Source: a virus
Virus record (IMG/VR): IMGVR_UViG_3300023178_001795
Location: 1 to 26,614 of that record
Direction: 5' to 3' (one strand)
Length of the DNA: 26,614 nucleotides
The position numbers were made by a program, and so were the translations under genes. This document shows positions 1-26,614 of this stretch, in pieces (position 1 is the stretch's first letter; the number at the start of each line of letters is the position of its first letter). The notes beneath the pieces were generated by a model. That model was given only the letters and a program-made list of their open reading frames with translations. It searched no databases and was not told where the DNA came from.

Positions 1-399
1 AAGTGTATCAGCGGCAATAATACCAATGTATGCTACACCTTTAACAGTTTGGTGATGATGTGAACACATACTTGTAAGTTCACTTCTTACAACAAGCATA
101 CCTTTATAACCATCATCTACATGATTAGGAAATGCAGTTGCATTGGGCATAGGATCATAACGTCCTGCCATAAGTTCGTTAATGTACATCTTTGCTAGAC
201 GTCTGCCTGTATCCTGTGAATTAGGATCATTAACAATATCAATGCAAAGGCTTTCAAGGACGCTCTCAAACTTGGGTGTAAGTTCTTCAATAAGAGCTTC
301 CTTGTCACCTTTTTGCATGACATATGATATATTATCACCTGCCCAATAGCGCACTCCTAGTTCTTCTAGACGTGCTTTAAGTTCTTTACTTTTGCTCAA
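1..399 (-). CDS. folE: GTP cyclohydrolase I, N-terminal part (cut by window edge)
   Basis: The enzyme converts GTP to 7,8-dihydroneopterin triphosphate, the first step of both folate and 7-deazaguanine (preQ0) synthesis. 133 codons are visible. The family core is clear: DPNSQDTGRRLAKMYINEL (residues 58-76), then SELTSMCSHHHQTVKG with the Cys-x-His-His zinc/catalytic motif (C112, H114, H115). The usual Glu after the Cys (CEHH) is Ser here. The second zinc Cys should lie beyond position 1. No ATG fits the N-terminus; I chose a TTG at 399 because GGAG lies 7 bases upstream and the family N-terminus would otherwise be lost. It sits directly behind a perfect sigma-70 promoter (447-475). With a DpdA-like gene in the same window, a role in DNA base modification is more likely than folate supply. 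Family call is firm; pathway is inference. Confidence 0.9.
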   Translation of the reverse strand, partial: MSKSKELKARLEELGVRYWAGDNISYVMQKGDKEALIEELTPKFESVLESLCIDIVNDPNSQDTGRRLAKMYINELMAGRYDPMPNATAFPNHVDDGYKGMLVVRSELTSMCSHHHQTVKGVAYIGIIAADTL

Positions 400-446
400 T
401 TTGTTTCTCCGAGTTATAGACGAGGATGTCTCTCATCATTATCTAC

Positions 447-475
447 ATTATATGATATATTTAGGTTTTTGTCAA
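447..475 (-). promoter_or_regulatory. Consensus sigma-70 promoter for folE
   Basis: On the minus strand, TTGACA (475-470) and TATAAT (452-447) are separated by exactly 17 bases, a perfect match to the bacterial housekeeping consensus. Predicted transcription start is near 440, giving a leader of about 40 bases before the TTG start. The spacer contains CCTAAATA (465-458), which matches 6 of 8 bases of the T4 late element TATAAATA, so a second late use is possible but weak. Confidence 0.85.
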
Positions 476-480
476 GTAAA

Positions 481-684
481 TTATTCAAAATACTTGTCTA
501 ACATTTCTAAACGATCATGTGCAGCTGCCATTTTGTCCAATTCTTTTTGAATTGTTTCAATTATATCGGAATGTTCTCCAATACCTACAACTTTTTCCAT
601 GTAAACATCGATATTTGTTTTATGCAACTGTATTTCTGCTTCAGCGTGTTGCTTCGCTGCTTTTATCAACTGTTGTTTCACCAT
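481..684 (-). CDS. Small alpha-helical protein, unknown function
   Basis: A 67-residue charged protein with no membrane segment or cysteine. It appears mostly helical, with heptad-like stretches (for example IIETIQKELDKMAAAHDRLEML). An AAGGAG ribosome site lies 4 bases before ATG; a GTG follows as an alternative codon. It overlaps the end of the 59-residue Cys protein upstream, which suggests translational coupling. From memory, similar short proteins occur in marine T4-like phages, but I know no function. It is the last gene before the folE promoter. Confidence 0.7.
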   Translation of the reverse strand: MVKQQLIKAAKQHAEAEIQLHKTNIDVYMEKVVGIGEHSDIIETIQKELDKMAAAHDRLEMLDKYFE

Positions 685-820
685 AAGTCTCCTTTTGTTC
701 TAAGCGTTTTTTAAGTTGTTTGTCTTCGTAATCTGCGAGCTTCTGACGATATTCATCTTCGCTCAGTTTGTGCCAACCGATACATTTACCTGTTGGTGAT
801 CTTCCACATCCGCATGCCAT
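641..820 (-). CDS. Small Cys-rich putative zinc-binding protein
   Basis: A 59-residue reading frame found by translating the gap between two larger genes. It begins MACGCGRSPTGKCIGWHKLS: Cys3, Cys5, Cys13 and His17 form a compact CxC-x7-C-x3-H set that could bind one zinc ion. The rest is a charged helix. The start is well supported: AAGGAG lies 8 bases upstream, and the ATG overlaps the stop of the SGNH-like gene (TAATG). The C-terminal third overlaps the next gene in another frame. Function unknown; a zinc-knuckle adaptor is only a guess. Confidence 0.75.
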   Translation of the reverse strand: MACGCGRSPTGKCIGWHKLSEDEYRQKLADYEDKQLKKRLEQKETYGETTVDKSSEATR

Positions 821-1674
821 TAGTTAATCTCCTTTTCTAATCCAAAAACTTGAGGTAAAAACTCTTTTGCTATAATTTTGTGTACATACTCGTTATAGTG
901 TTCTTCATCTATAGTTTTTTTAGTAATATCTAAGTTTTTATTTTTCTTTAACCAAGACTGGGCACTTTCTCTATAAAATGTTATATTAGAACATTCTCCG
1001 TATAAATCAAAATTATTTGGCATGTCTTGTCTTTCGTTCATTCTCCAAACAAACGCCTTTGCATTTTTATCGCCGCATAATTTATCTATTACTGATATGT
1101 CTTTCATATAGTTTCTGTATTGTATATGATTAAACATTTCATAGAAAACTTTTGTATATCTAAATGTTTCATCGTCCATCAAATTGCTTTGTGTCTCTGC
1201 AACAGTGCTTTTATCTTCAGCAGCAAAATTGATAGCAACACCTTTAAACTCTGGCAATATGCCATTTGTTTTCATATAAATTTCCATTGCTTCATCTCTA
1301 ACAAACTCATCTGTGAAACATCTAATTTTATCTTTATTTTTATGATTGTGTTCAGTCATCCAAAAATCTGCACTGTAGTATTCAAAACCATATGTAAATG
1401 TTCTGCTTAATCCTAAAGCAAATCTGTCCCAATATGTGCTTTGTATGTAAACTTCTGTAATAGGAAAACGATCAAACATGGATTTTATCCAATCAGGATA
1501 TCTATAAAAACCTGCACCTGGACTTGCATATACTATAACAGGTTCATCATTTTGTTTTGACCACTGAATAGGATAACAGTTTTCTCCCCAATATTCAACA
1601 ACTTGATATCCAGGTTCCTGAGCAGGAACAAAGTGATAGCCTACTGTATGACTGCATCCTATAAAAAGTTTCAT
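820..1674 (-). CDS. SGNH/GDSL-hydrolase-like protein
   Basis: 284 residues. The N-terminus MKLFIGCSHTVGYHF resembles SGNH block I, with Ser8 in the nucleophile position. SPGAGFYRYPDWI near residue 50 could be the block II glycine region, and DEEHYNEYVHKII near the C-terminus could carry the Asp/His of block V. No signal peptide or membrane segment is visible, so it should act in the cytoplasm or on the virion. Substrate is unknown; esterase or glycan deacylase activity would fit. The start overlaps the end of the HIT gene upstream by 4 bases. Family call is tentative because spacing between blocks is loose. Confidence 0.5.
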   Translation of the reverse strand: MKLFIGCSHTVGYHFVPAQEPGYQVVEYWGENCYPIQWSKQNDEPVIVYASPGAGFYRYPDWIKSMFDRFPITEVYIQSTYWDRFALGLSRTFTYGFEYYSADFWMTEHNHKNKDKIRCFTDEFVRDEAMEIYMKTNGILPEFKGVAINFAAEDKSTVAETQSNLMDDETFRYTKVFYEMFNHIQYRNYMKDISVIDKLCGDKNAKAFVWRMNERQDMPNNFDLYGECSNITFYRESAQSWLKKNKNLDITKKTIDEEHYNEYVHKIIAKEFLPQVFGLEKEIN

Positions 1675-2018
1675 TTTTTATAATTTCCTTTTTCTGGAAT
1701 TACGTGTCTAACTCCGCCTCTTGGATCTTCCATATCTCCTTTACGTCTTGGTATCAAATGAACATGTGGATAATCTATAGTTTGTCCAGCCTCAGTACCC
1801 ACATTTTGTCCTATATTGTATGCATCACAATAACCTTTACATACCCAATCGTATCCCCATTTATATGCAGCTTCGTAGCATTTTTTAAGATTGTCCCAAT
1901 CTGCAATCTTAGGAACAAAAAGAACATGTCCGTCTGTCACAGGATAACCGTCTTTGAAAACTGTAAATGTCTTAGTTTCAATTAAAATATCAGTCCAAGG
2001 AACGTCCTTATACTCCAT
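1671..2018 (-). CDS. HIT-family nucleotide-binding protein
   Basis: 115 residues, the usual size for histidine-triad proteins. GHVLFVPK (30-37) matches the HIT core strand, GQNVGTEAGQT (70-80) the nucleotide-binding stretch, and YPHVHLIPRR (83-92) the signature. Aligned at Pro-Arg, H85 and H87 match the second and third His of HxHxH, while the first is Tyr83. The middle His is the nucleophile in Fhit and Hint, so phosphoramidase or nucleotidyl hydrolase activity is still possible. It overlaps the glycosylase gene by 11 bases. Substrate unknown. Confidence 0.8.
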   Translation of the reverse strand: MEYKDVPWTDILIETKTFTVFKDGYPVTDGHVLFVPKIADWDNLKKCYEAAYKWGYDWVCKGYCDAYNIGQNVGTEAGQTIDYPHVHLIPRRKGDMEDPRGGVRHVIPEKGNYKK

Positions 2019-2409
2019 GAAGTTCTTCCTCTATGTATCTTTTCAATTCGTGATCTCCTACGTTCTCAGGTATTTCATTCTTATAAAAAAGTCTATAACT
2101 GTCAGAACCGTACTTACCAATACCGTATAATTCTGTAGCATCTTCACCATCCCATTCTAAATAGTCAAAACTCATTTGTCTCAAACGTTTTTCTCTTACA
2201 TTAACCATACCTAAGGGTTGAATAATTCCTTTTATTGTTTCCGGTAATGTATTTAGGTAATGCACAGGTGTAGGACAAATACCAAACAGTTTAGGTAAAA
2301 CACTTTTAACTTGTTTACGATTTGTTTGATTAAGACAAATCACTCCAACCATGTGTTGCCATCTGTTTTCTACCTGCTGTTGAACCATTAAATCGTCACG
2401 CATCATCAT
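2008..2409 (-). CDS. HhH-GPD DNA glycosylase resembling the MBD4 catalytic domain
   Basis: 133 residues, about the size of the MBD4 glycosylase domain alone. Matching segments are RWQHMVGVICLNQTNRKQVKS (16-36), QPLGMVNVREKRLRQMSFDY (64-83), the helix-hairpin-helix ELYGIGKYGSDSYRLF (93-108), and VGDHELKRY (117-125) with Asp119 at the catalytic Asp position of MBD4. There is no Fe-S cluster Cys set, unlike endonuclease III. MBD4 enzymes remove T or U opposite G. In a phage this could repair deaminated bases or act on modified DNA. The start is among three tandem ATGs behind AGGA; the first is used here. Confidence 0.72.
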   Translation of the reverse strand: MMMRDDLMVQQQVENRWQHMVGVICLNQTNRKQVKSVLPKLFGICPTPVHYLNTLPETIKGIIQPLGMVNVREKRLRQMSFDYLEWDGEDATELYGIGKYGSDSYRLFYKNEIPENVGDHELKRYIEEELHGV

Positions 2410-2998
2410 GTCCTACTTCAAAATTAAAACTAATTGTTATTCTTTCTTGATCAACTTTTTGTTCCTCTACTTTGTGTTCTAAATAACTAGGAAATATAAA
2501 AAGTAAACCAGTTTTTACTCCAAATCCTGACATTTGACTATTGAATGGATTTGCTTCTAAAGGTTTTGTGAAAGGCCAATGTGAATTTAAGTTTTGATTT
2601 ATAAACTGTATAGGTGCATCATTTTCATCTGCCTTAACATAATAAACACCACTCCATGTGCTTGGTAGATGATTATGCTTTTCATGATAAGAATGTTTTC
2701 TGTTTATACTAAACCAACTATTTTGTAATTTTACATTTCCTGTTAATTGCATCGCACCGTGTACTTCTGCAACGTTATTGCCAATATAATTTAAAAGATC
2801 TTTAAAAGGTTCTTCGTACAGTATTTGATCTTGTTTTCCATAACTTGTGTATCCTGTTTGACAATAATCATCTTTTTCAGTATCATCTTTTTCTATACTT
2901 TGTAAAAGATCTATACAGTTTTTTTGAAGTTCTTCACCTTTTTCATATTCACTTACAAAAATTGGAACGTTGAAAATATCTATTCTTTGTTTATTCAT
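2396..2998 (-). CDS. 2-oxoglutarate/Fe(II) oxygenase, TIGR02466-like
   Basis: 200 residues. Signature HEKHNHLPSTWSGVYYVKAD (105-124) provides the proximal iron His (probably H110) and the SGVYYV strand. LLFIFPSYLEHKVEEQ (165-180) gives the distal His175, and Arg186 in ERITISFNF is the likely 2-oxoglutarate anchor. This family is common in marine phages; its substrate is unknown to me. It is not the TET/JBP type that hydroxylates pyrimidines. It overlaps the next gene by 14 bases and the PRTase by 8, in a run of small metabolic enzymes. Confidence 0.8.
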   Translation of the reverse strand: MNKQRIDIFNVPIFVSEYEKGEELQKNCIDLLQSIEKDDTEKDDYCQTGYTSYGKQDQILYEEPFKDLLNYIGNNVAEVHGAMQLTGNVKLQNSWFSINRKHSYHEKHNHLPSTWSGVYYVKADENDAPIQFINQNLNSHWPFTKPLEANPFNSQMSGFGVKTGLLFIFPSYLEHKVEEQKVDQERITISFNFEVGHDDA

Positions 2999-3521
2999 AA
3001 TTACCTACACTCTCCCAAGGGTAAACAAGCCAAACATCTTGTTCTGCTTTATTAACTTCATTGCATGAATACGACACACCGTCAAATTCTGAACTTAGAT
3101 TTTCTGTAAGAACAGCAAAACGAACATTGTTGCCCCATACATGATTCCATGCTTCGTGTCCAGGCAAACAACCTGCTTGCCAATCTTCTTTAATCCAATT
3201 AAATGTAGCACCTGTGTCATTAATATCGTCTACAATAAGAATATTTTTTCCTTGTCCACCTGAATCTTGATCAGGATAACCAAAAGCATCTTCGGCCATC
3301 CAACAGTTGCTTTCTCGATGACTTTCATCGTCTCGCAATGCTATCTTAAGTGCTTCGCAACGGATACCTGTCATGTTTGAAATAATTGTAGCAGGTACAT
3401 TACCACCTCGTGTTATACCTACAATATAATCAGGACGCCAATTATCCTTGTACATTTGATTTACAATACTGACGCACATTTTTTCTATGTCAGCCCAGCT
3501 ATAAAAATGTTTTTTTATCAT
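2991..3521 (-). CDS. Phosphoribosyltransferase
   Basis: 176 residues. The PRPP-binding motif ILIVDDINDTGAT lies at residues 94-106, with the paired acidic residues followed by D-T-G-A-T. DYIVGITRGGNVPATIISNMTG (31-52) is the N-terminal phosphate loop of type I PRTases. The hood region resembles xanthine/hypoxanthine enzymes more than orotate enzymes, but the base is not clear. It would attach or remove a purine-like base on ribose-5-phosphate. Near a 7-deazaguanine gene set, salvage of a modified base is conceivable, though not shown. ATGA overlap with the cupin gene upstream. Confidence 0.85.
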   Translation of the reverse strand: MIKKHFYSWADIEKMCVSIVNQMYKDNWRPDYIVGITRGGNVPATIISNMTGIRCEALKIALRDDESHRESNCWMAEDAFGYPDQDSGGQGKNILIVDDINDTGATFNWIKEDWQAGCLPGHEAWNHVWGNNVRFAVLTENLSSEFDGVSYSCNEVNKAEQDVWLVYPWESVGNYE

Positions 3522-4033
3522 TCGCCTTTCGCTCCTCTAGCAAGATATTCTTCATTATGAATCCATCGATAACCTTTATATTTTATATGATCAACAAATC
3601 CCCATTCCTTCTTTTTACGTCCCATAAAAAATAGGCTTGTACAAGGAATATCATTCCCATTTTCATCTTTTGCTAGTTCTAACCAATGTAAGTCATCGGC
3701 ATCTCTAAACCTAATAGATCCAGGACCTCTCCAAACTTTAGTAGAACCTACCACAGCACCTTCTTTTGAATGTATAGGAATCCATTCATAATAACCACCT
3801 GATAAAATAAAAGCACCCCAACTCCATGGATGATCATGTAAAACTGGTTCGTCACTTACTAGAACTTTGTGTAGCGTAATATTAAATGGAAAGTTCTTAC
3901 GTTCTTTTAAAAATAGGTAATAACGGATAAGATATGGTACTTTTCCGTCTCTGTCTGTAATTACTCGACGTCTGCCGAGCTTTTCCATAATTTTAGAAAG
4001 GAAGTTCATTATCATTGTTTGCCTCGTAGTCAT
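3518..4033 (-). CDS. Cupin-fold protein, unknown function
   Basis: 171 residues. VLHDHPWSWGAFILSGGYYEW is a cupin motif 1, with two His and the Gly-Gly turn. WRGPGSIRFRDADDLHWLEL is a plausible motif 2, with the last His. The N-terminus is basic and the C-terminus Trp/Lys-rich. A metal site is likely. Candidate reactions include dioxygenase or isomerase, or the protein may only bind ligand. From memory, similar single-domain cupins occur in other large phages. The N-terminal 41 bases overlap the gene upstream. Confidence 0.65.
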   Translation of the reverse strand: MTTRQTMIMNFLSKIMEKLGRRRVITDRDGKVPYLIRYYLFLKERKNFPFNITLHKVLVSDEPVLHDHPWSWGAFILSGGYYEWIPIHSKEGAVVGSTKVWRGPGSIRFRDADDLHWLELAKDENGNDIPCTSLFFMGRKKKEWGFVDHIKYKGYRWIHNEEYLARGAKGE

Positions 4034-4316
4034 CCTTTATTAAGTTGTACATATGCTTAAATTTTTCGTATTCTTTTTTAAAAGCAGGATATTGTTCTGC
4101 CATAGACTCTAACTTACTTACACTTGGCATTGTATCTACAAATTCTGTATTACCCCAATTAACATTATAAGTAAATTCAGATCCAGTATCTATGGTATCA
4201 TCTGTAGAAAACGTATACTCTGGATCGAATGTGTTTACAGTGATAGATTCACTATTTGATGTTGCATAAGTTTTATCACCAATTGTAATTGAAAAAGTAT
4301 TGTTGTCATCATCCAT
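3993..4316 (-). CDS. Acidic protein, unknown function
   Basis: 107 residues, strongly acidic. The N-terminal half is Ser/Thr/Asp-rich and probably beta-stranded (SITIGDKTYATSNSESITVN). The C-terminal half is helical, with YPAFKKEYEKFKHMYNLIKDDY, a segment type I associate with small marine-phage proteins. No Cys, signal or membrane segment. It overlaps the glycosyltransferase gene by 8 bases and the cupin gene by 41, so the reading frame is fixed by close coupling. No function can be assigned. Confidence 0.65.
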   Translation of the reverse strand: MDDDNNTFSITIGDKTYATSNSESITVNTFDPEYTFSTDDTIDTGSEFTYNVNWGNTEFVDTMPSVSKLESMAEQYPAFKKEYEKFKHMYNLIKDDYEANNDNELPF

Positions 4317-5367
4317 TGTTTATTGCTCCGTACAATGCATTACCAGAAAAAAAGTCTTGTGATAGTTTTTTTACCTGCTTGTTCATGCTAGGCAAATAAT
4401 CTTGATAGTTGTCCATATAATCAACTATCTTTTTCATAAGTTCACCACGGTATTTGACATATGATGAATAGTTTTCAGTCCAAGCACTGGGATACTTAAA
4501 CTCAGGCAGTGCCATTTCTGAATAACTTAGTCTATCTGGCACCATTGGAATAGCATCAACAAGTGCGCCTTCATACCAACTAATACCAAGTGTTTCTTGC
4601 AGGTTAGCACTAAACACTAGTTTTGCTTCACCTAGCAAGTTGTGATATTCGTTCTTAGAAAGTTGTTGTTCTTGGCACACAACAAATTCATATTGTGGTA
4701 AATGTTGTTTTAGATCACGAAAGATGTCTATTTGCTTTTCTGGAGCAATTCTGTGCGGGAAAAGGATTATATCTTTCTTTTCCATATTCTTATAACTGTC
4801 CAAACTATTTTTTAGATATTCCATTGGCCAACCAACACGTTTCATCTTGTTTTGATCAACAATTCCCATATCTAATGCAAACGTTTCTGCAAACAATTCC
4901 CAATGGAATTCACTTGCAAAAAAGTTATCATCATAGCATTCAAACATTGAATATTCTGCGTGTCTCACCCAAGGTTTATCGCCTATTAATCTTCCCAAGA
5001 AATCTTGTGGATCATAACTGCCGGCATGCCACAAGCCACCAACGCGAATGCTAACACCCAATAACTCTGCCATGTAGCGTAGTTGTATAACTGTAGGGTT
5101 CCAGGCATCAGTATAGAGGAAATAATCACCATCCTTGATTTTACCTTCACAGAACATTTCTCCTATTTGTTCTAGTTGTTTACTTTTATAAACATTTGTT
5201 CCGCCAAAGTTTAGAAACGCCCCAGGCGTAGTAGCCTGAGGTGTCTCTCCACCGCTTATTACAGAAACTTTTTTATTTGTAGCTCGTTGTAGTTGACGTG
5301 GAAGATGTTCTTTCCATTGCTTGGTATAGCGTGTGTCTACTGCTTCGATGTCTACAATATAAATCAT
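4309..5367 (-). CDS. Glycosyltransferase, GT-B fold (GT4-like)
   Basis: 352 residues. The second half shows the GT-B nucleotide-sugar domain: IILFPHRIAPEKQIDIF (conserved R and K that contact the donor phosphate), followed by QETLGISWYEGALVDAIPMV with the E-x7-E motif of retaining GT4 enzymes. The first half is a divergent acceptor domain. No signal or membrane segment. T4 glucosylates its modified DNA bases, so DNA is a possible acceptor; a protein or virion glycan is equally possible. Donor is unknown, but the sugar cassette at 9380-12158 could supply it. Overlaps both neighbours by a few bases. Confidence 0.75.
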   Translation of the reverse strand: MIYIVDIEAVDTRYTKQWKEHLPRQLQRATNKKVSVISGGETPQATTPGAFLNFGGTNVYKSKQLEQIGEMFCEGKIKDGDYFLYTDAWNPTVIQLRYMAELLGVSIRVGGLWHAGSYDPQDFLGRLIGDKPWVRHAEYSMFECYDDNFFASEFHWELFAETFALDMGIVDQNKMKRVGWPMEYLKNSLDSYKNMEKKDIILFPHRIAPEKQIDIFRDLKQHLPQYEFVVCQEQQLSKNEYHNLLGEAKLVFSANLQETLGISWYEGALVDAIPMVPDRLSYSEMALPEFKYPSAWTENYSSYVKYRGELMKKIVDYMDNYQDYLPSMNKQVKKLSQDFFSGNALYGAINNG

Positions 5368-5570
5368 TTTCTAAAATTCCTACGTTTATGATTACGTGAC
5401 TTAACACGACCAGTTTTTTGGAACTGTTGATACTGTTCCCAAACTGAATCGCCTTTCTTATATAAACTTTTTTCGTTAAAAACAAAGCCTTCAAATCTGC
5501 AAAAGTCTTTAAATGCTTCAAGATCAGTGAAGACTTTCTTGTAAGCTGCACGATTGAATTCGATTGCCAT
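5364..5570 (-). CDS. Small basic protein, unknown function
   Basis: 68 residues from MAIEFNRAAYKKVF. I chose this ATG at 5570 over one 21 bases upstream because AAGGA sits about 10 bases before it and the upstream ATG has no ribosome site. The N-terminal part is helical and the C-terminus ends in an Arg/Lys-rich tail (KSRNHKRRNFRK), suggesting nucleic acid contact. One Cys at residue 24. Between the PTPS-like gene and the glycosyltransferase. Function unknown. Confidence 0.7.
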   Translation of the reverse strand: MAIEFNRAAYKKVFTDLEAFKDFCRFEGFVFNEKSLYKKGDSVWEQYQQFQKTGRVKSRNHKRRNFRK

Positions 5571-5583
5571 AGTATTTGATTCC

Positions 5584-6105
5584 TTATACATTTTTAGGAT
5601 TAGGGTAATATATTACACAGCCATTTTCTCCATCTTCGGAGACTTCAATTTCAACAAAGCGGCCGGGGTACTTTGCAGAAATCTTTTCATACAATTCGTC
5701 AGCGATCATCTCGCACGATTTGTAATCTAATAATAGCACTTCACTGTCGGTTGCGCTCGATTCTTTACTTCCTCCACTATCTGTTCCTGTAGAGTTTGAG
5801 TGTCCTGAGTAGAGTCTTTCGAGCCATCTTTTGAATTGGATGAATTCGATATCTCTATCGTTGTGTCGCACTTCAATCCGCACCCTGAAATGGAAAATAT
5901 GACGATGAGGATAGCCAAGAAACGATACATCATCCCAGTCGCCTGTTGCAAGTTTTGGATCATCTAGTGCCGCCGGATATTTGTGGATACCTTCTTTTTT
6001 AAATGTCACCCATATAGATCTATTTACCTTATTTTGCATGTAATTTACTTTGTCTTCTTCTCGCATCATACGCATCATACCTTCATAATAACGTTCTTGT
6101 GTCAT
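5584..6105 (-). CDS. 6-pyruvoyl-tetrahydropterin synthase-like protein (QueD-like)
   Basis: 173 residues. The T-fold zinc set is visible: His41 in FKKEGIHKYPAA, then His67 and His69 in YPHRHIFHFRVRIEV, like the HGH motif of QueD. DIEFIQFKRWL fits the family's DFG-LK helix, SCEMIADELYEKI the later helix, and EIEVSEDGENGC the C-terminal strand with Glu. The catalytic Cys four residues before HxH in E. coli QueD is absent (Leu63). Residues 100-121 are a Gly/Ser/Thr linker atypical of QueD. Start is uncertain: the promoter at 6109-6137 would begin transcripts after the first ATG, and GAAGG precedes internal Met codons 10-14. QueD makes carboxytetrahydropterin from the FolE product; the reaction here may differ. 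Confidence 0.55.
   Translation of the reverse strand: MTQERYYEGMMRMMREEDKVNYMQNKVNRSIWVTFKKEGIHKYPAALDDPKLATGDWDDVSFLGYPHRHIFHFRVRIEVRHNDRDIEFIQFKRWLERLYSGHSNSTGTDSGGSKESSATDSEVLLLDYKSCEMIADELYEKISAKYPGRFVEIEVSEDGENGCVIYYPNPKNV
5727..5933 (-). CDS. Candidate nested lipoprotein inside the PTPS-like gene
   Basis: A 68-residue frame on the same strand but in another frame than the PTPS-like gene. It begins MMYRFLAILIVIFSISGCGL: a hydrophobic stretch followed by lipobox I-S-G-C with Cys18. The mature part is polar (Ser/Asp/Thr-rich), then a short helix with QEQIVEEV. AGG lies 8 bases before the ATG. The polar part coincides with the low-complexity linker of the host gene. Embedded small lipoproteins are known among phage outer-membrane spanins (Rz1 type), though those sit within Rz. 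It may also be a chance by-product of beta-strand codons read out of frame. Confidence 0.3.
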   Translation of the reverse strand: MMYRFLAILIVIFSISGCGLKCDTTIEISNSSNSKDGSKDSTQDTQTLQEQIVEEVKNRAQPTVKCYY

Positions 6106-6108
6106 TAT

Positions 6109-6137
6109 ACTATACTACCTTTCCACAGGATTGTCAA
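6109..6137 (-). promoter_or_regulatory. Sigma-70-like promoter before the PTPS-like gene
   Basis: Minus-strand TTGACA (6137-6132) and TATAGT (6114-6109) with a 17-base spacer; the -10 has one mismatch. The spacer encodes the last codons of the upstream gene. The predicted start of transcription (about 6102) is downstream of the annotated ATG (6105-6103), so transcripts from here would need an internal start codon. Confidence 0.65.
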
Positions 6138-6648
6138 GCTCATATTTGCTCCAATCTGTAAATTTTTGCCTGTCTTGTAAGTCATGTATTTGATGAATCC
6201 AAACACCTGCATTAGATGCTTTAAAATCTTTATCATCTATCTTTATACAAGCATTATAGTTCAACTGATCAATGTAAGGCAATTTGACACTGATCTGACT
6301 AATAAATTTAGAGTATTCATTATAACCACTTTCTAAAACCCACTCATGATATTTTATATCATAATCTAAAGTGACTGTGTATTTTTCTTTTAATAATCCA
6401 AAAACAAGATTGTCCCAACCCTGTTGTTCATCGTTTGTACCATTAGGCAAGTCAACATGGAAACTTTGATTAGCACCTAAATAGATATGGTCTACATGCT
6501 TTTCTTTAGCCATCTTTAAAACATCTTCCAAAGGTTGACAACCTACAACAAATAATGTATCCATATCAAAAGCAGGAGTTTTTTCTACTTCATATCCTGT
6601 GAAGTAAATTACATCATCTGCTGTACCAGTGTCATAATCACGTTTCAT
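6115..6648 (-). CDS. Conserved-looking phage protein of unknown function
   Basis: 177 residues, soluble. Strand-helix alternation is visible: DTLFVVGCQPLEDVLKMAKE, HIYLGANQSFHVD, TVTLDYDIKY, QISVKLPYI, NACIKIDDKDF. This would suit an alpha/beta fold, perhaps part of a TIM barrel. There is no CxxxCxxC cluster motif, so it is not a functional QueE radical SAM enzyme. It lies between the DpdA-like and PTPS-like genes, so a role in the same modification pathway is possible by location only. It overlaps the YdcH-like gene by 11 bases. Confidence 0.65.
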   Translation of the reverse strand: MKRDYDTGTADDVIYFTGYEVEKTPAFDMDTLFVVGCQPLEDVLKMAKEKHVDHIYLGANQSFHVDLPNGTNDEQQGWDNLVFGLLKEKYTVTLDYDIKYHEWVLESGYNEYSKFISQISVKLPYIDQLNYNACIKIDDKDFKASNAGVWIHQIHDLQDRQKFTDWSKYELDNPVER

Positions 6649-6856
6649 GTTGTGCCTTTATACTAACCATTTCTAAATTTAATTTGTGTATTTGATCTTT
6701 TAACTTAAATTTTTCAAGTTTTAACTTTTTAAGTTTACTATCATCTAAGAATTTGTCAAACTCTTTTTGTATCTTTTCGTCCAAATACCTATGTTTCTTT
6801 TCTAAAGATTCCATACGGCTTTGTAATTTGTCCAAAGCAGATTGGTAGTTGCTCAT
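6638..6856 (-). CDS. YdcH/DUF465-like coiled-coil protein
   Basis: 72 residues, almost entirely a charged helix: SLEKKHRYLDEKIQKEFDKF followed by LKKLKLEKFKLKDQIHKL. The KH-x-x-LD-x-xI pattern followed by LK-x-EKx-LKD is the DUF465 (YdcH) arrangement, a small helical hairpin of unknown function found in many proteobacteria. The ATG overlaps the stop of the DpdA-like gene, so the two are probably co-translated. It could be a structural partner, but there is no direct evidence. Confidence 0.65.
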   Translation of the reverse strand: MSNYQSALDKLQSRMESLEKKHRYLDEKIQKEFDKFLDDSKLKKLKLEKFKLKDQIHKLNLEMVSIKAQHET

Positions 6857-8316
6857 TATACCTCCTCGAATAAATTTGCAAATTGTGTACTTGCATTTAC
6901 TGTTTTCTTTCCTGTTGCTCCTCTAGTGCCAATAATTGACATCCAGAATCTTGAAAACTCTTCGATTACTGCGTTCGCTTCGTCTCTGTTTGATGTTGCA
7001 AATATTGCTTCCACAACATCTCTAAAAAATAACCTGTTAAAGGACTCGTCCACAAGCATCGCCGGAAGTATTCTGTTGTCGTATTGCCTGTTTGCTTCTT
7101 GTACTGCATCTATATGACTCCAAACATTGTGTGCCATTTGTATGGCGTATGAAAAACTGTCCCAAGAAGTTTTACCTTCTTTGCCTATTTTATTTAGATC
7201 ACCTGGCGCATAGATACATACATCTTTGGCCATTAATCCTTGCGTTATTGGTGAATCTTTGAAACTACTGTGTTTGCCTTCTCTAACAAATGCTTGTGCA
7301 AATGCTGTTGTGTCTGTTGCAAGTGCCTTATCATCGATACTCGGAACCATTCGATACACCCATTTAGTTCTGTCTTGAGTCTCAAGTTCACAGTAGATCT
7401 GTCCATTAGCGGTTGCGAGGAAAGGTGAAGCACAATCAAATGTGATAGTAAAGTTTTCATTATGATATTTCCTTACGGCACGTTGTATGTCAGTTAGTAG
7501 TGTCGCCCATTCTAGTTTAGAAGTTCCTAAAAAGTGCATAAAGTCATGTTTACCTTTTTCAAGTAAACCGTCAAAGCGTAGTGCTACAAGTCTTTTCAAA
7601 ACAAGATGTACATCACACATGTTTTGACCACCCATTGACCAACCATTAAAATGTGTGTCAGGATATTTTTTAGGGTCACAATAGTCTTTCATTTGCTGAT
7701 ACCAATCTTCTGCATCAGCATGATTTTCACCTTGAAGCACGTTTAAAAATTTACAACTACCACTTCTATTTTTCATAAAGTAGTCATTGTTAATACGTGT
7801 AGCATTTACCGCATCTTGATAGTTGTCAATACCTGTTGCTTTTGCACCTGCAGGAGAACGTGCTACCCAAGCCGGAATATCAAGGATCATACCATAGTCC
7901 ATGTAAGCATCCATCCACGCAAGAACTTGCTCACGTTTCTTTTTTGCTTTAGGACAGTTAGGATCTTTCCAATCACCTTCCCATACGCCTTTACCAATCT
8001 GGAATCCACCTGAGTCGCCAAGCAACCAACTGTTTTCTCGATTCCTATCTCTAATCATGTCTTCTTTAGGTGAATCTTTGTTAATGTCAAGTTCTGCATG
8101 GCCTGCTGAATATAGGCTCCATTGATATTGGAAAAGACCTTTGTCTTTGTTTAACCAATTGCCACTCTCAACACCGTTAGTCCAGTGTTTAGGTATACGT
8201 GTATACTCTACATATTCTTCTCTGCGTTGTTTACCTACAAAAGTAGCGTAAAACCCACTTAGTGCAGGCAAAAAAATTGCATAGTCATTTTGTGATGCAG
8301 TTAAATCTTTATTCAT
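6856..8316 (-). CDS. dpdA: DpdA-like DNA deazaguanine transglycosylase (TGT superfamily)
   Basis: 486 residues. TGT landmarks appear in order: LLGDSGGFQIGKG (98-110; DSGGFQ carries the general Asp), GMILDIPAW (142-150), LNVLQGEN (191-198, cf. VQGG), WSMGGQ (226-231), FMHFLGTSK (259-267), and TFDCASPFLATANGQ (292-306), where Asp294 matches the nucleophile in the bacterial FDC-x-x-P motif. The CxCxxC zinc motif of tRNA enzymes is missing, and the protein is about 110 residues longer than bacterial Tgt. Phage DpdA proteins exchange guanine in DNA for preQ0-type bases. folE and a QueD-like gene in the same window support DNA rather than tRNA as target. Exact DpdA subfamily cannot be set by eye. 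Confidence 0.8.
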   Translation of the reverse strand: MNKDLTASQNDYAIFLPALSGFYATFVGKQRREEYVEYTRIPKHWTNGVESGNWLNKDKGLFQYQWSLYSAGHAELDINKDSPKEDMIRDRNRENSWLLGDSGGFQIGKGVWEGDWKDPNCPKAKKKREQVLAWMDAYMDYGMILDIPAWVARSPAGAKATGIDNYQDAVNATRINNDYFMKNRSGSCKFLNVLQGENHADAEDWYQQMKDYCDPKKYPDTHFNGWSMGGQNMCDVHLVLKRLVALRFDGLLEKGKHDFMHFLGTSKLEWATLLTDIQRAVRKYHNENFTITFDCASPFLATANGQIYCELETQDRTKWVYRMVPSIDDKALATDTTAFAQAFVREGKHSSFKDSPITQGLMAKDVCIYAPGDLNKIGKEGKTSWDSFSYAIQMAHNVWSHIDAVQEANRQYDNRILPAMLVDESFNRLFFRDVVEAIFATSNRDEANAVIEEFSRFWMSIIGTRGATGKKTVNASTQFANLFEEV

Positions 8317-8461
8317 CTTTTTCCTTAATATGTTGGTAGTCTAAATATTGAGAACACCATTCGTAAAATTGTCTATCTGTGTCAGGCCAACATTCAGCAA
8401 ATACTGGATCGTCCTTACGCATCTGTCTATAATCAGTTCTTGCTTGTTTTTCAGTTATCAT
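8309..8461 (-). CDS. Small acidic protein, unknown function
   Basis: 50 residues, starting MITEKQARTDYRQMRKDDPV, found by translating the gap between the clamp-side genes and dpdA. AAGGA lies just before the ATG, which overlaps the upstream stop (ATGA); its own stop overlaps the dpdA start region by 8 bases. These overlaps on both sides support a real gene. Rich in Asp, Glu, Tyr and Trp (WPDTDRQFYEWCSQYLDY), two Cys. Possibly a small partner of the transglycosylase; no family recognised. Confidence 0.65.
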   Translation of the reverse strand: MITEKQARTDYRQMRKDDPVFAECWPDTDRQFYEWCSQYLDYQHIKEKDE

Positions 8462-8658
8462 AAATCCTTAACATTCAAATTACTTGGACTATATTGTTCA
8501 CCATTATAACCACTTCCAGATCCATCTACGCCTGAGTTGCAAGCAAATACAACTAGACATAGAAAGAAAGCACTCCACAGTGTAGCACGTTTACTCCAAA
8601 GGATAAAACCATCCATTGCTTCTTCGGCTTGTTTCTGTGCTTGCTCTGCTGGTGTCAT
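8458..8658 (-). CDS. Small single-pass membrane protein
   Basis: 66 residues. An amphipathic, Glu/Ala/Gln-rich N-terminus (residues 1-20) precedes a hydrophobic segment LWSAFFLCLVVFACNSG (about 27-43), then a Gly/Ser-rich polar tail. VFAC resembles a lipobox, but the 27-residue preceding region and Phe make lipid attachment doubtful. ATG overlaps the stop of the clamp gene (ATG-A pattern), so it is co-translated with it. Function unknown. Confidence 0.65.
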   Translation of the reverse strand: MTPAEQAQKQAEEAMDGFILWSKRATLWSAFFLCLVVFACNSGVDGSGSGYNGEQYSPSNLNVKDL

Positions 8659-9380
8659 TATTTGCTCTGCGCTGGCAGAATATAGTTATATTCAACCATA
8701 CCGCTGTCTACTGTAATTTGCATAGCACCTTGATCAGAAATACTCATCTTAATATCACCATCAAGACTTAGAATACTCTGTGTTTGTGCTACTGGCCAAG
8801 CCCAAGTGTGTTTTAGTGAACCTTCAATGCCTGCTTCGAATACAAACGAACCTGCGTGTGTGCTTGCATCACCAAAACTAAACACAAGATCACCATTGTC
8901 TGTTTTTACATTAAATGTTGGCTCTTCTGCATGTGCCGCACTCTGTAGTTTCATACGACCAATTGCCGCTACGCTTGGTGAAAAGCTAACGTCCCAACTT
9001 GCACCTTTAAACTTTACGCTTTTAAGTTTTTCTTCAATAATCTGCTTGTTCATAAAACGATAATCATTCTGGAAATCACCTGTAGCGTTTTCAAAATGAA
9101 TGTGTGTCGGAACATTTTCACCGTTGCGTTCTTGATTGACAACATCAATCTTTGCATCTTTTTGATATTCTGGATTTTTTAAATGTAATGCTAACTTGTC
9201 TAAGTTAGGCATACCAAATGTTCCATCTGCAACTTTAGATTGTGTAGTTGCTGTAAGAATCACTGACCTGTCTTCAGCCATAGATTCAATTGTTGTAGTA
9301 TCTTCGCCATTAACTTTTACAAGGCTGAGAAAGCCAAGTGCATGTGTGTGTGCGACTACGTCTTGTAAGATATCTTTCAT
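8658..9380 (-). CDS. 45: DNA polymerase sliding clamp (gp45-like)
   Basis: 240 residues, close to T4 gp45 (228). The C-terminal part is typical for gp45 of marine T4-like phages: KHTWAWPVAQTQSILSLDGD, then MSISDQGAMQITVDSGMVEYNYILPAQSK spanning two clamp strands. The clamp is a trimeric ring that tethers the polymerase and, in T4, also activates late transcription. The polymerase at 12158-14833 carries a matching C-terminal clamp-binding peptide. GGAG precedes ATG, and a perfect sigma-70 promoter lies directly upstream. The clamp loader genes 44 and 62 are not in the window. Confidence 0.85.
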   Translation of the reverse strand: MKDILQDVVAHTHALGFLSLVKVNGEDTTTIESMAEDRSVILTATTQSKVADGTFGMPNLDKLALHLKNPEYQKDAKIDVVNQERNGENVPTHIHFENATGDFQNDYRFMNKQIIEEKLKSVKFKGASWDVSFSPSVAAIGRMKLQSAAHAEEPTFNVKTDNGDLVFSFGDASTHAGSFVFEAGIEGSLKHTWAWPVAQTQSILSLDGDIKMSISDQGAMQITVDSGMVEYNYILPAQSK

Positions 9381-10162
9381 TAGTGTTCTCCTATTGTTAT
9401 ATCTATTATATTATCTTGATAAGATTTTGTCAAGTATTTTTCAATACTATATTTAGGTTTAAAGCCTAAAGTCTTGATTTTTTCCATATTTGCACAAGTC
9501 CATTGTCGTTCATATGGTGTATTTAGGCGGATGGGTAAGTTTGGTGCAAAGTCACGGATACGAAATGGATGTCCTGTCCCTATATCAATAGTGCCTGTAT
9601 ACTTGCTTTTTAAACAAAGTTCGATTGCATCACATAAATCTTCAATATGTATAAAATCTCTATAATGATTTGTGACATATTCTAACTTGTTATTAAAAAA
9701 TTTTGATAGAAACATATTCTCTCTAGGAGTGTCACTGTAAACTGTATGGAATCTCATACCTAAAGTATAAGGATGTATTGCAGCAGCTTCCTCCATTATG
9801 TATTTGCTGGCAGCGTAAGGATTTAGATGTGGTTCATACACACTACTCGAACTTGCATAAAGTATTCTTGTATTACTATACCTGTCAAATAATCTTTTGC
9901 TTGCTTCTACATTATTATTCCAATAGCCTGCAGGATCCTTCATACTTTCTCTTACACCACTTTTACCAGCTAAGTGAATTATAAGATCAAATTCTTCACG
10001 TAATTCACAAGTCAAAAGGTCTTGACTATTGTTTATATTATCTCTATCCCATCCATCTTTTAAATCTATACCTACAACACTGTGATTTTTGGTCAAACGT
10101 TTTAACAAATGACTTCCTATAAATCCTCTATGTCCTGTCAACAAAATTTTCATTTTTCGCAT
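9380..10162 (-). CDS. NAD-dependent sugar epimerase/dehydratase
   Basis: 260 residues, extended short-chain dehydrogenase. The Rossmann motif LLTGHRGFIGSHLL has GxxGxxG at residues 10-16. IIHLAGKSGVRES is the family LAA-like strand, SSSSVY (104-109) and YAASK (116-120) form the Ser/Tyr/Lys catalytic set. It resembles UDP-glucose 4-epimerases and GDP-sugar epimerases but is about 50 residues shorter. It probably alters a nucleotide sugar made by the neighbouring genes. Start overlaps the cytidylyltransferase gene; MKILLTG three codons later is an alternative. The gp45 promoter sits inside its C-terminal coding region. Confidence 0.85.
   Translation of the reverse strand: MRKMKILLTGHRGFIGSHLLKRLTKNHSVVGIDLKDGWDRDNINNSQDLLTCELREEFDLIIHLAGKSGVRESMKDPAGYWNNNVEASKRLFDRYSNTRILYASSSSVYEPHLNPYAASKYIMEEAAAIHPYTLGMRFHTVYSDTPRENMFLSKFFNNKLEYVTNHYRDFIHIEDLCDAIELCLKSKYTGTIDIGTGHPFRIRDFAPNLPIRLNTPYERQWTCANMEKIKTLGFKPKYSIEKYLTKSYQDNIIDITIGEH
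9405..9433 (-). promoter_or_regulatory. Consensus sigma-70 promoter for the clamp gene
   Basis: Minus-strand TTGACA (9433-9428), 17-base spacer, TATAAT (9410-9405). Predicted start near 9398 gives a short leader of about 18 bases with a GGAG site before the gp45 ATG at 9380. A CCTAAATA element (9457-9450) lies about 17 bases upstream of the -35. Confidence 0.85.
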
Positions 10163-10557
10163 ACTCTTTTTCTTAAATCGCTAGAACTAAAACGATGTTC
10201 TCTTTTGTTAAAGTGTAGTTCTATATCGCGTTTACGGCAAATATCTTTTCCTGTAAAATCTTTGTCTCTATATTCTTCTCCTAGTATGCGTACATCAATA
10301 GGATACATACTTAGAATATCTTCTAGATCTTTTTCAGTGCCGTACGGAACAATTTCATCTACATACTCGACACCTTTTAATTGTGTATAGCGTTCAACAA
10401 TAGTTTGCACAGGAGCATTCTTTTCAGCTCTGTCTATGCTAGGATCAACTTGCAATCCACATATAAGATAATCACATTGTCCTTTTGCTTCACGCAACAT
10501 TATTACATGTCCTGCGTGTAATAAGTCAAAAGTTGAACAAGTAAATCCTACTTTCAA
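10150..10557 (-). CDS. Cytidylyltransferase-like nucleotidyltransferase (TagD/RfaE type)
   Basis: 135 residues, the size of glycerol-3-phosphate cytidylyltransferase. GFTCSTFDLLHAGHVIMLREAK has the HxGH motif (H14-H17). ILGEEYRDKDFTGKDIC matches the TagD/RfaE strand, and RFSSSDLRKRV stands where family members have the R-x-S-T-T-x-(I/L) motif. It joins NTP to a phosphorylated sugar or polyol. With phosphomannomutase and an epimerase in the same run, it probably activates a sugar phosphate. Substrate cannot be read from the sequence. Overlaps the cupin gene by 4 bases. Confidence 0.85.
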   Translation of the reverse strand: MKVGFTCSTFDLLHAGHVIMLREAKGQCDYLICGLQVDPSIDRAEKNAPVQTIVERYTQLKGVEYVDEIVPYGTEKDLEDILSMYPIDVRILGEEYRDKDFTGKDICRKRDIELHFNKREHRFSSSDLRKRVCEK

Positions 10558-10883
10558 TGTGTTCTCCTTCCGTCAAACACACAAATAAATTCTAACATAA
10601 AGTCGCTGTTGTTATGCACTTTGTGGAACACATTATCTTTGATCAAAACTGTGTCACCTTCGCACACATCCAATATTTCATGATCGAGTTCCATTTGACC
10701 TTTGCCTTTTGTAAAAACATAAACTTCTTCTTGACCTGCATGACGATGTCCTGTTGTGCTTCTGTTTGGATTTAGCTTAGTTGAACTTACAACTAGATTA
10801 TTTAGAGTAGTGTTGTCTTTGACAGTATACCTATCATCCTGCTTAACGACTTCTCCTCCAATGTCCCATGCTCCATATTTCAT
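10554..10883 (-). CDS. Small cupin, sugar-isomerase-like
   Basis: 109 residues, single cupin domain. TTGHRHAGQEEVYVFTKGKG has motif 1 with His46, His48 and Glu52 or 53; DTVLIKDNVFHKVHN gives motif 2 with His87. The form resembles the C-terminal domain of mannose-6-phosphate isomerase/GDP-mannose pyrophosphorylase fusions, which would suit the phosphomannomutase nearby. Activity is inferred from location only; it could be a sugar isomerase or a binding protein. Confidence 0.75.
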   Translation of the reverse strand: MKYGAWDIGGEVVKQDDRYTVKDNTTLNNLVVSSTKLNPNRSTTGHRHAGQEEVYVFTKGKGQMELDHEILDVCEGDTVLIKDNVFHKVHNNSDFMLEFICVFDGRRTH

Positions 10884-10884
10884 T

Positions 10885-11445
10885 TTAACCTCCTAACATA
10901 CAAGCTGCTTGTGTCCTACTATTATCTATTTCTAAAATTTTTAATCCACTTTCTTTTATTGCTTTTCTAATTTCTTGTCCTTGATTTGGATGGCTTAAAT
11001 TCCTTGCAATAATAATACCTTTTGGTTGCAAAAATGTTAAAGCGTGTGTGTATTGTTCATACCAATTTATATCGCGGTTTATTTGACCCATAGATACAAT
11101 ATCAAATTTATGAGTTGTAGTGTATTTTTCAAAAAGGCAGTCTTTAGCTTTTGCATATGGACAATTTTTTTTAAACTTTTTAATAGTCATCAAGTTTTTT
11201 TCTAATGGATTTTTAACATTTGTATCCAAGCGATATATTTCATCAGAATCTGCAGGAATATATGTTTTGTGTTCAGTCCAGGCATTTACAGCATGATATC
11301 TCCAACCAGGAAACACTGGTTGCAAATAATTAAATAATCTTCCGCCAAATGCTCCAACTTCTAAAATTCTTCCGTTTTTCTTTTCTATAAACTTCAGATG
11401 GAATTCGCATTGGTCTTTTGTTATCCAGCCAGGAACAGAAATCAT
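10885..11445 (-). CDS. Class I SAM-dependent methyltransferase-like protein
   Basis: 186 residues. GRILEVGAFGGRLFNYL is a methyltransferase motif I with a Gly-rich loop. KFDIVSMGQINRDINWYEQY fits motif IV, followed by LQPKGIIIARN as the strand of motif VI. The N-terminal PGWITKDQCEFHLKFI helps place the cofactor site. It lies between phosphomannomutase and the cupin, so a methylated sugar product is plausible; nucleic acid is not excluded. ATG overlaps the upstream stop by 4 bases. Confidence 0.65.
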   Translation of the reverse strand: MISVPGWITKDQCEFHLKFIEKKNGRILEVGAFGGRLFNYLQPVFPGWRYHAVNAWTEHKTYIPADSDEIYRLDTNVKNPLEKNLMTIKKFKKNCPYAKAKDCLFEKYTTTHKFDIVSMGQINRDINWYEQYTHALTFLQPKGIIIARNLSHPNQGQEIRKAIKESGLKILEIDNSRTQAACMLGG

Positions 11446-12158
11446 TTTGCTATTCCTCTTTGCCTAAAGTTTTCTAATATTTCTTTAGTGTCTCGCCAAC
11501 TTTTCACTTGTTTAGCAACGCCGCCTGCTTCTTTTACAGCATATGCCAAACTAAAGTCATTACCATCTGGATCCATTCTATCACCAAAGAAAAAGATTCT
11601 ATCTTCTGCAATATCATCTAATACTTGCCTTTTATCTTTTCCTTTTGCAATAATATCGATTCCTGTTTCACCACCTACAACTGCACTAACTTCAGGAAAT
11701 GCCTTGTTTATTCTTTCTGCAATGTGTATTCTTTCGTCACTTTCTATATCATAATAGAAATAGTCTTTGCGTTGTACCTTATCTGCATTTCTACCTACAA
11801 TACTAAAGTTAACCATACCAGGTCTTTCTTCAATATGTTTTCCTGTTCTAGTGTTATAATCACTAGTCTCTAATTCTTGTTCAAGAAATGCTCTTAAATC
11901 TTTACTAATTTTCCAAGGATTGGTGTATATACTTTTTTGTTTTTGCCAAACATCGTTCCCGTTGCAGTTATAGATCTTGTTTACACTCATACAAATCTCA
12001 GGGCCAATTTGTTCTAGTGTTTTAGGATTGTCACTACCTGTCACAAGACTTACATTATTATTTTGTGCAAAGTACAGGAACCAAAGTGCAAACTGAGGAT
12101 TTATTTTTTTTCTACTAGGTGTAAGTGTACCGTCTACATCAAACAAAAAATGATTCAT
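11442..12158 (-). CDS. Phosphomannomutase, HAD type (eukaryotic-like PMM)
   Basis: 238 residues, near the length of eukaryotic PMM (about 245). HAD motif I FDVDGTLTPSRK has the Asp7/Asp9 pair. IEERPGMVNFSIVGR matches the PMM cap signature (cf. E-x-R-x-GM-N-S-GR), GGETGIDIIAKGKDKRQVL the sugar-binding segment, and FFFGDRMDPDGNDF the motif IV loop. It interconverts mannose-6-phosphate and mannose-1-phosphate. This family is distinct from the bacterial ManB/AlgC type, and its place between phage polymerase and sugar genes indicates recruitment. The start overlaps the polymerase stop by one base. Confidence 0.85.
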   Translation of the reverse strand: MNHFLFDVDGTLTPSRKKINPQFALWFLYFAQNNNVSLVTGSDNPKTLEQIGPEICMSVNKIYNCNGNDVWQKQKSIYTNPWKISKDLRAFLEQELETSDYNTRTGKHIEERPGMVNFSIVGRNADKVQRKDYFYYDIESDERIHIAERINKAFPEVSAVVGGETGIDIIAKGKDKRQVLDDIAEDRIFFFGDRMDPDGNDFSLAYAVKEAGGVAKQVKSWRDTKEILENFRQRGIAK

Positions 12159-14833
12159 TACTCATCTCCAAAATCAAACAAACTATTAAACGTGTTGTTT
12201 TGTTTTGTGTCTTCAAGATCATATTTCAACACACCAATTAAGTTATCTAGTTTGTTGTCAATAATAGTACCTTCCATGGCATCGCCATCAAATGGTAATT
12301 CCTTAAACCAATCAGGTATACGTAGTTCATCTGTAGGGTACGCAACACTAGTATAGCCTAATGGATTCTGTTTGAGTTTGCATACAATAACTTTCATACC
12401 ATCAACAATCTCTTGCGAATACTTGTCACCGTTCATACGCTTGAGTGTATTCCAATTAATGCTTGCTCGAACGTGTCCAGGCATGTTTGCTTTACCTTGT
12501 TTTTGTTCAAGACGCTGATAATGTCCAATTTTATTTGCACGTTTGGGTGAACCTTTTTCCCAACCTGGACGTTCTTTAAATTCTCTTCTAAACTCCGTAA
12601 TACGTTCAAGAATATCTTTTTCTTCTTGACCTTTAAGTACCATAAGCAGTAGTTCACTTAAAAACTCTTGCATAAACACAGGAGTATCTGAACGTCTCAA
12701 GTCAAGGCCCATTGCTTTTACCTTACCTGGATTACCTTCTGTGTCTGTACGAAATCCTTCAATATCATATACCAATGCCGCATAACGTTTTTTAGTAATA
12801 AACAAGCCTGACTCAGCAACAATTTCTCTACCTGCAGCAATTACTTCTGCACGACTCTTAGGACAGTGAAATGCCTTTGCCATAAACTTTTCAAAAGTGG
12901 TATTGGCTTCTTCTGCAACCTGATCATATAATGTAATTACGTTTTCTTTAGTCCATGGTATTTGACCTTTGTCAATTTGTTCTTTCAATATAGGATAGGC
13001 ACTAAAATACACAGAGTCAGTATCTCCGTATATAACTGCTTTACCTACGTGATCATATTCACCTGTAATAACCTTGTTTACTTCAGCACTCATGTGTTTA
13101 ACAATGGTTCTACCACTTAGTGTAGTTGATTGTCCGATACGTTTATCAAAGAATCTACAGCCTGGATTTAGAATAGCACCATACAAACTGTTCAAGTTAA
13201 TTTTTTTAACTAACTGTCTTTTATCCCAAAAAACAATTTCAGTATCATTACCTGCTTCTTTTGCTTTTTTAAGCATACCTTGTAATTCTTTACGTTCAGC
13301 ATACCAACGTTTTAGAATACCCGGAATAACACCTTCAAATTCATGTGTAAAAATAGTACCATTTGAACTTAGCATCCAAGGAGTATTACTATCAAATATT
13401 AATTTGTAGATTTCTGCGGCACTCATAGTATCTGATTTGCCATTTTCCCAATCAACAGTAAGTGCTACATCTTTTCTACAGGCCATAACTGCTTCGTATT
13501 CTTCTGTGCCAAAACGGCCTTCCCATGAACCTGCAAAAGATTTCTTCTTCAAGTTCATATCTTCGTGTACTCGAGCTTCTGTAATCTCTGGACGCAACTG
13601 TCCTACAATAGTTTCTGGAGCCATGTTAAGAGCTCTAATAACACTAGGATATAGACTGTTTAAGTCCATTGATCCAATCCACTTATGCACACCTACTTTT
13701 GGAAACGCAACATACGCACCAGCGGCCGCTGTGTTTTCATCGTCACGCTTTGGACGATTAGGAACTTGTAGTCCTCTGTGATGTGCTTCGTTGATAATTG
13801 CTTGTTCTGTCACAGCAACAGCACCCATAGTAGTCTGTAGCAAAACAGTATTTGCGTGAGCAAGTTCATTACTAAGATCAATAAATCTTAGTTTTTTGTC
13901 CAGCTTGTCCAGTAGTGCAACGTCTTGTCGGTTGTATTCGATAAACGTTCTGAAGTCATTGTTATAAAGTTGATCAAGTGTACCTTCGTATACAGTTTTC
14001 TTTTCGCCAACTTCAAGTTCTCCAATAGCATCAAGCCTATATGTGTGTCTTTCTTCATATGTGTATTTACGATATAATTCCAAACTATCTAAATGCACTC
14101 TGCCTACTAGGTCATAGGTTTCAGCTGATTTCCCATACTTTTCATATTCACGTTTCTTAGGAAGTTGTTTCCACAAACAAAAACGTCTTGTGTCATCTTT
14201 GCTTAGTACACGACTTACACGATTAACAGTATACGGAATATCATAACCTTCACTGTTCCAACCTGTCAAGATGTCACTATCTTCAATTAGATCAAGGAAT
14301 GCTTGAAGCATGTCACCTTCATTTTCAAAGAGAATACATTCATTGCCCCATTCTTTTACTTCTTCTTTTGCTTGTTCCATAGTTAGTGTCTTAGGAGGAA
14401 GTGCAAGTGTTATCAGTGCATCCATCCATTGTAAATGCACAGTAATAGCAGTAATTGGCATAAACGGATCACTTGGATCAGCAAAGCCTCTCTCCGGATC
14501 AAAGTCTGTTTCAATATCGAAAAACGCAATGTTTAGTTTAGGAGCATCTTGATTGAGATAGTTTTCACTCAAACATTGAAAGATAGGATTAATATCACTT
14601 TCGAATAATTTTTTATTTTTATTAATTGCTAATTCTTTTCGGAAATCTTTTGTATTCTTACAAACAATACGTGTGAGTGGATCACCATAGACACTTTTAT
14701 GTTTGCCTCTTGGATCTTCATAATAGAAAGTGTATTTTACAGGATATTCTGTATAGTGTCTTTTGCCATCTCGGCGTTCTACTGTTCTGATGATATCAGA
14801 ATCTCTGTCAAAGTATGCATCGACGTAGCTCAT
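12158..14833 (-). CDS. 43: DNA polymerase, family B (gp43-like)
   Basis: 891 residues, against 898 in T4. Proofreading exonuclease motifs: FFDIET (D106, E108), GWNSEGYDIP (191-200) and YNRQD (Y300, D304). Polymerase motifs: DLNSLYPS (390-397), KKINLNSLYG (543-552) and YGDTDS (602-607), then KKRYAALV. The C-terminus NNTFNSLFDFGDE resembles the clamp-binding tail of T4/RB69 polymerase, matching the gp45 gene 2.8 kb downstream. No intein or split is visible. GGAG precedes the ATG. This is the replicative polymerase; a modified template base may be tolerated by it, but nothing in the motifs shows this. Confidence 0.97.
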   Translation of the reverse strand: MSYVDAYFDRDSDIIRTVERRDGKRHYTEYPVKYTFYYEDPRGKHKSVYGDPLTRIVCKNTKDFRKELAINKNKKLFESDINPIFQCLSENYLNQDAPKLNIAFFDIETDFDPERGFADPSDPFMPITAITVHLQWMDALITLALPPKTLTMEQAKEEVKEWGNECILFENEGDMLQAFLDLIEDSDILTGWNSEGYDIPYTVNRVSRVLSKDDTRRFCLWKQLPKKREYEKYGKSAETYDLVGRVHLDSLELYRKYTYEERHTYRLDAIGELEVGEKKTVYEGTLDQLYNNDFRTFIEYNRQDVALLDKLDKKLRFIDLSNELAHANTVLLQTTMGAVAVTEQAIINEAHHRGLQVPNRPKRDDENTAAAGAYVAFPKVGVHKWIGSMDLNSLYPSVIRALNMAPETIVGQLRPEITEARVHEDMNLKKKSFAGSWEGRFGTEEYEAVMACRKDVALTVDWENGKSDTMSAAEIYKLIFDSNTPWMLSSNGTIFTHEFEGVIPGILKRWYAERKELQGMLKKAKEAGNDTEIVFWDKRQLVKKINLNSLYGAILNPGCRFFDKRIGQSTTLSGRTIVKHMSAEVNKVITGEYDHVGKAVIYGDTDSVYFSAYPILKEQIDKGQIPWTKENVITLYDQVAEEANTTFEKFMAKAFHCPKSRAEVIAAGREIVAESGLFITKKRYAALVYDIEGFRTDTEGNPGKVKAMGLDLRRSDTPVFMQEFLSELLLMVLKGQEEKDILERITEFRREFKERPGWEKGSPKRANKIGHYQRLEQKQGKANMPGHVRASINWNTLKRMNGDKYSQEIVDGMKVIVCKLKQNPLGYTSVAYPTDELRIPDWFKELPFDGDAMEGTIIDNKLDNLIGVLKYDLEDTKQNNTFNSLFDFGDE

Positions 14834-14924
14834 GTTTCTCCTTCGTTGCTTATGGCCAACTTAACCTTCTACATGCCCGACAATAGTTTTGGGCGTACTA
14901 ATACTTATTACAGGATTAATCCTG
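14834..14924 (-). promoter_or_regulatory. Leader of the polymerase gene with possible hairpins
   Basis: Short intergenic region plus the end of the upstream gene. Two structures are visible: the perfect palindrome CAGGATTAATCCTG (14911-14924, over the last codons of the upstream gene) and a GCCC/GGGC stem with a 12-base loop (14875-14894) extended by TAC/GTA across a 2-base bulge. No U-run follows, so a terminator is unlikely. T4 gp43 represses its own mRNA via a hairpin near the start codon; this hairpin is about 45 bases upstream, so analogy is weak. Confidence 0.25.
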
Positions 14925-15126
14925 CAATATAAATTATGGTTAGTCCTGCGTTGAGGACAACTAAACTTTTTTCTTTCCACAGTATACCTACTAACACCCA
15001 TATACTGTTAGCAATTATAAATGACCATATATAGTATGGATGAATATTAAAAGCAGCAAGAGTTGCGGCCAACAAAAGAATTGTTGTACCTAACCATGCA
15101 AGCCATTGATAGGGTTTTACCACCAT
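14908..15126 (-). CDS. Small three-helix membrane protein
   Basis: 72 residues from MVVKPYQWLAWLG. I chose the ATG at 15126 because GGAG lies 10 bases upstream and a longer frame would give an implausible Cys-rich leader. Three hydrophobic segments: TTILLLAATLAAF, YIWSFIIANSIWVLVGILW and LVVLNAGLTIIYIAGLIL. The Trp/Asn pattern recalls one half of small SWEET/PnuC-type transporters, but the similarity is only general. It overlaps the upstream membrane protein by 10 bases, so the two may act together. Confidence 0.65.
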   Translation of the reverse strand: MVVKPYQWLAWLGTTILLLAATLAAFNIHPYYIWSFIIANSIWVLVGILWKEKSLVVLNAGLTIIYIAGLIL

Positions 15127-15398
15127 TGAGCTGCAACTCCATATCCGAATACATTTATGCATGCAAAATAAAATGTTAGCAACATAACCCAAGCGGCTCC
15201 TCTTCGATAGGCTGCATAACATTGGGTAATACTACCTACAAAAAATCCAGGGTAAACAACTAGCATGTTTGGATCAAGTGCAGTTAAAGCAAGTGTCAAA
15301 CTTGCACCAACTGTAAAAATAAAACTTACTAGTTCAAATGAAAATGCAATTTTATCTGACGTATAGCTGTTCACCCAAAATTCTTTTATTTTTTTCAA
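15117..15398 (-). CDS. Small multi-pass membrane protein
   Basis: 93 residues from a TTG start at 15398. A longer frame exists, but it begins inside dsbA without a ribosome site, whereas AAGGA lies 8 bases before this TTG, directly after the dsbA stop. Hydrophobic segments: IAFSFELVSFIFTVGASLTLALTAL, VVYPGFFVGSITQCYAAY and AWVMLLTFYFACINVFGYGV. The positively charged N-terminus should stay in the cytoplasm. Function unknown; it is paired with another small membrane protein ahead of the DNA polymerase. Confidence 0.65.
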   Translation of the reverse strand: MKKIKEFWVNSYTSDKIAFSFELVSFIFTVGASLTLALTALDPNMLVVYPGFFVGSITQCYAAYRRGAAWVMLLTFYFACINVFGYGVAAQWW

Positions 15399-15399
15399 A

Positions 15400-15660
15400 C
15401 TATTTGTCCTTGCCAACTGTGACAACTAATGTTTCTAAGTCATCAAATTCTTCAGCAACTCTTGACCAATCACCTTTTTGGGCGATTTTAATAGCTTTGT
15501 TAATCATACTTGGTTTTATGTCAAGTTCTTCTGCAACTGCTTTCACTGTATCTTTAAGACCTGTTTGTAAATCTTCAACTTCTTGTAATACAGTGACGCC
15601 TTCATTTACAAGACGCTCTAGTTTGGCCTTTTCTTCAGGGCCGTATACACGGTCACTCAT
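15400..15660 (-). CDS. dsbA: DsbA-like double-stranded DNA-binding protein
   Basis: 86 residues, near T4 DsbA (89). It is helical and charged: EEKAKLERLVNEGVTVLQEVEDL, then GLKDTVKAVAEELDIKPSMINKAIKIAQKGDW, a likely DNA-binding helix-turn-helix. T4 DsbA binds duplex DNA near late promoters and supports late transcription. The order of segments fits what I recall for marine T4-like phages, but sequence similarity to T4 itself is low. AAGGAG lies 6 bases before ATG, and a perfect sigma-70 promoter is just upstream. Confidence 0.6.
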   Translation of the reverse strand: MSDRVYGPEEKAKLERLVNEGVTVLQEVEDLQTGLKDTVKAVAEELDIKPSMINKAIKIAQKGDWSRVAEEFDDLETLVVTVGKDK

Positions 15661-15683
15661 GTGATTCTCCTTAATTTATGTAT

Positions 15684-15712
15684 ATTATATAGGATTATTT
15701 AGGCAATGTCAA
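15684..15712 (-). promoter_or_regulatory. Consensus sigma-70 promoter for dsbA and downstream genes
   Basis: Minus-strand TTGACA (15712-15707), 17-base spacer, TATAAT (15689-15684). Predicted start near 15677, leader about 17 bases. The spacer contains CCTAAATA (15703-15696), as in the folE promoter. It may drive dsbA, both membrane proteins and the polymerase. Confidence 0.85.
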
Positions 15713-16353
15713 CTGTTTTTTTCTTCGTCTTTGGTTTTATATTGCCATTCGTCTGTGTGTCCTACAGACCATTTGGGTTCAGTTTCAACAGCATAATTTT
15801 GGGTACATACTTTGAAATCTGGTGTGAGTAGCTTTTCGGGTGTTAAACTGCTGTCACGCCAAATCACTCTATTGTTTGGTTGTGCGGCAAATTGCCCATT
15901 ATCAAGACGTATTACATTGAATGATTTGTGTTCTGGATCATGCTCTGAAAAGTTTGTATCAATATAGGAATGATCTCTGTGTGCATTGTCTATGGTAAAT
16001 TCGTATTCACCTGTGTGCATACGTCTATCTTTGCCAAAGAATTCGCATCTTGACAGCAAAGGTTTTTGCACTACTGTGATATCATAATCGAAACAATCCC
16101 ATAACTGTAAAACATCCAAAGGAAGTAATTCTCCGTGATCTGTTTTCCATACAAATGCACTTATAGGTAATTTGTCATATAGCGCACCGTAGTCTGTTAG
16201 TAGTGTTTCAAAATACAGGGCCTTGTATTTTGTGCTTTTTACACTTATCCAAATACCTGGTGTGTATTCTCCATGACCTTTTTCAAGATCATACAAATAT
16301 TCTTTTCTTACATAAACTGAAATTGGAGGTAATGGGTGTACTAAAAATGCCAT
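15709..16353 (-). CDS. Phage protein of unknown function
   Basis: 214 residues, soluble, rich in His, Asp, Tyr and Trp. It reads as mostly beta strand (PPISVYVRKEYLYDL, GIWISVKSTKYKALYFETLL, SFNVIRLDNGQFAAQPNNRVIW). No recognised domain, signal or membrane segment. It ends inside the dsbA promoter region. No clear ribosome site; an AATAAATA element lies 9 bases before the ATG. The beta-rich make-up and the position after late genes allow a virion part, without proof. Confidence 0.65.
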   Translation of the reverse strand: MAFLVHPLPPISVYVRKEYLYDLEKGHGEYTPGIWISVKSTKYKALYFETLLTDYGALYDKLPISAFVWKTDHGELLPLDVLQLWDCFDYDITVVQKPLLSRCEFFGKDRRMHTGEYEFTIDNAHRDHSYIDTNFSEHDPEHKSFNVIRLDNGQFAAQPNNRVIWRDSSLTPEKLLTPDFKVCTQNYAVETEPKWSVGHTDEWQYKTKDEEKNS

Positions 16354-16354
16354 A

Positions 16355-17347
16355 TCATCTGTATTTATTGAGTTCTCTATACAGACGTTCTTTTATGGAT
16401 TCAGTTTTCTTATTTTTTTCTGCTTTGCTGTATTTGTCTTTTAGACGGCCTAGTTCTTCTTGACTAGCACCTGCACGACCAGCTGCCGCAGCTTTTTTCA
16501 TATATTCTTTGCCGTGTTTTTTTACACCTGTGTAATATTGTAAACCTGATTCATCTGTTTTTTCATCTTCAGTGTCATCACCTTTTTGTGATTTAAGTGC
16601 TTTATCCATTGATATTAAATTATTTCTAAAAGCAGGATTAGTCATTAATTCACTCATTAATTCTACATAAGGAGCAATAGCTATACGTTCATTTTTTTCT
16701 AAAACTTCGCCCTTTGCTGCTTTTTTTAATCCTCTAGCAATTAACGGTGCATCATCAACTTCAGGATTAATTGCACCACCTACAGTAGATGCGCCAGGTG
16801 TTAGTGCTTTAATATCAATATCAGCTTCCTCCACACTTTCCATTTGCTTAGATGCTGCATCTGCAGCTTGTTTAATCTTTGTTTCGTCTGCATCAGGCAT
16901 TATTGCTTTAATTGCTTTATATAATGCTTTGTATATTTCACCTTTAGGACTAAATCCTATTTTCTTTGCAATGCTACTTGAGCCAAAACTATTGTCTATT
17001 GCTTTGATATAAGGATCATCTTCTTCACCAACTAGTTTATCTTTTAATGGATGAGGTTGTTCACCTGTAGAACTTGGCTTTGACATTTTAGGTGTTGCAT
17101 CAGAACCTCTAGCATAATCACCATCTTTTTGTTCTTTTAAACCAGCAAGTTTTGCAAAATCACTCATACCTAAATCTAAAGGCATTGAACCTTGTGGAAC
17201 ACTTACGCTCTCTTTTATATAATCTTTGGTTGGTGCTACTTCTTGTGCGCCTGCCTGAGCCATTTGTTTGAGTGCTTGTTTATCTGCTTCTGGATTTGAA
17301 GGAAACAAATCCTTCATCATTGAACTCATTTTATAAAAATCATTCAT
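16355..17347 (-). CDS. Lys/Ala-rich protein, possible virion-internal protein
   Basis: 330 residues, low-complexity and helical. It holds LGMSDFAKLAGLKEQKDGDY (about 59-78), a Gly/Ser-rich stretch around the middle, and a strongly basic C-terminus with YYTGVKKHGKEYMKKAAAAGRAG and KERLYRELNKYR. No enzyme motif. The SDFAKLAGLKE segment is shared in style with the LKRLAGINE start of the gene at 20326. Basic, disordered proteins of this kind in T4 heads are DNA-packing internal proteins or scaffold. Position among late-type genes agrees; function unproven. Confidence 0.65.
   Translation of the reverse strand: MNDFYKMSSMMKDLFPSNPEADKQALKQMAQAGAQEVAPTKDYIKESVSVPQGSMPLDLGMSDFAKLAGLKEQKDGDYARGSDATPKMSKPSSTGEQPHPLKDKLVGEEDDPYIKAIDNSFGSSSIAKKIGFSPKGEIYKALYKAIKAIMPDADETKIKQAADAASKQMESVEEADIDIKALTPGASTVGGAINPEVDDAPLIARGLKKAAKGEVLEKNERIAIAPYVELMSELMTNPAFRNNLISMDKALKSQKGDDTEDEKTDESGLQYYTGVKKHGKEYMKKAAAAGRAGASQEELGRLKDKYSKAEKNKKTESIKERLYRELNKYR
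16362..16369 (-). promoter_or_regulatory. Possible T4-like late promoter element
   Basis: AATAAATA on the minus strand (16369-16362), 7 of 8 matches to T4 late TATAAATA, 9 bases before the ATG of the 214-residue gene. It also encodes the end of the upstream protein, so chance is possible; the leader would be nearly absent. Confidence 0.3.
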
Positions 17348-17349
17348 AA

Positions 17350-17736
17350 TTAACCTCTCGATAGCACAATCTTCATTGCTTTTTGTAAGTCAGTTGGTGC
17401 AGCATCTGGAAACTTCTTCTTCAAATGTCTAAGTGTACCTTGTGTACCATACCTTCTTAATACTTTATTTACTTCCTCGACATAAAGATCCATATCATCA
17501 CCCATTCCGTGCTTGATTGTATCCCATGCTTTGGAAAGCCAATTTTCCTCATTAGTTTTCTTTTTCGCCATGTTTGTAGCAATAGCATACACAGCACCTT
17601 CTGGGTCCATGCCTTTGTCTTTAGCCCATTTGGCTATGTTAGATTTTGCTTTAGGTTTATCTAAAATTTTGTCAGCAGTCTTGTGTGCTTTTTTAAGTGT
17701 TTTTTTATCTAATTCTGTGATTTGAAAAACACGCAT
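17350..17736 (-). CDS. Basic protein with (I)TE leader, unknown function
   Basis: 128 residues. Starts MRVFQITELDKKTLKKAHK: the leader MRVFQITE ends in Ile-Thr-Glu, the form cut by the T4 prohead protease. Then AKWAKDKGMDPEGAVYAIATNMAKKK (36-61), a segment that occurs in marine-phage proteins from memory, and a helical C-terminus RYGTQGTLRHLKKKFPDAAPTDLQKAM. Basic overall, fit for DNA contact. Function unknown. Confidence 0.65.
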   Translation of the reverse strand: MRVFQITELDKKTLKKAHKTADKILDKPKAKSNIAKWAKDKGMDPEGAVYAIATNMAKKKTNEENWLSKAWDTIKHGMGDDMDLYVEEVNKVLRRYGTQGTLRHLKKKFPDAAPTDLQKAMKIVLSRG

Positions 17737-18239
17737 TAGCCAACCTTTACACAGTTGTCTACAGTCTTTCCGCCTTTTTTCTTAGTGCCCATGCGTCTGT
17801 AGCCTTTCCAGCATACTTTACCGTCAACACCTTTTTGCTTTTCTTCGTCTAGTGTTTTCCAACTAGGTTTACCGCACTCTTTGCAAAGTTCATCTTTAGA
17901 TTCAGTTTTTTTCTTAGATTCAAGCATAGCACCTAAACCGTCTTTATACGAAGATTTCTTTGCTTCTTCAACTTGCTGTTCAGCAAATTTCATTTCATAG
18001 TCTAAATTATGATATACGGAACTGATGTAGTCTGCAGCTTTGGTAATTTTTGATTGTTGCCAACCTTCTAAACCCTGTGCTTCTGAAACACCTTTAAGCA
18101 TTTCGTGTAATTTAATTGCATATTTTGCTATTTTATATAGATCTGATCTAGCCATTTGCACTTCATGATCGCGTTCTGCCATATCTGCAAGATCAGCTAG
18201 TCCTTCGTTTGTTTTCTTTTTAATTTCTTCGTGACGCAT
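17736..18239 (-). CDS. Protein with Cys4 zinc-ribbon-like C-terminus
   Basis: 167 residues. The N-terminal half is a long charged helix (LADLADMAERDHEVQMARSD onward). The C-terminal part has CKECGKPS (C119, C122), VCWKGYRRMGTKKKGGKTV and DNCVKVG (C143, C163), a possible four-Cys zinc site with a basic tail. GGAG precedes the ATG, and a CATAAATA late-type element is 19 bases upstream. Coupled to the gene after it at 17736. Possibly a DNA-binding virion or late protein. Confidence 0.65.
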   Translation of the reverse strand: MRHEEIKKKTNEGLADLADMAERDHEVQMARSDLYKIAKYAIKLHEMLKGVSEAQGLEGWQQSKITKAADYISSVYHNLDYEMKFAEQQVEEAKKSSYKDGLGAMLESKKKTESKDELCKECGKPSWKTLDEEKQKGVDGKVCWKGYRRMGTKKKGGKTVDNCVKVG

Positions 18240-18257
18240 TGTTTTCTCCGTATATAG

Positions 18258-18265
18258 TATTTATG
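18258..18265 (-). promoter_or_regulatory. T4-like late promoter candidate
   Basis: Minus-strand CATAAATA (18265-18258) followed by CTATATAC, close to the T4 late form TATAAATACTATT. A start near 18251 gives a 12-base leader with GGAG before the ATG at 18239. Best of the late-type candidates in the window. Confidence 0.5.
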
Positions 18266-18689
18266 CGTTTTTAGTTGTTTTTTTCTTCTTCTTTGGCTTT
18301 GTTGTAGTAGTATTAGCACGTTGTATAGTGCCTGGTCCACCATTTACAAATCCATTTCCGCCACCTGCGTATGCTCCTGCTATAGCAGAAGCTGTAGTTT
18401 CGGTGGTTTTTCTAAACTTGTTCTTAAATTTTGGTTTTCCTGCTAAACTTTTCTTGATGTCTTTTTGTACTGTTTTGGGATCAATACCTGCAGCTCTGCT
18501 TAAACTATCAGCATCAGCTTGTGCTTTGTTTACTTTATCTTGCATGCCTTTGCCTACAATATTCATTCTGTCCACCATACCAGGGTCAGTTGTTTTACTC
18601 TTTAACAGTGCAGCTTGTTGTTGTTTTTTTAGAGCAGCCTGTTTACCAGTCATTGTAGGTGCATCTTCTGTAATTTCATAAACTTTCAT
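18261..18689 (-). CDS. Basic low-complexity protein with ITE leader
   Basis: 142 residues. Starts MKVYEITEDAPTMTG: MKVYEITE followed by Asp-Ala looks much like the capsid-targeting leaders of T4 internal proteins, cut after (L/I)-x-E. The rest is Lys/Gln/Ala-rich, with a Gly-rich stretch (AGAYAGGGNGFVNGG) and a basic tail TKPKKKKKTTKNA. No enzyme motif. A small DNA-associated internal head protein is my preferred reading, by analogy only. Confidence 0.65.
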   Translation of the reverse strand: MKVYEITEDAPTMTGKQAALKKQQQAALLKSKTTDPGMVDRMNIVGKGMQDKVNKAQADADSLSRAAGIDPKTVQKDIKKSLAGKPKFKNKFRKTTETTASAIAGAYAGGGNGFVNGGPGTIQRANTTTTKPKKKKKTTKNA

Positions 18690-18694
18690 AATAA

Positions 18695-18702
18695 TATTTA
18701 TT
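18695..18702 (-). promoter_or_regulatory. Possible T4-like late promoter element
   Basis: AATAAATA on the minus strand (18702-18695), 7 of 8 matches, 6 bases before the ATG of the 142-residue gene. AAGGA lies upstream of the element, so any transcript starting here would lack that ribosome site. Confidence 0.3.
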
Positions 18703-20329
18703 CCTTACCGCTTTTCATATTAGCACACCAGTGATACATTTTACCACGTTCGCCTGAATACTTCTTTGCTTTGCGTCTAAGTTCGCTTACACTACCCTTA
18801 CAACTTGCACCACTACGCTTTACACGCCCTGGTCTGCTTTTGCCTTTTTCCTTACCGTCAGCAAAGTTTTCTGCAAGTCCTAATTCCTTTTGTGGCAAAC
18901 TGTTAAGTGTTCCTATGATGTGTGTAGTCTTACCCGGAACCCAATCCGGAGCATCCGTATAATATCCACCTATTTTATTATAAACTTGTTTTACCTTACT
19001 CATTGGCGTAATAAATGGTATTTGATTTACACCGAATTGTTTTGCCGTAAAGTCAATGGCATCATTACCTACTATAGGCATAATGTGTGCATCACCTTCA
19101 CCGCTTTTACCAGGAAACTTTTTAATATCTTTTGGTGGAGCAAGCCAAATAACTTTGGGTTCGGGAAGTTTATTTGATTTCATAAATTCTACAAACTTTT
19201 TAGTAGATTCTTTGCAATCGTCAGCCTCATCGTAAAATTTACTTTTTAAAAATTCATCTGATAGGTTTTTACCGTCAGCAAAGTTTTCTAATTTAGTCAA
19301 TGAGCGTTCATTAGCAGTAGCGTTTTCTGCATCTCTATCTTTAACGTGTTGTCTATTTTTTGCTTCTAATTGATCTCTAATACTTTTTAACAATGCACCA
19401 ATGTCTGTTTCTCTTGTAATTTTATATTTTCTTATTAATAAGTCTCTAAATGCATCTTCACGTTGACTAAAACCTCTGCCATATAATAATGCTTCTATTG
19501 CATCTGCATCATTCATTAAATGCTTACCGTCGTAGTTTTCTAATCCTTTGTATAGAGGATCATAATGTATATGTCTGTTTGCAGTTTTTCCTCTAATTAT
19601 TGTTTCTTCTACAGGCTCTTGCATATGTTGTTTTATATTTTTTGCTGTTCTTTCAAACTTGTGATCTTTGTGTTTGAATCCTATTCCACCTGCTGCTTCC
19701 CACTTAGCAATATTTTGTCCATAATCATCAATTAGTATGTTAGAAGTACCATCTTCTGTAGTAGCGTATTTTGCTTTGTCGTGTGTAATAATAACTTGTT
19801 TAGGTAAAAAGAAATTTAAGTTCTTTTTGATCCATTCACGCTTGTGCGGTTCTGAATTAGGATCATCTGGTAGTGGTGAACTTAATATATTGTATTCACC
19901 TTTTACATCTTTTATAAGTGCAAGTAAATTTTTTGCATTGTCAGTTAGAGGCAAATTTAACCAAAAATCTTCAGTGTCTCTTATCTTTTGTAGTGCTGGA
20001 GAAATATCATCAATCTTAGTCCAATGATCTTTGCCCATCAGTTTAGCCCAATCACCAAAAAAGTCTGCAAGCACACCGTCCATGTCAACATATATTGTAC
20101 TAACACTTGAAAGTTCCTGTGCTTCGTTTTTATTACGGCCTTCGGTTAGACCTAAATTGAATAGCACATTGGTTGATTTACCTTTAACTTTTTTGCTTAG
20201 TGTAGGTGGACGACCGTCCTTGTCTACAGTGTTGCCAAACTTTTTTGCTTGTCGTGGAATTTCATTTGTACTAACATCTGGAGTTGTGTTTACACCTTTT
20301 ACTATTCTGCCCCACTCGTAAAATCTCAT
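18698..20329 (-). CDS. Modular protein: HAD 5'(3')-nucleotidase-like domain plus repeated linker and basic C-terminal module
   Basis: 543 residues. Residues 78-220 form a HAD domain like 5'(3')-deoxyribonucleotidases: IYVDMDGVLADFFGDW (D82, D84), LPLTDNAKNLLALI, NILSSPLPDD, Lys near 185, and ILIDDYGQNIAKW (D201, D202). After it come modules separated by ENYDGK (264-269), ENFADGK (348-354) and ENFADGK (487-493). The last module GRVKRSGASCKGSVSELRRK to MYHWCANMKSG (501-541) is basic with two Cys. The nucleotidase could dephosphorylate dNMPs or be a remnant. Leader has no ITE motif, but LTE at 61-63 precedes the HAD domain. Role in virion is inference. Confidence 0.75.
   Translation of the reverse strand: MRFYEWGRIVKGVNTTPDVSTNEIPRQAKKFGNTVDKDGRPPTLSKKVKGKSTNVLFNLGLTEGRNKNEAQELSSVSTIYVDMDGVLADFFGDWAKLMGKDHWTKIDDISPALQKIRDTEDFWLNLPLTDNAKNLLALIKDVKGEYNILSSPLPDDPNSEPHKREWIKKNLNFFLPKQVIITHDKAKYATTEDGTSNILIDDYGQNIAKWEAAGGIGFKHKDHKFERTAKNIKQHMQEPVEETIIRGKTANRHIHYDPLYKGLENYDGKHLMNDADAIEALLYGRGFSQREDAFRDLLIRKYKITRETDIGALLKSIRDQLEAKNRQHVKDRDAENATANERSLTKLENFADGKNLSDEFLKSKFYDEADDCKESTKKFVEFMKSNKLPEPKVIWLAPPKDIKKFPGKSGEGDAHIMPIVGNDAIDFTAKQFGVNQIPFITPMSKVKQVYNKIGGYYTDAPDWVPGKTTHIIGTLNSLPQKELGLAENFADGKEKGKSRPGRVKRSGASCKGSVSELRRKAKKYSGERGKMYHWCANMKSGKE
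18853..18872 (-). repeat. Direct repeat copy 1 encoding the ENFADGK linker
   Basis: The 20 bases TACCGTCAGCAAAGTTTTCT (plus-strand reading) are identical to those at 19270-19289 within the same gene. They encode the NFADGK linker. A partial third copy with a deletion (ENYDGK) lies at about 19525-19541. Confidence 0.85.
19270..19289 (-). repeat. Direct repeat copy 2 encoding the ENFADGK linker
   Basis: Identical in all 20 bases to 18853-18872, about 417 bases apart. Identity at third codon positions suggests recent duplication, recombination or shared origin of the module borders. Confidence 0.85.
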
Positions 20330-20541
20330 TTTTTACGTCCTCTAAATTGTACAGGACCTGTCATGTAAGGTTTTGAAAACCAAAGTTTAAACCAATCTGG
20401 ATCACCTGGTTTAAGACCCATCTTCTTTTCTTTTTTCTTTAGTGCTGCTGCGGTAATACTGGGATTTTCATCAACTTTGTATTCGGTGTAGCCTTTGAAT
20501 TCATTTATACCTGCAAGACGTTTGAGAGTATCAATGTCCAT
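20326..20541 (-). CDS. Small basic protein with LAGINE leader
   Basis: 71 residues: MDIDTLKRLAGINEFKGYTEY, then KKKEKKMGLKPGDPDWFKLWF and a tail ending RGRKK. Ile-Asn-Glu at 12-14 fits an (I/L)-x-E site. The form LAGI-x-E-x-KGY-x-EY followed by KPG-x-x-WF-x-LWF is, from memory, common in marine T4-like phages with no known function. Coupled by overlap to genes on both sides. Confidence 0.7.
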   Translation of the reverse strand: MDIDTLKRLAGINEFKGYTEYKVDENPSITAAALKKKEKKMGLKPGDPDWFKLWFSKPYMTGPVQFRGRKK

Positions 20542-21560
20542 TAATTATTCCTTACAGTTATTCCGCCACCAGTAGCAGTAGCACTTTGTTTGGAAGTATC
20601 CGCAGCCATATTCATTGCTGTTCCTAACATAATTTGTAAGTCAGCATTTTGTTTTCTAAATAATAGGTATTCTGGAGATCTAAGTGCCGCTGCACCTTTG
20701 ATGCCTTGTTTTGCTAGTGCATCTCTATATACTTGACGCAACTCTTGTTTCTTTTGTTCTGCAGCTTGAGAAATTATTTCATAATTGGCATGACTTACTC
20801 CACCTAATTTTTTATATAAAGCTTCGGCGTCTGCTTTTGCGTTGCGTTTTACTGCCAACACTTTTTCAACATCACCACCGTATTTTGTGTCGTATTGAAC
20901 TACAGGAATATCTGCACTGGTCAAGTTTTCTACTATAGATTCTTCTGTATTTCCAAGAGCTTGATCTAAAAGTTTGACAGCCTCATTATGGCCTGAACCA
21001 TACATAAGTTCTGCGGCTTTATGTTTTTCTTCTTCACTCATACTAGGCCAAGTATTGCGTAATTCTGTAGCACTACGGATCTGCATTCCAGAAAAGTCAA
21101 AGTTTATTGTTGGACCATAAGCAATATGTGCATGTGCTTCTGCAGGTTGTAATTGTTCTTTGCCTTTATAACTTATAAGATAGCCAGGCATTCCATCGCT
21201 TTTGCGAATTTGATCCGGTAATGGATGTGTTCCTTGATCTTTTTCACTTCTAATAAAAACTAAACTATTTTTTGTAGGATCACCTATTATGTCTGTATAA
21301 GAAAGTGCATTAAACGGAGATTTAATTTGAATAAATTTATCTGCAGGTACGCCTGCCATACTAGCAAGTTTTTGTTTTATATCAAAAGGAAAAGGTCTAG
21401 TTGAAGTATCGTTTGTTGCTGCTACATATACATTTGATTTTCCGAATTCTTTAGTAGCCCAATCGTAAAGACTTTTGTGTCCTGGATGAAAAGGATGAAA
21501 TCCTCCAGGCATCACAGCAACAACATTTAATTTTTCTTCAAATAGTTGTCTTAGTCTCAC
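20541..21560 (-). CDS. HIGH-type nucleotidyltransferase with short leader and helical tail
   Basis: 339 residues. The enzyme domain starts within 12 residues of the N-terminus: VVAVMPGGFHPFHPGHKSLYDW with HxGH (H25-H28), VYVAATNDTSTRPFPF, and GMQIRSATELRN as the C-terminal signature near residue 160. The fold is that of cytidylyl/adenylyltransferases (NMN or pantetheine-phosphate type); substrate unknown. Leader MRLRQLFEE has Leu-Phe-Glu, a fit to the prohead protease consensus. Residues 210-339 are a separate helical, Ala/Gln-rich region without enzyme motif, perhaps for virion binding. Confidence 0.75.
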   Translation of the reverse strand: MRLRQLFEEKLNVVAVMPGGFHPFHPGHKSLYDWATKEFGKSNVYVAATNDTSTRPFPFDIKQKLASMAGVPADKFIQIKSPFNALSYTDIIGDPTKNSLVFIRSEKDQGTHPLPDQIRKSDGMPGYLISYKGKEQLQPAEAHAHIAYGPTINFDFSGMQIRSATELRNTWPSMSEEEKHKAAELMYGSGHNEAVKLLDQALGNTEESIVENLTSADIPVVQYDTKYGGDVEKVLAVKRNAKADAEALYKKLGGVSHANYEIISQAAEQKKQELRQVYRDALAKQGIKGAAALRSPEYLLFRKQNADLQIMLGTAMNMAADTSKQSATATGGGITVRNN

Positions 21561-21892
21561 TTGTATTCGCCTTTTTGTATCTGCTCCATTTCTTCTTTGT
21601 ATATTTTATCAAATATTGCAGTTCTATCTTCATTACGGTATATGTCATCTGGCATATTTGCAATACCATATTTTCTACAGTATTCATTGATGCCTTTTTC
21701 AATCATAGGCATAAGAACTTTTTTAGGATCTTTATTGCGACCTTCTCTGTGCATGTCTGCAATAGTTGCAATAGATGGATAATATTGTTTTCTATAAAAT
21801 ATAGGATCGTTTTTCATAAAAACACACGTATCATCTACAAGGTCAAAATTAAGATTGTCTTTTGCTTTTTGATGGAATTCTGTAATTTTCAT
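21557..21892 (-). CDS. Conserved-looking phage protein, unknown function
   Basis: 111 residues from MKITEFHQKAKDN. I chose the ATG at 21892 since AGGAAGTGG lies 4 bases upstream and the upstream gene stops one base before; the longer frame would run through that gene. Segments YRKQYYPSIATIADMHREGR and KVLMPMIEKGINEYCRKYGI and a helical end EEMEQIQKGEYK are of a type I associate with marine T4-like phages. Leader has Ile-Thr-Glu at 3-5. No function known. Confidence 0.7.
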   Translation of the reverse strand: MKITEFHQKAKDNLNFDLVDDTCVFMKNDPIFYRKQYYPSIATIADMHREGRNKDPKKVLMPMIEKGINEYCRKYGIANMPDDIYRNEDRTAIFDKIYKEEMEQIQKGEYK

Positions 21893-21893
21893 T

Positions 21894-22460
21894 TTACCAC
21901 TTCCTACATGACCAATAACGTGCCTTATGTCTTGGACCTGGATTATCGCAGTTGTGCCTTGCACGGAAACTTCTGCGTCTTGCAGGATTTGATTTTTTAA
22001 TCTTCATATTAGGATCACCAAAGTTTACCTTTACTACATTGCCCTTTGGATTCTTAACATATACTTTAAACTTCTTAACATCGCCCTGCATTGGCTTGCC
22101 AAGTTTAACTTTACGTCCTTGGTATTCGGCTTCATCTACAACATCATCTTCGTTGAACCAAAGTATGCCGTAGTCTGTATGGAAATCATCTACATCATCA
22201 TATGTAATTTCATCTATTTCTTCTAAATCATCAGAAGTGATATCTATATCAAAATCTTCATAACCCATTTCAAACATGTAGTTTGCTAACTTTTCTGCAT
22301 AACCATTAGCTTCCTCTTCTGACAAATTTCTTGTCAAAGGAATATGATACATTACTGCATCTTGATTAGTTTCAAATATATCATAACCAGGAAAAATGCT
22401 CTCATCAAGCTCTTTTACATCATCTGTTTTTTCCATTGTAATTCTTACAAAGTGTTCCAT
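21894..22460 (-). CDS. Two-part phage protein: acidic N-terminus, basic Cys/Arg C-terminus
   Basis: 188 residues. Residues 1-105 are strongly acidic (EDFDIDITSDDLEEIDEITYDD). Residues 108-188 form a distinct basic module: YQGRKVKLGKPMQGDVKKF, KVYVKNPKGNVVKVNFGDP, then NPARRRSFRARHNCDNPGP and RHKARYWSCRKW with two Cys. This C-terminal module occurs, from memory, in many marine phages, sometimes fused to other domains. GGAG lies before ATG. Function unknown; the charge split suggests autoinhibition or binding to nucleic acid in the head. Confidence 0.75.
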   Translation of the reverse strand: MEHFVRITMEKTDDVKELDESIFPGYDIFETNQDAVMYHIPLTRNLSEEEANGYAEKLANYMFEMGYEDFDIDITSDDLEEIDEITYDDVDDFHTDYGILWFNEDDVVDEAEYQGRKVKLGKPMQGDVKKFKVYVKNPKGNVVKVNFGDPNMKIKKSNPARRRSFRARHNCDNPGPRHKARYWSCRKW

Positions 22461-22468
22461 ATTGCCTC

Positions 22469-22858
22469 CTAATGATTAAGTATTACTGAATTTACAGAAC
22501 CGTCAGTCCAATCATAAACAAAAATTCTCAGCCATACATAATTTCCAGTAAAATTCTTTATAAAACTTCCGTCACTTTCATCTGTTTCAGTTGCTGTGCT
22601 TTCGTGGTCTGTAGTTGAAATTGTAAACCAATCTGCTTCTGCAGGGTTGGTAGCTAAAGTTGCTTGAACTACTATATTTCCTATAAATCCTGTCACATTA
22701 TATTGTACAGTATGAAAGCCGTCAGCACGACCATAGTATCCGTCACCTTTAAGTTTTTCTGATTTCCGGGTCTGTACAGTGCTGTCGCTAGGATGCGTCA
22801 ACTGTGCTACAGTTGCGCCGCTTACTATAAAATTAAATGTTTCACTACTTGCTGGCAT
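22469..22858 (-). CDS. Beta-rich putative virion structural protein
   Basis: 129 residues from MPASSETFNFIVSG (ATG at 22858; a longer frame would run into the gene upstream). It reads as a beta sandwich: ADGFHTVQYNVTGFIGNIVVQ, ATLATNPAEADWFTIST, GNYVWLRIFVYDW. Such small beta proteins are virion parts in T4-like marine phages (neck, head decoration or tail accessory). No clear ribosome site; a GATAAATA late-type element is 6 bases upstream. Confidence 0.65.
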   Translation of the reverse strand: MPASSETFNFIVSGATVAQLTHPSDSTVQTRKSEKLKGDGYYGRADGFHTVQYNVTGFIGNIVVQATLATNPAEADWFTISTTDHESTATETDESDGSFIKNFTGNYVWLRIFVYDWTDGSVNSVILNH

Positions 22859-22862
22859 AATG

Positions 22863-23552
22863 TTATTTATCAATATCTTGCTTACTGATAAGTTTGTAAA
22901 CTTTTTGTATGCTATTACCAGCAACGATTTTAAGCAACATTACCACATTTTCGGACTTGCACCAAACATATCTACCTGCAATATAAGGAGCAGATCTAAT
23001 ATCCTGTCTCAACATTTCGGTGCTCTTGACTTTATCTTTGTTGTTTTCTAACCAATCTGCTAATTGAGGATTTACGTGGTTAGAGTTAAAAACAATTTTA
23101 TATTGATAGTCAATGTCTTTATCAACAACAATAGTGTCTGTATTATTGCGTAGAAAATTAATTAGTTTTGGATCAGGCTTGTAAAGACCTCTTACATTTT
23201 CTAATTTATTAGATAATTGCTTTAAGAAATCAAGATTATTACAATAAAAATTTATAGTATTATTTTCAATCCGAATTATGTAAGAATCTTGATATCTTGT
23301 AAGTTCGTTATATATCAATTTAGCATCAAAAAAATGAGAAGCACTAAGTGATATATCTCTCATGCCTCTTTTGTAAATTAATGATCCTTCTGATTTATAT
23401 TGATATTCTAAAGCATCTAGTTCTTTACTTGCAAACTTGAAGTTTTTGTTTCTAAAGATCGAAGCCAAACTATTGACAGCAGTCAAACAGTATAGATATT
23501 TGCTGTAAAATAATTTAGATGTTTCATAGGTTTTCAACTTCGACCTGTTCAT
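22863..23552 (-). CDS. Phage protein of unknown function
   Basis: 229 residues, basic, soluble, Asn/Lys/Tyr-rich. Helical N-terminus (KLFYSKYLYCLTAVNSLASIF), mixed middle (SYIIRIENNTINFYCNNLDF), and C-terminal SAPYIAGRYVWCKSENVVMLLKIV. No motif recognised. It starts 29 bases inside clpA; a TTG at codon 6 is an alternative start with an AGG before it. Coupling to clpA might suggest a substrate or adaptor of the unfoldase, by location only. Confidence 0.6.
   Translation of the reverse strand: MNRSKLKTYETSKLFYSKYLYCLTAVNSLASIFRNKNFKFASKELDALEYQYKSEGSLIYKRGMRDISLSASHFFDAKLIYNELTRYQDSYIIRIENNTINFYCNNLDFLKQLSNKLENVRGLYKPDPKLINFLRNNTDTIVVDKDIDYQYKIVFNSNHVNPQLADWLENNKDKVKSTEMLRQDIRSAPYIAGRYVWCKSENVVMLLKIVAGNSIQKVYKLISKQDIDK
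22864..22871 (-). promoter_or_regulatory. Possible T4-like late promoter element
   Basis: Minus-strand GATAAATA (22871-22864), 7 of 8 matches to T4 late TATAAATA, followed by ACATTATG. It stands before the structural-type gene starting at 22858, agreeing with late expression, but would give a very short leader. Confidence 0.35.
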
Positions 23553-25764
23553 AGTTAATAACTATCTCCTTGTCTTTAACATCAACCTTACATTTTCCAC
23601 CGTTTTTCAATTTACCAAATAGTAATTCTTTAGAAAGTGGACGTTTGATATCTTTGTCAATTACTCGCTGTAATGGTCTTGCACCCATTTTTCGATCAAA
23701 GCCTTTGTCTACTAGATGATCGAGTGCTTCGTCTGTAATATCAATAATTATATTTTTGTCTTTGATTTGTGTTTTAAGTTCTACTAAAAACTTGCCTACA
23801 ATTTTCATCATAACTTCTTTCGACAAAGAAGCAAATGTCACAACACCATCTAATCTATTTCTAAATTCAGGCGCAAAGAATTTTTTCAACTCTGTGTCTT
23901 CATATTCATAATCAGATTCTTCAGTAAAACCAATTGTGTTTTTTTCTGCTTCTTCGGCACCTAAGTTAGTTGTAAGAATTATGATTGAATTTCTAGCATC
24001 AGCTTCTTTGCCATTAGAACCAGTCAATTTTCCGTTATCCATAATTTGTAATAAAATTTGCGAAACATCTGGATGTGCTTTTTCTATTTCATCTAGCAAT
24101 AAAACACAGTTAGGATTTTCTTGAAGTTTGGTAATTAATAATCCGTTGTTTTCTTCATAACCTACATATCCTGGAGGTGAACCAATTAATTTAGCAACAG
24201 CATGTTTTTCTTGATATTCACTCATATCAAATCTCACAAGTTTTACTCCAAGATTATTTGCTAGTTGTTTAGCAGTTTCAGTTTTACCTGTACCTGTTGG
24301 ACCCATAAAAACAAATGAACCAATTGGTTTATCTTCACTTTTCAATCCTGCTTGAGCGACAAGAATTTTATCTACTAAATCTTCAATAGCTTTGTCTTGT
24401 CCGTACACACTAGATTTAATATTCTTTTCTAGTTTTGCAAGATTTTCTGTTTCTTTTTCTGCTACTTGTTCAGCAGGTAAATTAACTACCTTTGCTAATT
24501 CAAATTGAATTTCATCTGCACCAACTAATTTTTCTTCTGCTTGTTCTTTTAAATTAAATCTTGAACAAGCAAGATCAATTAAATCTATTGCTTTGTCTGG
24601 CAATTTTTTATCGTTTTGATATTTGGAACTTAATTTTACTGCTTCTTGGATAGCTTCATCAGTAATAGTTGTTTTATGGAAATCTTCATAATATTTTTTA
24701 ATACCATGTAAAATATCTAAAGTGACTTCTTGCGAAGGTTCGTCAACAGTGACTCTTTGAAATCTACGCATCAACGCACGATCCTTTTCAAAGTATTTTC
24801 TAAATTCGTCCCAAGTAGTAGAAGCAACAACTTTAATATTTCCTTTGCTCAAAGCCGGCTTCAGCATATTAGCAAGATCATTTGCGCTGTTAGATCCACC
24901 TCCTGAACCAGCACCACTAATCATATGAGCTTCATCAATAAACATAATTGTTTTGCCTTTTTTCTTTAATCCTGCTAAAACAAGTTTAAAGCGTTCTTCA
25001 AAGTCTCCACGGTATTTACTGCCAGCAAGCATACTACCTATATCAAGCATATAGACATTATATTCCTGTAAAAAATCAGGAACATTTTTATTAACAATGT
25101 TAAATGCTAAACCTTCTGCAATAGCAGTTTTACCAACACCAGGATCACCTACTAAAAGAACATTGTTTTTGCTTCTTCTGCCAAGTGCTAGTGCTATGCT
25201 ATCTAATTCATCTGCTCTACCTATAATAGGATCAATTTTATTTTTCTTTGCCTCGTTGTTTAGATCAGTTGTAAATGCTCTTAAAGCACGTTGAGCTTGT
25301 CCGCTCATTTCCTCATCTTCAAAACTAGTTTCTAATTCTGTATTAATATATTCTGCAAATTTGTCTTTGTTTACTCCGCCCTGCTCAAAGTAGTAATGTG
25401 CCATAGATTTTTTCTCTGACAATATACTAAGCATTACATCTGGTAGATCAATTGTTTGTCTGCCTGCAAATAACACTTGTGTAAAAGCTCTATTCAAAAC
25501 ACGTTCTACAGTTTGCGTTTTTTTAGGTTTGAATTTTTTTGTTTCTACTTTTAATTCATCGCATTTGTCTTTTAAATAATGTTCTAAGTTTGTTTTAATA
25601 TAATCTACATCTGCGCCAAAACCTTTTAATGTCGTATAGAAAGACTCGCTACACACCATACTAAACGCAAGATGTTCTAGAGTCACATACTCATGTTGCA
25701 ATTTTTTTGCATCAGCCATTGCTTTTTCAAATACAAGTGCTAACTCTTGACTAGGTTCAACCAT
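23524..25764 (-). CDS. clpA: ClpA-type AAA+ protein unfoldase
   Basis: 746 residues, E. coli ClpA has 758. N-domain (1-145); AAA-1 with Walker A GDPGVGKT (206-213), Walker B IMFIDEAH (273-280) and the pore-loop region KYRGDFEERF; AAA-2 with Walker A GPTGTGKT (488-495), Walker B LLLDEIEKAH (555-564), pore segment PPGYVGYEE. There is no long coiled-coil middle domain, so it is not ClpB. IGF at 611-613 matches the ClpP-docking loop (IGL in ClpA). The protein should feed substrates to a ClpP, presumably of the host as none is seen here. Overlaps the deformylase gene by 8 bases. Confidence 0.93.
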   Translation of the reverse strand: MVEPSQELALVFEKAMADAKKLQHEYVTLEHLAFSMVCSESFYTTLKGFGADVDYIKTNLEHYLKDKCDELKVETKKFKPKKTQTVERVLNRAFTQVLFAGRQTIDLPDVMLSILSEKKSMAHYYFEQGGVNKDKFAEYINTELETSFEDEEMSGQAQRALRAFTTDLNNEAKKNKIDPIIGRADELDSIALALGRRSKNNVLLVGDPGVGKTAIAEGLAFNIVNKNVPDFLQEYNVYMLDIGSMLAGSKYRGDFEERFKLVLAGLKKKGKTIMFIDEAHMISGAGSGGGSNSANDLANMLKPALSKGNIKVVASTTWDEFRKYFEKDRALMRRFQRVTVDEPSQEVTLDILHGIKKYYEDFHKTTITDEAIQEAVKLSSKYQNDKKLPDKAIDLIDLACSRFNLKEQAEEKLVGADEIQFELAKVVNLPAEQVAEKETENLAKLEKNIKSSVYGQDKAIEDLVDKILVAQAGLKSEDKPIGSFVFMGPTGTGKTETAKQLANNLGVKLVRFDMSEYQEKHAVAKLIGSPPGYVGYEENNGLLITKLQENPNCVLLLDEIEKAHPDVSQILLQIMDNGKLTGSNGKEADARNSIIILTTNLGAEEAEKNTIGFTEESDYEYEDTELKKFFAPEFRNRLDGVVTFASLSKEVMMKIVGKFLVELKTQIKDKNIIIDITDEALDHLVDKGFDRKMGARPLQRVIDKDIKRPLSKELLFGKLKNGGKCKVDVKDKEIVINYEQVEVENL

Positions 25765-26266
25765 TTATAATCCTTTTTTCTAGCTTTTCTTTTTTCTTTT
25801 TTGCCATATCTAGTTTTAATTTTGATACTCTATCTGTAAATTCTATGCCTTGCAGATGATCATACTCATGTAAAAAACATCTAGCATCATAGCCGTCAAG
25901 TTCTATTATACATTCTTTTGCGTCTGCGTCAAGAAACTGTGCAACCAATTTAATAGGTCTTTCTACTTTTAAAACTAGATTAGGATGACTCAAGCATGCT
26001 TCATACTCTAAACTAGTTTCTTGACTTATTTTTTGTATTACAGGATTGATTACAGCAAAAGGATGCTTAATTTCTTTATGTCTAGTAGGTTGGATAATAA
26101 AAATTTGTGCATCAAGAGCAACTTGGTTGGCACTTATACCTATTCCTCTATGCTCAGCCATTATATCAGTCATTTTTTGTGCAGTATCAACAGCATCAAT
26201 TTTATCAAAATCAAACGGTTGAACTTTTTTATCTAACCAATCATTTGGTGCGTAAATCAATTCCAT
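25757..26266 (-). CDS. def: Peptide deformylase
   Basis: 169 residues, normal for the bacterial enzyme. The three motifs are GIGISANQV (41-49; usual GxGxAAxQ), EACLS (89-93; usual EGCLS, zinc ligand Cys91) and HEYDH (133-137; zinc His133 and His137, catalytic Glu134). It removes the formyl group from new proteins. Deformylases are known in marine T4-like phages. Lacks the C-terminal extension of some bacterial forms, with a Lys-rich tail instead. Overlaps the DnaJ-like gene by 26 bases. Confidence 0.93.
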   Translation of the reverse strand: MELIYAPNDWLDKKVQPFDFDKIDAVDTAQKMTDIMAEHRGIGISANQVALDAQIFIIQPTRHKEIKHPFAVINPVIQKISQETSLEYEACLSHPNLVLKVERPIKLVAQFLDADAKECIIELDGYDARCFLHEYDHLQGIEFTDRVSKLKLDMAKKKKEKLEKRIING

Positions 26267-26614
26267 TTTTTATTTCTCTAATTTTTTGTCTTTCTTGTTC
26301 ATTTAGTTTAGGGGTCAATGCTTTAACTTTTACATAAAGATTGCCTCTTACTTTAGTATTTACGTCTGGAACACCATGTCCAGTGACATTTAAGACTACA
26401 CCATTATTTGTACCAGGTTGTATATTAAGTGCTATTTTTTTATGTTCAGGTGTTGTAATTGATAAATTTTTACCTAATATTAAATCTAAACTGTCACATA
26501 CTATTTCTGTATGTAAATGTTGTCCATCTCTAACAAATCCAGTAGGATTTGGTATTTTGACTTGGACAATTAATGTCCCTCTAGGTGCACCTTTTATGCT
26601 ATCATCTCCATAAT
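26241..26614 (-). CDS. DnaJ-like chaperone, C-terminal part (cut by window edge)
   Basis: 123 residues visible, 5' end beyond the window. They match the C-terminal substrate-binding domain of DnaJ: KGAPRGTLIVQVKIP, FVRDGQHLHTEIVCDSLDLI, LNIQPGTNNGVVLNVTGHGVP, then RGNLYVKVKALTP and a short helix with LNEQERQKI. The J domain and any zinc domain are not visible. The frame ends at TGA (26243-26241) inside the deformylase gene. With ClpA, it could help fold or clear proteins during infection. A CbpA-type form without zinc domain is possible. Confidence 0.8.
   Translation of the reverse strand, partial: YGDDSIKGAPRGTLIVQVKIPNPTGFVRDGQHLHTEIVCDSLDLILGKNLSITTPEHKKIALNIQPGTNNGVVLNVTGHGVPDVNTKVRGNLYVKVKALTPKLNEQERQKIREIKNGIDLRTK

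Follow-up and report, generated by a model that had tools for sequence, protein, structure and literature searches.

A predicted lipoprotein gene lies within a queD-type gene

The window, i.e., the whole stretch of DNA analyzed here, is one IMG/VR virus record of 26,614 bases. It contains a gene for a protein of the QueD/6-pyruvoyl-tetrahydropterin-synthase fold, which we call the host gene (Table 1). The host protein matched phrog_17812 (E = 1e-32) and, weakly, the QueD-like phrog_2389 (E = 0.007). Its AF2 model had a pLDDT of 85, and the top PDB match was E. coli QueD (4ntk; probability 1.00, E = 7e-4, TM 0.70 by target). A gene for GTP cyclohydrolase I, which has a pathway in common with QueD, is located at the start of the window.

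A second ORF is located in the +1 frame of the host gene. It runs on the minus strand from an ATG at 5933–5931 to a TAG stop at 5729–5727. Alternative starts are present at 5963 and 5930; the in-frame ATG at 5963 is 10 codons upstream and would extend the product to 78 residues. The initial annotation had noticed an alternate frame with a signal peptide, an ISGC lipobox, and a polar tail at the place of the host protein's low-complexity insert. All these features were present as described, and the C-terminal third of the hidden ORF overlapped the insert. The same annotation had listed a ribosome site. An AGGCGA motif was indeed found, but it is not independent evidence in the window's group, because the ATG and AGGCGA stem largely from the conserved host residues TGDWDDV; in this group, the ATG and Shine-Dalgarno motif did no better than codon resampling predicts.

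The ISGC box of the window fits the consensus [LVI][ASTVI][GAS]C, as quoted in PMC6139136. The [IT]SGC box was found in 42 of the 151 distinct genes of sets A and B (see below), of which the TSGC members depart from the quoted consensus at −3. The hidden protein of the window has no Pro-rich region. Its AF2 model was of low confidence (mean pLDDT 56.5). A Foldseek search of this model against viral models returned no significant match, and the best E value of a PDB sequence search was 0.13.

Table 1. Positions of the host gene, the hidden ORF, and their predicted features in the window.
Feature	Position	Strand	Basis
Host gene, QueD/6-pyruvoyl-tetrahydropterin-synthase-fold protein, 173 aa	5584..6105	-	ORF, PHROG, and AF2/PDB match
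Overprinted ORF in the +1 frame of the host, predicted 68-aa prolipoprotein	5727..5933	-	ORF list and constraint tests
Predicted lipoprotein signal peptide, residues 1–17 (MMYRFLAILIVIFSISG)	5883..5933	-	Signal-peptide-like n- and h-regions; AF2 helix 3–15
Lipobox ISGC; Cys18 (5880–5882) is the predicted lipidated residue	5880..5891	-	S16, G17, and C18 invariant in 26 aligned members
Cys22 (mature +5), predicted disulfide partner	5868..5870	-	Invariant in 26/26 of A1; co-occurs with the later Cys
Cys66, mature +49 of 51, within C-terminal motif KC[SYLF][FY]; predicted disulfide partner	5736..5738	-	Invariant in 26/26 of A1; parity tests
Predicted helix with EQIVEEVKNR, hidden residues 42–59; its DNA is that of the host insert	5757..5810	-	AF2 (low confidence) and substitution pattern
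Low-complexity insert, host residues ~100–121, low-confidence loop in the QueD model	5743..5808	-	AF2 pLDDT about 52 (blocks 101–120, 54 and 51)
Shine-Dalgarno-like AGGCGA upstream of ATG 5933	5939..5944	-	Mostly dictated by host residues TGD

The open frame and its lipobox exceed what host protein and codon usage predict

Relatives were collected by scanning with host-protein queries. Set A, found by the host protein only, contained 73 distinct genes among the matches listed, and set B, found with the host protein of L109 as query, contained 78. As L109 itself had first been found via the hidden frame, we added two scans with queries outside the hidden ORF, namely host residues 1–56 and host residues 126–173, the latter touching only the hidden stop codon. 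Among the matches listed, all host-only scans produced 327 loci, of which 107 were duplicates, 8 were unparsed, and 212 were distinct. L045, L108, and L114 were left out before counting, and 10 of the 80 loci from the residues 1–56 scan were unparsed. For resampling, synonymous codons were redrawn for each gene from the usage of its own contig; genes with fewer than 300 flanking codons were omitted from the codon-usage tests.

In 1000 synonymous resamplings of the window's host gene, the frame was open in 3.6%, and the lipobox was there in 0.3%. The frame was open in 29 of the 73 genes of set A and in 50 of the 78 genes of set B, whereas codon resampling predicted 4.9 and 10.9, respectively. 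[IT]SGC boxes were also in excess: 19 against an expected 0.05 in set A, and 23 against an expected 0.75 in set B. The residues 1–56 scan gave 58 distinct parsed genes, of which 14 carried the lipobox, and exactly those 14 were open. A comparison of homologs had been proposed in the initial annotation. Across the host-only scans, the lipobox was present in 57 of the 212 distinct relatives among the matches listed, and the frame was open in 57/57; the 155 listed genes without lipobox comprised 40 open and 115 closed ones. These results supported an overprinted lipoprotein gene, with a frame and lipobox beyond what the host protein and codon usage account for.

Cysteines of the hidden proteins almost always come in even numbers

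Cysteines besides the lipidated one were counted in 99 distinct mature hidden proteins, which came from all scans up to that point, among the matches listed. There were two in 82 proteins, none in 14, four in 2, and one in a single protein. Hence, an odd number was seen in 1 of 99. When N-terminal parts were permuted against C-terminal parts, 5000 shuffles gave 31.4 odd proteins on average and never fewer than 17. For the host-only set, the odd count was 0 of 57 (shuffled mean 9.1, minimum 4). Codon resampling of 46 lipobox genes predicted 18.1 odd cases, and none was seen. The Cys at +5 was missing in 20 proteins; the later Cys was also missing in 14 of them, and the other 6 had two Cys elsewhere. 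Among open frames without lipobox, 22 of 56 had odd numbers. This parity is the clearest of the signs of a hidden protein. The even counts point to a disulfide-bonded periplasmic protein, and constraint at the nucleic-acid level gives no reason for such parity. The Cys-parity test is also a simple means to recognize hidden secreted proteins in overlapping frames.

Synonymous sites of the host gene are constrained within the overlap

The initial annotation had also suggested examining synonymous sites of the host frame, and these were found to be constrained within the overlap. At shared amino acids, the observed/expected third-base divergence over the signal peptide and the tail was 0.60 and 0.64, respectively, in group A, and 0.61 and 0.52 in group B. 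Relatives without lipobox gave 0.92–1.06 at these sites. In the lipobox groups, the ratio fell to 0.00 and 0.13 at the box itself and was 0.76–0.87 up- and downstream of the hidden frame. Comparison among 16 close relatives of the window gave third-base differences of 0.189 in the shared core and of 0.47 and 0.40 in the flanks.

The codons retained were those that suit the hidden frame. Host codons over the signal peptide mostly end in T, which gives hydrophobic hidden residues, and those over the tail mostly end in C, which gives hidden Ser and Thr. Val codons 75, 79, and 123 of group A were GTG in 20/20 genes each, versus 0.11 predicted by usage, since each of them overlaps a Cys codon of the hidden frame. 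At Arg74 of group A, the third base was G in 20/20 and the first base varied (CGG 11, AGG 9); the first-base change is silent in both frames, and the base relevant to the hidden frame is fixed. Arg74 excepted, first-base variation at Leu/Arg was mixed, and the groups could not be told apart by position-1/position-3 ratios across the core.

Two readings without a second protein were weighed against these data. In one, which was our initial expectation, no second protein is made, and conserved host residues together with codon bias produce the open frame, lipobox, and hydrophobic run as by-products. The hydrophobic run does fall on a conserved host stretch, FLGYPHRHIFHF, with mostly pyrimidine-ending codons; the start ATG is supplied by host Asp-Asp/Asp-Val codons, and non-lipobox relatives also have a hydrophobic reading at the same place. 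None of this predicts the observed number of [IT]SGC boxes, the Cys parity, or a synonymous constraint that is present in the lipobox groups and absent from the pooled others. Codon resampling and Cys parity led us to rule chance and host by-product out, and we consider this reading very improbable. In the other reading, the constraint acts on the nucleic acid, as RNA structure, a regulatory site, or an antisense ORF. In each of the two lipobox groups, RNA folding was about 2 SD stronger than that of codon-resampled versions (z about −2), but it was about as strong in one non-lipobox group (z −1.9), and RNA structure was set aside as not specific to lipobox genes. The aligned antisense frame was open in 34 of 46 lipobox genes (17/20 and 17/26), and +2-frame identity was likewise raised. 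We read the open antisense frame as a side effect of TTA/CTA avoidance and not as proof of the +1 frame; of all the results, it is the one that fits least neatly. The sense-strand frames differed clearly, with +1 open in 46/46 lipobox genes and +2 in 3/46. Moreover, the pattern of T- and C-ending codons, the distant paired Cys codons, and the conservative replacements in the insert (see below) make sense only as features of a +1 protein. Constraint on the nucleic acid is therefore given a slimmer chance still.

Substitutions in the low-complexity insert follow the hidden frame

The initial annotation had explained the insert by two proteins sharing the DNA. The substitution pattern agrees with this. 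Within the insert, host codon position 3 was the least variable (0.20 in 7 sequences from the host-only scans, 0.18 in all 16), and position 1 was the most variable (0.41 in both). Read in the hidden frame, the differences at positions 1, 2, and 3 were 0.28, 0.22, and 0.42 (n = 7) and 0.28, 0.19, and 0.41 (n = 16). Insert identity was 0.60 and 0.62 in the hidden frame versus 0.49 and 0.48 in the host frame (n = 7 and n = 16, respectively), a lead that appears only with the last six host codons omitted, since pairwise identities including the conserved end were near-equal (host 0.583, hidden 0.592). The mean BLOSUM62 score of insert replacements was 0.66 and 0.80 in the hidden frame versus 0.16 and 0.18 in the host frame (n = 7 and n = 16).

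One qualification is that the insert is not required: relatives whose inserts have 4–10 residues also keep the lipoprotein, and in lipobox relatives without the insert, the tail is merely shorter. Close relatives that retain the insert but have stops or have lost the lipobox had been named as evidence against overprinting. None was seen, and the frame was open through the insert in all 17 distinct sequences (aligned, insert stretch at least 18 codons). As the insert substitutions follow the hidden frame, the odd QueD loop is best explained as the host-frame counterpart of a lipoprotein helix. It is a concrete example of an unusual insert that is accounted for by the demands of another protein, encoded in an overlapping frame.

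The lipobox trait is patchy among QueD relatives

On the host tree, the lipobox trait was patchy, requiring at least 25 changes, 7 of which were forced by well-supported branches. Hidden proteins of groups A and B aligned over 43 columns with 99.5% probability, a likeness partly imposed by the host frame. Scans with P0002 (28 loci) and A1 (80 listed) found, among the matches listed, copies inside QueD genes only, and tblastn of P0002 against 50,697 phage records found no homologue. The lipobox was present in 0 of the 7 isolate genes analyzed. In GTDB, it was found in 1 of 6 parsed loci, in a Neomarinimicrobiota bin; L268 (PBPT01000016.1) is a lipobox-type queD on a 335 kb contig of a Candidatus Neomarinimicrobiota genome bin. 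Many uncultured tailed phages seem to encode a small, putatively disulfide-bonded membrane lipoprotein inside a queD-type gene.

Two kinds of relatives without the lipobox had an open hidden frame. In 16 of them (L119, L121–L124, L127, L128, L132, L136, L142, L147, L154, L156, L158, L176, and L180), the lipobox Cys is lost and the frame is open, ending in two nearby cysteines, an R or N, and the stop. Their third-base divergence was 0.54 and 0.70 inside the hidden frame and 0.97 and 0.87 outside. These genes possibly encode a membrane-anchored sister form. Ten further genes (L016, L027, L028, L030, L032, L036, L039, L040, L041, and L055) have a TFVF-type sequence at the box position. Their third-base divergence was low from end to end of the gene, which probably reflects their close relationship.

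Predicted structure and possible function of the hidden protein

Taken together, sequence comparison showed that selection maintains the frame, the lipobox, and the paired cysteines. We assign a probability of about 0.86 to a genuine, selected, overprinted disulfide lipoprotein within a phage queD-type gene, a figure that does not include an exclusion function. We infer that the +1 frame is translated from the ATG at 5933 or 5930 into a small secreted lipoprotein, which would be lipidated, disulfide-bonded, and sorted to the outer membrane. It would consist of a signal peptide, the lipidated Cys18, and a Ser/Thr-rich linker, to which the window's group would add a helix from the DNA of the insert. 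One intramolecular disulfide, Cys22–Cys66, would tie both ends of the mature protein. By the sorting rule of E. coli, lipoproteins without Asp at +2 go to the outer membrane. Asp at +2 was found in 0 of the 99 hidden proteins among the matches listed, so that an outer-membrane location, facing the periplasm, is predicted.

A lipoprotein of this layout may serve superinfection exclusion. The nearest match in layout is T5 Llp: its termini are constrained by a Cys11–Cys58 disulfide, and from the periplasm it jams the receptor FhuA (PMC9586334). Rtp45 acts likewise at LptDE (PMC12685063). By analogy, the hidden protein would bind the phage's receptor on its periplasmic face and be made together with DNA-modification enzymes. 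Like T5 Llp and Cor, it is a small predicted prolipoprotein with a lipid anchor and two more cysteines near the mature ends, here at +5 and +49 of 51 and predicted to form a disulfide. Both the layout and the Cys parity would suit a disulfide that joins the ends, as in lipoproteins of the Llp/Cor kind. Llp ends in a short Cys...Phe tail, and so do most group A members. There are differences. The gene for Llp stands on its own next to oad, a receptor-binding gene, whereas the hidden gene is nested in queD, and the mature part of Llp has 61 residues, whereas that of most hidden proteins has ~31–51. Rtp45 of phage Rtp is similar in being a small periplasm-facing lipoprotein of about equal size with two extra cysteines; these are located at mature +11 and +19, so its ends are not tied. 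Homology was not detected for any of them: hhalign with Llp gave a probability of 2.5% over the signal peptide only, the best Cor PHROG had an E value of 0.044, and hhalign with Rtp45 covered the signal peptide only. A receptor-blocking exclusion lipoprotein is thus proposed tentatively, with the odds somewhat against it.

Two other roles of a real lipoprotein were considered. In the main alternative, it would act on the host envelope in a way other than receptor blocking, for example in LPS assembly, lipoprotein traffic, or lysis timing. Weak Pfam matches to LptM, a small lipoprotein that belongs to the LPS translocon, were obtained for 7 of 26 members, the best of them short of the cut-off (E = 0.036); the match of the window protein, however, spans only residues 6–21, i.e., the signal-peptide/lipobox region. 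The layout of linker and disulfide fits many small lipoproteins, and we regard such a role as a serious possibility short of even odds. The initial annotation had pointed to outer-membrane spanins of the Rz1 type. An o-spanin embedded in an unrelated gene would function in lysis together with an i-spanin from another locus, and a small lipobox protein with periplasmic cysteines would suit this part. T4 spanins sit among nucleotide-metabolism genes, and according to PMC6139136, spanin genes may be embedded in the +1 or −1 frame, and their products commonly have intermolecular disulfides. The hidden gene likewise lies wholly within another gene in the +1 frame. Yet its host gene is of the QueD fold and not an i-spanin, the window protein has none of the Pro-rich sequence of Rz1-type o-spanins, and the mature part goes down to ~31 residues in group B. 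PHROG spanin matches of the hidden protein had E values of 0.059 or weaker, and hhalign with T4 PseT.2 aligned only 19 signal-peptide columns (probability 6%). Furthermore, three carriers have a separate canonical pair in the order endolysin-like gene, i-spanin, o-spanin, with the o-spanin lipoboxes LSSC (L013), LSAC (L252), and LTGC (L264). They were the only ones of 12 lipobox records searched with a convincing pair, the other 9 giving no convincing match in records that may be incomplete; 5 of 9 records without lipobox matched both T4-type spanin families. The spanin reading was rejected on the nature of the host gene and the presence of separate pairs, and we hold it to be improbable.

The broadest form of the proposal is a family of envelope proteins hidden in queD genes of uncultured phages, in at least two forms, lipidated and membrane-anchored, which would jam the phage's own receptor from the periplasm, be co-expressed with protection against restriction and so join it to protection against rivals, and, in the window's group, force a loop into the enzyme. 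As a whole, this is rather unlikely. If the exclusion role is true, two survival functions of a phage would be united in one DNA stretch, and DNA modification against restriction and defence against rival phages would be expressed from identical bases.

Overprinted viral genes give rise to new alternative-frame proteins that are selected and partly disordered, and the hidden protein resembles them in being kept by selection and in part disordered. It differs in that the host gene encodes a DNA-modification enzyme and in that the younger frame appears to have shaped the insert of the older protein. To our knowledge, there is no other case of overprinting on a phage DNA-modification enzyme. In the open PMC literature, covered mostly below full-text level, we found no description of a lipoprotein overprinted on queD. 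Strong, frame-specific statistics indicate that, within the gene for a phage auxiliary-metabolism enzyme, there is another, unannotated one whose product would be secreted, and standard annotation is blind to such hidden genes.

Other overlapping ORFs were also observed. In the record of L252 (L281/L294), a second overlapping lipoprotein-like ORF (134 aa, LTGC) adjoins the spanin pair. In the window, ORFs 14908–15222 and 15117–15425 (104 and 102 aa) overlap in different frames, with ~106 bases in common. By eye, both contain many hydrophobic segments, and one has a weak GtrC-like match (E = 0.024).

Follow-up and report, generated by a model that had tools for sequence, protein, structure and literature searches.

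The prohead protease of bacteriophage T4, gp21, cuts after L/I-x-E, and in the T4 capsid-targeting leader, which is about 10 residues long, positions 8 and 10 determine processing (PMC9026906). The internal proteins of T4 are highly diverse, with only the CTS conserved (PMC3012670). The locus described here resembles T4 IPI-III and Alt in having a short N-terminal leader ending in (L/I)xE and a cluster of diverse cargo genes that share the leader only, and in that gp21 and gp23 occur in related contigs (four of the four with head genes); cleavage in the virion and ejection would hold here by analogy. In T4, each cargo has one gene and one leader (Alt is also trimmed C-terminally), whereas here several modules lie in one chain with sites between them, and a single-copy basic C-terminal module (CTM) closes it. 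Polyvalent proteins also combine several unrelated enzymatic domains per chain in mosaic architectures and are proposed to enter with the DNA; the part of that account available to us assigns their processing to built-in metallopeptidase or assemblin-like domains and makes no mention of prohead-protease sites separating shuffled domains (Iyer et al., 2017, PMC5512222). It is also the only work in the literature searched in which "prohead protease" and "polyprotein" appear together. The Dar proteins of phage P1 are likewise host-directed and carried in the capsid by means of an N-terminal signal, and DarA is believed to be processed; they are separate proteins, and repeated cleavage sites between exchangeable modules are not described in the accessible part of the source (PMC9024508). 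Finally, a cultured relative, Pelagibacter phage HTVC008M, has a cytidyltransferase, an SFRARHNC protein and an NT5C in one cluster (gp130-gp143), as here, but its nucleotidase is single-domain and the CTM is absent from its genome.

The window, by which we mean the whole stretch of DNA analyzed, is an IMG/VR virus record of 26,614 bases. It is a piece of a T4-like phage genome that contains a family B DNA polymerase (nearest to that of Sinorhizobium phage Phosso, 50% identity), ClpA/B-like and DnaJ-like genes and a minus-strand cluster of small genes, all names except that of the polymerase having been assigned by eye. Being a fragment, it includes neither gp21 nor head genes. From comparison with its relatives, we consider it likely that the modular protein listed first in Table 1 is a capsid-cargo polyprotein that is cut by the prohead protease and whose modules are exchanged at the cut sites. 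Of its modules (N-module, nucleotidase, helical, papain-like and CTM), several also exist elsewhere as genes in their own right, behind a short leader that ends in (L/I/V)xE, or are combined in a different order, with (L/I/V/M)xE immediately preceding the module start. The HAD domain recognized in an earlier note was recovered by both Pfam (NT5C, E 2.8e-7, 31 bits against a cut-off of 24.8) and PHROG (5'-3' deoxyribonucleotidase, E 3e-23), and its DxDG motif is intact (DMDGVLAD, residues 82-89). Module 3 is likely a cysteine hydrolase or deamidase, as its predicted structure and alignment suggest: a Cys, a His and an Asp are invariant in five aligned sequences, and its AlphaFold model (pLDDT 74) compares with papain-like and protein-deamidase folds at VIA Z scores of at most 8.4, close to what unmatched models commonly reach. 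Foldseek gave no significant match for this model and reported none in the PDB for that of the CTM; neither module found anything convincing in the PDB by sequence, and neither they nor the helical module had a PHROG match. The protein has at least two disparate domains in one polypeptide (NT5C, the putative papain-like module and others). Polyvalent proteins have hallmark domains such as ArdC-N, zincin peptidase and DdrB-type ParB; Pfam found none in the window protein, and in some relatives HEIVHH-type and GHHRYDA ParB-like motifs, possibly of this kind, were seen by eye.

Table 1. Features of the modular gene and its neighbours in the window (arrows mark predicted cuts or module borders).
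Feature	Position	Strand	Basis
Modular protein, 543 aa; proposed capsid-cargo polyprotein	18698..20329	-	Single ORF, translation, relatives
N-module, residues 1-63 (GRIVKGVNTT...NLGLTE), with short leader MRFYEW	20141..20329	-	Relatives
5'(3')-deoxyribonucleotidase-like HAD module (NT5C), residues 64-242	19604..20140	-	Pfam NT5C, phrog_2643
Helical module, residues 243-348	19286..19603	-	Own gene with own leader in L018/L019/L202/L203
Module 3, residues 349-487, putative papain-like cysteine hydrolase or deamidase	18869..19285	-	Alignment, AlphaFold, fold comparison; own gene in L194/L195/L197/L199
CTM, residues 488-543 and stop, net charge about +12	18698..18868	-	Relatives, structure prediction
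Predicted cleavage site LTE↓G, after E63	20141..20149	-	Hydrophobic P3 and P1 Glu in 41/41 relatives
Predicted cleavage site VEE↓T, after E242	19604..19612	-	Stand-alone MKIYEITE↓TIIRGKTAN in L202; DNA similarity to many loci stops here
Predicted cleavage site LAE↓N, after E487	18869..18877	-	P3 enrichment at CTM border
C-terminal 21-bp repeat copy (ENFADGK copy 2)	18852..18872	-	Exact match
Internal 21-bp repeat copy (ENFADGK copy 1); preceding KLE does not fit the cut-site consensus	19269..19289	-	Exact match; left breakpoint of L195 similarity
ENYDGK, internal to helical module	19523..19540	-	Conserved within stand-alone relatives
RSLTK, probably left behind by deletion of an RxLTKGEEK...LLE↓NFADGK module	19292..19306	-	Comparison with L010/L012/L018; inference
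Neighbour gene, T4-CTS-like leader MKVYEITE	18261..18689	-	ORF list
Neighbour gene, T4-CTS-like leader MRVFQITE	17350..17736	-	ORF list; same module in-chain in L046/L052
Neighbour gene, leader MDIDTLKRLAGINE	20326..20541	-	ORF list; G004 ortholog MDIERLKQLAGINE
Cytidylyltransferase-like neighbour, GTG start, leader MRLRQLFE, internal SIVE↓NLTSADIP module	20541..21560	-	ORF list, Pfam

Among the relatives of the window gene (search sets of 80 loci, 80 loci and 120 stretches), ENFADGK almost always leads into xKGKSRPGRVKRSGASCxGSVTxLRxKAKKYSGEKGKMYHWCANMKSG, the CTM, a very conserved 56-residue protein without a family name that is identified here. It is predicted to form a three-helix bundle with the first 11 residues disordered, and the copies compared are 73-89% identical to that of the window. 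With its ENFADGK edge it occurs in more than 580 IMG/VR stretches, it is single-copy in 17 of 17 long contigs, and 158 of 171 copies are C-terminal in their protein. A tblastn search of 50,697 phage records returned none, a profile search did not find it in three Kyanoviridae genome records (HTVC008M, Melnitz and C48C1), and among 84,980 species genomes it appeared in two contigs, both metagenome-assembled. The contigs L219 and L220, which carry CTM genes with leader-type neighbours, are binned to Pelagibacter and Neomarinimicrobiota MAGs and are probably phage contigs; the chain in L220 has 764 codons and many modules. Upstream of the CTM lie nucleotidases, HxGH nucleotidyltransferases, ParB-like GHHRYDA segments, HExxH segments (motifs recognized by eye) and many unknown modules. 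In other loci the CTM stands alone behind a leader, as in MRIFELVE↓NFADGK (L067), MLVSEITE↓NFADGK (L048), MRAAEFVTE↓NFADGK (L114) and MKIVEITE↓NFADGK (L159). The peptide ENFADGK, of which we found no mention in the literature searched, occurs 151 times in the related loci scanned, above chance. It had been taken for a generic linker but belongs to a single module, whose N-terminal edge it invariably forms. Internal copies exist in about seven places overall, often with a few further CTM residues before a different module begins, and look like truncated remains of this edge. The idea that its copies border unrelated modules holds in part: their neighbours do differ, but the internal copy looks like a remnant of the CTM edge and the supposed third, shortened copy, ENYDGK, is unrelated and no border at all. 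The latter is part of the helical module itself and stays within it in stand-alone relatives (GLENYDGKHLMN in L018/L200, GLENFNGKLLMN in L202), so we rejected it; the true HAD/helical border is PVEE↓TIIRGK at 19604.

The residues preceding these borders carry a cut-site signal. We collected 92 contexts upstream of ENFADGK, unrelated by a 50% identity filter, and used 1,781 other Glu residues of the same proteins as background. P3, two residues ahead of the border Glu, is occupied by L, I, V or M in 71 of the 92 (77%, against 22.7% in the background, p = 3e-28), although the independence of the contexts is only approximate since distantly related modules may persist among them. P2 (12%) and P4 (13%) showed no enrichment. 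Fused CTM forms alone gave 63 of 83, and P1 is Glu in all 123 distinct contexts. The result was reproduced in a held-out set, obtained by a separate search from which contexts resembling the first set had been removed: 25 of 38 contexts have one of these four residues at P3 (66%, p = 2e-8), or 32 if F and Y are included, and P1 is Glu in 38 of 38. The signal also precedes other shared modules (45 of 74 contexts, p = 2e-12). At the end of the N-module, [LIVM]xE is present in 41 of 41 relatives despite a change in length (GMTE, GMVKE), and the leaders of this module end in hxE in 29 of 30 distinct cases, with L, I, V, M or F at P3. There are departures: about a quarter of the CTM borders are off-motif, as are most borders at SYTR (0 of 4 on motif), GALIPNP (2 of 8) and EAAGVG (4 of 12); in the window protein, the usual LNE site is lost from the leader MRFYEW, and P3 is not hydrophobic at the internal border KLE↓NFADGK. 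At the sequence level, the border motif matches the (L/I)xE cut site of gp21, with V and M commoner at P3 than in the L/I stated for T4. Cutting at LAE↓NFADGK, which the earlier note had raised as a possibility, therefore gains strong statistical support as a prediction from the P3 enrichment and its replication. The ends of BLASTP segments (HSP-based) were also tried as unbiased module boundaries; they were too noisy and were dropped as independent support.

The CTM could alternatively be a C-terminal tag that stays uncut and carries its partner to the DNA or capsid, with ENFADGK as the start of a flexible tail. Its basic charge (+12), strong conservation, C-terminal position in most copies and predicted disorder in the first 11 residues would all fit such a role. 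However, stand-alone CTM genes have a leader and no cargo to be tagged, a single copy per genome would allow for only one tagged protein, and neither the hydrophobic P3 in unrelated partners nor the same motif before other modules would be explained. We regard a tag as unlikely.

If a prohead protease is the processing enzyme, as we propose, it should be encoded by these phages. gp21 (PF03420, peptidase S77) is present in 4 of the 15 relatives' records; in G004 its homologue lies at 121590-122228. Its absence from the other 11 was rejected as a counter-argument, since those contigs have no gp23 either and are thus fragments without the head-gene region; all four contigs that reach the head genes encode gp21, and gp23 is found in exactly those four. 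The major capsid proteins of two of these genomes have LAE↓NATAG (G004) and LKE↓NATAG (G009) near the N-terminus, plausibly the maturation site of the capsid protein. About 12 kb separate the CTM gene of G007 from gp21 and the capsid gene. Genes starting with a leader of the pattern M[KR]...[LIVMF]xE are concentrated near the nucleotidase and CTM, both in G004 (6 of 10 against 3 of 138 elsewhere, p = 1e-6) and in G009 (7 of 15 against 3 of 190, p = 3e-7); both p-values are optimistic, as the regions were chosen after viewing the gene lists. In positions 23972-34187 of G009 there is a row of genes with near-identical leaders (MRASEFIVE, MKITEFVTE, MRAQEFLKE, MRASEFIAE and MRAREFIGE), together with a gene at 33744 that appears Dps-like by eye.

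Comparison of loci indicates how the chain was assembled. In G004, whose gene order resembles that of the window, the nucleotidase chain lacks the CTM, which is a gene of its own two genes downstream. The helical module is a separate gene in L018 and in L202, where it begins MKIYEITE↓TIIRGKTANRHVHYDP; the PVEE↓TIIRGKTANRHIHYDP of the window is the same joint with the site kept. Module 3 and the CTM together form a gene in L195 (MRIFEVVE↓NFADGKNLPDEF...GLAE↓NFADGKVKGKSRPG), where module 3 is 96% identical to that of the window. L067 and L078 have nearly the leader of L195 without module 3, and a single ENFADGK in place of the two that L195 has at a distance of 417 bases; L195 and L194 have module 3 between ENFADGK copies, and L067 and L078 show the same gene lacking it. 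On these comparisons, the window protein joins parts encoded as separate genes elsewhere. The similarity between the window and L195 sets in precisely at the codon for E in the first ENFADGK, and DNA similarity to other loci mostly stops at 18871-18873 and near 19604. The RSLTK ahead of the internal ENFADGK resembles the start of a module that ends in LLE↓NFADGK in L010 and L012, and the non-consensus KLE may be a deletion scar. Module swapping, as the earlier note had suggested, is supported in that almost every relative has different modules next to ENFADGK and the border recurs in stand-alone genes; we looked among the relatives for a uniform module order and for the lack of any second protein with the linker, and found neither.

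Whether the border DNA itself is a recombination site is a separate matter. Both copies of the repeat noted earlier are present, with exact identity over 21 bases (TTACCGTCAGCAAAGTTTTCT) rather than 20, and over the seven codons of ENFADGK they differ at 1 of 21 bases. We rejected this near-identity as evidence by itself since it is ordinary for ENFADGK: when C-terminal copies from different loci are paired at random, 25% of the pairs are identical or one base apart. In one alternative to our reading, the ENFADGK coding DNA would be kept as a hotspot for module exchange and the protein sequence would be a by-product. The presence of module 3 between repeats in some related genes and its absence from others, the breakpoints at the E codon and the use of the commonest 21-mer in most distinct internal copies would agree with this. 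Nevertheless, the motif is encoded by 44 distinct 21-mers, with synonymous diversity similar to the rest of the CTM and lower only at E, N and G, and the P3 signal in non-homologous upstream sequence would be left unexplained; we find this alternative very unlikely. Recombination at the border has direct support from the presence or absence of module 3 and the breakpoint, but a dedicated DNA site is not supported, as conservation does not go much beyond what the codons require. Also very unlikely is that genes in a hypervariable region simply fused through the loss of stop codons and that the resulting chain works uncut as a polyvalent-type protein. Neighbouring genes do fuse frequently here (compare G004 with the window order), and polyvalent proteins with disparate domains, some entering cells uncut, are known (PMC5512222); against this, hxE is kept at a junction where the leader is lost (ITE to VEE at ↓TIIRGK) and N-module ends of varying length keep a hydrophobic P3 (GMTE/GMVKE).

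Unrelated small proteins in one chain, with a gp21-type signal at their borders, suggest a shuffled enzyme set that is loaded into the capsid and then cut apart. In the capsid-cargo polyprotein we favor, a gp21-type prohead protease would cut after the border Glu inside the prohead and release the modules as separate mature proteins; these would be packaged along with the DNA and, like T4 Alt and the internal proteins, would probably enter the host. Homologous recombination at ENFADGK and other module edges, to which the breakpoints point, would add, remove and swap modules, and the internal ENFADGK copies would be its scars. If this is right, module borders are cut sites, and sequence alone would suffice to predict candidate virion cargo in T4-like phages from marine and freshwater habitats that are uncultured, among it many unknown domains that probably serve host takeover or anti-defence; phages would also have a simple recombination route to acquire capsid cargo. 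A wider reading, to which we give about an even chance, is that in widespread uncultured T4-like phages the prohead protease acts as a polyprotein processor and the cargo consists of freely exchangeable cassettes bounded by cut sites, so that a new effector could be loaded by insertion into an existing chain without a leader of its own, and the single-copy CTM would be an undescribed capsid protein riding any available chain.

Some minor observations concern the modules and the genes around them. The Ser codon of GASC in the CTM is AGT in 135 of 141 copies, while other Ser codons are freely used elsewhere in the module. The tail of the stand-alone helical protein in L018 (6219-6680), IGE↓TATAGGTSAGAVA, resembles the major capsid protein (L209, L206; G004/G009) directly behind its presumed cut site, LAE↓NATAGATSAGNVA, at about 10 of 12 positions. 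Next to the modular gene, the product of 18261-18689 ends in TETTASAIAGAYAGGGNGFVNGGPGTIQRA...KKKKK, apparently a variant of the tail that the helical protein has where it stands alone in L018/L019, and the second module of the cytidylyltransferase-like protein (NLTSADIPVVQYD...) is shared with the nucleotidase chain of L017. Further along the window, the product of 21894-22460 has a basic Cys-rich tail, RRRSFRARHNCDNPGPRHKARYWSCRKW, that is also found in Pelagibacter, Roseobacter, Flavobacterium and Methylophilales phages.
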